Assembly: GCA_001604135.1 (NCBI GenBank)
Contig: LVAT01000012.1
Coordinates: 1-64,000 of the forward strand
Origin: Clostridiales bacterium Firm_14
GTDB lineage: Bacteria; Bacillota; Clostridia; Saccharofermentanales; Saccharofermentanaceae
Reading direction: 5' to 3'
DNA length: 64,000 bases
Positions 1 through 64,000 of the stretch are shown piece after piece. Within the stretch, counting starts at the first letter, position 1; every line of letters starts with the position of its first letter. Both the position numbers and the translations under genes were made by a program. The notes beneath the pieces are model-generated. The model searched no databases. It was not told the DNA's origin and was given only the letters and a program-made list of their open reading frames with translations.

Positions 1-1
1 T

Positions 2-2014
2 GATATGAGACAGAAGGTCCTCTTATGGATTGGCGCGCTCTTACTCGTTCTGCCTCTTATCTCGCTTAAGGTCAAGTTCAATAAGATATCTGATGCTGCC
101 AGCAACGGTAAAAAAGATTACGGGCTGTTCTTTTCGAGCGCTGCATTGATGGCACTCATATCAGGCGTTCTCATTCCTTCGGCTGTCATCAGCGATTCGC
201 CTCAGGAATTCATCGACATCGTAAATCCTTACAACCCGTTCCTCTATATCGTTAACGCCGGCGTCCTTGCCATAGGCAGCTTCGTCCTCTGGGGAAGCAT
301 CTTTTACTTCTTCATGAGCGATAAGGCAAAATCCATATTCTCCAAGGCCATGTGGGCGCTCTGCGGAATATCCGTCATCGATTACATGCTGTTCGGAACA
401 AAACTCGGCACAATGAATTCTGCGCTGCAGTACGATATTGTTCCGGAGTTTAAGGCCTTCGAGTATCTTCTTAATACGCTTGCGGTTCTGGTCATCGCCG
501 CTCTTTTCATCGCGGTCGGCACGAGATTTAAGAAGATCGCCAAGACCATTAGCATCATTGGAATAATGACGGTCATCGTGATCGGCGCATTTAATTCCGT
601 CTCTATTATAGATAACTATAAGGAATACACCGGCCGCACTGCAGAGACCGAGCTGCCCGTGATACCCTTAAGCAGAAACGGCACTAATGTAATCGTCCTG
701 ATGTTAGACAGATCCGAAGGCCTCCAGATCCCTTATATCTTCAAAGAGAAACCGGAACTTAAGGAACAGTTCGACGGCTTTACTTATTACCCGAACACGA
801 ATTCATACGGCCAGTCAACGATAGTCGGCGCTCCCGCCTTGTACGGCGGCTACGAATATACTCCGCAAAAGATCAATGAAAGACCTGATGTACCGCTTAG
901 AGATAAGCACAATGAAGCTCTGAAAGTCATGCCTGTTCTCTTCAGCAGAAACGGGTATAACGTCACGGTAATAGACCCCTCATATGCCAACTATCAGGAG
1001 ATACCCGACGTGTCCATCTATGACGATTACCCTCAGATCAACCGCTACCTGGCATTGGGCAAATTCAGTATCTTCGCTGATAACAATGACACCACAGGCT
1101 CTGACAGCCTGAAGAGCACCCTTAACCGCAACTTCTTCTGCTTCTCCCTTATGAAGACCGCTCCCGTTATCCTGCAGGAAACTCTCTATGACGGCGGCCT
1201 CTATAACGAATCCGGTCATGATTCAGAAGGTTCTGCCGGTGCCGTTACCGCTTCATCCCTTACCCAGTATGTGTCCGGCACGTCAATGAGCAAGGGCTAC
1301 CTTAAGTCATTCCTTGATAATTATGCCGTTCTCCTAAATCTGGATGAGATGACTTCTATATCTGACGGTTCGGAAAACAACTTCCTTATGATGGCTAACG
1401 AGACGACCCACTCTGCGTGCCTTCTCCAGCAGCCTGATTACGTTCCGCAGTTATATGTCGATAACACCGCTTACGACGTCGACATGGAATCCAGATACAC
1501 GATAGACGGCGTTACGATGAACATGAGCGACATGTACAGGGTCATTCACTATCACGCCAATATCTCCACATTTATCCAGCTCGGCAAGTGGTTTGATTAT
1601 CTGCGCGAAAACGGCGTCTACGACAATACGAGGATCATCATTGTATCTGACCACGCCAGAGGCCTTGGCCAGTTCGACATCACATGCGAAGGCCAGGACA
1701 TGGAATTCTATTTCCCTCTGCTCATGGTAAAGGATTTTGACAGCAAGGGTTTTGCCGTCAGCACGGAGTCCATGACCAATGCCGATACTCCCACGCTCGC
1801 GACAAAGGGTCTCATCAATAACCCTGCAAATCCCTTTACCGGCAACCCGATAAATTCCGAACCCAAATTCGGCATCAGATATATCTACTATACAGATTTC
1901 ATCAGCGCCGCAGACAATTCCGGCAATACTTTCGAGAACGGAAGATGGTACAGCTTAGACGGCGATCCGCACGATCCGAAGAGCTGGAAATACGTCGGCG
2001 AGAAGCTCCCCTGA
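2..2014 (+). CDS. membrane-anchored sulfatase/phosphatidyltransferase-fold protein, 5' end probably outside window
   Basis: The reading frame is open to the left edge; the first ATG is at 5 but has no visible ribosome site, so the true start is probably upstream. About six hydrophobic segments fill roughly residues 1-205, followed by an extracytoplasmic domain of about 460 residues. The start of that domain (NVIVLMLDRSEG) and the later SDHARGLG motif match the metal-binding strands of the alkaline-phosphatase superfamily, as in LtaS-type and other membrane sulfatase-like enzymes. The usual metal-ligand Glu of LtaS is replaced by Asp here, and the Ser/Thr nucleophile is probably in the segment around SYGQST. 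The likely role is transfer or hydrolysis of phospho- or sulfo-groups on a cell-envelope glycopolymer. The substrate cannot be told from sequence. Confident for the fold, not for the reaction. Confidence 0.7.
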   Translation, partial: DMRQKVLLWIGALLLVLPLISLKVKFNKISDAASNGKKDYGLFFSSAALMALISGVLIPSAVISDSPQEFIDIVNPYNPFLYIVNAGVLAIGSFVLWGSIFYFFMSDKAKSIFSKAMWALCGISVIDYMLFGTKLGTMNSALQYDIVPEFKAFEYLLNTLAVLVIAALFIAVGTRFKKIAKTISIIGIMTVIVIGAFNSVSIIDNYKEYTGRTAETELPVIPLSRNGTNVIVLMLDRSEGLQIPYIFKEKPELKEQFDGFTYYPNTNSYGQSTIVGAPALYGGYEYTPQKINERPDVPLRDKHNEALKVMPVLFSRNGYNVTVIDPSYANYQEIPDVSIYDDYPQINRYLALGKFSIFADNNDTTGSDSLKSTLNRNFFCFSLMKTAPVILQETLYDGGLYNESGHDSEGSAGAVTASSLTQYVSGTSMSKGYLKSFLDNYAVLLNLDEMTSISDGSENNFLMMANETTHSACLLQQPDYVPQLYVDNTAYDVDMESRYTIDGVTMNMSDMYRVIHYHANISTFIQLGKWFDYLRENGVYDNTRIIIVSDHARGLGQFDITCEGQDMEFYFPLLMVKDFDSKGFAVSTESMTNADTPTLATKGLINNPANPFTGNPINSEPKFGIRYIYYTDFISAADNSGNTFENGRWYSLDGDPHDPKSWKYVGEKLP

Positions 2015-2059
2015 TCTTCGTAAAAAAACTCCCCAAAAACAGCCAAAAACGCATCGGTG

Positions 2060-2065
2060 TATAAT
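2060..2065 (+). promoter_or_regulatory. possible -10 box (TATAAT) upstream of the 2137 gene
   Basis: A perfect TATAAT lies about 70 bp before the next start codon, in the gap after the preceding gene. No good -35 hexamer is found 16-18 bp upstream, so this is only a candidate promoter. Confidence 0.35.
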
Positions 2066-2136
2066 ATAAGGGTAGCATTCAGATTGAATTGAATGCTTTA
2101 GGCTGCTATTTGATGGAATAAGGAGGGGACACAAAC

Positions 2137-3510
2137 ATGCGCCTAACAGTAAATAACCATGCTCATTTGAGAAGGTCCGTGGGGCTTTTGGCCTGCTTCA
2201 TGTGCCTTATCATGATCCCGACGATAAGCCTGGCATCAGGATACGGAATGTCAAACCAGTCAGACGCGGCAAGCTTTGCCACAGACCTGGCTTTCTATGC
2301 CGGAGCATTCTCCACGGCAGTAACAGCATCGATCAACCCGTCTGCCACAATGGCGGTCCTGGCTATCTTAGGCTCCATAGAGAATGCCGCGATTTATCAG
2401 CCCGATTCTGCAGTTCTTTGCAGCATAGCTGATTTCCTGAACGGTGTGCCGATCTTAAGGGAAGTCGGAAAGCTCCCGATAGCTAATCCCTATGCGGCAG
2501 TTTTCCTCACGCTCGTAGCGGCTGCTCTTATCATCATCCACTCATTTGCCGAATCCAAGTTCGTATCTGAAGAGACGATCGACAAGCTCGATAAGCTCAT
2601 CGGTTACATCTGCACAGTCTCAATATCGCTTCTGCCCTTTGTGACCAACGACGCATTGGAAGAGAACCCTCCGGGAGTCAAGGGCGCTGCCCTCTCACAC
2701 TCCGCAGGTTTCTTAAGCAATGCCTCAGCGGGCGCTCACGGCGCCGGAACCTATATCCTCGCAGGCATCACGGTCATTGCGATTACGGTCTTCTACTACT
2801 GCATCTATTCCTGCGTCGATAACTGGGAAGTAATCGTCGCAGCGTTCCCCATGAAGGGAACGAGCCTTATCTGGCAGATCATAAAGGCTGTGATCCACAT
2901 GATATTGCTGGTGCTCCAGATTTTCGCGCCCGTCGTAAGCTTCATCATCAGCATCCACCTCGCTGTCGCAGGATTGTTCCTGTTCAGGATACTTAAGAGG
3001 AATTCGCAGTACTACAAGGATGTCTATGTTTTCACGATCCTTCGAAAGATATTCAAGCGCAACGACGAGATCCCGAAGATCGAGAAGCACGTTCCGAGAA
3101 AACTCAGAAAACTCTATCCCAATATGGATCTGGCCATGTCCGTCTATACTTTCCACGGTGTCGCACGCCTGGCCAAGCGCTCGAGAGTATGGCTCATCAG
3201 GGAGGGCGATAAGCTCGACATCGTTTACAAGCGCCTCATAAGAAAGCCCTACATCATTTCCTGGAGCGATCTTAAGGCACAGCATGAGGGCAAGCAGTTC
3301 TACTTGGAGAGCTGCGCGAGATTCCTGAAGATCCGCACCGAAGATCAGAAGTTCGAAGTCGTAATGTCGACAAGATATAAGCCTGAGGCAGAAATGCTTT
3401 CAGAGCTTCTGGGATTGCAGGATTTCGAACCCGTTAAGCAGGAGATCAAGGAGACCAAGAAGCTTAAGCGCAGGCTGAAGCGCAAGAAGATTGCTGAAGA
3501 GCCTGTCTGA
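2137..3510 (+). CDS. multi-pass membrane protein of unknown function with basic C-terminal tail
   Basis: 457 residues, with a good ribosome site (AAGGAGGGG) ahead of the ATG. An N-terminal signal-like segment (about 14-33) is followed by several hydrophobic stretches (about 55-80, 118-136, 155-170, 205-225, 245-285). A cytoplasmic-looking C-terminal region of about 170 residues ends in a Lys/Arg-rich tail (KKLKRRLKRKK). The C-terminal part has short beta-like segments such as KQFYLESCARFLKIRT, which could form a small soluble PH-like domain. I do not recognise the family; a DUF4126-like membrane region is possible but not established. It stands alone, convergent with the next gene across a repeat array. 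Confidence 0.75.
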   Translation: MRLTVNNHAHLRRSVGLLACFMCLIMIPTISLASGYGMSNQSDAASFATDLAFYAGAFSTAVTASINPSATMAVLAILGSIENAAIYQPDSAVLCSIADFLNGVPILREVGKLPIANPYAAVFLTLVAAALIIIHSFAESKFVSEETIDKLDKLIGYICTVSISLLPFVTNDALEENPPGVKGAALSHSAGFLSNASAGAHGAGTYILAGITVIAITVFYYCIYSCVDNWEVIVAAFPMKGTSLIWQIIKAVIHMILLVLQIFAPVVSFIISIHLAVAGLFLFRILKRNSQYYKDVYVFTILRKIFKRNDEIPKIEKHVPRKLRKLYPNMDLAMSVYTFHGVARLAKRSRVWLIREGDKLDIVYKRLIRKPYIISWSDLKAQHEGKQFYLESCARFLKIRTEDQKFEVVMSTRYKPEAEMLSELLGLQDFEPVKQEIKETKKLKRRLKRKKIAEEPV

Positions 3511-3813
3511 CCGGTAAGAGTTTAGTACCGCTTCGACTGAGTGTCTCAAACCTTCGAAAATGGAGGGGTTGAGATACGATTAGCTGTCATAAAGTGTCTC
3601 AGTTCATCAAAAGTAAGGCAGTTGAGATACATTTTTCGAGCAATTGTATCTCAAACAGCACCTAAGCACATTTCTGAGACACAAATCAGATGAAGATTGT
3701 ATCTCGAACCCTTCAAATAGGCAGTTTTGAGACACACCTCAGATATTTTGTGTCTCAACGCATAAATGGGATATCTTCACGCCGGTTTTGGAGTGTAAAT
3801 GAATACTGCCGCA
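3511..3813. other. 303-bp convergent intergenic region occupied by a regular repeat array
   Basis: This gap lies between two convergent genes and holds no convincing ORF with a ribosome site. Most of it (3541-3758) is the alternating short-motif array described separately. The flanks show no obvious T-tailed terminator, so the array hairpins may end transcription from both sides. Confidence 0.8.
3541..3758. repeat. array of nine 9-bp motifs in strictly alternating orientation (GTRTCTCAA / TTGAGAYAC)
   Basis: Motif copies start at 3541(+), 3569(-), 3594(+), 3622(-), 3646(+), 3674(-), 3699(+), 3727(-) and 3750(+). Plus copies read GTGTCTCAA, GTGTCTCAG, GTATCTCAA, GTATCTCGA and GTGTCTCAA. Minus copies read TTGAGATAC twice, CTGAGACAC and TTGAGACAC. 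Spacers alternate 19, 16, 19, 15, 19, 16, 19 and 14 nt, so every plus-to-minus pair has exactly 19 nt between arms. Each pair can fold into a hairpin with a 9-bp stem (G-U allowed), and the neighbouring pairing is also possible. Spacer sequences differ, but three of the four 19-nt spacers share a loose TTC...AAA...GG pattern. The repeats are too short and too alternating for a CRISPR. I know of no named element with this layout. Confidence 0.85.
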
Positions 3814-4245
3814 TCATTCCTGCGGCAGTATGTTTTTCTCGTAATAGTGTTTGATGATCGATCTTCTCGTTACGATCCCTATGAACATTCCACGGTCGTC
3901 CGTGATCGGTACGAAGTTGGAGTCCATAGTCTTTGTTATGAGTTCCTCAACAGACTGTGTTATAAGGACAGGTCTGTACTTATACTTGTTGAGGTTCACG
4001 TCAGAGAGCTTGAACTGCTTTAAGCTCTCGATCGCCAATGTGTGGGGCTCTCCGCCCTCACCTTTTACGATGAACCACAAAAGGTCTCCCTCGCTTACCG
4101 TTCCGACATAGTGACCTTCCCTGTCGATGACAGGTACAGCGGCATAAGAGGTGCTGTGCATCTTCTCCAACGCCTGGTCTACGGTTATGTCGTTATAAAG
4201 ATATGTGATTTCCTGTTTGGGTCTGGTGAAAAAAGCTATATTCAT
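3814..4245 (-). CDS. tandem CBS-domain protein, DarB/CbpB-like
   Basis: 143 residues made almost entirely of two CBS motifs: about 20-60 (AAVPVIDREGHYVGTVSEGDLL) and about 90-135 (FVPITDDRGMFIGIVTRRSIIKHYY). Length and the GIVTRR ending resemble small stand-alone CBS proteins of Firmicutes such as B. subtilis DarB (YkuL), which bind c-di-AMP or adenine nucleotides and control partner proteins. Ligand binding here is inferred, not seen. Its ATG overlaps the stop of the upstream esterase-fold gene by one base (TAATG), so the two are translationally coupled. The coupling suggests shared control but does not prove a common pathway. Confidence 0.8.
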   Translation of the reverse strand: MNIAFFTRPKQEITYLYNDITVDQALEKMHSTSYAAVPVIDREGHYVGTVSEGDLLWFIVKGEGGEPHTLAIESLKQFKLSDVNLNKYKYRPVLITQSVEELITKTMDSNFVPITDDRGMFIGIVTRRSIIKHYYEKNILPQE

Positions 4246-5822
4246 TATGCGCCGCCTAAATCCTTATCGATTCTTACCTGGAAAGGTGTGGCAGTAAGAC
4301 CGTTCTGCGCATGCAGAGGTGTCGGACCATATGAGAAAAATGCATATCTTACCTTTGAAGGGAATTCGACAAGAGGGCAGGACAACAATATCGTCTTGCC
4401 GTCGAAGTCGACATTGGCTTCTGCAGGATAGAACTTGCCGTCATCGCCTGCAACTTCGAAGCCTGAGTCATCAGGTCCGAATCCGGTCGTAAGGTTGAGG
4501 AGCAGGTAGTCTCCTCCGAATGTGATCTCAACGCCTTCGCCTCTTCTCGCATCAATAATGAACGGTGATACGGCATCGACCTTCTCGAATCCGTATACGA
4601 ACTTCTCTGCAAGGAGGGCAAGCCTGTCACCCGGTGTCTTTTTGTCAGAAGGGAACAGGTTGTTGAACTCACCGCAATCTACTATTACCGCCATATAAAC
4701 ATTGGGCATGTCGATCGCAACGATCTGTTGCTGCTCACGGAGGAGCGGCCAGGACATGTCATCGAAGCCCATATATTTACGATCTTTTGAAATATACATT
4801 GGAAGCTGGCAGAAGATGAACGGCAGCTGGTCATCGAAGAATACGTCACGCCATTCCTTGATCATGGTCTCGAAAACATGTCCGTATTCTGACTGGTGTC
4901 CGTCAGTATCTGCCTCACCCTGATAGAAGATAACGCCGCGCAGTGTGTAAGGCGCGATCCTTAAGATCATGCACTCGAAAGCAGCACCCGGACGTCTCGG
5001 AGACTTAGGTCCGACAGGTGCCGGCCACGGTGCGGGACCGAACTTGATATCTGCTTCAGGATATGTGAGATATGGATTCTCTTTAAGTGCCTCATTGAGC
5101 ACTTTATTGTATTCAGCGTATCTTTCTTCGAACTCGGCATCAGCCTTGTCAAATTCTTCCGGTGTGAGTTCGGAAGCGGCATCGTCGAAATCCTTTATGT
5201 ACTGTCTGCCCTCTTTGGTGGAAAGCAGCGATTCGACGCTCTGCCAGTTATCAATGGTGGCTCTCGTGGAGCAGCACTGGATGATTCCGATCTTGGCATC
5301 GAGTCTGGATTCGAGTTCTCTAGCGAAATAGAAAGCAACGGCACTCATCTGCCCTGCAGTCTCGCTGTTTATGTCGATCCACTCGGTCTCAGCTTCAGCC
5401 TTAGCCTGTCTCTCGCTCAAATGGCCGAAGGTGGGAACCCTGTAGAATCTTATTTCGGTATTGCCGATCTTGGGAAGAATGAACTTGGCAAATTCGGATC
5501 TGGTAAGCGGATACTCCATGTTGCCGCCGCCTGCAGCGAGCCATACCTCGCCTGCATAAACGTCGGTGAGTTTCTTGACTTCCATGTCATTCTCGAAGAC
5601 CTTGATCTCATATGGACCGCCCGGCTCGTCGACCGGCTCCAAGCAAATGAGGAAGCTTCCGTCCTGCTCTGTTCCGCAAGTGCCTGTAGATATCTCGTCT
5701 CCGTCCTTGAAGAGAGATGCCCTTATTACACAGGTCTTATCAGAATAGCCAAACACACGAAGCTCAGCGCCCCACTGGAAGACCATCTTATCCTTAAAAA
5801 TGCCGTTAAGTGTAATTGCCAT
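4245..5822 (-). CDS. sialate O-acetylesterase-family protein lacking the catalytic Ser and His (predicted pseudoenzyme)
   Basis: 525 residues with the layout of the SGNH sialate O-acetylesterase family: an N-terminal beta domain (about 1-85), then the hydrolase core beginning VYAGEVWL, the YQGEADT block (about 300), and a C-terminal beta region. In active members the first block reads GQSNM with the nucleophilic Ser. Here it reads GGGNM (98-102), so the Ser position is Gly100. The last block, normally D-x-H-P, reads NNLFP, with Phe at the His position. No signal peptide is present, so it is probably cytoplasmic. It may bind an acetylated sugar or act as a regulatory subunit. It is coupled by a one-base overlap to the CBS gene downstream. 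Confidence 0.8.
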   Translation of the reverse strand: MAITLNGIFKDKMVFQWGAELRVFGYSDKTCVIRASLFKDGDEISTGTCGTEQDGSFLICLEPVDEPGGPYEIKVFENDMEVKKLTDVYAGEVWLAAGGGNMEYPLTRSEFAKFILPKIGNTEIRFYRVPTFGHLSERQAKAEAETEWIDINSETAGQMSAVAFYFARELESRLDAKIGIIQCCSTRATIDNWQSVESLLSTKEGRQYIKDFDDAASELTPEEFDKADAEFEERYAEYNKVLNEALKENPYLTYPEADIKFGPAPWPAPVGPKSPRRPGAAFECMILRIAPYTLRGVIFYQGEADTDGHQSEYGHVFETMIKEWRDVFFDDQLPFIFCQLPMYISKDRKYMGFDDMSWPLLREQQQIVAIDMPNVYMAVIVDCGEFNNLFPSDKKTPGDRLALLAEKFVYGFEKVDAVSPFIIDARRGEGVEITFGGDYLLLNLTTGFGPDDSGFEVAGDDGKFYPAEANVDFDGKTILLSCPLVEFPSKVRYAFFSYGPTPLHAQNGLTATPFQVRIDKDLGGA

Positions 5823-5908
5823 ACCTTTTTATTTTATCAAATTATCAAAGAAAATGCTCACAAGGTTCTTCATCGTGATTCGAGTATAACGGACGATTAT
5901 AAAGAAAC

Positions 5909-5938
5909 TGTTAGGCACCGGGTACCAAAGCCTAAACA
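5909..5938 (-). terminator. probable terminator hairpin after the SCP2-like gene
   Basis: The minus strand reads TGTTTAGGC, a 13-nt loop, then GCCTAACA followed by GTTTCTTT. The arms pair with one bulge and the T-rich stretch is imperfect, so termination strength is uncertain. Confidence 0.45.
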
Positions 5939-5967
5939 ACTTGTGAATAGTATTTTAATCGGAGGTA

Positions 5968-6303
5968 TCAGCCGAACATCGTCTTGCAGAAGACAACTGC
6001 CTGAGCCGCGTCGCCGTTGATGGTTATGCTGCCCTGGGATACCGCTACGACAAAATCCTTGTTTCCGCTTAATACTGCAGCGAATGTCTCTGCATCCGCA
6101 TCGATATAGAAGGGCGCATTGATGTATTCATAGGGAGCTACTTCTGCAATGCCGTCTTCTACCTTTACATATAACGGAAGATTGTCGAGGTTGCCGTTTA
6201 ATGTAATCTGGGTAGCCGTGTCCTGAAGAAAAGATACCTTTTTCGCTCTTTCTTCGACTGCCTTAAAGATGCTGCCGAATCTGGGTTCAACCTTCTTTTG
6301 CAT
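5968..6303 (-). CDS. SCP2-like sterol/lipid-carrier domain protein
   Basis: 111 residues forming a single alpha/beta domain. It has the pattern of the SCP2 family: a central run of strands (ATQITLNGNLDNLPLYVKVEDG) and the closing 'G-SITINGD-A-A' motif near 90-100. Family members bind acyl-CoA or other lipids. A clear ribosome site (AAAGGAGTGAT) precedes the ATG. It lies 23 bp downstream of the SDR gene in the same direction, so the two are likely co-transcribed and may act on one hydrophobic substrate. The ligand cannot be inferred. Confidence 0.65.
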   Translation of the reverse strand: MQKKVEPRFGSIFKAVEERAKKVSFLQDTATQITLNGNLDNLPLYVKVEDGIAEVAPYEYINAPFYIDADAETFAAVLSGNKDFVVAVSQGSITINGDAAQAVVFCKTMFG

Positions 6304-6326
6304 TTTAGATCACTCCTTTAAATATA

Positions 6327-7136
6327 TTAATCCTTTACAGATTTGCTCTCGAAAGCAAGTATCCATGAGATTGGAACAGCCTTTGAGGCAAAGTGCAGTA
6401 ATTTCTGAGAGAACGGATATGACATCATCCTCTTTCCCCTTATGGACGCCTTAAGCGTTGCTCTTGCGAGCTTAACAGGATCGATAACAAAATTCTTACG
6501 CCAATCTGTAAAATTTGTTTCCTTGCCTTCGGTCGCCCTTCTCTGGAAATCCGTTGCAACGGGGCCCGGGCAGACTACAAGGACATCTATCCCCTTTGGC
6601 TTAAGCTCACAACTCATGGCTCTGGAAAATGAGATGACATACGATTTGCTTGCCGCATAGCACGCAAATCCGGGCTGCGGCAGGAACCCTGCCGACGAAC
6701 CTATATTGATTATCTTGGAATGAGTCTTGTCTTCGGACTTCATGTAAGGCGTGCAGATCCTGATCATCTCGCTTAACGCCGTGCAGTTGATGGAGATGGT
6801 GTCTCCCAATGCCTTTGCGGGCTTATCCGCCATGGGGCCCTTGATGCCCATGCCGGCAGAATTAATAAGAAGACCTACCTTGGGCTCTTCTGCCTTCAGC
6901 TTGTCCTCAATTATCTTAATGCCTGAACCATTGGAAAGATCTGCAACAACCGGAACGATCTTCGCGCCTTCGAAAGAAGATGCCAGCTCATTAAGCGCAT
7001 CCTCACGTCTTGCTATTGCCCAAATCTCATCGAATGGAGTTTTGAAATATTCCCCGTTATCACCGGCAAGAAGCCCGATAAAAGCCTTTCCTATTCCTGA
7101 TGAAGCTCCGGTTACGATTGCGATCTTCTGGTACAT
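6327..7136 (-). CDS. short-chain dehydrogenase/reductase (SDR)
   Basis: 269 residues from the chosen ATG. The frame is open 14 codons further upstream, but the GGGGAG ribosome site lies right before this start. The N-terminal TGASSGIGKAF motif is the NAD(P)-binding glycine motif. INSAG (about 92-96) and the catalytic Ser...YAASK set (about 150-165) are intact, followed by PGPVATDF. It is most like the classical SDR group acting on fatty or keto-acyl substrates (DltE/YqjQ-like). It is followed by the SCP2-like gene. The substrate is unknown. Confidence 0.85.
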   Translation of the reverse strand: MYQKIAIVTGASSGIGKAFIGLLAGDNGEYFKTPFDEIWAIARREDALNELASSFEGAKIVPVVADLSNGSGIKIIEDKLKAEEPKVGLLINSAGMGIKGPMADKPAKALGDTISINCTALSEMIRICTPYMKSEDKTHSKIINIGSSAGFLPQPGFACYAASKSYVISFSRAMSCELKPKGIDVLVVCPGPVATDFQRRATEGKETNFTDWRKNFVIDPVKLARATLKASIRGKRMMSYPFSQKLLHFASKAVPISWILAFESKSVKD

Positions 7137-7192
7137 AAAGTTCTCCCCACGAGAAGTTCCGTACCTTAAATAATACACTCTATAAAAAAATA

Positions 7193-8264
7193 TTAAAAGA
7201 GAATGTCCTTAAAGCAGACTCTCTGCTTGTTGTTATCGTAATCAAAACAGTGTCTGGAACCGCCTGCGCACCACTTCTCCCACTCGCACTTCTGACAGTC
7301 TTCGCAAAGTGAGGACAGGGGCTTTCTGAATTCCTGGAAACGGTTAAACCATACATCGCTGAACTTATCCTTATAGATGTTGCCCTGTACGAATTCAGGC
7401 CTCTCCTCGATATCAAGGCATGCCGTGATGTCACCGTTGACTCTTATTGCAGCCGTATGTGTGCCTGCGCCGCAGTAGAAGAACCAGTCTCTTACTTCCC
7501 TCTCATATTCCAGTCCGAGGAAATGGGAGCAGCCGTAATTTACCGGGATACCCTGTTCTCTCTTATCACGGATGAACTTGAAGATATATCTCTGGTCATC
7601 AGGTGTAAGGAGCATGTCCGGATAATCCAATGCTCTTCCCATGGGCTCGATACCGATCACTCTCCAAGAATCCAAGTCCATCTTATCGAGGATCTCATAG
7701 AGCTCATCCAATTCGCCGATGTTCTTGTGATTAACGACGGTCGTTACCTGAATATGCCTGAAAGCCTTGCGGTCGATGAGGTTCTGAATGCCCTGCATTG
7801 CCCTGTCATAACCGCCTGCAATGCCTCTCTGCCTGTCATGAGTGTCTCTTAATCCGTCGATGCTGACGGAAACAGTACCCATGCGTGTCCTGGCGAGCAT
7901 ATCCGCAACATCCTTTGTGATAAGCGTTGCATTTGTCGTCATTCCCCAATGGAAACCATTATCTACGGCATAGCCCAAAAGCTCTTCGAAATCAGGATAC
8001 AGTAAAGGCTCTCCGCCCGTGATGCAGAGCTGCACTCTCTTTAAGTCAAAGTGCTCCTTAACATCATCCAGAACGGCTTTGAAAGCTTCCTTATCAGGTC
8101 CGTGGCCTAAGCCGGGCTCACAGGAGCTGCCGCAATGAAAACATTTCGAATTGCAGCTTCTTGTTAATTCAAAAAACAGGTAGATCAGATCAGGCTCTTT
8201 GAAAAGCCTTGCTCTCATTTCGGCTTTCTGGTCAAGATAAGCCTTTTTTATTTCATTTATATCC
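7193..8264 (-). CDS. radical SAM/SPASM enzyme, probable peptide maturase for the adjacent VYGPP protein
   Basis: About 357 residues, read from a GTG start (codon 8266-8264) seven bases after the upstream stop. The radical SAM cluster motif CxxxCxxC is at Cys38, Cys42 and Cys45 (RSCNSKCFHC), and ITGGEPLLYPDF follows near 90. The C-terminal SPASM region has GAGTHTAAIRVNGDITAC, then CEDCQKC, CAGG and a final Cys, enough to bind auxiliary Fe-S clusters. Enzymes of this architecture make C-C, C-S or similar cross-links in ribosomal peptides, or act as sulfatase maturases. No type I sulfatase is nearby, and the gene follows a small repeat protein with the spacing usual for a RiPP precursor. Substrate assignment is inference; the enzyme class is firm. 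Confidence 0.85.
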
Positions 8265-8273
8265 ACTTAAATA

Positions 8274-8636
8274 TCAGTTCTCAAAATCTTCCGGAGGTCC
8301 GTAAACAACAGCTTCAGGTCTGTCTGTCTCGTCAAAATCTTCCGGCGGAGGTCCGTATACATCTGCTTCAGGTCCGTCCAGCGTTTCATCCGGCGGAGGT
8401 CCGTATACGCATACTTCTTCAGATGTCTCACCGGGCTTGGACTCGGGTAAGGTGGCATCTGTCTCGTCGGTTGTCTCTTCTGTCTCATATGAGGTCAGTT
8501 CCGGTGGCGGGGGACCGTAAACATTAGTCTCGGGCGGATTCGGAGGTCCGTATACACATGCTTCCACTGCAAGGCTCAACGCGCCGATGCTGGCAGCGAC
8601 TGCTGCAAAGGTCAATGGTTTTTTCGATTTCTTCAT
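8274..8636 (-). CDS. exported VYGPP-repeat protein, candidate radical-SAM-modified precursor
   Basis: 120 residues with a strong ribosome site (AGGGGG) before the ATG. Residues 1-26 look like a signal peptide: KK-S-KK followed by LTFAAVAASIGALSLAV. Cys27 could be a lipoprotein Cys, but Glu at -2 makes the lipobox poor. The rest is acidic and low in order-promoting residues and carries five VYGPP motifs at 28-32, 39-43, 77-81, 93-97 and 111-115. Two of these are preceded by Cys (27 and 76). There are no other Tyr-Gly pairs. The radical SAM gene begins seven bases after its stop. The repeated Tyr/Gly/Pro core next to a SPASM enzyme suggests modification of Tyr or its neighbour in each repeat. 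I do not recognise a characterised family. Confidence 0.8.
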   Translation of the reverse strand: MKKSKKPLTFAAVAASIGALSLAVEACVYGPPNPPETNVYGPPPPELTSYETEETTDETDATLPESKPGETSEEVCVYGPPPDETLDGPEADVYGPPPEDFDETDRPEAVVYGPPEDFEN

Positions 8637-8659
8637 CAGTTATATCCCCCTGAATGCTA

Positions 8660-11600
8660 TCAGCTGATATCCTGTGTGTCTTCGTCGGAAAGATTCTCTC
8701 CGCCAAGACCCTTGAATCCTGCCATCGGTCTTGATGCCGTAGGAGCAGCCTTTGCGTTAGGATCCATGATCGAAGGTCTCTGTCCTTCTAATGCTGCGCC
8801 CATAGCAGGAGCAGTCATTCTCTTATTTGCTTCATTCTCTTCATCAACTACTGCGGAAGGTCTTACGATACCGCCGTAAGCGGATACGTGGCCGTCCTGC
8901 TCTGCAGAAGAATCACGACCGGACTGAGCTCTCTTAAAGAATGCGGACTTATGAGACTTTGCAGAATCGGCAATGCTCGTATAAGCAGCCTTTGCCTTTT
9001 CTTCCTCAGCCCTCTTAGCCTCGATCTCTTCGAGTCTCTTCTGTTCTTCACGCGCTCTTGCTTCCTTGGCTTCTTCGCTCTCCTTGAAAGCAGAAACGTT
9101 AGCCATGGCAGGAGAAGCCCAAACGGGTGCTCTGCCGGAGCTGTTATATGTCTTTCCTGCAAGGATGCTGCCCAACTGGTTGGAGTTGGAAGATGCCTTT
9201 GCACGCTCGCTCGAAATGGAAGGTCCGGAAATATCGGTTGATGCGGAAGCTCCGACTCCGGAAGAAGAACCGCTCTTGAAAGACATCAGAGGATTGCGCT
9301 TGATCTCGCTGACCTTAGAGCTTTCCTTGCTCTCGGATACTTTCTCCTTCTTGCTGTCGAGCATCTTGTCGTAACCTTCGGCAGAAGCGAGTGCGGAAAT
9401 GCCCGGAGCTACGGTGTTCTCTGAAGTTGCCAATGTATTCTTGAAGAATGCGGAAGTCTTTGCCTGAGCCTTAGCGCGTTCAGCACGTGCTTCTCTTGCG
9501 GCATCAGCTGCCTGCATTGCCTTCTGTGCCTCAGCGAGCTTTGCCTCAGCTTCAGCCTTTGCTGCAGCCGCTGCCTTCGCTGCTTCTTCTGCTGCGGCCT
9601 TAGCACGCTCAGCTGCCAAAGCTTCTTCCTGCTTGGCAAGAGCTGCTGCCTTGGCAGCTTCCTCAGCTTTTCTGGTCTCTTCAGCTAATCTAGCTTCTTC
9701 AATCTTCTTAGCCTCTTCGGCACGTCTTGCTTCCTCAGCTTTCCTTGCCTCCTCAGCCTTTCTGAGCTCTTCTGCTCTTCTGGCCTCTTCAGCTTTTCTC
9801 ATCTGCTCGGCAATTCTGGCTTCCTCAGCTCTTCTTTCTTCCTGAGCCTTCTTGGCAGCTTCGATTCTCTCACGCTCTGCTGCTCTCAAAGCTTCCTGGA
9901 TCTTTCTGGCTTCCTCAGCCTTAGCTTCTGCTTCAGCCTTTGCGATGGCAGCAAGTCTTATGGCCTCTTCAGCCTTCCTCTGCTCTTCTAATCTTGCACG
10001 CTCAGCTGCCTCAGCTGCTTCCTTAGCCTTTCTTGCATCCTCAGCCTTTCTCGCTTCTTCTGCGAGTCTTGCCTCTTCTGCTTTCCTGGCAATCTCTGCT
10101 TTTCTTGCTTCTTCAGCCTGTCTGGCTTCTTCAGCAGCCTTCTTCTCGGCCTCGAGCCTCTTGGCTTCAGCGTTCTTTCTTATCTCTTCGACTCTTGCAG
10201 CCTGAGCGGCTCTTCTCTCCTCAAGAAGCTTAGCAGCCTTCTCACGCTCAGCGATCTGCTCGGGAGTAAGTTCATTCTTGGGACGTCTGATCGGCTCAGC
10301 CTTCTTCTCTTCCTTTACGGCTGCTGCTGCGGCTGCAGTTCCGGCCAATGCGGCAGGAGTTACAGCGGGAGTAACAGCGTTCTTGAAAGGTGAGCCGGAT
10401 GCAGCAGGATCAGCTGAAGGCAATGTTCCGGGAACCTTGGACGGCTGGAAAATATTCTTTCTTGCCGAATTCTGCATCGAGCGGTTAACTCTCGGAAGAC
10501 CTCCGACGATGTTAGTCTGTGATCCTGTCGTACCCTGTGCAGCTGTATCCGCAGCAGCCGCAGCTGTCTCTGCCGCAGGCTTTGCTGCAGTATTAGCAGG
10601 CTTGAACAGGTTGCCGAATACGGGCTGCTTGGCAGTTGTATCAGCAGGCTTGAAAGCGTTCTTTGCCGCATGATCCTGAACAGTCTTCGGAACTGTCTGT
10701 GTGCTTGCAGATCTTGCGGGTTTAAATGCGTTGATCGCAGAATTCTGTGTAGCTGCCGGTGTTGCGGCTGCATCACTTGCGGGCTTGAATGCGCTGTTGA
10801 TCGGCTTCGTAGCAGTTGCACTTGCAGCAGGCTTTGTCTCACCTGCGCTTGCAGCCTTGAAAGTGCTCTTAAAAGCAGACTTTTGAGCTGCTGTGCTTGC
10901 TGCGGGCTTAGCAGCCGGCTGGCTTGCAGGCTTAAATGCGTTGACCGCAGGCTTCTGGGCAGGTGTGCCTGCCTCAGGCTTAGCTGCTGAATCAACTGCA
11001 GGCTTGAATGCGCTGTTGATCGGCTTAGTAGCCGAAGCCTTGGTCTCGAGCCTGTTATCAGTTCTCATCGCATTCTTCATTGCATTATTCTGAGCAACGG
11101 AATTAACATTGGTCTGAATGCCTGAAGCGTTTGTAGGTCTGAACGGAGATGCTGCCTTTGAATCAGCAGTCCTTGCAGCAGCCGTTGTAGCTGCAGCGCC
11201 GCCCAAAGCAGCCTTCGTCTGGCCTGCGGATGCAGGCTTAAATGCATTGCTCTTCATGGCTGTCTGGCCGGCAGTCTTTGTTGCAGGTCTGAAAGCGACC
11301 TGATTCTTGCTGTCTGTCGTAGCCTTAGGAGATTCAACTGAACGGTCAGAAGGAAGCTTCATGGGTCCCTTCTTCTCAACCGGCTTGGGAGCAGTACCGG
11401 GTGCAGGCTTGAAAGGACTGATCTCGCCTGATTCCATAGCCTTGATCTCCTTCATAGCCGTTGCAGCGTTAAATGTTCGGCTGGTACTGGAAGCAGGAGC
11501 TTCCTCCGGCTTAACTTTCTTAACAGGTCCGAGATATCCGAATTTATCAGCGATAAACGGAACGCCCGGAATAAATGCGATCGCAAGATCCACACCTTCC

Positions 11601-12925
11601 AGTTCCTTCTTATCCTTAAGATACTTGTATCTTGCAAATCCGGCACCTGCAAGCAGTACAAGAAGGATCCACCAGAACCATGTGGGATTCACAGGACCTT
11701 TCTTCTTACCGGTTGCAGCAAGAGCAGCGATTACAGGTGTAGGTGTCGGAGTAGGAGTAGGCGTGCCGTCTCCTGTCTCAGTATTACCGCCTCCACCATT
11801 GGTTGTTGTAGTAACGGCGGCTTCTGTTGTATCGGATGCAGACGTATCTACGATTCCGCCAACAATACCACCTGCAGCACCATCGACAATGTTCGGATCC
11901 AATGTGCTTGTAGCTGTAGGATCAAGTATCGTCTCTGTCGGCTTAGGTGCCTCAGTCTCAACCGGTGCACTTGTATTGGTAGGCTTTGGTGCCTTTGTAG
12001 GTTTGGGTGCCTTCGTATTTGTAGGCTTAGGTGAATTTGTAGGTTCCGGTACCTCTGTACTTGTAGGAACCGGTGTATTCGTCGCATGCTTAGTAGGAGT
12101 AGGGTTAACCTTCTTTGTAGGTGTAGGTGTCGCCTTCTTCGTAGGAGTAGGGTTTGCCTTCTTTGTAGGTGTAGGTGTTGCCTTCTTTGTAGGTGTAGGT
12201 GTTGCCTTCTTTGTAGGCGTAGGCGTTGCCTTCTTCGTAGGTGTAGGCGTCGCCTTCTTTGTAGGCGTAGGTGTCGCCTTCTTTGTAGGCGTAGGGGTAA
12301 CCTTCTTTGTAGGCGTAGGTGTCGCCTTCTTTGTAGGCGTAGGTGTCGCCTTCTTTGTAGGCGTAGGTGTCGCCTTCTTTGTAGGCGTAGGTGTCGCCTT
12401 CTTTGTAGGCGTAGGCGTTGCCTTCTTTGTAGGTGTAGGCGTTGCCTTCTTTGTAGGTGTAGGCGTAGGCGTGTTTGTATTCGTTGGCTTAGGTGTAGGC
12501 GTTGGTGTATTGGTATTTGAAGGTTCTGTAATCTTTACATTTTTGACCTTTACACTATTAGCATCCAACTGATATCCATCTAAAGTAACACTGTATTCTT
12601 TGTCGTTTTTTGGTGTCAGTGAAATCTGCAATACGCCATCAGATTCTTCATTAACAGTAATTCCGGAAGATTTTGAAGAAACAAAGAATTCATTCTTGCT
12701 TACAGTAAAGGTCATCTTTACTTTAGTTCCACTCTTAAGGCTCCAGAATTTAAAACCAAAAGAACATTGATCCTCTCTGGATGACCAAGTCCAGAAAGAA
12801 TAATTGTCAGCGGCCTGAACATCCTGAACATCAACAAACTGCAACGCGAAAGACATGCCGATAAGCACGCAAAGAAGCATACATATCGACTTAAGCGAGA
12901 AGCGACCCGAATAGCTGCCCGTCAT
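8660..12925 (-). CDS. 1421-residue trans-membrane scaffold-like protein with Thr-Pro linker, FKPA repeats and long coiled coil
   Basis: The chosen ATG is at 12925; an in-frame TTG directly before it (12928) is an alternative behind the same GGAGG site. Order: signal peptide (about 1-40, ending VQAAD); an extracellular domain of about 95 residues with aromatic-rich strands; a linker of about fifteen KKATPTPT units plus looser Pro/Thr sequence (about 135-330); one membrane helix near 412-430 (WFWWILLVLLAGAGFA) followed by RYKYLKDKK, placing the rest inside the cell. The inside part has about a dozen F-[KR]-P-[AT] motifs (about 490-830), then an Ala/Glu/Lys/Arg coiled coil of about 300 residues, then a Ser/Lys-rich tail. 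No enzyme motif is visible. It may link an outer fibre-binding domain to an internal assembly. Its own promoter lies upstream. Confidence 0.8.
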   Translation of the reverse strand: MTGSYSGRFSLKSICMLLCVLIGMSFALQFVDVQDVQAADNYSFWTWSSREDQCSFGFKFWSLKSGTKVKMTFTVSKNEFFVSSKSSGITVNEESDGVLQISLTPKNDKEYSVTLDGYQLDANSVKVKNVKITEPSNTNTPTPTPKPTNTNTPTPTPTKKATPTPTKKATPTPTKKATPTPTKKATPTPTKKATPTPTKKATPTPTKKVTPTPTKKATPTPTKKATPTPTKKATPTPTKKATPTPTKKATPTPTKKANPTPTKKATPTPTKKVNPTPTKHATNTPVPTSTEVPEPTNSPKPTNTKAPKPTKAPKPTNTSAPVETEAPKPTETILDPTATSTLDPNIVDGAAGGIVGGIVDTSASDTTEAAVTTTTNGGGGNTETGDGTPTPTPTPTPVIAALAATGKKKGPVNPTWFWWILLVLLAGAGFARYKYLKDKKELEGVDLAIAFIPGVPFIADKFGYLGPVKKVKPEEAPASSTSRTFNAATAMKEIKAMESGEISPFKPAPGTAPKPVEKKGPMKLPSDRSVESPKATTDSKNQVAFRPATKTAGQTAMKSNAFKPASAGQTKAALGGAAATTAAARTADSKAASPFRPTNASGIQTNVNSVAQNNAMKNAMRTDNRLETKASATKPINSAFKPAVDSAAKPEAGTPAQKPAVNAFKPASQPAAKPAASTAAQKSAFKSTFKAASAGETKPAASATATKPINSAFKPASDAAATPAATQNSAINAFKPARSASTQTVPKTVQDHAAKNAFKPADTTAKQPVFGNLFKPANTAAKPAAETAAAAADTAAQGTTGSQTNIVGGLPRVNRSMQNSARKNIFQPSKVPGTLPSADPAASGSPFKNAVTPAVTPAALAGTAAAAAAVKEEKKAEPIRRPKNELTPEQIAEREKAAKLLEERRAAQAARVEEIRKNAEAKRLEAEKKAAEEARQAEEARKAEIARKAEEARLAEEARKAEDARKAKEAAEAAERARLEEQRKAEEAIRLAAIAKAEAEAKAEEARKIQEALRAAERERIEAAKKAQEERRAEEARIAEQMRKAEEARRAEELRKAEEARKAEEARRAEEAKKIEEARLAEETRKAEEAAKAAALAKQEEALAAERAKAAAEEAAKAAAAAKAEAEAKLAEAQKAMQAADAAREARAERAKAQAKTSAFFKNTLATSENTVAPGISALASAEGYDKMLDSKKEKVSESKESSKVSEIKRNPLMSFKSGSSSGVGASASTDISGPSISSERAKASSNSNQLGSILAGKTYNSSGRAPVWASPAMANVSAFKESEEAKEARAREEQKRLEEIEAKRAEEEKAKAAYTSIADSAKSHKSAFFKRAQSGRDSSAEQDGHVSAYGGIVRPSAVVDEENEANKRMTAPAMGAALEGQRPSIMDPNAKAAPTASRPMAGFKGLGGENLSDEDTQDIS
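12092..12466 (-). repeat. 24-bp tandem repeat encoding KKATPTPT units
   Basis: About fifteen near-identical 24-bp units (plus-strand form begins GCCTTCTTTGTAGGYGTAGG) lie inside the 1421-residue protein. Two groups of units differ at third positions (GGTGTAGG versus GGCGTAGG), and a few code Val or Asn instead of Ala or Thr. The run is prone to copy-number change by slippage or recombination and would alter only linker length. Confidence 0.9.
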
Positions 12926-12984
12926 CAATATTTACCTCCAAAAAGCACACACCTCTCCTAATATAAATATTAGAAGATACTAAA

Positions 12985-13014
12985 ATTATACAAGCAAAGT
13001 GCTTATATTATCAA
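12985..13014 (-). promoter_or_regulatory. sigma-A-type promoter for the 1421-residue protein
   Basis: The minus strand reads TTGATA, an 18-bp spacer, then TATAAT. A 16-bp AT-rich palindrome-like sequence (CTAATAT-tt-ATATTAG on the minus strand, 12958-12973) lies between the promoter and the GGAGG ribosome site and could be an operator or a weak hairpin. Confidence 0.7.
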
Positions 13015-13044
13015 GAGAACAATAATGGCGGAAATGTGACAGAA

Positions 13045-13941
13045 CTAAGGCTTTTCGCCCTCTTCCCCGTTATTTTGTTCGAGTACTTCTTCGTTCGGGA
13101 CAAAGCCTTCCACTGCTTCCTTGGCAGCAGGGATAATGGCTTCTTCGCCGGACTTCAATATCTCTGGCTTCTCGGCCTGGACTTCTGCGGGACGGTCAAC
13201 CTCTGCATTGGATACTTCCGTGCCAATCTGAGGTCTCATAGCTTCACTGTATGCAGCATCATCTTCAGCGGGTTCATCAGTGATCTCAACCCTGGCTGCA
13301 GTAGGACGCTTTAAAGCAGTAGGCTTTACCTTCTGAACCGGAGCATCCGTGATCCTTACTTCAGAAGGAGCAGCTGAATCCATGACGAGGGCGGGAGTCT
13401 CAGCTTCCTTTCCAACTTCGTCGGAATCAAGTTCTTTGCGCTGCTGCTGACGTGCCTCAAGAGTATTGGAATATACAGGTCTGATGGGAGCTGTATTTGA
13501 CTTTTGCAGGTAGCCGTTGATGATGATCTGCTCTTTTGCCTTGTCGATCTCTTCGGCCTTTTTAGAAGAGATTCCGAGAGAACCGAAGACCTCGCTGGCC
13601 TCCTTCTCTTCTCTCTGTGCTTCGCTCTTTCCTCCGAGCAATGTATTCTTGGAAGCTGCTTCATCTGCTTCCTTTTTCTTGGGATCTCTGGTGTCACGCT
13701 TTATCTGGCGGATCTTTTTCTTTTCGCCTTTTCTGGATAAGACTTCAACGCGGTTAACGACCTGCTCGGCTTTCCATGCTGTATCGATCTCCTCGTCGAT
13801 CTTTTCCTTGCGCTTATCCATTATCTTTATGATTACCGTCGCAATTATAAGACCGATGATGACACAGACCGCAAGACCGATAACGAGCGGCCCTAACTGG
13901 CTGTTGTCTTCAAAGATATTGGCCATGTAGATATACTGCAT
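13045..13941 (-). CDS. single-pass membrane protein with long charged cytoplasmic tail
   Basis: 298 residues from the ATG at 13941, which follows AGGAGG at normal spacing; longer upstream starts lie inside the cellulase gene. One membrane helix (about 17-39, LGPLVIGLAVCVIIGLIIATVII) is followed by Lys/Arg-rich sequence, so the tail is cytoplasmic. The tail is charged and largely disordered in appearance, with short helices and a TAPIRPVYSN motif near 150. No known domain is seen. It begins one base after the GH5 cellulase stop and precedes the 1421-residue protein, so it probably belongs to the same surface system. Confidence 0.75.
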   Translation of the reverse strand: MQYIYMANIFEDNSQLGPLVIGLAVCVIIGLIIATVIIKIMDKRKEKIDEEIDTAWKAEQVVNRVEVLSRKGEKKKIRQIKRDTRDPKKKEADEAASKNTLLGGKSEAQREEKEASEVFGSLGISSKKAEEIDKAKEQIIINGYLQKSNTAPIRPVYSNTLEARQQQRKELDSDEVGKEAETPALVMDSAAPSEVRITDAPVQKVKPTALKRPTAARVEITDEPAEDDAAYSEAMRPQIGTEVSNAEVDRPAEVQAEKPEILKSGEEAIIPAAKEAVEGFVPNEEVLEQNNGEEGEKP

Positions 13942-13942
13942 G

Positions 13943-16021
13943 TTAATTATCCTCCTGCGCATCTTCCGGTGCTTTTCCGGTGTCAGCAACACTTGCTTCG
14001 TTATTGATGATATTTGCATCCTCAAGATCTTTGGGATCAAGAGGCACTACCTGCTCCCCTGCTTTTCGGGCATCTGACCTCTTCTTCAAAATGATCGTGA
14101 GAGCCACGATGCCGCCGATCAGCACTACAGCTATTATAACAACTACAACGAGAACCGTTGAAGCTTTTCGGATCATATTAGAGGCAAGATCGGTTTTATT
14201 CTCCTCAATTACGCCAAATGTGGCCTGAATGTCAGATTCTGAAGTCGTCTCATCGGTTGTCTCTGCCTCAAGTGTATTCGGCTTTGGCTTAACGGGCGCG
14301 GGTGTAATTATGACACCTTCGTACTCGCCCAAAGCTATTCCGTTGACACCAAGCGGGACGGCATGGTCAAGGCCTATGAACTTACCGTCTTCAGTCTGCC
14401 ACAGAACGGCTTTTACGAAGTTGTACTTCTCTTCGTCCCATGTCTTGAAGTCGTCTTTTACAAGGCCTCCAGTGTCACCGGAATTGGCGTTGAAGCACCA
14501 GAAAGTATGGTGAAGATGCTTCTCGGCAATAAGCTGGCGGAAGTACTCCATCCACTTTAAGTTATCGCCTTCCATGAAGCCGCCCCACTCACCTACGAAG
14601 ATCGGAGCGATATCGTCTTCTGCGATATAGAGCCAGTAGTCGTGCCATGCGTCTTTATAGAGCGATTCATAAGTAAAGCCGCCTTTAAACCACGGCTGTT
14701 CATAGACTCTCGGGCCGTAATCATGAGGCGAATAAACGATCTGTTTGTTCCTCTCATCAGAGCCGAAATCTATCGGATAATCCTTAACACCCATGAGGTT
14801 CGCGCCCCACCAGGTGTTGTAGTAATCGTTATCGTCGTCTTTGGAAACGAAGTTATTTGCCTTGATATCCCTGGGGTAGATCTGAATGCCTTCGATTATT
14901 ATGAGAGCATTGGGATTCTTGTCCAGAACGGCATTGCCGGCACGCTCAGCGACCATCTTCCAGTTGTCCTGATCTTTCGAATCGTTCCAGATGGCATGGG
15001 GAGACTCTGAAGCCTTTCCGTGAGGTTCATTCTTCAGGTCGTAGCCGATTATCGTGTCGTTATTCTTGTACCTTTCCGCAACCCAGGAGAGAGATGCTAT
15101 GAAGTCATCGACAGTCATATCCTGCCTGTACCAGACAGGGTGATTGTGACCTGAAGCATCCGTCTTGACGGAGTGGATGTCGATTATGACCTTCATGCCG
15201 TTCTGCTCGCAAAGCGAGAGGACGTAGTCGAAGATCTCCAGTGAATTCATCGAATTAAGTTCGGTGTTATAAGCATTGTTGTAATTGGCTCTCGGATATT
15301 CGCCCTTCTTCCACTGGAGAAGGAGTTCGGAGCTCATGGGAACTCTTAATACATTAAATCCCCTGTCTGCGATCGCCTTAAGGCTGTCTTTCAGATTGCA
15401 GTTCCAGACGCCGTCAAACATGTTGGTTCCGGTGTTATAGCCGAACCAGTTGCAGCCCGTGAGCCACACTTCCTTGCCGTCCTTATCGACGATGTGGGAG
15501 CCCTCTGTGGAAAGCCAGTCGTCGCCTTCGACACCCTTGGTGTTGCGCGCGGGGTCGGGATTGCCGGTGTTCTCTGTTGCCTGAGTGTTATTGGCAGTGG
15601 TAGCTGCAGTCGTAGCTTCCGTCTCCTTAACCGAGCCTGACTGGCCGTCGCCTGATACGGAAACGAGCTTTGCGGAATTAACATCACTTCCCGTTACCTG
15701 GATCCCTACTTTGTTATCGAAGCCCCAGCTGTTTGAACCGGTTGAAGAACAGGTCGCCGTTACCTGATTGCCCTTGATGACATATGAATCGAATCCCCAT
15801 CCTGTGGCAGAGTCGATCTTACCGGAGAATTCTGCAACTACGGAGATGCTCTTATATCCGGAACAACCGGAAAGCTGTATCTCGAGCTGGCCGCCTGAGC
15901 CCCAGCAGTTGGAGGTTGCAGTGCCTGAAGGAGCCGCCATGGAGATCATGGGGCAGAGAGTAAAAACAAGGACAAATGAAATAAAAAGCAGAAGGATCTT
16001 CTGCCCTGTTTTGCGTTTCAT
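13943..16021 (-). CDS. membrane-tethered GH5 endoglucanase with N-terminal CBM-like domain
   Basis: 692 residues with a GGAG site before the ATG. Signal peptide about 1-30 (ends SMAAPS). A beta-rich, Trp-containing domain at about 32-125 (CWGSGGQLEIQLSG...) resembles a cellulose-binding module. A Thr-rich linker (about 130-165) leads to the GH5 domain (about 168-550), whose start (GCNWFGYNTGTN) is like subfamily 1, as in Acidothermus E1. Acid/base Glu332 (LKNEPHG) and nucleophile Glu478 (VGEWGG) are intact. A membrane helix (about 621-645) and a 47-residue charged tail end the protein, in place of a dockerin or LPXTG. It should hydrolyse beta-1,4-glucan at the cell surface. It starts 12 bp after the dCMP deaminase stop. 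Confidence 0.92.
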   Translation of the reverse strand: MKRKTGQKILLLFISFVLVFTLCPMISMAAPSGTATSNCWGSGGQLEIQLSGCSGYKSISVVAEFSGKIDSATGWGFDSYVIKGNQVTATCSSTGSNSWGFDNKVGIQVTGSDVNSAKLVSVSGDGQSGSVKETEATTAATTANNTQATENTGNPDPARNTKGVEGDDWLSTEGSHIVDKDGKEVWLTGCNWFGYNTGTNMFDGVWNCNLKDSLKAIADRGFNVLRVPMSSELLLQWKKGEYPRANYNNAYNTELNSMNSLEIFDYVLSLCEQNGMKVIIDIHSVKTDASGHNHPVWYRQDMTVDDFIASLSWVAERYKNNDTIIGYDLKNEPHGKASESPHAIWNDSKDQDNWKMVAERAGNAVLDKNPNALIIIEGIQIYPRDIKANNFVSKDDDNDYYNTWWGANLMGVKDYPIDFGSDERNKQIVYSPHDYGPRVYEQPWFKGGFTYESLYKDAWHDYWLYIAEDDIAPIFVGEWGGFMEGDNLKWMEYFRQLIAEKHLHHTFWCFNANSGDTGGLVKDDFKTWDEEKYNFVKAVLWQTEDGKFIGLDHAVPLGVNGIALGEYEGVIITPAPVKPKPNTLEAETTDETTSESDIQATFGVIEENKTDLASNMIRKASTVLVVVVIIAVVLIGGIVALTIILKKRSDARKAGEQVVPLDPKDLEDANIINNEASVADTGKAPEDAQEDN

Positions 16022-16033
16022 ATTAAGACTCCA

Positions 16034-16519
16034 TCAGAGATCGATCTCGGCTTTTCTGCCTGAGGGCTCATATTTCTCGTATACGACGCCTGCCGCATCG
16101 AGCATTTTTCGAGCTGCTTTGGAAGCATCAGTGTCATGATACTTGTCATCGAAATAAACGACCTTTGCAACGCGCTTCTGGATAAGTGCCTTGGTGCATT
16201 CGTTGCAGGGGAAAAGCGTAACATATACCGTGGAACCTGCAAGGTTGCCTTCCTTGGAATTCAGGATCGCATTGAGTTCGGCATGAGCGACAAACGCATA
16301 CTTCGTGTCGAGCACTCCGCCTGATCTTGCCCAGGGGAAATCCTCATCGTCACAGCCGATCGGGAATCCGTTATAACCGACGGATAAGATGTAATTATCC
16401 TTGTCAACGATGCATGCGCCTACTTGAGTGGAAGGGTCCTTGCTCCTCATGGAAGCAAGCTTTGCAACGCCCATAAAGTACTCGTCCCAGCTGATATAAT
16501 CAGTTCTCTTGTCGCTCAT
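16034..16519 (-). CDS. dCMP/cytidylate deaminase-family protein
   Basis: 161 residues from the ATG behind GGAGGTCTCTT; upstream codons in the frame lack a site. The Zn-binding set is complete: HAE (His and the proton-shuttling Glu, about 80-82) and PCNEC (about 103-107). DPSTQVGACIV and SVGYNGFPIG are typical of deoxycytidylate deaminases, which convert dCMP to dUMP for dTMP synthesis; the ComEB group is the same family. The next gene on the strand is the cellulase, 12 bp away, an unrelated function probably sharing the transcript. Confidence 0.9.
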   Translation of the reverse strand: MSDKRTDYISWDEYFMGVAKLASMRSKDPSTQVGACIVDKDNYILSVGYNGFPIGCDDEDFPWARSGGVLDTKYAFVAHAELNAILNSKEGNLAGSTVYVTLFPCNECTKALIQKRVAKVVYFDDKYHDTDASKAARKMLDAAGVVYEKYEPSGRKAEIDL

Positions 16520-16541
16520 AAGAGACCTCCGAAGTAATAAT

Positions 16542-16576
16542 AAAAGCACCCTTAATTCTATCTGAACTAAGGGCGC
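16542..16576 (-). terminator. Rho-independent terminator after ddl
   Basis: The minus strand reads GCGCCCTTA, a 13-nt loop, then TAAGGGTGC (one G-U pair) followed by TTTTATTATT. It lies between the ddl stop and the dCMP deaminase start. Confidence 0.75.
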
Positions 16577-16611
16577 GTATCAACAAAACTATCAAAAATC
16601 CCGGAGGTGTC

Positions 16612-17652
16612 TTAGTCCCTTCCGCAATTCATGACGAGGCTCTCTACAAGATCTTCATATGAGATGCCGTCTGCCTTTGCCGCTTCCGGAAGCAGTGAAG
16701 TATTCGTCATGCCCGGAAGGTTATTTGCTTCGATGAACCAGAACTCGTGGTTAACGTCGTCATACATCATGTCGACTCTGCCGTACTGTGTCATTCTGAG
16801 GAGCTTAAAGATCTTGAGAGCGATCTTCTGGCCCTTCTTGTAGTCTTCCTCATCGATCTGTGCGGGACATACATGTGTCGTAAGTCCGTCCTGATACTTG
16901 TTCTTGTAATCGTAGAAACCTTCGTGAGGAATGATCTCCGTGATGGGGAGAGCCTTGTCGTTTACGATGGAGATAGTGATCTCTCTGGCCTTGATGAACT
17001 TCTCGATAAGGATCTTCTGATGATATGAAGCAGCATATTTGATGGCAGCTTCGAACTCATCCTGTGACTTAACGATGGAAACGCCGCAGGAAGAACCGTT
17101 GCCGATAGGCTTAACAACACAGGGTATGCCGAGTTCTGCATTTACTCTCTCGAAAGAAAGCTTCTCCGGATCATCCACGATCCAGTCAGCCGTGTTATAT
17201 CCGGCAGCTCTTGCAAGAGCCTTTGAGAGGTCCTTGTCCATTGCGATGGCGCATCCTAAATAATCGCAGCCTGTGTATTCGATGTCGAAAGCATCCAGAA
17301 GCGCCTGGACCTGGCCGTTCTCACCGTGGCTACCGTGAAGGCCTAAGAAGACCTTGTCTGCGAACTTGCACATTTCGATGACTCTGGGGCCTACCCAGCT
17401 CTTTCTGCCTCCATGCTGTCTTATGATCTCATCAAGATCAGGCTCAGTCTCAGGAATCGTGTAAGAGAACGGATTTACTGTTCCCCTTCTGAAATAAGTC
17501 TCACAGGGATAGCCCGTCTCGATTCCGTCATATAAGTCAACCAGTGCAACTTCATGTCCTTTGGACAGCAATGCATTGGCAATTAAGCTTGCAGATTTGA
17601 GTGATACGTCTCTTTCAGGCGACAATCCGCCTCCAAGAACAGTAATTTTCAT
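16612..17652 (-). CDS. ddl: D-alanine--D-alanine ligase
   Basis: 346 residues from the ATG after AAAAGGGGAAA. The ATP-grasp fold is complete: GGGLSPERDVSL at the N-terminus, HGSHGENGQVQALLD (about 105-120), KPIGNGSSCGVS (about 180), the omega-loop DYKNKY and the metal-binding end EANNLPGMT. The Lys-Tyr pair in the omega loop is the D-Ala-D-Ala form; D-Ala-D-Lac ligases differ there. It joins two D-Ala units for peptidoglycan precursors in the cytoplasm. It stands alone with its own terminator. Confidence 0.93.
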   Translation of the reverse strand: MKITVLGGGLSPERDVSLKSASLIANALLSKGHEVALVDLYDGIETGYPCETYFRRGTVNPFSYTIPETEPDLDEIIRQHGGRKSWVGPRVIEMCKFADKVFLGLHGSHGENGQVQALLDAFDIEYTGCDYLGCAIAMDKDLSKALARAAGYNTADWIVDDPEKLSFERVNAELGIPCVVKPIGNGSSCGVSIVKSQDEFEAAIKYAASYHQKILIEKFIKAREITISIVNDKALPITEIIPHEGFYDYKNKYQDGLTTHVCPAQIDEEDYKKGQKIALKIFKLLRMTQYGRVDMMYDDVNHEFWFIEANNLPGMTNTSLLPEAAKADGISYEDLVESLVMNCGRD

Positions 17653-17797
17653 ACAATTTCCCCTTTTATCGCAAAAGATAGACAGATTATACTCTTTTTC
17701 GGGCGGTGTCTTCATTGATACTCATAAATTGCCACATGTTTGTAAAAAGCTAAGTTGTGATAATATTAGTTACAATATTTAAAATAAGGGGATTTAT

Positions 17798-20700
17798 ATG
17801 CTCGCTATTTTGTATTTGATATTGTGCGCCGTATTCGGTATGTGCTTCGTCGGCCTTTGTGTACCGGATGTCCGCAGGTTGTATATTGCATGCAGTCCTA
17901 CTGCAAAAGCCATCACACACATTCCGAACACTCTGTTTACGGTACCTGCCGGAATCGTAACCGGTCTTATGTGTGTACCTTTCTTCAATTACTATGTGAC
18001 ATTAGGTCTCACTTATCTGTTCAATAACGGCCCGCTCTGCATGAAGCTCGGCGTGCTCATTACTTTCGCATTTTTCATCTGGATGATCCTCACATGTCTG
18101 ATCCTCATCAACCGTAAGAGGATCAAGCGTGAAGAACTCAAATCCGCCGGTTCCACAACGATCGAAGATTACAGATCCAACGCTGTTGATGCCATCTTCT
18201 ACGGCGTTGTAACGATACTTATCACGGCAACTGTCACTTTCCTCATGTTCTATACATACAGGATCAACGGCACAACGCTTCAGGCCGGATACTCCACATT
18301 CTCCGACCTCTCACCCCACACCGCAATGGTATCTTCATTCGGCAAGGGCTTTAACTTCCCTACTCAGTACATGCATTTCTCCGGCGACGGGATCAAGTAT
18401 CACTTTTTCTTCTATTTCCTGGCCGGTATTCTTGAATATCTGGGACTTCCGATCGACTATGCGATCAACCTCCCTTCGATCATTGCAATGGTATGCGCTC
18501 TCGTCCTCTTAGGACTTTTGGCAGTTCTCATCAGCTCCAGAAGAGTAGCATTTGCGGTAGCTCCCATCCTGGTATTCTTCAGAAGCTCACTTAATGCTTT
18601 CGTACACCTCAAGGAGCTTATGGCTGAAGGCAATACCATGCAGCAGGCTGTTAAGGCCATCCTCGATTTCAACCAGTGGTATAAGGTTACTGACTACGAT
18701 GACTGGGGCATCTGGGCTATCAACGTTTATCCGAACCAGAGACACCTCATGCTCGGTGTTGCTGTCATCATATTGATGGTCATCATCTTCCTGCCCTTCG
18801 TAAGAAGACTCGGAATCTCACTTTCACGTTCTGAAGATTTCGGCGACGGCGTTAAGACCTTTGCATTCTCCAAGAACGCTTGGCTTACACGATCTGAGGA
18901 CCCGCTCTACCCTGTATCCATCGCATTCCTCGCATGCGTTCTCGTATGCATCATGCCTTATTTCCACGGTTCGTGCCTCATCGCACTCCTCCTGATCCTC
19001 TTCGGCATGGCGATCTTCTCAGAGAGCAGGCTCCTTTATCTGGTAGTCGCAATATTTGCCGTCGGTTCATCTTATGCCCAGACGCTGGCTTTCTCCGGCG
19101 GCTACGGCAATGTCGTCTCATTCAAGTTCGCGCCCGGATTCATTCTCGACAAGCCCACTGTCGCTGACCTGGCACATTATCTTTATATCGTAACCGGACT
19201 TACGCTGATCCTTGCGGTCGTCTTTGCTGTAACAGTCCTCATCGTTGACCTCGTGCGCAAGAAGCCTGTCTACCGCTTCCTTTTGTTCCTCTGCGCACTT
19301 AACCCCATGATCTTTGCTTTCCTTTTCCAGGTTACATTGGAAAAGCTCGCAAACCATAAGTTCATCCAGGTATCACTCATACTTCTCGACGTATTCGTAG
19401 CAGCACTTATCGCTAACCTCCTGTTCATTCCGTTTAAGATCAAGAAGGCAGCTGATGCTGAAGCATACGATCCTTCAGAAGATGAAGACGACGATGAAGA
19501 AGACGATTCTGATGACGCTGAACTCGCTGTTTCCACTATCTCTAATGCCGGCGTAAGAACTCCTGTTCTTGCGGCAGGCAGCGCCTTTGGCCAGCCTCTC
19601 GAAGAGAAGGAAGAAAAAGAAGATGCACTCGATATCGAAGCAATGGATTCACATACCGGTATCGATGCAGATATTGCCAACCTGAACGGCGATTCCGCCG
19701 GCGCTCCCGCCAAGGAAAAGGAAGAAGTCAAGGAAGAACCTGTTCCGGCAGAACTCCTTTTCGGTGACGAGAAGAAGGAATCTGAAGAAACAGAAGACTC
19801 TGACGAAGAAGAAACATCTGAAGAGACCGCTTCTGATGAGACAGCTTCCGAAGAGAAGACTGAGGAAGCCGAGAAGACAGAATCCGCTGAAGAAGAAAAG
19901 GCTGCCGGTTCCGAAGAAGAAACTAAGGACGGCGAAGATGCTGATGTGTCTGAAGCTAAGGCCGGCGTTGAGGCTCTTGCAGCACTCTTCGGCGAAGAGA
20001 TCAATCACAGCAATGATGCTGAAGAAGATACGGAAGAAAAATCCGAAGATGATAAGGCTGACGATTCCGACGATTCTGATGAAGCTTTGAAGGAATCCGC
20101 ACACGAGCCTGCCCACGCAGCAATGCGTCCCGGCACGATCGCCCTTGACTCAGTCAAGTTCGGCGAAGATGCTGACGATGAGGATGACAGCAATGTTCTC
20201 ATCCAGTCTTCTAATGAAGTTGTCGAAGTCGTTGAGGCTGACACGCTGATCTCCAAGGAAGAAATCAACCCTTCAGAGCTTAAGCATGAGCCCGTCAAGA
20301 CTAAGAAGGAAAAGGGCATCCCTCTTGCTGCATGGATCGCATTGGAGCTTGCAGGATGCATCCTCGCCATTGCTCTCATGGTTCCTCTTACGGCAACAGG
20401 CGTAAGCGAATGGGCAACATACATCAATCTGAACAAGGGCTATACTTCAGTTAACATCAATTCACCCGTAACTAAGTGGATCATGGAAAATACCGATCCT
20501 TCTGACGTATTCCTCACACCCCGCTGGTCCATGAACCGTTTCATCCTCGCAGGACGTCCCATGTACTACGGCTGGCCTTACTACGCATGGTCTGCTGGAC
20601 ATGACACATATACGAGAGAGACGATCTACCTGTGGCTCGTATCAGGATGTGACAATGACATCGAAGAATTCACAAGATACTGCAAAGAACGCCATATCAG

Positions 20701-20839
20701 ATATCTCATCGCTGACAGCGAATTCTATGATGCAGAGTTTGATAACGGCGTCAGATTCAACAGGGAATTCGTCGAAAAGAATCTCACGCATGTAGCATAC
20801 TTCGCAGAGGAAGACACTACGATCTACAGGATCTATTGA
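17798..20839 (+). CDS. large GT-C-like membrane protein with a long acidic cytoplasmic insert
   Basis: 1013 residues with an AAGGGG ribosome site. Many membrane helices occupy about 1-545; the segment DLSPHTAMVSSFGKG...GDGIKYHFFFYF (about 165-210) has the extracytoplasmic loop character of GT-C lipid-linked glycosyltransferases. Residues about 550-835 are an extremely Glu/Asp/Ser/Thr/Ala-rich insert with few hydrophobics. A last helix follows (about 840-863), then a compact outer domain of about 150 residues (PSDVFLTPRWSMNRFILAGRPMYYG...). A glycosyltransferase or glycan-flipping role is inferred from topology alone. The acidic insert between helices is unusual, and its composition predicts disorder. 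Confidence 0.75.
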   Translation: MLAILYLILCAVFGMCFVGLCVPDVRRLYIACSPTAKAITHIPNTLFTVPAGIVTGLMCVPFFNYYVTLGLTYLFNNGPLCMKLGVLITFAFFIWMILTCLILINRKRIKREELKSAGSTTIEDYRSNAVDAIFYGVVTILITATVTFLMFYTYRINGTTLQAGYSTFSDLSPHTAMVSSFGKGFNFPTQYMHFSGDGIKYHFFFYFLAGILEYLGLPIDYAINLPSIIAMVCALVLLGLLAVLISSRRVAFAVAPILVFFRSSLNAFVHLKELMAEGNTMQQAVKAILDFNQWYKVTDYDDWGIWAINVYPNQRHLMLGVAVIILMVIIFLPFVRRLGISLSRSEDFGDGVKTFAFSKNAWLTRSEDPLYPVSIAFLACVLVCIMPYFHGSCLIALLLILFGMAIFSESRLLYLVVAIFAVGSSYAQTLAFSGGYGNVVSFKFAPGFILDKPTVADLAHYLYIVTGLTLILAVVFAVTVLIVDLVRKKPVYRFLLFLCALNPMIFAFLFQVTLEKLANHKFIQVSLILLDVFVAALIANLLFIPFKIKKAADAEAYDPSEDEDDDEEDDSDDAELAVSTISNAGVRTPVLAAGSAFGQPLEEKEEKEDALDIEAMDSHTGIDADIANLNGDSAGAPAKEKEEVKEEPVPAELLFGDEKKESEETEDSDEEETSEETASDETASEEKTEEAEKTESAEEEKAAGSEEETKDGEDADVSEAKAGVEALAALFGEEINHSNDAEEDTEEKSEDDKADDSDDSDEALKESAHEPAHAAMRPGTIALDSVKFGEDADDEDDSNVLIQSSNEVVEVVEADTLISKEEINPSELKHEPVKTKKEKGIPLAAWIALELAGCILAIALMVPLTATGVSEWATYINLNKGYTSVNINSPVTKWIMENTDPSDVFLTPRWSMNRFILAGRPMYYGWPYYAWSAGHDTYTRETIYLWLVSGCDNDIEEFTRYCKERHIRYLIADSEFYDAEFDNGVRFNREFVEKNLTHVAYFAEEDTTIYRIY

Positions 20840-20857
20840 TCTTAAGGAATTGAAGTA

Positions 20858-22780
20858 TCAGAGGATTCCGGGATGAGTCTTGTGGTACTCATTCTTGATC
20901 TCGTACATCATTACGTCAGCTTCTTCAACGTAATCGTTGACTTTCTTGTCTGATGCAGGATCAGTGAGTACGTAGCCTACGCTTATGGAGAACTTAAAGG
21001 GATTTATTCCGAGATTATTCTCCCTGTCTATGAAGGCTATCATGTCGCGCTCAAACTTATCGGCATACTCCTTTGTCGCATTAGCTGCAATGACTAAGAA
21101 CTCGTCGCCGCCGTAACGGATGCCGATCGCATTGTCATCTCCTATGCATCTCTTGATCGCGTCTGCAACTATGTTGATCGCCCTGTCACCGAATACATGT
21201 CCGTAACGGTCATTGATCTTCTTCATGTGGTTGATGTCCGCGAACATGATCATGGCCTGGTTGCCGTTTTCCTTGCTCTCTTCAACGATCGGAACGGCAT
21301 GGCTTACAAAGCAGAATCTGTTGTAAAGTCCCGTCATCGGATCCTTGTCGTAGAGGAAACGGAGCTCTTTGTTGACCATCTCCAAACGCATGTTGATACG
21401 GAGTTCCATGAAGGAATGCTCGAGCTTTTCGAGATATTCGTATATACGGAAAGCCTCGTCGATAATGTAGGTTCCGTCTCTGAAAACGACATAGCCGTAA
21501 TTGTACTGTTCGTTATGAAGCGGGTAGAAGAAATAGATATGCTGCTGACCCTCTGTCTTAATGAATCCGGGCTTTCCAAGTCTCTTGTCGATGCCTTCCT
21601 CGGTAATCTTTCCGCCGGATAAAGCGACCGCGATATCAAAACCGGTATCATAGCAATCCTTGAGGACTTCCTCGTCGGGGGACGCAAGATCATCATAGTA
21701 AGCCTTGTTGAGCATGATGTAATAATCATCACCGATATACTCATGATTGTCGGTGTAGAAGGCCCTTAAAGTCTTCTTCATGTCATCATAGTCTTTGGAT
21801 TCAAGGATCTTGGTACGTTCTGTACGCATAAAGCGGTTAAAGAAATCCGCCTGCTTGCTCTTCGCATGGATATTTCTGCAGTAATCTCTTCTGCCGATGT
21901 CATACGGACTGTTTGCTTCCAGATTACAGCGGCAGCTCTCACCCACAACGAGCTTTGAAGCTACTGAAGTATAAACGTTGTCACTTACGCCGTCTATCTC
22001 GTCATAGAGTATCTTACATGCATTATAGCCTACAGTTACATAATCCTGGTCGACTGTAGTCATGGCAGGATAAGACACCCTTCCCTCACCGATATTGTCG
22101 AATCCGGTGACTATGACGTCATTAGGAAGGTCGTAGCCTAAGTCTCTGAGCTCGCAGCTGACTGCGAGGGCCATGATGTCATTGGCGCATATGATCGCGT
22201 CAGGAAGGCCCTCAGGAGCCTTGGAGAGTTCGTCTGTGATAGCTATGGCGGTCTCATTGACCCAGTTGCCGTAGAAGATATCCTTATCGTCGAGCTTAAG
22301 CCCGTGCTTTGCCAGGACTTCGCAGACGACATTATACCTTTCTACTGTATCTACGTGACCCTCTGTACCGCCGATATAAACTACTCTCTTAACACCATGA
22401 CACGTAATGAGGTGCTCAACGAGATCCCTCATTCCGTCTTCGTTATTGATGTCGACATTGGGTATTCCTTCAAATGGCATACCGACGCTTACTACGGGGA
22501 GACCCTTCTCCTTTGCTGCCCTGCAGCAGTGCTCGGCGAGTTCCGGATTATTCAGAATGCCTGAGAAGACTATAAGTCCGTCGTATTCTTCGAGATTCGC
22601 AAGCTGATAGATATTAAACTGTCCGATATTAAATGTGGGCTTCTCGTTGCTTGCTGCAAATCCGATATAAAAATGCGTATCAAAATCCTTTATTGCAGCG
22701 TATCTCTTGATGCCCTCAATCGCCTTGAGAGTAATGCTTCCGTTGTAACCATTCGAAAAAACGGCAATTCTGTGCTTCAT
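20858..22780 (-). CDS. cytosolic LacI-type sugar-binding sensor fused to a GGDEF diguanylate cyclase
   Basis: 640 residues. Residues about 1-280 match the periplasmic-binding-protein fold of LacI/PurR regulators (RIAVFSNGYNGS at the start, VDINNEDGMRDLVEHLI, ICANDIMALAV, VTGFDNI) but lack the DNA-binding helix-turn-helix and any signal peptide. A middle region of about 170 residues links to a C-terminal GGDEF domain with intact RYGGDEF (about 555). The RxxD inhibitory site expected just upstream is not present. It likely makes c-di-GMP in response to a sugar or purine in the cytoplasm. The gene is monocistronic and convergent with the large membrane-protein gene. Confidence 0.85.
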   Translation of the reverse strand: MKHRIAVFSNGYNGSITLKAIEGIKRYAAIKDFDTHFYIGFAASNEKPTFNIGQFNIYQLANLEEYDGLIVFSGILNNPELAEHCCRAAKEKGLPVVSVGMPFEGIPNVDINNEDGMRDLVEHLITCHGVKRVVYIGGTEGHVDTVERYNVVCEVLAKHGLKLDDKDIFYGNWVNETAIAITDELSKAPEGLPDAIICANDIMALAVSCELRDLGYDLPNDVIVTGFDNIGEGRVSYPAMTTVDQDYVTVGYNACKILYDEIDGVSDNVYTSVASKLVVGESCRCNLEANSPYDIGRRDYCRNIHAKSKQADFFNRFMRTERTKILESKDYDDMKKTLRAFYTDNHEYIGDDYYIMLNKAYYDDLASPDEEVLKDCYDTGFDIAVALSGGKITEEGIDKRLGKPGFIKTEGQQHIYFFYPLHNEQYNYGYVVFRDGTYIIDEAFRIYEYLEKLEHSFMELRINMRLEMVNKELRFLYDKDPMTGLYNRFCFVSHAVPIVEESKENGNQAMIMFADINHMKKINDRYGHVFGDRAINIVADAIKRCIGDDNAIGIRYGGDEFLVIAANATKEYADKFERDMIAFIDRENNLGINPFKFSISVGYVLTDPASDKKVNDYVEEADVMMYEIKNEYHKTHPGIL

Positions 22781-22909
22781 AACCGCAACCCTTAAAATAT
22801 TTTTAACCTATCTGATTGATATTATATAACTCGAAAAGGCCCATTTATACAGGATAATAATGCGATTCTGTAAACAAAAAACTAATAAAATCCTAACGCG
22901 CCGCGCACT

Positions 22910-22942
22910 AAAAAAAGAGGCTGCCCGCTAAAGGCAGCCTCT
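22910..22942 (-). terminator. Rho-independent terminator of the hyd operon
   Basis: Perfect 10-bp stem AGAGGCTGCC/GGCAGCCTCT with a 7-nt loop, followed on the minus strand by seven T. It lies just after the hydA stop. Confidence 0.92.
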
Positions 22943-22965
22943 TGAAATGCTTTTATTCAGACTTA

Positions 22966-24741
22966 TTACTTTACGTCGTTGAAGCCTTCTCTTGCAGCAT
23001 AAGATGTGTGCAGGAGCTCGTGAGCCTTGTGTGAGTTAGGCTCGCCAAGATACTTCTCGTAAAGCTCAATGATCTGAGGGTTCTTGTGTGACTGACGGAG
23101 TGTCTGACGCTCATCCTCGGAATAGAGTGCCTGAGCTCTCTTCTCCTTGTATGTGTCGAGGATATCGTCTGCCTCATTAGGCATGAAGCAAGGACGAACG
23201 TAAGGCTGACCACCACCGTTGATACAACCACCGGGGCAGCCCATGATCTCGATGAACTGGTACTTGGACTTGCCTTCGCGGATCTCGTCGAGAAGAACCT
23301 TAGCGCTCTTCATGCCGGAAGCGATAGCAACATTAACTGTTGTACCGTTGATGTCGAGAGAAGCCTCACGGATGCCTGCGTCGTGACCACGGACAGCCTT
23401 GATCTCGATAGGCTCGCATTCCTTGCCTGTGAGCTTGTAGTAAACAGTTCTGAGAGCTGCTTCCATAACGCCGCCTGTTACACCGAAGATAACAGCTGCG
23501 CCTGTGTAGTCGCCCATGATGTCCTGATCCCACTCCTCATCAGGGAGACGGTTGAACATGATGCCTGCACGGCGGATCATTCTTGCGAGCTCACGTGTTG
23601 TGAGAACTGCGTCTACATCAGGAAGACCATTAGTCTTGAGCTGCTCTCTTTCCTTCTCGAACTTCTTAGCAACGCAAGGCATGATGGATACAACGAAGAT
23701 ATCCTTAGGATCAATGCCCTTCTCCTGTGCCCAGTAAGACTTGATTACTGCGCCCTGCATCTCGTGAGGAGACTTGCAGGAAGAAAGGTGAGGAAGGAGA
23801 TCGCCGTAGTTGTACTCAGCGTAGTTGATCCATCCGGGTGAGCAGGAAGTGATCATAGGGAGAACGCCGCCGTTTGTAAGGCGTCCGAGAAGCTCTGTGC
23901 CCTCTTCCATGATCGTAAGGTCTGCACCGAAGTTAACGTCATAAACTCTCTCGAAGCCGAGTCTTCTCAAAGCTGCGATCATCTTGCCTGTGCAAGGTGT
24001 TCCGACAGGATTGTCGAATTCTTCGCCGATAGCTGCACGAACAGCAGGAGCTGCCTGAACGATAACGTGCTTGCCAGCCTTGAAAGCTGCGTCTACCTTG
24101 TCGATCTCGGAGTGTTCCATCAAAGCGCCTGTAGGGCAGACATTGACGCACTGGCCGCACTGGATACAAGGAGAATCAGCAAAGCTTCTGTTCTCAGCAG
24201 GTGATACGAATGTTGCAAAACCACGGTTCTCGAAACCGAGGATTCCCATGCCGTGAGCATTGGAGCAACGAGCGATACAACGGCCGCAGAGGATACACTT
24301 GGATGTATCACGGATAAGTCCGGGAGCGAGAGTATCGATGTGTGTCTCAGAGTGAACACCCTGGAAAGCATCTTCTCTTGCACCTGTGATCTGAGCTACG
24401 TGGAGGAGCTCGCACTGGCCGTTCTTATCGCACTGCTGGCAGTTCTTATTGTGATTGGAGAGCATAAGCTCTACAGATCTTCTACGAGCCTGTACTGCTG
24501 CAGGTGAAGAGATCTTGATCTCCATACCCTCAGCTACAGGATATACGCAAGATGCAACGAGTCCTCTTGCGCCTGTTGCTTCTACCAAGCAAACACGGCA
24601 TGAACCCTGGTTGCACTCGCCATGATTGAATGCACAAAGTGAAGGAATCTCATAGCCACAAGCCTTAGCAGCTTCAAGAATGGTGAGGCCGGCTTCAACC
24701 TGATAGGGCTGACCTTCAATTTTAATATTAACTAAACTCAT
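22966..24741 (-). CDS. hydA: [FeFe]-hydrogenase catalytic subunit of a trimeric bifurcating enzyme
   Basis: 591 residues. N-terminal [2Fe-2S] domain (CNQGSCRVC), a His/Cys-ligated [4Fe-4S] region (HNKNCQQCDKNGQC), two ferredoxin clusters (CILCGRCIARC and CIQCGQCVNVCPTG), then the H-cluster domain with all three signatures: TSCSPGW, MPCVAKKFE and the EIMGCPGGCINGGGQP block. The small-subunit-like C-terminus is included. With the two genes upstream this forms the HydABC (group A3) type, which couples NADH and reduced ferredoxin oxidation to H2 formation. It starts 15 bp after hydB and ends at a strong terminator. Confidence 0.95.
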   Translation of the reverse strand: MSLVNIKIEGQPYQVEAGLTILEAAKACGYEIPSLCAFNHGECNQGSCRVCLVEATGARGLVASCVYPVAEGMEIKISSPAAVQARRRSVELMLSNHNKNCQQCDKNGQCELLHVAQITGAREDAFQGVHSETHIDTLAPGLIRDTSKCILCGRCIARCSNAHGMGILGFENRGFATFVSPAENRSFADSPCIQCGQCVNVCPTGALMEHSEIDKVDAAFKAGKHVIVQAAPAVRAAIGEEFDNPVGTPCTGKMIAALRRLGFERVYDVNFGADLTIMEEGTELLGRLTNGGVLPMITSCSPGWINYAEYNYGDLLPHLSSCKSPHEMQGAVIKSYWAQEKGIDPKDIFVVSIMPCVAKKFEKEREQLKTNGLPDVDAVLTTRELARMIRRAGIMFNRLPDEEWDQDIMGDYTGAAVIFGVTGGVMEAALRTVYYKLTGKECEPIEIKAVRGHDAGIREASLDINGTTVNVAIASGMKSAKVLLDEIREGKSKYQFIEIMGCPGGCINGGGQPYVRPCFMPNEADDILDTYKEKRAQALYSEDERQTLRQSHKNPQIIELYEKYLGEPNSHKAHELLHTSYAAREGFNDVK

Positions 24742-24756
24742 TCTTTTGCCTCCTGA

Positions 24757-26640
24757 TTAAACCTTCGAAATTGCGTTGAACTTACATGTGCTGATGCACG
24801 CACCGCACTTAACGCACTTATCAGCGTCAATTGCCATGGATGCGAGCTTGTGTCCTTCTGCAACGTAGTCTGTACGTGTGATGCAGCTTGCAGGACAGCC
24901 CTTAGCGCACATACCGCAGCCGATACACTTATCAGCGTCGATCTTGTAAGACATAAGGTTCTTACATACGTGAGCAGGGCACTTCTTGTCAACGATGTGA
25001 GCGAGGTACTCGTCACGGAAGTGAGCAAGAGTGGAGTTTACAGGGTTGGATGCTGTCTGGCCCAAAGCGCAGAGGGAGTTAGCCTTGATCGTCTGGCTCA
25101 GTTCTTCGAGCTCGTCAAGATCCTTCATTGTGCCCTTACCCTCAGTGATTCTTGTGAGGATCTCGAGCATTCTCTTTGTACCGATACGGCAAGGTGTGCA
25201 CTTACCGCAGGACTCGTCGCAGATGAATTCCATATAGAACTTAGCAACGTCAACCATGCAGTTGTCTTCGTCCATTACGATAGCACCGCCGGAACCCATC
25301 ATGGATCCCTTAGCTACGAGGTTATCGAAATCGATAGGCTCATCAAGATATTCTGCTGTTAAGCATCCGCCGGAAGGACCACCTGTCTGGATAGCCTTGA
25401 ACTGCTTTCCATCCGGGATACCGCCGCCGATATCATAAATGAGTTCTCTTAATGTTGTACCCATAGGAACTTCTACGAGACCAACGTTATTAACTTTTCC
25501 GCCAAGAGCGAATACCTTTGTACCCTTGGACTTCTCTGTACCAACAGAAGCGAACTTTTCAGCGCCTTCTCTTAAGATGTAAGGAACGCATGCAAGTGTC
25601 TCTACGTTGTTAACGCATGTCGGCTTGCCCCAGAGACCCTTGATTGCCGGGAACGGCGGCCTCGGACGAGGCATACCGCGCTTACCTTCGATGGAGTTGA
25701 GGAGAGCTGTTTCCTCACCGCAAACGAATGCGCCTGCACCAAGTCTGATCTGGCAGTCGAAGCTGAAATCTGAACCAAGGATGTTCTTTCCGAGGAGACC
25801 TTCTGCTCTAGCCTGCTCGATAGCGATCTTAAGTCTCTTAACTGCGATCGGGTACTCAGCACGAACATAGAAGTAACCTTCAGAAGCGCCGAAAGCGTAA
25901 CCGGCGATCATCATACCTTCGATAACTCCAAGAGGGTTACCTTCGAGGATGGAACGATCCATGAATGCACCCGGGTCGCCCTCGTCGCCGTTACATACAA
26001 CGTACTTCTGATCAGCTTCAACGTTAAGAGCGAACTGCCACTTTCTGCCTGTGGGGAATCCGCCGCCGCCACGGCCACGGAGTCCGGAAGCGAGAACTTC
26101 GTCTACTACTTCCTGCTGTGTCATTGTGAGTGCTCTCTTGATACCCTGGAAAGCGCCCATGCCGATTGCTTCGTTGATGTCCTCAGGATTGATTACGCCG
26201 CATCCGTTGAGAGCTACACGTCTCTGCTTCTTGTAGAAGAGGATATCTTCCTGCTTTGTAACCTTCTCACCTGACTTAGGATCAACATAAAGAAGACGCT
26301 CAACGATCTCGCCACCAATAAGGTCTTTCTCAACGATTTCGTCAACGTCTTCAATCTTTACCATCTTATAAAGAGTATCCTCAGGATAGATCTTAACGAA
26401 AGGTCCCTGTGAGCAGAAACCGAAACAGCCTACCTGGTTAACGGTAGCCTTGTCCTCAATTCCCTTCTCCTTGAGAAGAGCGTTAAATCTTTCCATGATC
26501 TCTGTGGAGTGTGCAGAAAGACATCCTGTACCACCGCAGAGTACGATGTGACGCTTGCCGTCACCGCCCTTGATCTTGTCGTCAAGGCTCTTGGAGAGAG
26601 CTTCAAATCTCTCATTAAGGTCAGTAACAGAACTTATCAT
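24757..26640 (-). CDS. hydB: NADH-binding (NuoF-like) subunit of bifurcating hydrogenase
   Basis: 627 residues. A thioredoxin-like [2Fe-2S] domain (about 30-115) precedes the NuoF core with FMN/NADH motifs (RGRGGGGFPTG, about 195) and the [4Fe-4S] motif CGKCTPC (about 480). The C-terminal two-cluster ferredoxin domain has CIGCGMCAKGC and CVKCGACISTC. It accepts electrons from or gives them to NAD and is the bifurcating flavin site in HydABC enzymes. Its ATG overlaps the hydC stop by four bases (ATGA). Confidence 0.95.
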   Translation of the reverse strand: MISSVTDLNERFEALSKSLDDKIKGGDGKRHIVLCGGTGCLSAHSTEIMERFNALLKEKGIEDKATVNQVGCFGFCSQGPFVKIYPEDTLYKMVKIEDVDEIVEKDLIGGEIVERLLYVDPKSGEKVTKQEDILFYKKQRRVALNGCGVINPEDINEAIGMGAFQGIKRALTMTQQEVVDEVLASGLRGRGGGGFPTGRKWQFALNVEADQKYVVCNGDEGDPGAFMDRSILEGNPLGVIEGMMIAGYAFGASEGYFYVRAEYPIAVKRLKIAIEQARAEGLLGKNILGSDFSFDCQIRLGAGAFVCGEETALLNSIEGKRGMPRPRPPFPAIKGLWGKPTCVNNVETLACVPYILREGAEKFASVGTEKSKGTKVFALGGKVNNVGLVEVPMGTTLRELIYDIGGGIPDGKQFKAIQTGGPSGGCLTAEYLDEPIDFDNLVAKGSMMGSGGAIVMDEDNCMVDVAKFYMEFICDESCGKCTPCRIGTKRMLEILTRITEGKGTMKDLDELEELSQTIKANSLCALGQTASNPVNSTLAHFRDEYLAHIVDKKCPAHVCKNLMSYKIDADKCIGCGMCAKGCPASCITRTDYVAEGHKLASMAIDADKCVKCGACISTCKFNAISKV

Positions 26641-27125
26641 GCCTTAGCTGCCTCCTCTTTTAATTCTTTAATGATTAAGGGAACCTGGTCTACCTTTACC
26701 TTAGGGTAAACCTTACCGTTGATGCTTACTGCGGGTGCGATACCGCAAGCGCCGATGCAGCGGAGAGCGTCCAAAGTGAAAAGACCGTCCTCTGATGTCT
26801 CACCGGGCTTGATGCCTAAGAGCTCCTGGAACTTGTCGATAACGTTCTGAGCGCCCTTAACGTAGCAAGCTGTACCAAGGCAGCAGCCTACAACGTACTT
26901 TCCCTTCGGAGTAAGAGAAAAGAATGAGTAGAATGTAACAACTCCATAGATCTCTGCTACCGAAATACCTGTCTTCTTGGAAACTAATTCCTGAACTTCG
27001 AGCGGAATGTATCCGTACTCATTCTGAATGTCACTCAGGATCATCATTAAGGGAGTCTTATCGTTTACGTGACGATCACAGATCTCCGAAATCTGAGCGA
27101 CAGCAGCTTCTTGTAATTTTGCCAT
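26637..27125 (-). CDS. hydC: NuoE-like [2Fe-2S] subunit of bifurcating hydrogenase
   Basis: 162 residues from the ATG behind AGGAGG; an upstream start in the frame has no site. The thioredoxin-like [2Fe-2S] fold has its four Cys in CCLGTACYVKG and RCIGACGIAP. It is the first gene of the hydCBA operon and overlaps hydB by four bases, consistent with fixed subunit stoichiometry. Confidence 0.94.
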   Translation of the reverse strand: MAKLQEAAVAQISEICDRHVNDKTPLMMILSDIQNEYGYIPLEVQELVSKKTGISVAEIYGVVTFYSFFSLTPKGKYVVGCCLGTACYVKGAQNVIDKFQELLGIKPGETSEDGLFTLDALRCIGACGIAPAVSINGKVYPKVKVDQVPLIIKELKEEAAKA

Positions 27126-27179
27126 AAAAACCTCCTGCCTCTTTTGGGAATATTCCAACCTGTCAATTTTACTTTGCAA

Positions 27180-27209
27180 GGTGGCAGTTAGTCCATACTA
27201 ACTGCCACC
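27180..27209. promoter_or_regulatory. perfect 12-bp inverted repeat upstream of hydC
   Basis: GGTGGCAGTTAG, a 6-nt loop, then its exact complement CTAACTGCCACC. It lies between the EF-G-like stop and hydC start. Neither strand has a T-run, so it may be a weak terminator for the upstream gene, or an operator or leader hairpin for the hydrogenase operon. Confidence 0.6.
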
Positions 27210-27265
27210 CATTATCAACGTTTATTGTATCAAAAGTGTAAAATCCTTAACGCTTTTGGATAACC

Positions 27266-29341
27266 TTATTCTTCCTCAACATTACTTGATGCAATTACCT
27301 TGTCAGCGACTTCCGGAGGAGCTGCCTCGTAACGGACGTGAGACATGGCGAACCAGCCTCTGCCCTGTGTCATTGACTTGAGGTCTGTAGCGTACTCAAG
27401 CATCTCAGCTGTAGGAACTTCTGCATTTACGACAGAACCGAGCTCGTCTGCGTCGATGCCCATGATGCGGCCACGTCTCTTATTGAGGTCGCCCATGATA
27501 TCGCCCTGCTTATCCTCTGGAATGTGAACCTCTACCTTGGAGATGGGTTCGAGGAGTACCGGGCTTGCAGCAGCCATACCTGCCTTGAATGCGAGGTTAG
27601 CAGCGATCTTGAATGCCATTTCGGAAGAGTCTACGTCGTGGTAAGAACCGTCGACCAATGTAGCCTTGAGGTTAACTACCGGATAGCCTGCGAGGATACC
27701 CTTCTTAACGGATTCCTGTAATCCCTTCTCAACTGCAGGGAAGAAGTTCTTAGGTACGGCACCGCCGAATACCTTCTCTTCGAATACGAGATCTTCTGTC
27801 TCAGGATTGGGTTCGAACTCGATCCAGACGTCACCGTACTGGCCGTGGCCGCCGGACTGCTTCTTGTGCTTACCCTGAACCTTAACCTTCTTGCGGATAG
27901 CTTCACGGTAAGGAACCTTGGGTTCGCCTAATTCACAATCAACATTGTATTTATTTTTGAGCTGGCTTACGAGAACCTTGAGCTGCATGTCGCCGATACC
28001 GGAAAGTACCATCTGCTTTGTCTCAGGGTTTGTCTCGACTGTGAAGCAATGATCTTCGTCAGCGAGCTTCGTAAGGCCGGAGATGATCTTGTCTTCGTCG
28101 CCCTTCTTTGTAGGAACGATGGACTTGGAAAGACAAGGCTGAGGGAACTTGATCTTAGGAAGTTCAACGATACGTGCACGGTCGCAGATAGTATCGTTTG
28201 TATCTGTGTTGGAGAGCTTTGAAGCTGCACCGATATCGCCTGCAGTGATGCAGTCTGTGGAGATCTGCTCCTTACCCTTAAGGAAGAACAGGCCGCCGAT
28301 CCTCTCATCCTTACCCTTTGTTGCGTTGTAAACAGTGGAGTTAGCGCGGAGAGTACCTGCGTTAACCTTGAAGATACTGATCTTACCAACGAACGGGTCA
28401 GAGATCGTCTTGAAGCAGAATGCTGCAAGAGGATCGTCAACGGAGCATGCGAGAGGCTGTGTGCTTCCGTCAGGAAGTGTAGCTTCCAAAGCGGGCTTCT
28501 TGCCTGCCGGAGGTGTGTCCTTGGAGATGCAGTTCAAGAGGAAGTCAACGCCCCAGTTCATGTAAGCGGAACCGCAGTAGATCGGGTGGAGCTTACCTTC
28601 ACGGAAGCCTGCATGTACGCCGTGACGGAACTCGTCCTCAGTGAACTTCTCACCTGCGAAGAACTTCTCCATCAATTCGTCATCTGCTTCTGCGACTACT
28701 TCGTTAACCTTCTCCTGGAGCTCGTCAACTCTCTCGTTGTACTGCTCGGGGAGCGGATACTCAACGAACTTGCCTGTTGCTTTATCTATAGAGAATGCCT
28801 TGCGGTTCATAACGTCAACGATACCTGTCATCTTGCCGTCTTCCATGATAGGGAAAGAAAGCGGGATAACAGAAGGTCCGTAGCGCTCCATCATACGTGC
28901 TGCTACAGCCTCGAAATCCGCATTAGGCTCGTCCATTCTATTCATAAAGAATAAGAAAGGAACCTTCTTACCATTCAAAAGTCTGATTGCCTTCTCGGAA
29001 CCGACGGATGTACCGCCCTTTGCCGAGATCATGATAACGCCGGAATCGGCGATCCTTATTCCGCTCATCTCTTCGCCTAAGAAGTCGAAGTCACCTGGAG
29101 TGTCGATGATATTGATCTTGCTTCCCTTATATTCGCAGCAGGCAACTGAAAGGCCTACTGACATCTGTCTCTTGATCTCCTCAGGATCGTAGTCAAGCGT
29201 AGTATTTCCGTCATTAATACGGCCCTGACGATTAATTGCTTTGGTGTAATAGAGAATAGCCTCAGCTAAGGTCGTCTTGCCGGAACCTACGTGGCCAAAC
29301 AACGCGATGTTGCGAATCTTGTCTGCGGAATAATTTTCCAT
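27266..29341 (-). CDS. elongation factor G-like GTPase (paralogue type)
   Basis: 691 residues from the ATG behind AAAGGAGG. GTPase motifs: GHVGSGKTT (G1, where true EF-G usually has a Asp-Ala-Gly version), DTPGDFDF (G3) and NRMD (G4, usually NKMD). Domains II-V follow, with SGGHGQYGDVWIEFEP typical of EF-G domain IV. The G1/G4 wording and the DYDPEEIKRQ switch region fit the second EF-G subfamily found beside canonical EF-G in many Clostridia. Its role may be in translation under particular conditions or ribosome rescue. The main fusA is not in this window. Confidence 0.85.
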   Translation of the reverse strand: MENYSADKIRNIALFGHVGSGKTTLAEAILYYTKAINRQGRINDGNTTLDYDPEEIKRQMSVGLSVACCEYKGSKINIIDTPGDFDFLGEEMSGIRIADSGVIMISAKGGTSVGSEKAIRLLNGKKVPFLFFMNRMDEPNADFEAVAARMMERYGPSVIPLSFPIMEDGKMTGIVDVMNRKAFSIDKATGKFVEYPLPEQYNERVDELQEKVNEVVAEADDELMEKFFAGEKFTEDEFRHGVHAGFREGKLHPIYCGSAYMNWGVDFLLNCISKDTPPAGKKPALEATLPDGSTQPLACSVDDPLAAFCFKTISDPFVGKISIFKVNAGTLRANSTVYNATKGKDERIGGLFFLKGKEQISTDCITAGDIGAASKLSNTDTNDTICDRARIVELPKIKFPQPCLSKSIVPTKKGDEDKIISGLTKLADEDHCFTVETNPETKQMVLSGIGDMQLKVLVSQLKNKYNVDCELGEPKVPYREAIRKKVKVQGKHKKQSGGHGQYGDVWIEFEPNPETEDLVFEEKVFGGAVPKNFFPAVEKGLQESVKKGILAGYPVVNLKATLVDGSYHDVDSSEMAFKIAANLAFKAGMAAASPVLLEPISKVEVHIPEDKQGDIMGDLNKRRGRIMGIDADELGSVVNAEVPTAEMLEYATDLKSMTQGRGWFAMSHVRYEAAPPEVADKVIASSNVEEE

Positions 29342-29519
29342 CAGTCTTTTCCTCCTTTGAAGACAAAAATAAATACTCACCTATTATATAGGATTCGATA
29401 TGCCAATTCCACAAAAAATATGTGGCAAGTCATAGTTTTTTTGTGCATAGTTTTGACGACCTACACAAATCTTTTTTAGGTTTGCCCGAAAGCCGTGGTT
29501 CTGAATGAAAAGTACTGTT

Positions 29520-29538
29520 TCCGCCTGCATTTCAGGCG
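29520..29538. other. short perfect hairpin CCGCCTG-cattt-CAGGCGG
   Basis: A 7-bp GC-rich stem with a 5-nt loop lies between the terminator of the coiled-coil gene and the EF-G-like start. On the plus strand it is followed by TTGTTATTCTT. No plus-strand gene ends here, so its function is unclear. Confidence 0.4.
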
Positions 29539-29564
29539 GTTGTTATTCTTCAGATTAAAGGAAA

Positions 29565-29594
29565 TAAAAAAGAGGCCGCCCGCCGGGCAGCCTC
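29565..29594 (-). terminator. Rho-independent terminator after the zinc-ribbon/coiled-coil gene
   Basis: An 11-bp stem (one G-U) pairing AGAGGCTGCCC with GGGCGGCCTCT around a 3-nt loop, followed by six T on the minus strand. Confidence 0.9.
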
Positions 29595-29620
29595 TATGTA
29601 AAAGCAATGTAAGATAACTC

Positions 29621-31324
29621 TTATACCCTCGGCTTACCGAAGATGAGTACCAGTCTGTCTTCCTTCTGTGCGAAAGGACTTCCGGAGAGTGAGGACAAAC
29701 CGGCTTCTGAACCGCCGCCCATTGAAGAGATGAGCTTACCGCCGTCATCGTCTACAACGTGGATCAATGTCCAGCCTTCGGATGACTTCTTCTTGAGGAG
29801 CTTTGTGAGAGCTTCAACGTTAACTTCAGATGACTTGTTGTGCTCGACAACTTCAACGGAATAATCCATGGGTGTGCCGAATCCGCCGCCGCCTGATCTG
29901 ACTCTCTTTTCCAATTCTGCAACTGCTGCGTCGAGTGATGCAAGCTTCTTTTCAAGCTCAGCCTTCTCCATCTCTTTCTCCTTAACCTGTTTTTCTAATT
30001 CTTCGATCTGATCGAGCATCTTGCCCTTTTCGCTCTCGCTTAAGGCAGCCTGCTTGAGGAATACGGACTGCTTCTCGGCATTGAGAACGATCTCCTGGGC
30101 TGCAGCTTCTGCAAGAACTGTAGCGTTCTTGGAGTCTGCGATGATCTCCTTGGCTTCCTTAAGTTCTGCCTGGAGTCCCTTGATCTGAGACTGGATCTCT
30201 TCAGACTCTTTGCGGTACTCGGTGTATTCCTTCTCTGCCTGAGCCTTCTTGTCTTCAGCCTCTTCGAGTTCTTTTCTGGAAGCTTCCATTGTCTCGTCGA
30301 GATCCTTGCGCTGCTGGTTGATCTCCTTCTCGAAGGTTGCGATCTCAGCATTGAGCTCATCTCTCTTTGCCATGGCAGCTTCAGCTTCGATCATTACGGC
30401 CTTAGCCTTCTCTGTCATGTCATCAAGTTCAGCCTGAGCCTGCTTGTTGCGCTCCTCAAGGTGAACGATGATCTTATCTCTCTCGGCCTGAGCCTCAGCG
30501 ATGAGCTTCTCCTTCTCGGCATTGGCGATATCTCTGTCGCGCTCTGCTTCCTGCTTCATCTTGAGAACGTCAGCTGCCTGCTTCTCTGCGATCTTCTTAT
30601 TCTCTTCGGCGATCTTGATCTTTTCCTTCTCGAAGTCTTCGCCGAGCTTAACGATCTTAGCCTCAGCTGCCTTGATCTCCTTTTCCTTCTCAGCCTTGAT
30701 CTTGTCGGCGTTGTCCATCATTGCCTGGACTTCTTTTGCCTGGGCAATGAGTTCGTCTCTCTGAGCAAGTGCTGCTGCATATTCTTTCTCGACCTGAGCT
30801 GCGAGCTGTTCTGTCTGCTTCTGGGTCTCTTCGTAGATCTTCTGCTGCTCGATTCTTGCAGCTTCGATCATCTCGTCGTGTTCTTTCTGAGACTTCTTCT
30901 TGGCTTCCGCCATCATCTCATTGCATTCTTTACGGAGTGTGTCTCTCTTATCACGAGCCTCGATAACTTCATCACGGATAGTATCGACGGACTTCTCTAA
31001 TGCTTCCTGCTCAGCGAGCTTCTTCTTCTGGAATGTTGTGAACTCTTTATCGAGCTTGGCTCTCTCGGTCTCGAACTGCTGCTGCATGGTCGCATAATCG
31101 TTCTTCAGCTTATCCAGAGCTTCGAGGATCCTCTTCTCTTCTTCGGAACGCTTTGCTTCAGCACGGGCAATGTTCTCAGCCTGCTTCTGATCAAGGATCT
31201 TCTTTGCTTCAGCCGCAGCTTCGTCGTTATTACCCTGGGAAGCCTTCTGGAAATCGTATTTGCACATTGAGCAGCGAGCAACATTGTCGCCCATCATTAC
31301 GCCGCAAACCGGACATCTCTTCAT
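29621..31324 (-). CDS. zinc-ribbon / long coiled-coil / DUF4177-like protein
   Basis: 567 residues behind an AGGAGAAT site. The N-terminus is a zinc ribbon (CPVCGVMM...CSMCKYDF, Cys at 4, 7, 18, 21). Residues about 33-465 are an almost unbroken heptad-rich, Glu/Lys/Ala coiled coil. A Gly-rich hinge leads to an 80-residue C-terminal domain (YSVEVVEHN...EGWTLIHVVDDDG...LVLIFGKPRV) that looks like DUF4177. There is no signal peptide or membrane helix. A structural or chromosome-associated role is possible, but no function can be assigned. Confidence 0.75.
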   Translation of the reverse strand: MKRCPVCGVMMGDNVARCSMCKYDFQKASQGNNDEAAAEAKKILDQKQAENIARAEAKRSEEEKRILEALDKLKNDYATMQQQFETERAKLDKEFTTFQKKKLAEQEALEKSVDTIRDEVIEARDKRDTLRKECNEMMAEAKKKSQKEHDEMIEAARIEQQKIYEETQKQTEQLAAQVEKEYAAALAQRDELIAQAKEVQAMMDNADKIKAEKEKEIKAAEAKIVKLGEDFEKEKIKIAEENKKIAEKQAADVLKMKQEAERDRDIANAEKEKLIAEAQAERDKIIVHLEERNKQAQAELDDMTEKAKAVMIEAEAAMAKRDELNAEIATFEKEINQQRKDLDETMEASRKELEEAEDKKAQAEKEYTEYRKESEEIQSQIKGLQAELKEAKEIIADSKNATVLAEAAAQEIVLNAEKQSVFLKQAALSESEKGKMLDQIEELEKQVKEKEMEKAELEKKLASLDAAVAELEKRVRSGGGGFGTPMDYSVEVVEHNKSSEVNVEALTKLLKKKSSEGWTLIHVVDDDGGKLISSMGGGSEAGLSSLSGSPFAQKEDRLVLIFGKPRV

Positions 31325-31523
31325 ACCTGATTCTCCTAAAAACGCACGCGAAAATAAACACGCGCAAAAAATGATATGCCCTATTATATACCAGGGCTCT
31401 TGAAAAGATTAAGTTTTCTTAAAAAGAATTTTATAAATTTTTAGTTAATTTTCGGAACGAACCGCTCCGGCAAGCCTGCTTTTTTGTGTGTAATGTCCTA
31501 TTCGTATGCGTTTGAGCCATCCT

Positions 31524-31529
31524 TATAAT
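31524..31529 (+). promoter_or_regulatory. possible -10 box for the peptide-binding protein gene
   Basis: A perfect TATAAT ends 27 bp before the ATG at 31557. The -35 region is poor. It is placed well to drive the following gene. Confidence 0.45.
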
Positions 31530-31556
31530 GAATTAACTGTTATACAGGAGGGGAAT

Positions 31557-33080
31557 ATGAAAAGATCATTTATCAAAAGCGCAGTCATCGCATCTGTTAT
31601 CGCTATTGCGGCAGCAAGCTTTGCGGGATGCACAAATAAGGCCGGCGCGGCTAATAACAATGCCGTTGTCGGAATCACTCAGGAACCCGCTATCTTCGAT
31701 CCGCACACGGTAGTAGCAGCAGGCGACAGAGAGATCATTTTCAATGTATACGAAGGTCTTTACAAGTACGACAGCAAGGGCAATCTCAATCCCTGTCTTG
31801 CTACTGACGTAGCTATCTCTGACGATGCATCCGTATATACATTCACGATCAGAGAGGGTGTTAAGTTCCACGACGGTTCTGACCTCGACGCAGCTGACGT
31901 TGTTTATTCGCTCAAGCGTGCTGCAGGCCTTCTCGATAACCAGGACGGAACGGCTCTCGTACAGGAACTCGACTCCATCAAGGACGTAACGGCTGTTGAC
32001 GGCGGCAAGGTAGCTGTTACTCTCGAATCCGGCAACACAGAGCTCTTAAGCTATTTCACGACAGGCATCATTCCTGAAGGTTACGATAACTGCCAGGCTG
32101 CTCCCGTCGGAACAGGCCCTTTCAAGTTTGAGTCTTATAATCCCGGCCAGAGCGTAGTCGTCGTAAAGAACGACAACTACTGGCAGAAGGGTCTTCCTTA
32201 CCTCGACAAGGTTACTTTCAAGGTATGTGCAGACATGGACGCAGGCCTCACAGAGCTTGCAGCAGGCTCCATCGATATCTTCCCTTATCTTACGACCGAC
32301 CGTGCAAACCAGCTCGACAAGGCTAAGTACAACATCCTTTCGAACGGTTCGAACATGGTTCAGATCTTCGCTCTCAACAATTCCGTTGAGCCCCTGAACA
32401 ACATCAAGGTACGTCAGGCGATCAACTATGCTGTAAGCAGAAAAGACGTTATCTCCGTTACAATGGACGGCGCAGGCGTCGAGCTTACGACTGCAATGAG
32501 CCCTGCAATGGGAAGCTATTACGATACTTCACTCGACGGAACATTCAATCAGGATGTTGAAAAGGCTAAGGCACTTCTCGCTGAAGCAGGTTATGAGAAC
32601 GGCTTCGACATCACTTGCACGGTTCCTTCTTCTTACCTGATCCACGTAAACACTGCAGTAGAGCTCGCTTCCGAGCTTAAGGCTGTCGGCATCAACATGG
32701 AGATCAAGCAGGTAGACTGGGCTACATGGCTCGAGAAGGTTTACACAAACCGTCAGTATGAGACAACAGTCATCGCCCTTACAAGCGACTATGCTCCTTA
32801 CGATGTTCTTGAGCGTTATCAGTCAACAGCATCCGGCAACTTCATCAACTACAAAAACGATAAGGTCGACGAGCTCATGGGCAAGATCCCTTCTATTGCT
32901 GATACAAAGGAAAAGACAGAGCTCTACCATCAGGTATTAAAGCTCCTTACAGATGACGCTTGCTCAGTATATCTTCAGGACCCTACAACGATCACTGCGG
33001 TATCCACAAGACTTGAAGGCTACAACGTATATCCGATGTACGTTCAGGATATGTCACAGGTAAAGGTCGTAGGCAACTGA
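31557..33080 (+). CDS. oligopeptide/dipeptide ABC transporter substrate-binding lipoprotein
   Basis: 507 residues from the ATG behind AGGAGGGG. The signal peptide ends in the lipobox FAGC (Cys22), so the mature protein is lipid-anchored outside. The SBP_bac_5 (DppA/OppA) fold is evident: NVYEGLYKYD, YTFTIREGVKFHDGSDLDAADVVYSLKR, VGTGPFKFESYNPGQ and VRQAINYAVSRKDV. Its partner permeases and ATPase follow on the same strand after a terminator and a second promoter, allowing more binding protein than transporter. It binds peptides or possibly nickel-type ligands; peptide is the default. Confidence 0.9.
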   Translation: MKRSFIKSAVIASVIAIAAASFAGCTNKAGAANNNAVVGITQEPAIFDPHTVVAAGDREIIFNVYEGLYKYDSKGNLNPCLATDVAISDDASVYTFTIREGVKFHDGSDLDAADVVYSLKRAAGLLDNQDGTALVQELDSIKDVTAVDGGKVAVTLESGNTELLSYFTTGIIPEGYDNCQAAPVGTGPFKFESYNPGQSVVVVKNDNYWQKGLPYLDKVTFKVCADMDAGLTELAAGSIDIFPYLTTDRANQLDKAKYNILSNGSNMVQIFALNNSVEPLNNIKVRQAINYAVSRKDVISVTMDGAGVELTTAMSPAMGSYYDTSLDGTFNQDVEKAKALLAEAGYENGFDITCTVPSSYLIHVNTAVELASELKAVGINMEIKQVDWATWLEKVYTNRQYETTVIALTSDYAPYDVLERYQSTASGNFINYKNDKVDELMGKIPSIADTKEKTELYHQVLKLLTDDACSVYLQDPTTITAVSTRLEGYNVYPMYVQDMSQVKVVGN

Positions 33081-33103
33081 TAAGCCTTTAAATACTGTCT
33101 ATC

Positions 33104-33136
33104 AAGGAGTTGCCTGATCCGGGCAGCTCCTTTTTC
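33104..33136 (+). terminator. intra-cluster terminator after the binding-protein gene
   Basis: AAGGAGTTGCC pairs with GGCAGCTCCTT (one G-U) around a short loop, followed by TTTTTCTTTT. It separates the binding-protein gene from the permease genes. Confidence 0.85.
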
Positions 33137-33137
33137 T

Positions 33138-33165
33138 TTTGATTTGCGCGAAAAGCATATATAAT
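33138..33165 (+). promoter_or_regulatory. probable promoter for the permease/ATPase genes
   Basis: A perfect TATAAT at 33160-33165 with a weak -35-like TTTGAT 16 bp upstream. It is directly after the terminator and 41 bp before the TTG start. Confidence 0.5.
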
Positions 33166-33205
33166 GAATTGTTAATTTACGCGATTATTTAAGGGGGATA
33201 AAAGT

Positions 33206-34159
33206 TTGCAGGGCAAGGTCGGCTATTTCGTCGGTAAACTCGTTGAGCTTCTGGTGACACTTCTTCTCGTGTCATTGCTTGTTTTCGCTGCCTTCTCGAT
33301 CATCCCCGGCGACACCGCGAGGATAATGCTCGGACCCGATGCTTCCGAAGCCCAGGTCAATCTCCTGAGGACCCAGCTCGGCCTCGACAAGCCCCTTGTG
33401 GCACGCTATTTCTCATGGCTTTTCGGGATCCTCACATTTAATCCCGGAACCTCATATGCATATAACATGAGCGTCGGAGAGCTCATCTCGCAAAGGCTCC
33501 CTGTCACTATCGGCATGAGCGCGATCGCAATGGTTATGGTCGTCCTGATCTCTTACCCTCTTGCAGTATTAAGCGCGCGCAAACCGGGACGCTTAGGCGA
33601 TCAGGTATGCTCCGTCATAGGACATGTCCTCTTTGCGATCCCGCCTTATGTCGCATCGCTCCTGCTGATCCTTCTTGCGAGTTCATTATTCTCGCTTGTT
33701 ACCGTCGGCAATTACGTAGCGCCGTCAGATGATTTCTCAGGCTTTGTCGGATGCCTTCTCCTGCCGTCATTTGCGATCGCACTTCCGAAGATCGCGATGA
33801 GCTTCAAGTTCTTGAGATCTTCCATTATCGAGCAGAGGGCATCTGACTATGTGCGCACATCGAAGAGCCACGGCCTTTCTGACCTGAAGATACTTGTACG
33901 CCACGTTCTGCCGAACTCCAACGTATCTTCAATCACGATAATTTCGATCATCTTATCCGACATTTTAGGCGGAAGCCTCATTGTCGAGCAGGTCTTCAAT
34001 CTTCCCGGATTGGGACGTTTGCTGCTCTCTGCGATATCCAGAAGAGACTTTCCTCTCCTTTCCGGAATCGTTTTCTATCTCGCGTTCATAACGGTACTTC
34101 TGTACTTCTTATCCGATATTCTGGCCGCGATCACAGATCCCAGGATCAGGCTTAAGTAA
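33206..34159 (+). CDS. peptide ABC transporter permease, DppB-type
   Basis: 317 residues read from TTG, chosen because AGGGGGAT lies 7 bases upstream and no ATG fits. The N-terminal helix is followed by the periplasmic loop typical of DppB (PGDTARIMLGPDASEAQ), then about five helices. The EAA-type motif (KSHGLSDLKILVRHVLPN) that docks to the ATPase is at about 230, and the GGSLIVEQVFNLPGLG block follows. It forms a heterodimeric channel with the next gene. Confidence 0.92.
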   Translation: MQGKVGYFVGKLVELLVTLLLVSLLVFAAFSIIPGDTARIMLGPDASEAQVNLLRTQLGLDKPLVARYFSWLFGILTFNPGTSYAYNMSVGELISQRLPVTIGMSAIAMVMVVLISYPLAVLSARKPGRLGDQVCSVIGHVLFAIPPYVASLLLILLASSLFSLVTVGNYVAPSDDFSGFVGCLLLPSFAIALPKIAMSFKFLRSSIIEQRASDYVRTSKSHGLSDLKILVRHVLPNSNVSSITIISIILSDILGGSLIVEQVFNLPGLGRLLLSAISRRDFPLLSGIVFYLAFITVLLYFLSDILAAITDPRIRLK

Positions 34160-34175
34160 GGAGGATCTGCAAAGT

Positions 34176-35018
34176 ATGGAAACCGTCAAGCGCAATAAAT
34201 ACAGATCTCCTGAAGCATCCGCCTTCTACATGGCGGGTCTGACGCTCTTAGGGATCGTCGTAATCACATTCATAATCTCTTTGTTCTGGACGCCTTATTC
34301 TCCGGATGCGACAGATGCTTCGGCAAAGCTCCTCGCACCCTGCTTAGAGCACCCGTTCGGAACGGACAATTTCGGCAGGGACGTCTTATCGCGCGTCATG
34401 GCAGCATCGAAATACACGATCTACATTTCAGCCGCAGGCGTTGCGATCGCTCTCATCCTCGGAACTGTCGCAGGCATCCCCGCAGGCTATTTCGGCGGGT
34501 ACATCGACAAAGGGATCATGCTCCTCGGCAACAGCATAATGTGCTTCCCCGGTATCCTCTTAGCGCTCGTGGCAGTCGCTGTTTTCGGCGCTTCCGTCGG
34601 AAACGTAATCTGGGCGCTGGGCCTTGTTTTCGCGCCGACCTTCGCGAGAGTATGCCGTGTAGGCACGATGGAGATAAAAGAATTGGATTATATAACGCAC
34701 GCGCGCGTAATGGGTGTTAAGCCTTACCGCATCATGGCGATGCACATATTCCCTAATCTCGTCCCGCAGCTCCTTCCGGCAACCGTCATCGGCCTTGCCA
34801 ACATGACGCTCTTCGAATCCGGCATGAGTTATCTCGGGCTTGGCGTTCAGCCCCCTGACGCTTCATTCGGCAAGATGCTCTCGGACAGCCAGGCATATAT
34901 CCGCGTGGCTCCCTGGCTCGTCATATTTCCTGCCCTGATGCTGGTCTTCTACATTCTGGGCCTCTATTTCATTTCAGAGGGACTCCGTGTCAACCTCGCG
35001 AAAGGAGGCAAGCGATGA
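34176..35018 (+). CDS. peptide ABC transporter permease, DppC-type
   Basis: 280 residues with an AAGGAGG site. The N-terminal motif HPFGTDNFGRDVLSR and the EAA loop (ARVMGVKPYRIMAMHIFPNLVPQ) are characteristic of DppC/OppC. Six hydrophobic segments are visible. Its stop overlaps the ATPase start by four bases (ATGA), so translation is coupled. Confidence 0.92.
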   Translation: METVKRNKYRSPEASAFYMAGLTLLGIVVITFIISLFWTPYSPDATDASAKLLAPCLEHPFGTDNFGRDVLSRVMAASKYTIYISAAGVAIALILGTVAGIPAGYFGGYIDKGIMLLGNSIMCFPGILLALVAVAVFGASVGNVIWALGLVFAPTFARVCRVGTMEIKELDYITHARVMGVKPYRIMAMHIFPNLVPQLLPATVIGLANMTLFESGMSYLGLGVQPPDASFGKMLSDSQAYIRVAPWLVIFPALMLVFYILGLYFISEGLRVNLAKGGKR

Positions 35019-36661
35019 CCCGCCACATACACATTGTTAAGGTCCATCACCTGACCCTCTCGTTCCCGACACGCAAGAATCCCAATCCGAAGCCGGTATT
35101 GGATGACGTCGATTTCGGAATCAGAGACGGCGAGATCTTAGGCCTCATCGGCAACTCCGGCTGCGGCAAAACCATGACTTCGCTGGCGATCGCAGGCCTT
35201 CTGCCCGAGAATGCGGAGATCACTTCGGGATCGATCAAATTCGCCGGAAAGAATCTCCTTGAGATGAGTCCCAAGGAACGCCGCGCCATGCTCGGAAAAG
35301 ACATCGGAATGATCTTCCAGGAACCTTCAACTGCGTTAGATCCTCTCATGGTGATCGGCAAACAGTTAGAAGAAGTCCTCACCGCACACAAGGAAAATAA
35401 CCTGTCAAAAGAAGAACGCCGTCAGGCGATCATTGACATGCTTAAGCTCGTGGGCTTTCCTAATGCCGAAGAGATCATGACGCGCTATCCGCACCAGTTA
35501 TCAGGCGGCCAGCGCCAGAGAGTCCTCATCGCAGGCGCAGCGCTTCTTAAACCGCGCCTTCTCATCTGCGACGAGCCTACTTCATCACTCGATACCGTTA
35601 CGACGATCTCCATTCTGGAGCTCCTCAAAGAGCTCTGCCATAAGCTCCACATAACGATCCTCTTCATCTCTCACGACCTCTCTGTCGTAAGAGGTTTCTG
35701 CGACCGCGTCATGGTCATGAGAAACGGCAAGATCGTCGACAGGGATACGGCGTCAGATATCCTTACAAACCCCAGAAACGCTTTCACGGCCGAGCTCCTG
35801 ACCAATGCCAGACTTGACACGAGAATACTCGGCTTTGAGCCCATCAAGGTCGATTACGAAAAGGAGCCCGTCCTTACCGCGAAAGATATTACCGCAGGTT
35901 ACGGAAGGTCACTTTTCGAGAACATAAAAAATAAAAAGTCCAAAGACGCCGGCATTAACATGGTGCTCAAGGGCGTATCCCTAGACGTCTATCCGAATGA
36001 GATCTTAGGTCTCATCGGCGGCTCCGGTTCAGGCAAGACAACGCTAATCAGATCACTCCTGGGGCTCCTCCCTCATACGGGCACGGTCAGCATCAAGAGC
36101 GACAGGATCGGCGTCATATTCCAGGATCCCGTATCCTGCCTTAACCCTGCGCATACTATCAAGTGGCATATGTTGGAAGCCCTGAACGCTTCTTCAAGAG
36201 CAAAGGAGATCAAGGGCACGGGCACATATGAAGAACGCAAGGCCAGAACCCGCGCCCGCATCATTGAGGTGCTCGATATCTGCGGCCTGGGCGAAGAATA
36301 CTTAACGCGCCACCCCAACGAACTCTCGGGCGGCCAGCGCCAGCGTGTCGCTATCGCAATGTGCCTTGTACAGGATCCGTCCCTCATCATTGCGGATGAG
36401 CCGTTCTCATCACTGGATGCCAGTTCTTCAGCTGAGCTCTTGAAGCTCGTCACGGACATCAACAGAGAGCAGCATACGGCTTTCCTTCTCATCACGCATA
36501 ACATTCACATCGTAAGACAGATCGCGCCCAGAGTTATCGTCATGAGCGACGGCAAGATCTGCGAAGAAGGCATTACCTCCGACGTTCTTAATGATCCTAA
36601 ATCGGAAGCAGCTTCCGCCCTCCTTGCGGCTGAGCGTCAGATACACGGCAGCTTATCCTGA
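35015..36661 (+). CDS. fused double ABC ATPase of a peptide importer (DppD-DppF in one chain)
   Basis: 548 residues holding two complete ABC domains. The first (about 1-255) has Walker A GNSGCGKT (about 45), LSGGQRQRV and the Walker B LLICDEPTSSLD. The second (about 285-540) has GGSGSGKT (about 334), a second LSGGQRQRV, and Walker B LIIADEPFSSLD. In many bacteria these are two genes, but the fused form is known for this transporter class. No frameshift or extra stop is seen. It energises uptake through the two permeases upstream. Confidence 0.93.
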   Translation: MTRHIHIVKVHHLTLSFPTRKNPNPKPVLDDVDFGIRDGEILGLIGNSGCGKTMTSLAIAGLLPENAEITSGSIKFAGKNLLEMSPKERRAMLGKDIGMIFQEPSTALDPLMVIGKQLEEVLTAHKENNLSKEERRQAIIDMLKLVGFPNAEEIMTRYPHQLSGGQRQRVLIAGAALLKPRLLICDEPTSSLDTVTTISILELLKELCHKLHITILFISHDLSVVRGFCDRVMVMRNGKIVDRDTASDILTNPRNAFTAELLTNARLDTRILGFEPIKVDYEKEPVLTAKDITAGYGRSLFENIKNKKSKDAGINMVLKGVSLDVYPNEILGLIGGSGSGKTTLIRSLLGLLPHTGTVSIKSDRIGVIFQDPVSCLNPAHTIKWHMLEALNASSRAKEIKGTGTYEERKARTRARIIEVLDICGLGEEYLTRHPNELSGGQRQRVAIAMCLVQDPSLIIADEPFSSLDASSSAELLKLVTDINREQHTAFLLITHNIHIVRQIAPRVIVMSDGKICEEGITSDVLNDPKSEAASALLAAERQIHGSLS

Positions 36662-36693
36662 TCAACCGGTTATTTCCCCGTAAACGCAAGACA

Positions 36694-36753
36694 GGCTGCT
36701 CCGAAGAGCAGCCCATCTCAAGGGTGATCTATATAAAGTGGATGCCACTTTAT
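36694..36753 (+). terminator. two hairpins after the peptide-transporter operon
   Basis: GGCTGCTC-cgaa-GAGCAGCC (36694-36713) and ATAAAGTGG-atg-CCACTTTAT (36733-36753). Neither has a strong T-run directly after it (T-rich sequence follows at 36770-36782), so termination is likely but not textbook. The pair may serve both convergent genes. Confidence 0.5.
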
Positions 36754-36813
36754 GACTGTTTAATTGATTCTTCCCCTTTTTTCAATGCCTGTAAATCATT
36801 TCAATAAACTTGA

Positions 36814-37566
36814 TCAAGCCGGAACGTAAGATACCACTATTACCTTAGAAGCATCTAAGGAGCCCATATCTCCGGGACCACTAGTGCTGAAACCAAAACT
36901 CGTATTGTTCGTACCATCAGGTATTTTAACCGTATAGTAATGTCCATTACGTGTAACCTGGTATCCGTTGTTTGAATTCAACTGATTTACCAAATCATAA
37001 GGAATATATACGGTCAGTTCCTTTACCGGTGTATTAAAACTCATGGTCAGACCATACATGCCGCCTGATACACTGGATCCATCAGCGGGTGTCGTGCCTG
37101 TCGTCGAGCCGACTCTTCCGCCGGAAGGCTTAGTGGTGGGAGTTGCTGATACTTCCGGAGTAGGTGTAGGTGAAGGCGAAGGTGTGGGTGTATTTGACGG
37201 CGGCGGTGTAGGTGTATCCGTCACAGATGAACCACTGCCTGATCCTCCACCAGTTGCAGGTGTAGGTGTAATTGTTGTGGAACCTGAACCGTCACCATCG
37301 GACGGAGTATAGTAATTGATATCGAAGAACTTGGCTGCGTCCTTAGTCCACTTATCGATCTCAACCCAGGCATCAGCCTCGAATAAGTCTTTGCCGGTAG
37401 GATCACGGCCATGTGTTTTATTAATATCTTCGCTCCTCTTATTTGCCTTTTCTAATGTAACTGCAACACCAACGAAGGCCGCTGATGCAACAATGACTAT
37501 GATGGCTACGACTACAATGATCTCAGTGAGGGTAAAGCCCCTCTTGCTCATTCTCATTTTTTTCAT
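36814..37566 (-). CDS. type IV pilin-like protein with Pro/Thr linker and cellulose-binding-like head
   Basis: 250 residues from the ATG with GGGAG ten bases upstream. Residues 1-9 (MKKMRMSKRG) form a prepilin leader cut before FTLTEIIVVVAIIVIV, with Glu at mature position 5. After the helix and a short domain comes a linker (about 105-165) rich in Thr-Pro-Thr-Pro, Ser and Gly, then an 80-residue beta domain (MYGLTMSFNTPVKELTVYIPYD...SFGFSTSGPG). The SFGF ending resembles CBM2-type modules. Ruminococcus albus CbpC is a known pilin-family cellulose-adhesion protein; homology here is not shown. No pilus assembly genes are in the window. Confidence 0.75.
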   Translation of the reverse strand: MKKMRMSKRGFTLTEIIVVVAIIVIVASAAFVGVAVTLEKANKRSEDINKTHGRDPTGKDLFEADAWVEIDKWTKDAAKFFDINYYTPSDGDGSGSTTITPTPATGGGSGSGSSVTDTPTPPPSNTPTPSPSPTPTPEVSATPTTKPSGGRVGSTTGTTPADGSSVSGGMYGLTMSFNTPVKELTVYIPYDLVNQLNSNNGYQVTRNGHYYTVKIPDGTNNTSFGFSTSGPGDMGSLDASKVIVVSYVPA

Positions 37567-37691
37567 ATAGATCACACTCCCTTGAATCAACTTCTTCGCT
37601 GATACCATCATTATAAGGGAGCAATTTTTGACAAATCAATCACCAGAATATTGAAATTATGAGAGCGTTTTGAACAATATGTAACAAACAC

Positions 37692-39074
37692 TTAAACTGA
37701 TTTTGTCTGAATGAGCTTTTTTGCTTCAACAATCAAAGCATCCTTAGAATTTGGGCATTTCCCGTCAAGATAGAGTTCAAAAACCTGTGATAATATTTCG
37801 CCGATCACGGGACCTTCTTCCGCGCCCAGCGAAATAATGTCCCTTCCGTCGATAGCAAGATTTGTTGTATCGAATATCGCGCCGGATGCTTTCAGATCCT
37901 CCGATATCTGATTCAATTCATCCAGTCTCTTAAGCCGGTTCAATCCCAAAGGTGAATGCGCGAGGATGTCGGCTCTCTGTAAGACCTTCAGTTTAGTGAG
38001 GATCTCCATGGGATATTGGCACATGAATCTGTGAACTGTTACCCTGTCAGGTTTAAGGTAAGTGTCGTGGAGTCTTACCAGCAGGCAGACGTTCGTTATG
38101 AACTGCTTCGAACATTTAAGTCCGGAAAGAACCCTCTCTGCGATCTTCTCGCTTACGAGAGGATGGCCCTTCATGTGGCCTTCGCCGTCTTCAAGCACAA
38201 AACACTCAGGCTTTCCAAGATCGTGGAAAAGCGCAGCCATGGCAAGCTCGGGATCTCTTCCCTGACCTTCAATGAAAGGGATCTCAGACAGGACATCGAG
38301 CGTATGCTCCAGCACGTCTCTGTCGTGGAATACCGATCTCTGATCGAAGCCTCTGCAGACCGCGATCTCCGGAATAATGACGCTCATCACCTTCCAGCCG
38401 GTCCTTATTGCCTGAGGCGCGAACTTTCCCGTTACTATTCCCGTGAGCTCAACGGCGATCCTCTCGCCTGATATCTTCTTCAGTTCTTCGCAGTGAGTTT
38501 CCATCGCAAGAAGAGTTTCAGGTTCGATATCAAAGCCTAATCTGGAACAGAACCTGATGCCGCGTAAGATCCTCAGCGCATCCTCTTCAAAGCGCGCCAC
38601 AGGATCTCCTACTGTTCTTATGATGTGCTTTGCAGCGTCCTGCTGTCCGCCTTCGGGATCATGGATAACGCCATCTGCATCCATGTACATCGCGTTGATC
38701 GTAAAGTCTCTTCTCCTGACGTCTTCTTCGATCGTTGTCTTGAAAGAAACTTCATCAGGTCTTCTTAAGTCTGAATAGGAACCGTCTTCGCGGAATGTCG
38801 TGACTTCTACGTTGCCGTCTGATGTTATGGCCGTCACCGTGCCGTGTTTTATTCCGTTATCGTAATACTCCAATCCCGCTCTTCTGAATATATCCAATGT
38901 CTCTTCAGGTCTTGCGGAAGTTGCCACATCGTAATCGTGGGGAACAGTTCCAAGGACGATATCGCGCACTGCGCCTCCGGCCACGTAAGCCTTGTGGCCT
39001 TCCTTTTCGAGCAGGCCCAAAATGCCGCTCACATAATCAGGGATCCTTTTCTCTGTCTTTGGAATATCGTTCAT
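37692..39074 (-). CDS. cca: CCA-adding tRNA nucleotidyltransferase with HD domain
   Basis: 460 residues. The N-terminal class II nucleotidyltransferase core has YVAGGAVRDIVLG and the metal pair in HDYDVATSA. RRRDFTINAMYMD and the RILRGIRFCSRLGF segment select nucleotides and bind tRNA. An HD domain follows (FHDLGKP, about 275), then the C-terminal tRNA-binding region. It adds or repairs the 3' CCA of tRNA. No ribosome site precedes the ATG, and a TATAAT box ends only 6 bases before it, so the mRNA may be leaderless. Confidence 0.9.
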   Translation of the reverse strand: MNDIPKTEKRIPDYVSGILGLLEKEGHKAYVAGGAVRDIVLGTVPHDYDVATSARPEETLDIFRRAGLEYYDNGIKHGTVTAITSDGNVEVTTFREDGSYSDLRRPDEVSFKTTIEEDVRRRDFTINAMYMDADGVIHDPEGGQQDAAKHIIRTVGDPVARFEEDALRILRGIRFCSRLGFDIEPETLLAMETHCEELKKISGERIAVELTGIVTGKFAPQAIRTGWKVMSVIIPEIAVCRGFDQRSVFHDRDVLEHTLDVLSEIPFIEGQGRDPELAMAALFHDLGKPECFVLEDGEGHMKGHPLVSEKIAERVLSGLKCSKQFITNVCLLVRLHDTYLKPDRVTVHRFMCQYPMEILTKLKVLQRADILAHSPLGLNRLKRLDELNQISEDLKASGAIFDTTNLAIDGRDIISLGAEEGPVIGEILSQVFELYLDGKCPNSKDALIVEAKKLIQTKSV

Positions 39075-39080
39075 ATATTA

Positions 39081-39086
39081 ATTATA
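39081..39086 (-). promoter_or_regulatory. -10 box placed for a leaderless cca transcript
   Basis: TATAAT on the minus strand lies 6 bases before the cca ATG, so transcription from it would begin at or next to the start codon. No clear -35 is seen. Confidence 0.4.
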
Positions 39087-39229
39087 ACAACTGCATGTGG
39101 CGGATGCGAAGTAAGTGTGCCGATCAGAATCGTCATATTCTTGAAATAATAAAGCGCCAAGTGTTTAGTTATAATGAATTTGTTTGCTATCAAGCATTCT
39201 TTATTTATGTGTTCATTTGGAGGGATAAT

Positions 39230-41521
39230 ATGTTCTTTACGAGAAAGCCTTATCAGATCGATTCCGTCTATTACGTCGACAACACATTAAGGATCGGCTG
39301 CGACTGCCAGGCGTTTTCCGAAACGCTCACGGGCTGTAAAGACTGTTTCAAGGATGCGAAAGGAAGGATCACCGTCTCCGTCTTCTCTCCTGCAAACAAC
39401 ATTATCTCGATCAAGGTATTGAGCCATCACGCAGAACCTAAGACAAAGGGTTATTCGGTAATCGAACTCGCACCCTCGGGCTTCGGTACGCTGGATGACT
39501 CAGGCGATTATTTCGTATTTAAGAGCGGCCATCTCGAAGCAAGGATCAGCAAGAAGATATTCGAGATCAAGTTCTTCTATTGCGGCACAGAGCTTTTAAG
39601 CCAGAACTCCAACATGCCGATCTACTATAAGACAGACTCAGGTTCAGAGAGCTACTACACACTTTCTCTGAACGCGATCCTGGGCGCTTCCATCAACTTA
39701 AAGCCGAGAGAGAACTTATACGGACTTGGAGGCGCAGGTGCTTCCATCATCCGCAACGGTCAGGTCGTTAAGTGCAATACTATTGATTCAAGAGCAGGCG
39801 CCGAGCACATCCCGTTCATCCTCTCAGGTTCCAAATACGGCCTGTTCGTCAATACGAACCGTCCCGTTACTTTCGACGTAGGTTCCGAAAGCGGAGAGCT
39901 GAAGTTCGAAGTCGAAGGCGAGGAACTGGAATACAGCATCATCGCAGGAGACACGCCCATGCAGATCCTGGAGGTCTTCAGCCAGCTTAACGGACGCATC
40001 CCTGCCCTCTCATATGCTACAGGCGGCATCTCCGTCGCACTTAACGACGATGAGAAACTGACTGCGCAGGAGATCTTAGATGCAGTAAAGAATGCACGCG
40101 CTTCAGGCGTCAACATCAAAGAACTCTGGATCGGAAACTCATGGCGTCCGGATTATGCTCCTTACGGTTTTACCTTTGATGCAGTAAGATTCCCTGATCC
40201 CGGCGGCTTCGCGAAAGCAATATCCGATATGGGCATCATCCTCGGTTTGTCCGTAAATCCCTTCATTTCCGAGAGAGCTCCCGAATTCATCGAACTTCTG
40301 GACTCCGGTCTCCTCGTATCATTCCCTGACGGCAGAGCGGTTCTCTGCGATGCTGAAAAGGGCGGCGTTGCAATGCTCGACCTCAACATTCCCGAATCAA
40401 GAAGCTGGTTCATCAACGCATGCTCGGCACTCGCGAGGGAAGGATTCTCTGTTTTCGAGTCCAACTACACATATTCAATGACAAAAGCCTTCGAGAAAGC
40501 CTGCGGCAAGAGAGATTATCTCCTGAACTTCACGAGCATCCTCAACTCCGCATTGAGCGATGTATCCGCAAGAGAGCGCGGACGCTACGGCTCATTCATC
40601 ATCTCCGACTCCATAAGCTCGGGCGACCAGCAGTCCCCTTACAGCAATATCTACACCACGTTGAAGGCTGATTACTGCGATCTCAACGCAGCTATCAAGA
40701 ATGCGGTCTCCTATGGTCTTACGGGCTTTGGGGGAATCAACATCGACATCCCCGAACAGGAGCTCAACGATCCTAAGCTCTTCGACCGCTATGTCGGATT
40801 TGCAGCTTATGTGCCTCACGCAAGATTCAAGGGCACGCTTAAGTTCCTCGAGAATGCCAAATCTCTGGATTCGATCAAGGCATTCTCCGCGATCAGGACC
40901 GGCCTTGCTCCCTACAATTATTCCAGCCTCTGCGAGAGCGTTAAGTACGGCACGCCCGTTATCCGCGCGATGTCACTGGAATTTACAGGCGACCCTGTTG
41001 CAGAAACGATCGATTCCGAATACATGCTCGGCGCTTCTATACTCGTTACGCCTGTCGTATCACCTTCAGACAGCGTCAGAGTCTATATTCCTGCAGGCGT
41101 ATGGACTGACTTCATGACTCACGAGAAGATCCAGGGACCGCGCTTCATCAACCGCAAAGCAATTCCCAATTCCGTACCGGTATTTGCCCGTCCGAATTCC
41201 ATAATTCCGACAAGGACGCCTGATTCCAACAGCGGTATCGGTTCACTCGATAACCTCACGTTCACATGCTTCGGCTTAAGCCAGGGCGCTCCTGCTGTCT
41301 GCGAAGTATTCGCTGACGGCGGACAGGGTTCGGGCATCATCACGGCTGAGGTAGAAGGCAATAAGATCACCATACGCACCCAGAATCTGGGCGGCACAAA
41401 GCATCTTATCCTCTCAGGAATATACAACGTTGTCGGTCTGTCTGAATCCGTGCCGGAGAAACTCAGCTACGGCACATCGATCGAATTCTTGAGCAACGAG
41501 CTCGTTATCAGCTTAGGCTAA
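39230..41521 (+). CDS. GH31-fold protein with altered catalytic nucleophile
   Basis: 763 residues from the ATG behind GGAGGGAT; a longer frame upstream overlaps cca and lacks a site. It has the family order: N-terminal beta-sandwich (about 1-270), (beta/alpha)8 core (ELWIGNSWRPDYAPYG, MGIILGLSVNPFI, GLTGFGGINID), and C-terminal beta domains (YMLGASILVTPVV). In E. coli YicI the nucleophile is Asp416 in FKTDFGE. The matching block here is FESNYTY with Asn412. The WGGD acid/base block is not recognisable; Asp481 is a possible stand-in. No signal peptide. It may be inactive on glycosides, or use another mechanism. Its last 14 bp overlap the convergent hydrolase gene. Confidence 0.8.
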   Translation: MFFTRKPYQIDSVYYVDNTLRIGCDCQAFSETLTGCKDCFKDAKGRITVSVFSPANNIISIKVLSHHAEPKTKGYSVIELAPSGFGTLDDSGDYFVFKSGHLEARISKKIFEIKFFYCGTELLSQNSNMPIYYKTDSGSESYYTLSLNAILGASINLKPRENLYGLGGAGASIIRNGQVVKCNTIDSRAGAEHIPFILSGSKYGLFVNTNRPVTFDVGSESGELKFEVEGEELEYSIIAGDTPMQILEVFSQLNGRIPALSYATGGISVALNDDEKLTAQEILDAVKNARASGVNIKELWIGNSWRPDYAPYGFTFDAVRFPDPGGFAKAISDMGIILGLSVNPFISERAPEFIELLDSGLLVSFPDGRAVLCDAEKGGVAMLDLNIPESRSWFINACSALAREGFSVFESNYTYSMTKAFEKACGKRDYLLNFTSILNSALSDVSARERGRYGSFIISDSISSGDQQSPYSNIYTTLKADYCDLNAAIKNAVSYGLTGFGGINIDIPEQELNDPKLFDRYVGFAAYVPHARFKGTLKFLENAKSLDSIKAFSAIRTGLAPYNYSSLCESVKYGTPVIRAMSLEFTGDPVAETIDSEYMLGASILVTPVVSPSDSVRVYIPAGVWTDFMTHEKIQGPRFINRKAIPNSVPVFARPNSIIPTRTPDSNSGIGSLDNLTFTCFGLSQGAPAVCEVFADGGQGSGIITAEVEGNKITIRTQNLGGTKHLILSGIYNVVGLSESVPEKLSYGTSIEFLSNELVISLG

Positions 41522-42476
41522 GGGGAACCGAATCAAAGAAATCGATAAGATCCTTAAAATACTCTTCCTTCACGGGCTCATTCTGGATCTCGTGGCGGTA
41601 AGGGCCGTAACTCTTTGACTTCAGATTTGCTCCTGCATCCTTCATTCTGGCGATGACTTTTCTGACACCTTCTCCGTAGTTTCCCACGGGGTCTTCTTCA
41701 CCATAGGTAAAGAAGCACGGCTGGTCAGGAATAAGGGCATACGCTTCTTCGCTCTGAATAAATCCCACAAGTCCGAACAATGTCTTAAAGCCGTCACTTG
41801 TGAATGTGAACCCGCACATCGGATCTTCTACATATTTATCGACCTCGGCAGGGATCGTCGATAACCAGTCGCAGGGTGTTCTGGGCTTACTGATATGTTT
41901 ATTGTAGCTGCCGAATGCTATCGCATTTAAAAGGCCGTTCTTAGCCTTTTTACCGAAGACACATCCTGCACTCGCGAGGAACTTGCCCATGCCGACTGCG
42001 GGGTTCGGACCCATTGTCGAAGCGAAAACAAAGCCGTTAAAACGTCTGCTGTATCTCGGTGTGGAGAATATCGACCTGACGACAAATGAACCCATCGAAT
42101 GTCCATAGAGGATATATTTCAGTCCGTCTCTTCCGAAACGCTGAACTGCATATTCGTGAAATCCCATTTCATCGGTAAGAAGCACTTTCCAGGGCTCCTT
42201 GCCGCCTCCGAAATACCCCTTCGGATAGCCGTTATCCTTATTAAGAAGATAAGTCTGGCCGTGGCCGGGCATGTCCATTCCGCAGACGTGATAGCCTGCT
42301 TCATTGAACTTTCGGATCATCTCTTCATATCGCGCCAGATATTCTGCCATTCCGTGGCAGATCTGAACGACGCCCTTTATCTCAGGTGCCGAAGAGGGAT
42401 AAAAGAATCCCACTGTCTTGTAACCGTTTCCGATGGAACTTACAAATGCCATTCTCTGCGGATTTAGTTCTGCCAT
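41508..42476 (-). CDS. alpha/beta hydrolase, monoacylglycerol-lipase/S33-like
   Basis: 322 residues with GGAGGAA before the ATG. The triad is visible: Ser in GHSMGS (about 125), Asp in YGEEDPVGNYG (about 255) and His in YRHEIQNEP (about 293). The oxyanion region QICHGMAEYLARYE is typical of monoacylglycerol lipase-like hydrolases (Hydrolase_4), which often act on lysophospholipids. No signal peptide; it is cytoplasmic. It starts 14 bp after the Zn-protease gene stop, likely one transcript. Confidence 0.87.
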   Translation of the reverse strand: MAELNPQRMAFVSSIGNGYKTVGFFYPSSAPEIKGVVQICHGMAEYLARYEEMIRKFNEAGYHVCGMDMPGHGQTYLLNKDNGYPKGYFGGGKEPWKVLLTDEMGFHEYAVQRFGRDGLKYILYGHSMGSFVVRSIFSTPRYSRRFNGFVFASTMGPNPAVGMGKFLASAGCVFGKKAKNGLLNAIAFGSYNKHISKPRTPCDWLSTIPAEVDKYVEDPMCGFTFTSDGFKTLFGLVGFIQSEEAYALIPDQPCFFTYGEEDPVGNYGEGVRKVIARMKDAGANLKSKSYGPYRHEIQNEPVKEEYFKDLIDFFDSVPLSLS

Positions 42477-42490
42477 AAGTGGTTCCTCCG

Positions 42491-43225
42491 TTATCTTCTC
42501 CTTCTGCCTCTCATGAGAAGAAGCCTCAGTAATGTAAGCGCAGCACTCGCGAGCGCTACGGCATATGTGTCGCCTGCTGCCCAGAGCACGCTCTTTGCAG
42601 CCTTATACTGATCGTCAGATACCCACCCGAATTCCTTCATGGCCTTAAGGCCTCTTCTGCTCGCGTCACGCTCGATGGGGAGTGTGACCAGATAGAACAG
42701 AAATACTACTGAATAGAGAACTATTCCCAAAGTGCTGATGTAATAACCCATGCTGCTCATCTCGAGCGTTCTTGCCGCATACATGATCACAACGCCGATT
42801 ACAGCGATCCATACGCTGATCCTGGAAGTGATGCTCGCGATCGGAGCGATTATCTGACGGACCTTGTAGAGGGCCATGCTCGAATGCGCCTGGCATGCAT
42901 GTCCGCACTCATGTGCTGCAACAGCAACTGCCGTGATGGAATTCTTGCCGTATGTAGTCTCAGACAGGTTTATCGTCTCTTCCTTAGGATTGTAATTATC
43001 TGTCATCTCGCCGCTTGTTGCCTGAATGGTAACGCCGTAGACCTCGTTGGCAGCGAGCATCTCCTGAACACATTTATTGGCATCCTTGCCGCTTGCAACG
43101 CGCACGTCACTGTACTTCTTTACGAGCCTGTTAAGTCTTCCTCTTACTATAAGGCTCCATATCATGATGCCGATCGCAAGCGTATAGAAAATGAAGCTGT
43201 AGTCACCCAGGTTATATAAATACAT
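42491..43225 (-). CDS. membrane zinc metallopeptidase, YugP-like
   Basis: 244 residues with GGAGGGAAGAT before the ATG. An N-terminal helix (about 8-27) is followed by the catalytic region with HECGHACQAH (HExxH-type variant HECGH, about 105-112), then three helices (about 130-185) and a short basic tail. This arrangement matches the neutral zinc metallopeptidase family typified by YugP. The target is unknown. It is followed at once by the lipase-like gene. Confidence 0.85.
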   Translation of the reverse strand: MYLYNLGDYSFIFYTLAIGIMIWSLIVRGRLNRLVKKYSDVRVASGKDANKCVQEMLAANEVYGVTIQATSGEMTDNYNPKEETINLSETTYGKNSITAVAVAAHECGHACQAHSSMALYKVRQIIAPIASITSRISVWIAVIGVVIMYAARTLEMSSMGYYISTLGIVLYSVVFLFYLVTLPIERDASRRGLKAMKEFGWVSDDQYKAAKSVLWAAGDTYAVALASAALTLLRLLLMRGRRRR

Positions 43226-43449
43226 ATCTTCCCTCCGCGTTCACACATGCTTACAGAGTTTTACCATATGATTATTTTATCATCTTTTAGAGTATCAAAC
43301 GCGAATTCGGGTCATGGTCTTTACAATAATGCTATTTTCCTTAAAATTAGAAAACAATAAAAAACATAAATGAATTATAATTTATCCACTGGTATGGTAA
43401 CATACTAGGTAGGACGCTAGTCCACACTTCCTTAAGGAGGATAAAGGAT

Positions 43450-44328
43450 ATGTTTGAGATAGTAACTAAGAAGTGCCTTGGCCCCAAGGTCTTTCTGATG
43501 GAAATAAAGGCTCCCATGATAGCGAAAAAGGCCATGCCCGGCCAGTTCCTGATCGTAAGAGCTGACAAGGACGGCGAGAGGATCCCTCTTACTGTCTGTG
43601 ACTTCGACAGAGATACCGGCATCATCACCATCGTTTACCAGACGGTCGGTGCCGAGACCGAGAGAATGAGCAGAATGAATGAGGGCGAATGCTTTGCAGA
43701 CGTCGTCGGCCCGTTGGGAAACCCTTCCGACCTCGTTGATCTTCCCATCGAAGAGCTTAAAGCAAAGAAGATCCTCTTTATCGCGGGAGGCGTCGGAACC
43801 GCTCCTGTTTATAACCAGCTCAAGTGGCTCCACGACAACGGCGTTGAGGTCGACTGCATCCAGGGCGCAAGGACGAAGGACCTCCTGATCTTCGAAGACG
43901 AGATGAAGGCTGTCACAAAGAACCTCTATTTCGCGACCGACGACGGATCATACGGAATCCACGGCAACGTCTGCGTAGCACTCCAGAAGCTCTGGGATGA
44001 AGGCGTCCGCTACGACCACTGCGTCGTAATAGGACCTGTCATCATGATGAAGTTTGCCTGCCAGCTCACAAAGCAGCTCGGCATCCCCACAGTAGTTTCC
44101 ATGAACACCATCATGGTTGACGGAACCGGCATGTGCGGCGCCTGCAGGCTCTTAGTAGGCGGCGAAGTAAAGTTTGCCTGCGTTGACGGACCTGAGTTCG
44201 ACGGACACGCTGTCGATTTCGACCAGGCACTGCAGCGTTCACGCCTCTATAAGACACAGGAAGGCGAGCTCATGTTAAGGCTCACCGAAGGCGATACACA
44301 CAGCGGCGGCTGCGGAATGTGCTCATAA
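43450..44328 (+). CDS. nfnA: NADH-dependent ferredoxin:NADP oxidoreductase, NfnA subunit
   Basis: 292 residues with an AAGGAGG site. N-terminal FAD-binding beta-barrel (VRADKDGERIPLTVCD), NAD-binding GGVGTAPVYNQL (about 115), and the C-terminal [2Fe-2S] motif with Cys in MCGACRLLVGG and FACVDGPEF. This is the small (A) subunit of the electron-bifurcating transhydrogenase, which makes NADPH from NADH and reduced ferredoxin. The B subunit follows after 14 bp. The same domain layout occurs in dihydroorotate dehydrogenase PyrK and glutamate synthase-linked proteins, but the partner gene settles it. Confidence 0.9.
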   Translation: MFEIVTKKCLGPKVFLMEIKAPMIAKKAMPGQFLIVRADKDGERIPLTVCDFDRDTGIITIVYQTVGAETERMSRMNEGECFADVVGPLGNPSDLVDLPIEELKAKKILFIAGGVGTAPVYNQLKWLHDNGVEVDCIQGARTKDLLIFEDEMKAVTKNLYFATDDGSYGIHGNVCVALQKLWDEGVRYDHCVVIGPVIMMKFACQLTKQLGIPTVVSMNTIMVDGTGMCGACRLLVGGEVKFACVDGPEFDGHAVDFDQALQRSRLYKTQEGELMLRLTEGDTHSGGCGMCS

Positions 44329-44342
44329 GGGGGATTGCGAAA

Positions 44343-45737
44343 ATGGATTTTGATGTAATGAAGAAAGTACCGGTATCAGAGCAGGATCCTCAGATCCGTG
44401 CCACCAATTTCGACGAGGTATGCCTCGGATATACAAAGGAAGAAGCAGTTCTGGAAGCATCCCGCTGCCTTAACTGCAAGAATGCACGCTGCATGCAGGG
44501 CTGCCCTGTATCCATCAACATTCCGGGCTTCATAGCAAAGCTCAAGGATGGCGACGTGGAAGGCGCATACAACGTAATATCGTTGTCCTCTTCCCTCCCG
44601 GCTGTCTGCGGCCGTGTATGTCCCCAGGAGACACAGTGTGAGGCACAGTGCATCAGAGGCATCAAGGGTGAAGCAGTTTCCATCGGCCGTCTCGAAAGAT
44701 TCGTTGCCGACTCTGCCAAGGAAATGGGCATCAAGCCCCAGCTTCCTGCGGACATGGTAAAGAAGGACAAGAAAGTTGCAGTCATCGGCGCAGGCCCTTC
44801 AGGACTTACCTGCGCTGGCGATCTCGCGAAGATGGGCTATGACGTAACGATCTTCGAAGCTCTGCACAAGGCAGGCGGCGTACTCGTTTACGGCATTCCC
44901 GAATTCCGTCTCCCCAAGGAGAAGGTCGTTGCAAAGGAAGTCGAGAACATTAAGGAACTTGGAGTAAAGATCGTAACTGATGCTGTAATCGGACGCTCGC
45001 TCACGATCGATGACCTTTTCGAGAGCGAAGGATTCTCAGCAGTATTCATCGGATCAGGCGCAGGTCTTCCCCGCTTCATGAACATCCCCGGCGAGCAGGC
45101 ATTGGGCGTGTTCTCCGCTAATGAATACTTAACGAGATCCAATCTCATGGGCGCCTTCTCACCCGACTCCAGAACACCTATCATGAGAGCCAAGAAGGCT
45201 GTAATCGTAGGCGGCGGCAACGTTGCAATGGACGCTGCACGTACCGCAAAGAGATTAGGCGCTGAGGTGCACGTTGTTTACAGAAGATCCGAAGCAGAGC
45301 TCCCTGCCCGTGCTGAAGAAGTCCATCATGCAAAAGAGGAAGGCATCATTTTCGACCTCCTCACAAATCCTGTCGAGATCGTCTCTGACGAGAACGGCTG
45401 GGTAAAGGGCTGCACATGCATAAGAATGGAACTTGGCGAGCCTGACGCATCCGGCAGAAGATCACCTGTTCCTGTAGAAGGTTCCGAATTCACCATCGAT
45501 TGCGATGCGGTAATTATGTCGCTCGGCACATCACCTAACCCGCTTATCAAGAAGACAACTGCAGGCCTCGAGGTCAACAGAAAAGGCGGCATCGTGGTCA
45601 ACGAGTCGGAGATGACATCAAGAGCCGGTGTTTTCGCAGGCGGTGACGCAGTAACGGGCGCTGCTACGGTAATCCTCGCAATGGGCGCAGGAAAAGCTGC
45701 AGCAAAAGGCATCGACGAGTATCTGTCAGCTCAGTAA
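44343..45737 (+). CDS. nfnB: NADH-dependent ferredoxin:NADP oxidoreductase, NfnB subunit
   Basis: 464 residues from the ATG after AAGGGGGATT. Two [4Fe-4S] sites at the N-terminus (CLNCKNARCMQGCP and CGRVCPQETQCEAQC), two Rossmann domains (AVIGAGPSGLTCAGDLAKMG and VIVGGGNVAMDAARTAKRLG), and the closing GGDAVTGAATVILAMGAGK for FAD. The family is also annotated as glutamate synthase small subunit, but pairing with nfnA identifies the bifurcating enzyme. It supports the redox balance also served by HydABC. Confidence 0.9.
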   Translation: MDFDVMKKVPVSEQDPQIRATNFDEVCLGYTKEEAVLEASRCLNCKNARCMQGCPVSINIPGFIAKLKDGDVEGAYNVISLSSSLPAVCGRVCPQETQCEAQCIRGIKGEAVSIGRLERFVADSAKEMGIKPQLPADMVKKDKKVAVIGAGPSGLTCAGDLAKMGYDVTIFEALHKAGGVLVYGIPEFRLPKEKVVAKEVENIKELGVKIVTDAVIGRSLTIDDLFESEGFSAVFIGSGAGLPRFMNIPGEQALGVFSANEYLTRSNLMGAFSPDSRTPIMRAKKAVIVGGGNVAMDAARTAKRLGAEVHVVYRRSEAELPARAEEVHHAKEEGIIFDLLTNPVEIVSDENGWVKGCTCIRMELGEPDASGRRSPVPVEGSEFTIDCDAVIMSLGTSPNPLIKKTTAGLEVNRKGGIVVNESEMTSRAGVFAGGDAVTGAATVILAMGAGKAAAKGIDEYLSAQ

Positions 45738-45741
45738 TCAA

Positions 45742-48195
45742 TTACCCTAAGCTGTATTTCTCTTTTACTCTTTCATCGGGCTCATAGCCGGATAAGAGTT
45801 TATCTGCCATGGATATCAGCTCTTCGTAAGTTACCGGACGGACCGTGTAATAGCCTGAGACATTATTATATTTTTCATAATTCAGATCGAGCACCACGAG
45901 AGCGCCGCTCTGTCTGTCTATGCCTGATAATACACAGTTGCGGATGCTGTATATGTTCCTGAAATCCGCATCATATACGTCCACGTTCACGGAGCTAATA
46001 TAGTAATAGTTTTTCTGGCTGTCGTAATAGAAAAGTTTTACATTGCCTTCAATGGAATAGATCGTCTTGAGCTTATCGCCGGTGGAAGAATCGTAGATAT
46101 AAACAGCTCCGTCATATAACTGGACAAGCCCCTTGCCGGAGTTCTGGCACATGACGACTCTTTCTATCCTGTTCTTCTCGAACTCGGTCTCTTTCTTCAT
46201 GATAAGATCAACAAAGGAAGAGACCTCAGGATTCTCATAGATCAATTGAGCGTTGTAGTAAATATATTTAAGCTCTTCATAAGCACCTTCAGTAACGGTC
46301 ATATAATCGGACTGCCTGAACGAGTTAGTATAGATGTGATTATCACCTGTTAAAGCGGCATAGAGCCTGCCGTTCCTGAACACCTTCATCCATGAATATT
46401 TCTCATCCGCCAAGCCTGTATCATAACCGGTATATCCGCCGTCTGTGACCTTGTAGAGCATGCCTGCGGAATCCAGCAGCCAGATTGCATCACCGGACTC
46501 ATTCACCCGGATAAACGAGCCGGTTGTGAATCCGGACAGTTGATTAAGACTCTTGTCAAATATTGTTACGGCTGTTTCGGATATGACTACCACATCGTTA
46601 TTTTTGACAGCCATGCTGTAGATATCATCGCAAACACGGCTTTGACACGTTCCGTCAGCAGCATTCATGATCCAGAGGGAATAGCTGTAACCGTCATACT
46701 GTTTCCAGACAATGCTCTTTCCGTCGGTACATATGCCATAGCATACATCGCCGGCAATGTGCATCCTGCGAGAAGTTCCGCTTGCCATATCGATTATAAA
46801 AGCAGCAGTAGTTCTGTTTTCATATTCAGCGAGAAAGACCCAGCATTCATTGGTCCCCGGGACAAAATCCACCACAACATCAAAGTTTATATCCTGAGTG
46901 AAGCCCTCTGCAGAACAGTTGATATAACTTAATACGTCGGTGCCTTTGTAAAGTGTAATATTATCGCCCGACTTGATCACATAACCTTCTCCCTCATCGT
47001 TGGAAAAAAGAGATGCTTCACTTATTCCAAGATCCGTCTCGGTCCCGTCTGCAATATTATAGTAACGGTAATTCTCATTCTGCCTTTTGAAGACAAATCC
47101 CCTGCCGCCGTCGAAAACAAACCTGGTGTCATCATCCTCCGTAAAGCTGAAGACAGTCGCGCCGGTATTCGTATCAAGAACATATCTGACATGATCAAGG
47201 TCCTTCACTGAAGCATATCTGCCGTCCGGAGATATGACCAGTTCACCAAGCACGGTGCACGGAATCAGGACATCATTATCAATGCCGAAGGTATCCGGCA
47301 GATCATAGATGCCGAGTGCATTGACAAGGGCTTTTGTAGCGAGCTCACTGTAACCTTCCGTTTTATTGTCCGGAAGCGCGAGCCTTGCTGCATAGACTGC
47401 ATCTTTGCGCTTGCCGTCCCGGAGCAGGTTATCCGAAGTCTGTGCAAGGGTGTCTGCATACTTCCTTCCTATGACCTCATTCTGCCTGGCTATCTCTTCA
47501 TTCTGCTTCAGTATCTCAAGATTCTGCCCCGCGATCCTTATGAGGAATCCCACGCTTAATGCAAGGAATGCGGCCATGACAGCGAAAACCGTAAGCACAC
47601 GGGTCCTCGTGCGCTTATACTCCTCATGCCTGTGCCTTTGCTGCAGATCATCGAAATTAATGCCTAAGATCGCTGCTATCAGGCGCATCGCGGCCTTGTC
47701 TATCTTGGGATTTCTTTCTTTCGCGTCCACGCCTCTGCAGTCAGCGGCAAGCGGCTCTCTTTGGACCTTTGTCCAGTAAGGCCTGCCGTCTGCACCCATC
47801 TTATAGACATCGTCATAGAGGACTTCCGGCGGGAACGCCTCCATCGGCTCACCGTCCGCAAGCACGAGCAAAATGTGCTTCCTGTCATGACCTCTAAGGA
47901 AAAACTCTATTTCTTTACGGCACCACTCCGACTTAAGATACTCCGGAGAACAAACCGCAATGAGGAAGTCCGAATTCACAAGCGCTTCGTTTATCGCCTG
48001 TGTCAGATCATCTGATACTGCAAACTCGGTCTCATCGCGGAAAACGCGTGTGAGCTTTGGCCTTCCGACCTTTTCTGCTATTTCCTTCGGGAGGCGGAAC
48101 CCTTCCAGCTTCTTCTGAAGTCTTGATGCTATCTCATTGTCAGGCTCACAATGCCTGTAGCTGATAAATGCATCATATCTGCCTGTCTTTGTCAT
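45742..48195 (-). CDS. TIR-domain protein with membrane helix and C-terminal propeller-like repeats
   Basis: 817 residues. N-terminal TIR domain (about 6-150) with YDAFISYRH and SEWCRKEIEFFL; Glu95 after WCRK is at the NADase catalytic position of TIR enzymes. A membrane helix (about 199-219) and a short coiled coil (NEEIARQNEVIGRK) follow, then a repeat-rich beta region (about 300-790) with irregular blades such as SPDGRYASVKD. The propeller would be extracellular and the TIR domain cytosolic. This architecture is common among Clostridia and could sense a surface signal or act in anti-phage defence. No other defence gene is adjacent. Confidence 0.82.
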   Translation of the reverse strand: MTKTGRYDAFISYRHCEPDNEIASRLQKKLEGFRLPKEIAEKVGRPKLTRVFRDETEFAVSDDLTQAINEALVNSDFLIAVCSPEYLKSEWCRKEIEFFLRGHDRKHILLVLADGEPMEAFPPEVLYDDVYKMGADGRPYWTKVQREPLAADCRGVDAKERNPKIDKAAMRLIAAILGINFDDLQQRHRHEEYKRTRTRVLTVFAVMAAFLALSVGFLIRIAGQNLEILKQNEEIARQNEVIGRKYADTLAQTSDNLLRDGKRKDAVYAARLALPDNKTEGYSELATKALVNALGIYDLPDTFGIDNDVLIPCTVLGELVISPDGRYASVKDLDHVRYVLDTNTGATVFSFTEDDDTRFVFDGGRGFVFKRQNENYRYYNIADGTETDLGISEASLFSNDEGEGYVIKSGDNITLYKGTDVLSYINCSAEGFTQDINFDVVVDFVPGTNECWVFLAEYENRTTAAFIIDMASGTSRRMHIAGDVCYGICTDGKSIVWKQYDGYSYSLWIMNAADGTCQSRVCDDIYSMAVKNNDVVVISETAVTIFDKSLNQLSGFTTGSFIRVNESGDAIWLLDSAGMLYKVTDGGYTGYDTGLADEKYSWMKVFRNGRLYAALTGDNHIYTNSFRQSDYMTVTEGAYEELKYIYYNAQLIYENPEVSSFVDLIMKKETEFEKNRIERVVMCQNSGKGLVQLYDGAVYIYDSSTGDKLKTIYSIEGNVKLFYYDSQKNYYYISSVNVDVYDADFRNIYSIRNCVLSGIDRQSGALVVLDLNYEKYNNVSGYYTVRPVTYEELISMADKLLSGYEPDERVKEKYSLG

Positions 48196-48285
48196 ACCCT
48201 TAATCCATTAAAACCAACAAAGCCCAAACTGCATAAGCAGCTCTTCATACATGGTCATTATATCACGCGCGGAAAATACAGGCAT

Positions 48286-48316
48286 AAAAAAGCCCGCACT
48301 CGAAACGGGTGCGGGC
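48286..48316 (-). terminator. Rho-independent terminator of pgk-tpi
   Basis: GCCCGCAC pairs with GTGCGGGC around a 9-nt loop, followed by TTTTTT on the minus strand, just after the pgk-tpi stop. Confidence 0.9.
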
Positions 48317-48343
48317 CTTAAAACTTATCAGCTTCAGTTCAAC

Positions 48344-50293
48344 TTATGCGTTGCAGATGATGGAGAAATCCTCAGCCTTGAGGGAAGCACCACCTACGAG
48401 ACCGCCGTTGATGTCAGGCTGAGCAAAGAGGCCTGCAGCGTTCTTAGCATTGCAGGATCCGCCGTACTGGATCGTCATAGCCTCTGCGCACTTAGGGCAG
48501 TAGAGCTCAGCGATAACGCCACGGATGAACTTGCAGACTTCCTCAGCCTGCTCGTCTGTAGCTGTCTTGCCTGTGCCGATAGCCCAGATAGGTTCATAAG
48601 CGATTGTGATCTGGCAGAGCTTGTCAGCAGGGATATCCTTGAAAGCGCCGACTATCTGGCCCTTGATCCAGTCGAATGTCTCGCCTGCTTCACGCTGAGC
48701 AAGAGACTCACCGCAGCAGATGATAGGTCTTACACCATACTTGAGGAGTGCTAACGCCTTCTTATTAACTGTCTCGTCTGTCTCTGCGTTGTATTCTCTT
48801 CTCTCGGAGTGGCCGATGATGCAGTAATTTACGCCCATCTTAGCGAGCCAGAGAGGTGAGATCTCGCCTGTGAAAGCACCCTTCTCTTCGAAGTGGCAGT
48901 TCTGAGCAGCGATCTTGATGTTGGTGTAAGCAGCAGCTTCAACAGCAGCAGCAAGTGCAGTAGCAGGAACGCCGAGAGCGATTCTGGATGTAGCATCCTT
49001 AACGAGGGGCTTGAGCTCGTTGATGAGCTTAACTGCATCTGCAGGGATACCGCAGTTCATCTTCCAGTTACCGGCTGCGAATGTTCTGTCAGCCTTCTTG
49101 TCGTTGAGGCAGTCGATACCGGGCAGAACCTTACCCTCGATGTACTCGAGAGAAGCGCCGCCGCCTGTGGAGATGTGAGAAACCTTATCAGCATAGCCGA
49201 GCTTCTCGATAGCTGCTGCGGAGTCACCGCCGCCGATGATAGATGTGCAGTCTGCGTCAGCGATTGCCTGAGCGATAGCCTTTGTACCAACTGCGAACTT
49301 CTCGAACTCGAATACGCCTGCAGGGCCGTTCCAGATAACTGTCTTAGCGCCCTTGATAGCTTCGGAGAACTTAGCGATCGTCTCAGGTCCGATGTCGAGG
49401 CCCTGCCAGCCGTCAGGAATCTCCATTGTAGGAACTACCTTGCTGTTAGCGTTTGCATCGAAAGCATCAGCAACAACTGTGTCTGTAGGGAGAAGGAGCT
49501 TAACGCCCTTCTCTTCTGCCTTAGCGAGGATCTCCTTAGCGAGGTCAACCTTGTCAGCCTCGAAGAGGGAGTCGCCGATCTGGCCGCCCTGAGCGCCGAT
49601 GAATGTATAAGCCATACCACCGCCGATGATGATGGTGTCAGCCTTGTCTAAGAGGTTTGTGATAACGCCGATCTTGTCGGAAACCTTTGCGCCGCCAAGA
49701 ATAGCAACGAACGGTCTTGCAGGATTGTCGAGCGCACCGCCGATGAAGTCGATCTCCTTCTTGATGAGGTAACCGCAAGCGGAAGGCAGGAAGTTTGCAA
49801 GGCCTGCTGTGGATGCATGAGCACGGTGAGCTGTACCGAATGCGTCGTTTACATAGAGGTCAGCCATGGAAGCGAGCTCAGCTGCGAACTTAGGATCGTT
49901 CTTTGTCTCTTCCTTGTGGAAACGAACATTCTCGAGCATAAGGATCTCGCCATCCTTGAGAGCTGCAGCCTTAGCCTTAGCATCTTCGCCGATAACGTCT
50001 GCTGCGAGAGTAACGGGCTTGCCGATGAGCTCAGCGAGTCTGTCTGCTGCGGGCTTCATGGAGAACTTAGCCTCAGGGCCGTTCTTCGGACGTCCGAGGT
50101 GTGATACGAGGATAACCTTCGCATTGTTGTCAACAAGGTACTTGATTGTAGGGAGAGCACCCTTAATACGCTTGTCGTCTGTGATCTTTGTGCCTGTTTC
50201 CTTGTCGAGAGGTACGTTAAAGTCAACGCGGACGATAACTCTCTTGCCGGCTACGTTTAAATCCTCAACGCTTTTCTTGTCATACATTGCCAT
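48344..50293 (-). CDS. phosphoglycerate kinase-triosephosphate isomerase fusion
   Basis: 649 residues in one frame. Residues about 1-400 are a full phosphoglycerate kinase ([26 protein letters not shown], and the ATP-site [13 protein letters not shown] plus [15 protein letters not shown]). After a short joint (about 400-405) comes a full triosephosphate isomerase (about 406-649): [19 protein letters not shown] and [14 protein letters not shown], with catalytic Lys, His and Glu all present. There is no stop or frameshift between them. Thermotoga maritima has the same kind of fusion. It carries out two glycolytic steps. A terminator follows. Confidence 0.96.
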
Positions 50294-50406
50294 GGATTTT
50301 CACACTCCTGATTCATATTTTGTGTTTTTGGGAAACGTCCGTGAAGACGCCTCTTAATTTACTAACGCGAAAATTATACTATCTTCGCGCGATATATTAA
50401 AGCAAT

Positions 50407-50444
50407 AAAAAAGGCGAGTTTGGCGAATAAGGTGCCAAACCCGC
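50407..50444. terminator. bidirectional-looking terminator after plsC-like gene
   Basis: GCGGGTTTGGC pairs with GCCAAACTCGC (one G-U) around a 9-nt loop. The minus strand is followed by TTTTTT, and the plus strand also has a T-run (TGTTTTTTAC). It mainly serves the acyltransferase gene. Confidence 0.88.
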
Positions 50445-50476
50445 ATGTTTTTTACCTGAAAACGTTCTAGTGAAAA

Positions 50477-51808
50477 TTATTTCTTTTTTCCGAGGAAGGT
50501 TACGATCTCGTGGATCTTGAAAACCTTCTGTCCGTCAACGTAGAATCTGTAGAGCTCTCCGTCCTTGTCGTAGATCTCGAAATGCTTGCCGTAGGAAGCC
50601 ACAAGACCTCTCATCGTATCGATCTCGAAGACCTTTGTCTGGAAAGGCGCTGTAGGATCGAGCGTCCTGTCCTTATACTTTCTCATCGGCTTGCCCTTCT
50701 TGTAAGGAATGCCTTCTTCAGCGGGACAGTCAGTACCGACATAAGTGATCTCCTTGTCGGTGATCGTGATCCTGCCCTTGCCTGTTTTCGCGAACGTGAA
50801 CCTGTCGAAAACCTTAAAAAGGTCGGCATTCATCTCCATCTTGAATCCGCCGGCGTCGAGCTGGTCCTTTATAAGGCCCCTCTCCCACTCTGTCCACTTG
50901 TGGAGGTCGTCGAAAACAACGCACTGCGGATCTACCTTCTCGATGAGACCTGTGGGGAGATATCTTGCCGCATTACCGCAGTTGGAGCACTGGATCATGT
51001 CGTGCTTGCCGGAATTCATGTACTGCATCGTATACTCGGAACCGCACCTCGGGCATGCATAAGCGATGTTCTGAAGTCCTGCCGCGAGCTTTCTGCTCTT
51101 ATACTTTCTGGGATTCTCGCGGATCCAGTCGTTCTCGTTATAGTCAACCGCATCAAGGATCTTCTGCTGAAGCTCTTCGATCGATAATTCCTTGACTTCG
51201 TCGGAATAGATCTTCTTAACGAACTCGGCGCTGATCCTGCCCTTGCGCATTCCTGACTTTGACCATCTCGGCCACGCGAGGTAAGCGCCGTGGATGTGGG
51301 CAATATATACGGAAGCATTTGCTTTCTTGGCAAGTCTTGCGACACCGTCATCAAAGCCTATCGACTTACCGTCGACGTGTCTTGTAGCCTCAGGATATAC
51401 GATGATGACGCCGTTACGCTTCATGACGCGCATCATAGCCTTAACAGCTGCCGTATCTACAACGAACTGCTTCTTGGGGATAGCGCCGCCGAGCTTGAAC
51501 CAGTGGCCCCATGCAGGTGCCCTGAATACGAACTCACCGGTAACGAAGTTTGCAGGTCTCGCCTTGGTAAGGCGGTTGATGATCATGGGGTCCAGATAGG
51601 ACTCATGATTAGAGATAACGATAATAGGGCCTTCGTGATTAACGAATTCCATGTCGGGCTTTACCTTGATATGCGTATAAGCGCATACCAGAGGTACTAT
51701 GATCCGTGAACCCAGGAATCCGAAATAGAATTTACTCGGTTCACATCCTATATCATAATCGCGCGGCGCCTTAGAGCGGGAAGCCGCATTGCTCACGTTT
51801 TCCTGCAT
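50477..51808 (-). CDS. PlsC-type acyltransferase with zinc ribbon and C-terminal extension
   Basis: 443 residues with GGAG before the ATG. The acyltransferase domain (about 25-235) has the catalytic NHESYLDP (HxxxxD, about 68), GGAIPKKQF, and YPEATRH in place of the usual FPEGTRS. After a helical segment comes a zinc ribbon (CPRCGSEY...CSNCG, about 263-285), then about 155 residues of small beta-rich sequence. Core role: transfer of an acyl chain to lysophosphatidate or a similar lipid. The C-terminal half is absent from ordinary PlsC proteins (about 200-250 residues) and may bind nucleic acid or a partner, or sense lipid state. Confidence 0.82.
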   Translation of the reverse strand: MQENVSNAASRSKAPRDYDIGCEPSKFYFGFLGSRIIVPLVCAYTHIKVKPDMEFVNHEGPIIVISNHESYLDPMIINRLTKARPANFVTGEFVFRAPAWGHWFKLGGAIPKKQFVVDTAAVKAMMRVMKRNGVIIVYPEATRHVDGKSIGFDDGVARLAKKANASVYIAHIHGAYLAWPRWSKSGMRKGRISAEFVKKIYSDEVKELSIEELQQKILDAVDYNENDWIRENPRKYKSRKLAAGLQNIAYACPRCGSEYTMQYMNSGKHDMIQCSNCGNAARYLPTGLIEKVDPQCVVFDDLHKWTEWERGLIKDQLDAGGFKMEMNADLFKVFDRFTFAKTGKGRITITDKEITYVGTDCPAEEGIPYKKGKPMRKYKDRTLDPTAPFQTKVFEIDTMRGLVASYGKHFEIYDKDGELYRFYVDGQKVFKIHEIVTFLGKKK

Positions 51809-51927
51809 TTAACTACTCCGTGTATCTCAAATTAGAAATGATAGCGTGAGTATTATACAACATTGTTAAGGCGCTTGCAGGCAAGTTTCTTTGATTTGTA
51901 AACCTATAATGCTAATCCAACGTGATT

Positions 51928-52602
51928 TTATGATTCCATAATGCTTCCGTCAGCAATTTTTACGATTCTTGAGGTCTCTTTGGCCATATCTATATCATGG
52001 GTTACCATGATTATGGTCTTCCCTTTTTCGTTGAGTTTATGGAACAGCTCCATAATCTGCTTCTTTGTCTGAGTATCAAGCTGACCTGTCGGCTCATCTG
52101 CCAAAAGAATAGGATTGTCATTTACTATCGCTCTTGCAATTGCTACTCTCTGCTTCTGGCCACCGCTGAGTTTGGTAACTGGTCTTTGATTAAGGTCAGC
52201 GATTCCCGTGAATTCAAGAGCTGACTTTATCTTGTCGTTCATGCCTTTCCGATTGCTCGAAAAATAGAACGGCACGACGAGGTTATCATAAACAGTACGG
52301 CTTGGAATCAAGCCAAAGTCCTGCAAAACGATACTTACAGTGCCATTTCGCATTCTGGCAAGTTCCTTTTCATTCATTTGGGTAGTTACACTGCCTTTTA
52401 CACTGACCGTGCCTTCAGTTGGCTTATCAAGACATCCGATAAGGTGCAGAAGCGTTGATTTTCCGGAACCGGAGACACCGCATACAGAAAGGAATTCCCC
52501 TTCTTCCACCGTCAGATTTGCCTTGTTAAGCGCTATGATTTCAGGCGTATCCTTAGTGCTGTATATCTTCGTAACGTCTTTGAGTTCTATTATCCCGCCC
52601 AT
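51928..52602 (-). CDS. ABC transporter ATPase, MacB/LolD-type
   Basis: 224 residues with AAAGGA before the ATG. Walker A GVSGSGKST (about 42), signature LSGGQKQRV (about 145), Walker B ILLADEPTGQLD and the H-loop VTHD are complete. Length and wording match the short ATPases of FtsX-type exporters. It is the last gene of a four-gene unit in which each gene overlaps the next; its start overlaps the permease stop by 13 bp. Confidence 0.93.
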   Translation of the reverse strand: MGGIIELKDVTKIYSTKDTPEIIALNKANLTVEEGEFLSVCGVSGSGKSTLLHLIGCLDKPTEGTVSVKGSVTTQMNEKELARMRNGTVSIVLQDFGLIPSRTVYDNLVVPFYFSSNRKGMNDKIKSALEFTGIADLNQRPVTKLSGGQKQRVAIARAIVNDNPILLADEPTGQLDTQTKKQIMELFHKLNEKGKTIIMVTHDIDMAKETSRIVKIADGSIMES

Positions 52603-53099
52603 TTCTCGTCCTTTCTGTGCATGAAGTGATAAACCGTCAGTTCAGCCGCCGTGATAACCACGAAAAGTATATACACCGGGAATAGCCCGTTAAACTTATA
52701 ATGCTGATTCAGAATCTTTGAAAGCAGAAGAAAAAGGATTGATCCTCCTAATAGTGATACAATCACTATCACCAAAAGATGCAACAACTTGCACGCCAAA
52801 ATATATGTGGGAGTCGCGCCGCAGAGCCTCAATGTCCGGAATTCGTTTCTTCTCTTATTCATCACATAATTAATCAGCGTGATTATGCTCGTTACCGATA
52901 CCAGAATAAGCAGCGTGAATATCAGTCTTAACGAATTGGCTTTTTCAATATCTTCATTATAGATATTAAGAATTCCTTCTAACCACGCACAGAGCAAAAG
53001 CTGCACAGAAAAAACAAGTGACAGCAAAACAACTGATGAAGAATTGATTCCCTTTTGTTCCCATATTGATTTAAGAGTGAGTTTTATCATGTCATTCAC
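52590..53099 (-). CDS. short FtsX-like membrane subunit
   Basis: 169 residues. Four hydrophobic segments are seen (about 20-45, 58-80, 103-125, 137-157). The LRLCGATPTYIL motif is the cytoplasmic coupling loop of FtsX permeases. The extracytoplasmic domain usual in this family is missing, so it is a half-size partner rather than a degraded copy: its start (MIKLTLKSIWEQKG) is a normal permease N-terminus. It overlaps the larger permease by 8 bp and the ATPase by 13 bp. Confidence 0.8.
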   Translation of the reverse strand: MNDMIKLTLKSIWEQKGINSSSVVLLSLVFSVQLLLCAWLEGILNIYNEDIEKANSLRLIFTLLILVSVTSIITLINYVMNKRRNEFRTLRLCGATPTYILACKLLHLLVIVIVSLLGGSILFLLLSKILNQHYKFNGLFPVYILFVVITAAELTVYHFMHRKDEKWAG

Positions 53100-54303
53100 T
53101 CCTTATTGTCTCAATGGGAGACTGCCTTGAGGCGTAAATATAGAACAATCCTACAAGGAGAAAATAAACTAGAATAATGGCTGTACAGACTATCGCGATT
53201 GCTCTTCCTGTGAAAATATATGAGCCATTCGTCATGTCTTTATAAATCGAAGCAAACCGATATATTAGGATACCTGAAACCATTCCTAAAAGCATTGCCG
53301 GCAAGGTTGCAAAACAGGAAATACCAACCGCTCTTTTCCAAGTACAGCCTTCTAAAAAGTAGACCACCATATCTCTTTTGAATATAGAAAGCTGAATTAT
53401 TGTATAAGACACTAATACGGAAATCGTCAATACAGCCATGGCAACAAAAAAGACATTGACCATATCATTCACATCTTTGTTATCGTTGTAACAAAGATCT
53501 ACATAATGGTTGAAATCGTATGCGGTACCCCTTCCGATTATTTCAGGAATCTCTTTTTTTAACTTCTCTATATCAGAAGAACTTTTGAGAGATATATTTA
53601 TGTAATCGTAATTTTTCCTAAAATATATAAATGTTCCATCATCTAACACAACCGATTTTGCAAAAGCACATGCATAAGGTAAACCTTCCGTGCATGTAAT
53701 CATATCTCTGAAGGTATATTCATCTGTAGGGGGCATATATGAGTCTTCATCAAAGAACCCAACAATTATAAAGGTTCCTTCTGATTTAATCCGCTCTCCC
53801 TCCGAATCACGACCATAAACCCTACACTTCAGCACATCACCAACATTATACAAACCCCGAAAATTAGAAGTGATTAATAGTTCGTTTGCGTCTTTGGGGA
53901 CATCACCTTGTATTATTCTCCACGGCAATTCCTGTTCGCTATTTGATAATGGTATTACATCTAAATTAGAACGTGCATTCCCTAGAGAAATGTCATCAAT
54001 AACAACGGAAGAAGTCCAAAACAAATATTCAGCCTGTTCAACTTCATCAAGCGAATTAATACGCTTAAGAACTTCTTCAGCTCTTTCGTCGGTTACATCA
54101 AAAATACCCATTCCATAACCGGGAGTATATAATAATCCCTTATCAAGTCCATAGTAACGGTAGACATCGAGCCTGTGGTTTAAACCTATATAGTGATTAA
54201 CACAGAAAAGCCCTAACGAACACAAAATACTCGAAAGGAAAAAGAGAAAAACCGTCTTTAAAAAGTTGTCTTTTATGTATTTAAAGTATGGCAGAATCAT
54301 CAA
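53092..54303 (-). CDS. FtsX/MacB-type permease with extracytoplasmic domain
   Basis: 403 residues. N-terminal helix (about 12-30), an extracytoplasmic MacB-like domain (about 35-265), then three helices (about 275-300, 325-350, 365-390), ending SPIETIRSE as in many FtsX proteins. With the half-size partner it makes a seven-helix set. FtsX-type proteins usually export or release peptides and lipoproteins or sense them, rather than import. Its start overlaps the secreted small protein's stop by four bases. The segment is noticeably richer in A/T than the genes around it. Confidence 0.85.
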   Translation of the reverse strand: MMILPYFKYIKDNFLKTVFLFFLSSILCSLGLFCVNHYIGLNHRLDVYRYYGLDKGLLYTPGYGMGIFDVTDERAEEVLKRINSLDEVEQAEYLFWTSSVVIDDISLGNARSNLDVIPLSNSEQELPWRIIQGDVPKDANELLITSNFRGLYNVGDVLKCRVYGRDSEGERIKSEGTFIIVGFFDEDSYMPPTDEYTFRDMITCTEGLPYACAFAKSVVLDDGTFIYFRKNYDYINISLKSSSDIEKLKKEIPEIIGRGTAYDFNHYVDLCYNDNKDVNDMVNVFFVAMAVLTISVLVSYTIIQLSIFKRDMVVYFLEGCTWKRAVGISCFATLPAMLLGMVSGILIYRFASIYKDMTNGSYIFTGRAIAIVCTAIILVYFLLVGLFYIYASRQSPIETIRSE

Positions 54304-54647
54304 CCGTAAACGTATTTTCTTAATGCCTTATAAGGCTCGTCGCCACCTTTGCCAGCAGAAATAACATATCCATAAGTTGAGAACAAATGGAAATATTTGA
54401 CTTGTCTTGGATGCTCATCATCGCAAAAATCATAATACTGAACCTTTGCTCCCAAACTTTTTGAACCTTGACACCCTTCAGCTGCAAGCTTTATATCTGT
54501 TGCCATGTCCCATATACCATCACAAGAATATTTAGCATACGTAGAACCGCTCTTAAACCACCCTGTACGATAGTATTTTGCAAAGCATGGTGTAGCCAGA
54601 GACAGCAACAAAACAATTGAGATAATCGCAGAAACTAGTTTTTTCAT
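54300..54647 (-). CDS. small secreted protein, candidate bacteriocin or peptide signal
   Basis: 115 residues with AAAGGGGAT before the ATG. A clear signal peptide (KK, then LVSAIISIVLLLSLATPCFA) predicts cleavage after Ala23, giving a 92-residue secreted protein with three Cys (42, 59, 75) and many Tyr, Lys and Gly. It is the first gene of a four-gene overlapping unit with an FtsX-type exporter. Lactococcin-972-type bacteriocins are encoded with a seven-helix FtsX-like immunity protein and an ABC ATPase, the same set of parts, but the mature sequence here does not match that family in any motif I can see. Function unassigned. Confidence 0.7.
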   Translation of the reverse strand: MKKLVSAIISIVLLLSLATPCFAKYYRTGWFKSGSTYAKYSCDGIWDMATDIKLAAEGCQGSKSLGAKVQYYDFCDDEHPRQVKYFHLFSTYGYVISAGKGGDEPYKALRKYVYG

Positions 54648-54837
54648 ATTAATCCCCTTTCTAAAGAAAACGTTGCCTCACATAAATCTCTCCCCGTAAG
54701 AGTGAAGCAACTAAATTAAAACAATTTGATTTTAGTTAAAGATATTTTGACAATCAACTCTTATCTAAGTGAAATAACCAACAAAAAAACTATAAGCGTA
54801 TTGATTGATTGCACAACAGCACTGTAAAAATTCACAT

Positions 54838-54870
54838 AATAAAGTGGCGGACTCTTATAGAATCCGCCAC
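54838..54870 (-). terminator. terminator of the ctsR-mcsAB-clpC operon
   Basis: GTGGCGGA pairs with TCCGCCAC, extended by a second 3-bp stem (TCT/AGA) near the loop, then TTTATT on the minus strand. It follows the clpC stop. Confidence 0.75.
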
Positions 54871-54888
54871 CCATAAATTCACTTAAGT

Positions 54889-57555
54889 TCAGGCTTTTAC
54901 TTCAGCTGCTTTTTGCTCGATGCTGACATCAAGCGCTCCGCCATCCTTTATGACTATCACCTTTCCGTCCTCTGCAGCGCTGCCCTGTGCAAGGAGAGCG
55001 TCAGGGTCAGAAGTCTCCACAGCATCGATGATCGCCAGGTGTCCGGGCTTTACGATGCCGTCAAGCATAGCTTCGGAGAAGCGGTCTTCGACCATGGAAG
55101 TAATGACTCTTCTAAGAGGTCTTGCACCGTACTGCGGATCGTAACCCTTCTTTGCGAGGAGTTCTTTCGCGCTTTCCGTAAGCTCGATCTCCATGCCGAG
55201 ATCCCTGATCCTCTTGCCGACCTGCTTCATAAGGATGTCTACGATCTTGACCAGAGAATCCTTTCCGAGCATACGGAAGAAGATAATATCGTCAACACGG
55301 TTAACGAATTCAGGAGTAAATGTCTTCTTAAGCTCGTCGATTACGACCTTTTTAGCTTCGTCATAAGACTTGCCGCCGTAAAGACCTTCTCTGGAGAGCT
55401 CGTCCTTGTCGTTATCGTCAGCCATCGAGAAACCGATCCTTCTGCCTTCGCTTCCGACGAGCATCCTCGCACCGATGTTGGAAGTCATGATGATGATCGT
55501 ATTTCTGAAGTCGACCGTTCTGCCGTGACCGTCAGTCAGACGTCCGTCATCAAGCACCTGAAGCATCGTGTTGAAGATCTCAGGATGTGCCTTCTCGATC
55601 TCATCGAAAAGAACGACTGAATAAGGATGTCTTCTTACAGCCTCTGTGAGCTGGCCGCCCTCATCGTATCCGACATATCCCGGAGGCGCACCGATGAGTC
55701 TGGAGACATCGTGTTTCTCCATGTATTCGGACATATCGATTCTTACAAGAGCGCTCTCATTACCGAACATTACCTCGGCAAGAGCCTTCGCGAGTTCTGT
55801 CTTACCTACACCGGTAGTACCCAGGAAGATGAACGTGCCTGAAGGTCTCTTCTCATCCTTAAGACCGAGTCTGCCGCGGCGGATGGCCTTGGCAATTGCA
55901 TGAACGGCCTCGTCCTGGCCGACAACTCTCTTCTCAAGTTCAGCCTCAAGATTCTTAAGCTTGTCCGCGTCAGATTCGGTGATCTTCGTAGTCGGGATGC
56001 CCGTCCACTTTGCGAGGACCAAGGCAACATCATCGACAGTGAGTGTGCCCGTAAAGCCGTTCTCATCGGGCTTGACCTTATCCTGCAGGAGTGAGAGCTT
56101 TTCCGTAAGCTTCTCTTCTTCCTCCTTGAGGGTCTGGGCAGCTTCGAAATCCTGTGCGTCTACAGCAGTCTTCTTCTTTGCCTTTATCTCTTCGATCTTC
56201 TTCGTAAGATCGTTCTTAACCTTGGAATCAGCGTAGTTGATACGCTTTGCGGCTGCAGCCTCATCGACTAAGTCGATTGCCTTATCAGGAAGGAATCTGT
56301 CAGATACATATCTTGCCGAGAGTCTTACTGACTGCTCAAGAACTTCATCAGGAATGTGGATCTTGTGATGGTCTTCGTACTTGGACCTGAGACCTTTCAT
56401 GATGGCGATCGCATCTTCTATGGAAGGCTCCTCGATGAGGACCTTCTGAAAACGTCTCTCTAAAGCGTGGTCCTTTTCGATGAACTTGGAATATTCATCT
56501 AAAGTCGTAGCACCGATGATCTGGAGCTCATTCTTTGTAAGAAGAGGCTTCATGATGTTAGCTGCATCCATTGAACCGCCGGAAGTATCGCCTGCACCGA
56601 CAAGCGTGTGGATCTCATCGATGAATAAGATGACGTTAGGGTCAGCAACCGCTTCATCGAGCATGTTCTTGATACGCTCTTCGAATTCGCCCCTGTATTT
56701 GGAGCCGGCAACCATGGAGCCCATCTCCATGCTGTAAACAATCTTGCCCTTGATGACATCAGGAACGTTGTTCTCTGCGATCCTGAGTGCCAGACCCTCT
56801 GCTATCGCAGTCTTACCTACACCAGGGTCACCAACGAGGCAGGGATTGTTCTTTGTACGGCGGATCAGGATCTGCATGACTCTGGAGATCTCTTCCTCAC
56901 GGCCGATAACGGGATCGATCTTGCCCTGCTTGGCGAGCTCAGTAAGGTTCTTGCCGAATTTATCAAGCGTCTTGTGACCGGATTTTCCTGCAGGTTTGCC
57001 GGCTGCTTTCCTGCCTGAAGGCATTCCCTCGCCGGGATCCTGGTCGTCACCGGGATTATCGCCGAACTCGCGGCCATCTGCCCTTGCCTGCTCAGCCTGC
57101 TCATTGAATACGTTTATGATCGAAGACCTGATGCCTTCGAGATCGCACCCTGCTGCTTCGAGGCAGGAGAAGATCTCGGGATGGTTGGAGATCTTGCGGG
57201 ACATGATGACAAACAGGAGATGTTCTGGATTTACCGCACCCTTGAATCCTGTCCTTCTGGACAGTTCTGCCGCATTGGAGAAGATCCTTCTTACGTCGAT
57301 ACGGAGGTTCTGGAAAGCCCTGTCAGCAAGCATCTTAACTGCTGCTTCATCAAGCTCATAGTCGCCTTCGACACCCAATCTCTCGATTACTACGTTAAGA
57401 TCGGGAACGTTCTCTTCGAGGATCTCTTTAGCAGGCGTATCAGTTACGCACATTGCCGCGAAAAGAATAGTATCTCTTATGAGAGACGTGTGTCTCTCTT
57501 CTGACATGATGCTCGCTACTGCAAGCACCTTTGCTGTATCTTCAGTAATTCTCAT
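54889..57555 (-). CDS. clpC: ClpC-type AAA+ unfoldase
   Basis: 888 residues. A divergent N-domain (about 1-150) and a Gly/Pro/Lys-rich linker precede AAA-1 (GDPGVGKTAIAEGLA, Walker B ILFIDEIH) and AAA-2 (GTTGVGKTELAKALAE, VVLFDEIEKAH, with the sensor IGARML). A middle segment (EIKAKKKTAVDAQDFEAAQTLKEEE) is a UVR-like region that binds McsB in ClpC proteins. It unfolds proteins for ClpP. Last gene of the operon, starting one base after mcsB. Confidence 0.93.
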   Translation of the reverse strand: MRITEDTAKVLAVASIMSEERHTSLIRDTILFAAMCVTDTPAKEILEENVPDLNVVIERLGVEGDYELDEAAVKMLADRAFQNLRIDVRRIFSNAAELSRRTGFKGAVNPEHLLFVIMSRKISNHPEIFSCLEAAGCDLEGIRSSIINVFNEQAEQARADGREFGDNPGDDQDPGEGMPSGRKAAGKPAGKSGHKTLDKFGKNLTELAKQGKIDPVIGREEEISRVMQILIRRTKNNPCLVGDPGVGKTAIAEGLALRIAENNVPDVIKGKIVYSMEMGSMVAGSKYRGEFEERIKNMLDEAVADPNVILFIDEIHTLVGAGDTSGGSMDAANIMKPLLTKNELQIIGATTLDEYSKFIEKDHALERRFQKVLIEEPSIEDAIAIMKGLRSKYEDHHKIHIPDEVLEQSVRLSARYVSDRFLPDKAIDLVDEAAAAKRINYADSKVKNDLTKKIEEIKAKKKTAVDAQDFEAAQTLKEEEEKLTEKLSLLQDKVKPDENGFTGTLTVDDVALVLAKWTGIPTTKITESDADKLKNLEAELEKRVVGQDEAVHAIAKAIRRGRLGLKDEKRPSGTFIFLGTTGVGKTELAKALAEVMFGNESALVRIDMSEYMEKHDVSRLIGAPPGYVGYDEGGQLTEAVRRHPYSVVLFDEIEKAHPEIFNTMLQVLDDGRLTDGHGRTVDFRNTIIIMTSNIGARMLVGSEGRRIGFSMADDNDKDELSREGLYGGKSYDEAKKVVIDELKKTFTPEFVNRVDDIIFFRMLGKDSLVKIVDILMKQVGKRIRDLGMEIELTESAKELLAKKGYDPQYGARPLRRVITSMVEDRFSEAMLDGIVKPGHLAIIDAVETSDPDALLAQGSAAEDGKVIVIKDGGALDVSIEQKAAEVKA

Positions 57556-57556
57556 A

Positions 57557-58582
57557 TCAATCAGCCCCTTTCAAAATCTTTCTGATCCCTTGTGCCCTGA
57601 ATTTCTGTGAAGCCACGCTCTGGCTGTTCTTTCTCGTAGGAGCTTCCGGCTCCCAGAGGATATCCATGGTCAGTTTATTAATTGTGTTCCAGGAAATATT
57701 GATATCTCCCGTGTCATCGTAATCGTGATAAAGTCTGAGCCAGCCCAGATCCTGCAGAGCCTCGCTTCTGGAGATCATGTTGGCATATCTCAATGTGCCG
57801 TAGGATCTTCCGTAGATATCTGCGGACTGGTCCTTCTTGCTGCTCGCTATCTCATCTCTTAACGCTCTCTCAGCCTTGATGACGTCAGATATGAGCATCT
57901 CGCCTCTCTTCAACACTTCATCTTCGGTAACGCCCAATGTGTTGACGCTCGCGATGATGTAGACATCAGAATCTGCGATCTCGCCTCTTTCCGCAAACGG
58001 ATAGATGGACCATTCGTACTGGCCTACACGCTGTGACAGGGCCGCGATGCCGCCTTCTGTCTTGGAGATCGCAGGAAGCGATACCGTGTAGAGCACCTTA
58101 AGTCCGGTGCCTGCGAGCCTTACGTTCGATGTGAGGAATCCGTAGTTCTCGCTGAATGCGATGTCAAGCTTGCTCTCGAGATCGAGAACGGCCTCCTCTG
58201 CTTTCTTATATACGCTGATGTCATGGCCCGCTGCCATTGCCTTTACCGTGAGATGTTCTCCGGCGCCGACTGCTACTGAGAGGCTGACATCGTCGTTATA
58301 GTAGAACGCTTTCCTCTCAGGATTTGCCATCTGGCTTGCTTCCCTGCCCAGGATCTGAAGCCTTGTGAGCTTCAAGATGGTGTTCTTATCTATATTGGAG
58401 GCATTGCCGCCGACATAGACGTCCTTGTCGATTGCCTTGTCTATGGTCTCTAAAAGGCTCTGGCATTCCTTATCGTCTAATCTCGGCATGAAATTGTAGC
58501 CTTTGATATTACGTACGATGCATGCTTTGGTGGAGAGTACAACGTCGCTGTCTTTACCGTCATTTGTATACCATTCAGACAT
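57557..58582 (-). CDS. mcsB: McsB-family protein with altered kinase-site residues
   Basis: 341 residues from the ATG behind AAGGAAGG. It has the length, order and several blocks of McsB arginine kinases (DSDVVLSTK...RN, GTGLKVLYTVSLP, YGRSYGTLRYANMIS). Compared with B. subtilis McsB from memory, SSRIRLARN reads STKACIVRN (two Arg lost), the Arg after HIR is Thr112, the SCPTNVGTGLR block is SNVRLAGTGLK (Cys167 position is Asn153, last Arg is Lys162). These Arg residues bind ATP phosphates, so the kinase may be inactive or weak. It overlaps mcsA by 8 bp and lies in the standard operon position, so it may act as a ClpC adaptor only. Confidence 0.82.
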   Translation of the reverse strand: MSEWYTNDGKDSDVVLSTKACIVRNIKGYNFMPRLDDKECQSLLETIDKAIDKDVYVGGNASNIDKNTILKLTRLQILGREASQMANPERKAFYYNDDVSLSVAVGAGEHLTVKAMAAGHDISVYKKAEEAVLDLESKLDIAFSENYGFLTSNVRLAGTGLKVLYTVSLPAISKTEGGIAALSQRVGQYEWSIYPFAERGEIADSDVYIIASVNTLGVTEDEVLKRGEMLISDVIKAERALRDEIASSKKDQSADIYGRSYGTLRYANMISRSEALQDLGWLRLYHDYDDTGDINISWNTINKLTMDILWEPEAPTRKNSQSVASQKFRAQGIRKILKGAD

Positions 58583-59249
58583 TGCCTTCACCTTCCTTTC
58601 TGCCCTTAAGCTCATCTCTGAGTCTTGAGGCAAGCTTATATTCCTCAGCATCTGCTGCGACCTTGATGCCCTTTTCGAGATCCTCGTCAGAGAGCATCCC
58701 TAAGTCAGCCTTCATGAGCTGCTCAAGAGTAAGGCCCTTTCCGCTCTTCCCGGCAGGCGCTTTCTCCTGCTCTTCCTTAGTGGGAGCTTCATTCTTCTCA
58801 GTTACTTCGATCTCCTTCTGCTTTCCGGGAGCTTCCTTCTTTATCTCCTGGGGGATCTCAGCTGTCTTCACGTCAGTATCGGCCGACTGTGCAGGAAGCC
58901 TTCCGGCGTACTCGCTGTTGCCCTGCTGCTTGAACATCTCCCTTACGATGTTGTCGTTGAAGGTGTTGTAGCACTCAATGCAGCCTACTCGTCCCTCATT
59001 CTCGAATTCCCTTAAAGTCATTCCGCACTTAGGGCATGTGAGCGTGCTGTTTCCGAAATCCAGTTCGCTCATCTGCATGAGGGATGAAGCTATCTGGTCC
59101 AGGGGTGAGAAAGGATTGCCCAGGAGGTCAGACGGATCCTTTAAGAATCTGTCATAACCCATGAGCCTGGCGCAGTTCTCACAGTACGTGACGCCGTTGA
59201 TCTTTATTATCCGGTTGGTAAGTTCCTTACCGCATCTTTCACATCTCAT
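58575..59249 (-). CDS. mcsA: McsA-like zinc-finger/UVR protein
   Basis: 224 residues. N-terminal CxxC pairs (CERCG, YCENC; then CPKCG, GCIECY) give zinc-binding knuckles; an acidic, Lys-rich linker follows (about 115-170), and a C-terminal UVR-like helix pair (ASRLRDELKG) ends the protein. It is longer than McsA of B. subtilis through this linker. McsA activates McsB and helps target CtsR. It is the second gene of the operon, 29 bp after ctsR, and overlaps mcsB. Confidence 0.85.
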   Translation of the reverse strand: MRCERCGKELTNRIIKINGVTYCENCARLMGYDRFLKDPSDLLGNPFSPLDQIASSLMQMSELDFGNSTLTCPKCGMTLREFENEGRVGCIECYNTFNDNIVREMFKQQGNSEYAGRLPAQSADTDVKTAEIPQEIKKEAPGKQKEIEVTEKNEAPTKEEQEKAPAGKSGKGLTLEQLMKADLGMLSDEDLEKGIKVAADAEEYKLASRLRDELKGRKEGEGNV

Positions 59250-59278
59250 TTATGTTTTCTCCTTTGTAATCCCTTATT

Positions 59279-59740
59279 TCAAGTTACCATCAGTCCGAGC
59301 AATGCATGCTTGAATATATCCGCTCTTAAGACTGATCTGATATCTGAGTCAACTCTGGCAAGAGCCCTGTCTGATACTGCCGCCATGATCGCCGTGCCTT
59401 CCTTGGAAGTCATTGCTCCTACGGTTACCGCATTGGTCAGAAGATTTTTTGCCTGCTGCTGCGAGAGGTCATCACCGACGCTGTCGATCATCGCCTTAAG
59501 GTATTCGGCAGGACCTACGTGATTTACCCTTGTGATGGTGATCTGTCCGCCGCCGCCTCTTCTGCTCTCGACTATATATCCGCTTCCGCCCGAGAATCTC
59601 GTGGAAAGCACATAGGTGATCTGTGAAGGCACGCAGTTCGCCTGCTCAGCCAGTTGGCTTCTGCAGATCGTCGCAGTACCGTCATTCTCATCGACCATCT
59701 CCTTGATCATCTGTTCAATTACATCAACCAGTCTAGCCAC
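59279..59740 (-). CDS. ctsR: transcription repressor of class III stress genes CtsR
   Basis: 153 residues from GTG at 59740, preferred because AGGAGG lies 8 bases upstream and the length matches CtsR; the open frame continues upstream. N-terminal helix-turn-helix (CRSQLAEQANCVPSQITYVLSTRF) with a Gly-rich wing (ESRRGGGGQITI) is the classic DNA-binding motif, followed by the C-terminal dimer domain. It represses its own operon and other clp genes under normal growth. CtsR boxes lie 60-80 bp upstream. Confidence 0.93.
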   Translation of the reverse strand: MARLVDVIEQMIKEMVDENDGTATICRSQLAEQANCVPSQITYVLSTRFSGGSGYIVESRRGGGGQITITRVNHVGPAEYLKAMIDSVGDDLSQQQAKNLLTNAVTVGAMTSKEGTAIMAAVSDRALARVDSDIRSVLRADIFKHALLGLMVT

Positions 59741-59796
59741 AAGCTCATCCTCCTTCCGCTTATCAAACGCCGTTTCAAGCTTTGCTCTTTTCTGAC

Positions 59797-59819
59797 TTTG
59801 ACTTTGACTTTCTTTGACT
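59797..59819 (-). promoter_or_regulatory. CtsR operator, tandem heptads
   Basis: The minus strand holds AGTCAAA-GAA-AGTCAAA (59819-59803), an exact fit to the known CtsR consensus of two RGTCAAA heptads three bases apart. A third AGTCAAA (59803-59797) follows directly, sharing one base. Confidence 0.9.
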
Positions 59820-59927
59820 AATGTGATTATCGTACTGTTCCGGGCGTTTGTCAACAGGAAAATCAGGAAAAGTCAAAAAATCCGGAGTCAACTTTTGTCT
59901 TTGATTTTGCGGCCATTATGTTATCTG

Positions 59928-59958
59928 AAAATCTGACTTTCTCGAAAAGTCAGATTTT
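59928..59958. repeat. 13-bp inverted repeat with GTCAGA arms
   Basis: AAAATCTGACTTT, loop CTCG, AAAGTCAGATTTT (perfect arms). It could be a second regulator-binding site near ctsR or a bidirectional terminator; the T-run on the plus side supports the latter. Confidence 0.55.
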
Positions 59959-60023
59959 TGGTCAACAATTTGGCCGCATATTGCAAGCTGAATCCTGACT
60001 TGCCGCACTTTGGACACCCGGAC

Positions 60024-60054
60024 AAAATAAAGCCGCCCCATCAAATGAGGCGGC
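60024..60054 (-). terminator. terminator of the DUF1846 gene
   Basis: GCCGCC...GGCGGC stem with a weak inner CAT/ATG pair, followed on the minus strand by TTTATTTT. It lies 28 bp after the stop. Confidence 0.8.
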
Positions 60055-60081
60055 ATAAAAGTAAATAGTCTTCTTATTAAC

Positions 60082-61566
60082 TTATCTGTGATACAGCTTC
60101 TTTGTCTCGTAGATAGGCTCACAGGTAAGGTTGATGCCGAGCTTGTGGAACATATTGAGGTCTACTGAGCTCATCATGGTCGTGGAGTGAGCGTCGCTGT
60201 TAACAAGATTTCCGATCTGCTGCATGGCAAGCTCTGCAACGGGGTTCGTGGCAGCACTTATCGCAAGAGCGATCAGGACCTCGTCAGTATGAAGTCTCGG
60301 GTTGTGGTTGCCCAGATGATTGATCTTAAGATCAGAAATAGGCTCTATTACATTAGGTGAGATAAGAGGAATGTCATGTGAGATTCCTGCAAGGACCTTG
60401 AGCGCATTAAGGAGTGCTGCAGAAGCAGGTCCTAAGAGAGGTGTTGTCTTGCCCGTAACTATCTGGCCGTCGGGGAGCTCTAATGCTACTGCGGGACCGC
60501 CTGTGGATTCGGAACGGACTGCAGCTGCTCCGATTACGCGGCGGTCGGAAATGTCGATGCCGGACTTCTTCATGAGGAACTCGATCTTGGTAACGTCAGA
60601 ACCGTCGGAATTGCCGGCGCGAGTTGCCATCTTAGCCTCATAATATCTTCTGATGATCTCCTGTCTGGAAGCATCCTGGCAAGCCTCATCGTCAATGATG
60701 GCAAAGCCTGCCATGTTAACGCCCATGTCCGTAGGAGACTTGTAAGGGCTCTCGCCGTAGATCTTCTCGAAAATGGCATTTACAACGGGGAAGATCTCAA
60801 CGTCTCTGTTGTAGTTAACTGTTGTCTTTCCATATGCTTCGAGATGGAAAGGATCGATCATGTTAACGTCAGCGAGGTCTGCCGTAGCTGCTTCATATGC
60901 AACATTTACAGGGTGCTGCAAAGGAATCGACCAGATGGGGAATGTCTCGAACTTAGCGTAGCCTGCCTTTATGCCGCGCTTGTTCTCGTGATAGAGCTGA
61001 GAAAGACAAGTAGCCATCTTTCCTGAGCCCGGGCCCGGAGCTGTTACGACAACGAGCTTTCTGGATGTCTCGATATAATCATTCTTACCGTAACCGTCTT
61101 CGCTTACGATAAGCGGGATGTCTGAAGGATATCCTGCGATGGGATAGTGTCTGTAGGACTTCACGCCGAGGCCGCGGAGTCTTGTCTCGAATTTCTCAGC
61201 CAGAGGCTGGCCTGCAAACTGTGTGATTACAACGCTTCCAACAAAGAGGCCGAACTCCGTGAAAGCATCGATCAGTCGGAGTACTTCTTGGTCATAGGTA
61301 ATGCCCAGGTCTCCTCTTCTCTTGTTCTTCTCAATGGCATCAGCATTGATCGCGATGACGATCTCGGCATCTTCTGAAAGAGCCTTGAGCATTCTGATCT
61401 TGCTGTCAGGTTCGAAACCCGGCAATACTCTTGATGCGTGATAATCGTCGAACAGCTTGCCGCCGAATTCGAGATAAAGCTTGCCGCCGAACTTGTCGAC
61501 GCGCTCTCTGATGTGCTGGCTCTGCAGCTCTACATATTTGTCATTGGAAAAACCGATCTTAAACAT
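60082..61566 (-). CDS. DUF1846-family protein
   Basis: 494 residues with GGGAGGG before the ATG. It begins [17 protein letters not shown] and contains [24 protein letters not shown] (about 175-200), the glycine-rich signature that marks the DUF1846 family, common and well conserved in Firmicutes. The glycine-rich turn looks like a nucleotide-phosphate loop but is not a standard Walker A. Length is typical and no feature is broken. Its role is not established; it is a cytoplasmic protein. Monocistronic with its own terminator. Confidence 0.9.
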
Positions 61567-61633
61567 GAGACCCTCCCACCCTTTTCGAAAAATTATATCG
61601 TAAAGATAGGAAATCTTATGTTACAAAATTCGA

Positions 61634-62275
61634 TTATCGCAAAATTTTTAAAGGCTCCATAAGAAGGAGAGCTTTTACCTTCGGAAGCTCATCTGCTATG
61701 AACCTTCTGCTGATGATCTCACGGTCTTCGTCATTGCCTATTAGCTCGACGAATTCTTCCCTGCCCGATATTTGGTCATAACCGAATTTCTTGCTGCTGT
61801 AGTGCATGGGGATGACGACCTTGGGATCGATAAGGTTCGTCATGTCGTGGGCCTTTTTGCAGTCTATCGTAAAGAAGCCTCCGACAGGTATCAGCAAAAG
61901 GTCACACCCCTTTATCTCAGCGAGCTGTTCATCAGTAAGATCACATCCGATGTCGCCCATGTGAACGACAGTCTCATCTCCTGACTTAACCTTGGTGATA
62001 TTATTCCTGCCGCGCTTGGCACCCTGAACTTCATCGTGGAAGGTCTTGATCACGGTGACTTCCGGCTCAGGTCCTTCATAGGGATCGAAGGGCTTGCTTA
62101 CAGAATCGAAGGCGCAGTGGTCTCCGTGGGAATGTGAGCAGTAGACCTCATCGGCACTTACATTGCAATCAGACAATCCCGGCACCGAACCCGGCTTATA
62201 GGGATCGAAACATACCGTAAGACCGGTATCAAACCTTATGAGAAAGCATGCATGTCCTACGTATGTTATTTCCAT
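61634..62275 (-). CDS. MBL-fold metallohydrolase, UlaG-like
   Basis: 213 residues with AGGAG before the ATG. Starts MEITYVGHACFLIRFD, then CSHSHGDHCAFD (HxHxDH metal site, about 47-54), a later Asp/His pair (GDIGCDL, about 110, and PMHYSS, about 165). This is the short family of Zn-dependent MBL hydrolases that includes UlaG and predicted L-ascorbate or phosphodiester hydrolases. The substrate cannot be read from sequence. Confidence 0.87.
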   Translation of the reverse strand: MEITYVGHACFLIRFDTGLTVCFDPYKPGSVPGLSDCNVSADEVYCSHSHGDHCAFDSVSKPFDPYEGPEPEVTVIKTFHDEVQGAKRGRNNITKVKSGDETVVHMGDIGCDLTDEQLAEIKGCDLLLIPVGGFFTIDCKKAHDMTNLIDPKVVIPMHYSSKKFGYDQISGREEFVELIGNDEDREIISRRFIADELPKVKALLLMEPLKILR

Positions 62276-62305
62276 GTGAATACTCCTGTTCTTAAAGCAG
62301 AGTTA

Positions 62306-62986
62306 TCAATATTTGGTGTTGTCTTCTGAACCGGAATCCTTTTTCTCTTCCGTTGTCTCAGATTCAACCGTATATGTAGCGTCTTCAAGGATCTTAGAAT
62401 TAGCCTTGAACTCCTTCTTTGCCTGTGACGCAAGGAGAGCATTCGCGATGCCGCCGATGGCGCCGATCACGAGAGTGATTCCGATGAGGATGGTAAGTGT
62501 TTTCGTAGCGCCGTTAAAGAATGCAACGAAGATGCCCATGCCCAGAGCTACAATTCCGAACAGCAGTGAGAACCACCAGTACTTGGCGCCTGCAGGCCTC
62601 AGTGTTCCGACGGAAGCTACGATTATCACGACCGCATAGATCAGGATGATGACTCCGAAGATGAAGTTAAGGAACGTGATGATCGGAAGCGGGTTGATAA
62701 TGAAAATGATGCCCGTGACGGCAATGGCACAGCCGATGATGAAGACGATCCAGTCAAATACCGTCTTTTCCTTGATCCGTAAGAAATTGATGAGTTCGAA
62801 GATTCCGATCAGAATGAGAACGCCGCCGACTACTCTTACGAAGCCTGAAGCTATCTCGTCGCCCTTGCCTGCCAAAGTACCGATAAAGAAGATAAGTCCG
62901 AGAAAGAGCATTACGATATCAAGTGCGATCGTCGCGACATTATACTCGCTGATCTTATTCTTCTTAGGGGTCTTTGTCTTTGCCAT
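62306..62986 (-). CDS. DUF308/HdeD-like membrane protein
   Basis: 226 residues with GAGGATT before the ATG. Six regularly spaced hydrophobic helices (about 15-38, 45-65, 75-95, 100-125, 140-160, 165-185) form the HdeD-type paired-helix pattern, with a charged C-terminal tail. Some HdeD proteins protect against acid stress; the role here is unknown. The GGDEF-like gene ends 4 bp before its start, so they are one transcript. Confidence 0.8.
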   Translation of the reverse strand: MAKTKTPKKNKISEYNVATIALDIVMLFLGLIFFIGTLAGKGDEIASGFVRVVGGVLILIGIFELINFLRIKEKTVFDWIVFIIGCAIAVTGIIFIINPLPIITFLNFIFGVIILIYAVVIIVASVGTLRPAGAKYWWFSLLFGIVALGMGIFVAFFNGATKTLTILIGITLVIGAIGGIANALLASQAKKEFKANSKILEDATYTVESETTEEKKDSGSEDNTKY

Positions 62987-62990
62987 GTGG

Positions 62991-64000
62991 TTAATCCTCG
63001 CTTTCGCCGGTTGTCATTATCATATTCTTACCTGATTTCTTTGCATTTGACAATGCCGCGCCGGCCTCTTTGAGCGCGCTGTCGAGGTCCATGGTGACAT
63101 CAAACCAGGCATATCCGCCGCTTATAGTAACGGATTCTTTTGTAAATGAATACTTCTTTTTGGCGAATTCTTTTCGTATCTGGTTCAGAACTTCAAAATT
63201 CTCATCCCTCGTCCCGTTCTCGAAAACAATGACGAACGTATCGCCGCCGTATCTGCCGACGATCGTATCTTCGTCGATGGCACTCTGGAGGACCTGGCCC
63301 AAAGCACGGAGAACGTCATCGCCCTTGTCGTTGCCGAGCTCGTCATTGATCTTCTTAAAATCGTCAATATCAAGGATCGCAATGCCGCACGGGTCAAGCT
63401 CATTGGTATTCTTCAGTATCTCGCTTGCAGATTCGGTTAGATATTTCTTGCTGTAGACTCCGGTTACCCTGTCAGTCTCAAAGCCGTGCTCGAACTTATT
63501 CGCACCGGCAAAATTCCTCTCTCTTATCATGAGGAGCCTCGTATTGAAGAGCTCTAACCTGAACGCCAGGAAGCTTACGCCCAATGCCATTACCTCAGCG
63601 ATTATGATACAGAGGATGGAATAGCTTCTCTCATCGGGATAATCGTAGATGTGCAGTATTCCGCAGTAAAGAATGAATACTATGCTAAGGCCCGCCTGAA
63701 CAAACAGAATGAATCCGTCATGGAATACCGAGCAGAATATGATCGCGAAAAGCGGGAATACCCAGAGCGGGATAAAGTAGCTGTGGGCAAGTCCGATGAC
63801 GCCGCACATAATGAGACCTGCAAAAGATACTATCCTGTTCTTCGTGGTATCGGTACTGGTCTCGGATCTGTTTGAGAACCTGGTGATCAGATAAAGAACG
63901 CAGTTTACCAGCAAAGGCACCAGTATCCTGAATTCAATATAGGTATTAACCGGCTGCCCGACATTATCCGTAAAGTAGTAGTAGAAGAATATCGCCACTT
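62991..64000 (-). CDS. membrane GGDEF-like protein with altered signature (GGDTF), 5' end possibly outside window
   Basis: At least 335 residues; the first possible start (GTG) is at 63998, two bases from the edge, so the true start may lie outside. Five or six N-terminal helices (about 1-150), then a GGDEF-type domain (about 165-325) whose signature reads YGGDTF instead of GGDEF. The Glu helps hold the metal and substrate, so this domain may be a receptor rather than a cyclase. Other parts of the fold (GIAILDIDDFKKINDELGNDKGDD) are intact. Co-transcribed with the DUF308 gene. Confidence 0.8.
   Translation of the reverse strand, partial: VAIFFYYYFTDNVGQPVNTYIEFRILVPLLVNCVLYLITRFSNRSETSTDTTKNRIVSFAGLIMCGVIGLAHSYFIPLWVFPLFAIIFCSVFHDGFILFVQAGLSIVFILYCGILHIYDYPDERSYSILCIIIAEVMALGVSFLAFRLELFNTRLLMIRERNFAGANKFEHGFETDRVTGVYSKKYLTESASEILKNTNELDPCGIAILDIDDFKKINDELGNDKGDDVLRALGQVLQSAIDEDTIVGRYGGDTFVIVFENGTRDENFEVLNQIRKEFAKKKYSFTKESVTISGGYAWFDVTMDLDSALKEAGAALSNAKKSGKNMIMTTGESED

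Follow-up and report, generated by a model that had tools for sequence, protein, structure and literature searches.

The window analysed here is a stretch of 64,000 nucleotides (positions 1 to 64,000 of contig LVAT01000012.1 from Clostridiales bacterium Firm_14, a rumen-type bacterium), and the features of the locus of interest are listed in Table 1. Two neighbouring genes on the minus strand encode a short putative lipoprotein with VYGPP repeats and a radical SAM/SPASM enzyme. A first-pass annotation, made from the DNA letters, had put five VYGPP motifs at residues 28, 39, 77, 93 and 111 and the start of the enzyme gene 7 bases past the lipoprotein ORF, and all of these positions are exact. 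The lipoprotein is an acidic chain with its first VYGPP immediately after Cys27; it has no NCBIfam match at E ≤ 1 and no Pfam match at E ≤ 0.1. The signal peptide reported in that annotation is present by look, but it is probably of the lipoprotein type (judging from LAVEAC, with Cys27 as the likely lipid Cys). Directly upstream on the minus strand (8660-12928), we note a 1422-aa secreted-looking ORF with a TTG start, in which a 16-copy 24-bp tandem array (12081-12463) encodes TPTPTKKA-type repeats and a long part is rich in Ala, Lys and Glu; it has no Pfam match at E ≤ 0.1.

Table 1. Features of the lipoprotein/enzyme locus (positions in the window)
Feature	Position	Strand	Basis
VYGPP-repeat putative lipoprotein, 120 aa, likely substrate	8274..8636	-	ORF reading
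Shine-Dalgarno-like AGGGGG ahead of precursor ATG	8646..8651	-	read by eye
Putative signal peptide, residues 1-26 (MKKSKKPLTF...SLAVEA)	8559..8636	-	by eye; kept in aligned relatives
Cys27, likely lipidated, first residue of mature protein	8556..8558	-	lipobox-like LAVEAC
VYGPP site 1, residues 28-32	8541..8555	-	protein motif and DNA pattern
VYGPP site 2, residues 39-43	8508..8522	-	protein motif and DNA pattern
VYGPP site 3, residues 77-81	8394..8408	-	protein motif and DNA pattern
VYGPP site 4, residues 93-97	8346..8360	-	protein motif and DNA pattern
VYGPP site 5, residues 111-115	8292..8306	-	protein motif and DNA pattern
Radical SAM/SPASM enzyme, 357 aa, GTG start	7193..8266	-	Pfam Radical_SAM and SPASM
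CNSKCFHC cluster motif, residues 38-45, then G46-S47	8132..8155	-	Cys and G46-S47 invariant in alignments A1/A2
SPASM part, invariant Cys 265, 283, 324, 327, 333, 351	7214..7474	-	alignments

The repeats go far beyond what chance would give: when the window protein was shuffled 100,000 times, one VYGPP appeared in 114 shuffles and two or more in none. Across the 3,120,228-base genome, the VYGPP-encoding DNA pattern GTNTAYGGNCCNCC has five matches, all inside the lipoprotein gene, and the control, which is the same pattern reversed, has four matches in the same 3.12-Mb genome. Codons were compared at four fixed motif columns shared by 27 precursors, namely that of the window and those of its closest relatives. 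In these motif columns, non-synonymous differences make up 2.4% of the codon comparisons (166/6,890) and silent ones 31.8%, as compared to 54.7% (9,874/18,045) and 18.3% in the linkers and 17.3% and 41.1% in the signal region. Since non-synonymous changes are few and silent changes many in the motif columns, the VYGPP motif is selected as protein: spacers drift and copy number changes, and the motif persists.

The distribution of the pair was examined in a family sample of 115 genomes, in which the enzyme was called at E ≤ 1e-40 and the VYGPP protein at E ≤ 0.001. The enzyme is found in 62 out of the 115 genomes and a detectable VYGPP protein in 50, all among those 62 (Fisher p 2.6e-21, with related genomes treated as independent). 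VYGPP proteins occurring without the enzyme, which the first-pass annotation had named as the observation that would break the link, were detected in none of the 53 enzyme-free family genomes. Reading the DNA on either side of the enzyme in the window's own family showed a same-strand YGxP protein next to it at 62 of 63 loci. At the exceptional locus (L097, in genome G102) the enzyme is about 40% identical, has no YGxP partner and lacks the end of its SPASM part in frame, which marks it as a decayed, frameshifted or misassembled copy.

Among named genomes, a scan gave at least 535 confirmed relatives, of which the best 80 were analysed. They include two relatives named Ruminococcaceae bacterium, YAD3003 (L125) and AB4001 (L114), both of which have the two genes in their genomes. 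Fifty-one of these best 80 (L134-L184) are named loci with at most 63% identity to the window enzyme, and in 49 of the 51 the partner lies within 300 bases upstream. The two remaining loci of these 51 (L147 and L171) have no YGxP partner near the enzyme. A query for VYGPP proteins found none elsewhere in these two genomes; it likewise failed to detect the partner in 3 of 11 other genomes that have one. A YGxP protein adjoins the enzyme at all five class-sample loci (these and the 51 named loci may overlap in species and are counted separately). The earlier proposal that repeat protein and SPASM enzyme form a genuine pair of the substrate/enzyme type is borne out by the family and best-80 counts. 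Out of the best 80 of the at least 535 loci, 79 belong to Clostridia, Erysipelotrichia and Coriobacteriia and one has no taxonomic assignment; many of the 80 are rumen or gut assemblies, judged by their titles.

Besides the pair, no further gene family (genes of at least 80 aa) was found in more than 11 of 57 neighbourhoods, by a coarse clustering that recovered the enzyme itself in 52/57 and the precursor family in 30/57, with flanks of unequal length. With no other recurrent neighbour, the system looks like a two-gene cassette that has no dedicated protease, transporter or RRE gene. Gene order is inverted in two loci (L192 and L199), and the pair is still kept. The enzyme profile matches 12/341 genomes of the class sample, 2/398 of a phylum sample and 6/119 of a coriobacterial family sample (counts that include the window genome or centre genome), and such sparse occurrence indicates a patchy distribution. 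With the long VYGPP query, matches were found in 5/341 class genomes, every one enzyme-bearing; this query is insensitive, since it missed 7 of the 12 enzyme-bearing class genomes. Viral contigs contain seven relatives of the enzyme, one of them close (L185, 50% identity), and phage records contain two enzymes of about 30% identity. In the close case, from a viral-catalogue contig (L185, 3997-6074), a TIGR04133-like enzyme adjoins a protein with zinc-ribbon-like Cys pairs, containing YCLYGSPSTRKYKC and a hydrophobic C-terminal segment in place of a signal peptide. Similar two-gene enzyme/YGxP pairs recur among gut bacteria of several phyla.

To describe the site itself, we collected 118 precursors from 111 loci, drawn partly from the best 80 of the at least 535 named-genome relatives (the set includes the spurious ORF L083_1, the contig-edge fragment L079, the partial frames L090_1 and L145, and L094 with masked bases). 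Among 454 Tyr-Gly sites in these 118 precursors, the residue before Tyr is Val in 422, position +2 is Pro in 439 and position +3 is Pro in 427 (422, 439 and 426 of 452 once the one spurious row is removed); position +4 is often Glu, Pro or Ser, and +5 often Asp or Glu. Each precursor has one to seven YGxP copies. The Cys directly ahead of VYGPP, which the first-pass annotation had pointed out, is seen two positions ahead of Tyr at 87/427 YGxP sites; it recurs but is no general feature. We considered thioether (sactipeptide or ranthipeptide) chemistry and find it unlikely because the repeat has no conserved Cys.

Of the 118 precursors, 110 have a loose lipobox-like pattern. Twin-arginine-like signals, e.g. 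MKKLTRRSFTAAGIL, start 13/14 Coriobacteriia precursors, 2/33 clostridial and 0/5 erysipelotrichial ones (all from named loci among the best 80 of at least 535), and 0/66 precursors in the window's own family. The Tat system exports finished proteins, so the Tat-like signals of the Coriobacteriia precursors fit an editing step in the cytoplasm ahead of export. Several precursors are unusual. One (L140) is far longer (a 635-codon frame), with a distinct N-terminal region ahead of its seven YGxP sites and with no lipobox-like pattern found. At another locus (L148), an ORF of 38 aa that contains QCVYGPPPD and has no signal peptide overlaps the start of the enzyme, next to a normal-looking lipoprotein precursor. 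Near the L174 cassette, about 4.5 kb from the enzyme, there is a signal-less peptide of about 47 aa (L235; MKNLIYKSPEMDIMVFEAEDNYDPSTNMNVEVYGPPEWFGITEDGQN), which is perhaps a second, cytoplasmic kind of substrate.

According to NCBIfam, the top match of the window enzyme is TIGR04133 (rSAM_w_lipo), with 269.5 bits, below the cut-off of 425. It is followed by MftC (142 bits), AhbD (130.8), NirJ1 (117.3), TIGR04347 (114.6) and TIGR04053 (114.5), and in seventh place by TIGR04103 (107 bits vs a cut-off of 725), the family of nif11-class maturase 3, to which PlpX belongs. Identity to the single TIGR04103 enzyme that was compared is 26.9%. The VYGPP and TIGR04133 enzymes form one clade, with support of 99/98 in a tree of 37 rows and 99/99 in a tree of 46 rows, to which anSME, viral enzymes and two more of the window genome's radical SAM frames were added. 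The nearest group to this clade is the PlpX/GDL type (support of the union 92/96 in the 37-row tree and 98/98 in the 46-row tree), in trees that contain few characterised maturases and some long branches, lack PlpX itself and have groups named with the motif in mind. AU tests reject a joint clade with MftC (p 0.0174), TIGR04053 (p 0.00075) and NirJ/TIGR04347 (p 0.00086), and are borderline for anSME (p 0.0555). The two groups also share residues: G46 and S47 are found in 29/29 rows of the VYGPP/TIGR04133 and PlpX-type groups (0 and 2 of the 17 other rows), W201 in 29/29 (2/17), E255 in 28/29 (1/17) and R259 in 28/29 (2/17). On these trees, the TIGR04133 and VYGPP enzymes are the sister group of the PlpX-type spliceases. 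Grouping with sulfatase maturases, the other observation that the first-pass annotation had named as breaking the link, is not what we found, as TIGR03942 scores 67 bits vs a cut-off of 349.45 and the anSME rows lie outside the clade, although the AU test of a joint clade is only borderline; the window genome has no TIGR03942 match at E ≤ 1e-40.

An AlphaFold2 model of the enzyme (from 32 aligned sequences) has a pLDDT of 93.0 and a pTM of 0.90. The solved folds closest to it are SPASM enzymes that modify peptides and proteins, namely SkfB, anSMEcpe, SuiB, 5why/5wgg (an enzyme from a sactipeptide study) and ChlB; no splicease structure is among the matches listed, and this comparison did not separate chemistries. 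The alignment of the model starts at residue 19-20 with SuiB and at residue 1-2 with 5why/5wgg. Ahead of the radical SAM domain, the model has a single helix (residues 3-23). An RRE domain is larger than a single short helix, and the N-terminal helix, as modelled, is too short to be one.

The first-pass annotation held that nothing of this form had been characterised. This needs correction, as NCBIfam contains a radical SAM/lipoprotein pair, TIGR04133/TIGR04134 (reportedly going back to work such as that of Haft and Basu 2011), and the enzyme has TIGR04133 as its top match, so that the type of pair is already known by name. A search of plasmids recovered TIGR04133 systems from Phocaeicola, Parabacteroides and Treponema, and a YGxP protein adjoins the enzyme in all three loci read. 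Their lipoproteins match TIGR04134 with 138.8, 207.1 and 43.7 bits and contain CEYGTP, CEYGSP and SCYGMP at the likely lipid Cys or within about a dozen residues of it. A clostridial locus (L196) bridges the two forms: its lipoprotein (GCGMYGPPPRSYYTMNG, including GCGMYGPPP) matches TIGR04134 at 52.3 bits, above the cut-off of 39.8, and its enzyme scores 385.9 bits against TIGR04133. The site of another relative (L192) is LYGVP. From the sites of the TIGR04134 proteins, L196 and L192, X-Y-G-x-P is the common element and VYGPP arrays are its multiplied form. In a phylum sample of 299 genomes, the TIGR04134 profile has weak matches in 6, none above the cut-off.

For PlpXY, PMC10533398 describes the excision of tyramine (C8H9NO) at X-Tyr-Gly, with MYG and LYG as natural sites. 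According to its authors the leader is dispensable and a tag ten residues long can serve; the tags have the form PIRP(L/G)YGLPI. An affibody carrying such a GYG tag was spliced. Of 16 tag placements in FtsZ, 2 were accepted, each a GYG tag with additional flanking sequence, and neither LYG tag worked (PMC10533398), so context matters to PlpXY. In the portion of PMC10373908 drawn on, multiple sites per precursor can be spliced and the resulting beta-residues give protease inhibition. According to PMC11002830, the leaders of PlpX substrates are of the Nif11 or nitrile-hydratase type, and the system includes an RRE partner. Scott et al. 2022 (Chem) list 27 other characterised and 939 predicted splicease systems, as reported in the excerpt of PMC10533398, and these may already include relatives of the VYGPP enzyme.

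We read several precursors of the PlpX group ourselves. A Nostoc precursor beside a TIGR04103 enzyme ends in GGRGSIALYGLPPELF (ALYGLPPELF), which is strikingly similar to VYGPPEDF. Five GDL-type small proteins are annotated and four were read: PYG stands close to the N terminus in two of these, a third carries AYG at another position and the fourth lacks YG. Two plasmids contain further PlpX-group enzymes: in Agathobacter rectalis (L200, 2695-5423) a distant one comes after a 71-codon frame ending in VMYGTGVRM and is followed by an MFS transporter, and in Tropicibacter oceani (L204, 2674-6365) one adjoins a protein with a trypsin-like peptidase domain and an M23 peptidase.

The pairing, the selection on the motif and the kinship of the enzyme are shown by the results above. 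Some modification very probably occurs at the VYGPP site, and we infer its type and purpose. It is somewhat more likely than not, in our judgement, that the two genes form a cassette in which a splicease-like, RRE-free enzyme edits each VYG. The lipoprotein would be made in the cytoplasm, where the enzyme would itself recognise each short VYGPP tag, needing no RRE domain, and act on the Tyr of each X-Tyr-Gly before export, removing most of the Tyr. Such splicing would yield up to five alpha-keto-beta-amino residues per protein. The first-pass annotation had expected a loss of 2 Da per repeat; going by the splicease relatives, a better prediction is that each site loses C8H9NO, about 135.07 Da. 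The edited acidic chain would then be exported (by a Sec-type signal in the window's group and a Tat-like one in Coriobacteriia) and anchored by its lipid, so that as many as five electrophilic ketoamides would be displayed at the surface of the cell, where they could plausibly trap proteases that prefer Val before the cut. More tentatively, we suggest that the whole TIGR04133 branch may carry out RRE-free tyramine excision at YGxP, with the VYGPP arrays as membrane-anchored multi-warhead protease traps of up to seven ketoamides.

A different reaction directed at Tyr, either closure of a three-residue ring from the Tyr side chain to residue i+2 or an MftC-like oxidation of Val-Tyr, is in our estimate rather unlikely. 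In its favour, Tyr and Gly are conserved, with Val ahead of Tyr at 422/454 sites, MftC is the second-best NCBIfam match (142 bits) and acts on adjacent Val and Tyr (the part of PMC8326336 used here), and SPASM enzymes that form rings link residues i and i+2 (the part of PMC11002830 used here). Against this reaction, TIGR04134 proteins and bridging or distant relatives have Glu, Cys, Met, Leu or Gly ahead of Tyr, so that Val is inessential to the wider family; the joint clade with MftC is rejected (p 0.017), PlpX-type enzymes being the sister group; and among the best 25 NCBIfam matches the cross-link families that we recognise, other than MftC, score below TIGR04103 (for example StsB 98.6, WgkB 96.1, PapB 83.7 and DynA 81.2 bits). 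We regard it as improbable that proline is the target (by hydroxylation, epimerisation or oxidation) with YG as the recognition element: Pro at +3 is near-invariant (427/454) and also found in the three TIGR04134 sites read, but relatives have Met, Ser, Thr, Val or Ala in place of the +2 Pro, and those of known chemistry act at XYG, as far as the excerpted sources describe them. That there is no modification at all, the genes being merely co-transcribed and the repeats binding something themselves, is highly improbable, for although the pair stands among unrelated one-strand genes in the window's genus, neighbours vary by lineage while the pair stays (no other family in more than 11/57 loci) even where the order is flipped (L192, L199), and absence of the enzyme coincides with absence of detectable VYGPP proteins.

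With tyramine excision as the preferred reading, an enzyme/lipoprotein pair of unknown chemistry becomes a concrete, testable reaction, and gut and rumen bacteria may rewrite the backbones of surface proteins at many sites together. The TIGR04133 branch concerned spans Bacteroidota, Treponema, Clostridia and Coriobacteriia. If this reading is true, these bacteria would have a surface lipoprotein with a backbone that the genome does not encode as such, the product could be a new kind of surface-anchored protease inhibitor, and the VYGPP tag with an RRE-free enzyme could offer an easy way of introducing ketoamides into proteins. In the open PMC literature we found no paper with the VYGPP motif, none with the names TIGR04133 or TIGR04134 and no description of the chemistry of that pair, Scott et al. 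2022 being outside this scope. Within that scope, we would call new the repeated form of the site, how far it has spread and its connection to the spliceases.

Three known systems resemble the pair. The mycofactocin precursor has its Val-Tyr at the C terminus, unlike the window protein, in which VYG is internal and repeated. Its maturase MftC (TIGR03962) is likewise a SPASM enzyme acting on adjacent Val and Tyr, as described in the excerpted source; however, the window enzyme falls under the MftC cut-off (142 vs 265 bits) and the joint clade is rejected. The TIGR04133/TIGR04134 pair has a homologous SPASM enzyme and a neighbouring lipoprotein in common with the window. The window lipoprotein differs in that it does not match TIGR04134 (cut-off 39.8 bits); TIGR04134 proteins have a longer C-terminal part (Ig-like by our reading) that is missing in VYGPP precursors, and the latter contain YGxP repeated in one to seven copies. 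The PlpX-type spliceases share the X-Tyr-Gly site, of which the window protein has five as VYG. Their natural sites have Met or Leu as X, whereas X is nearly always Val in VYGPP precursors; PlpX works with the RRE protein PlpY, whereas the VYGPP pair has no third conserved gene in 57 loci among genes of at least 80 aa, a size below which an RRE protein could fall; and PlpX substrates bear leaders, whereas the VYGPP substrate is a putative exported lipoprotein.
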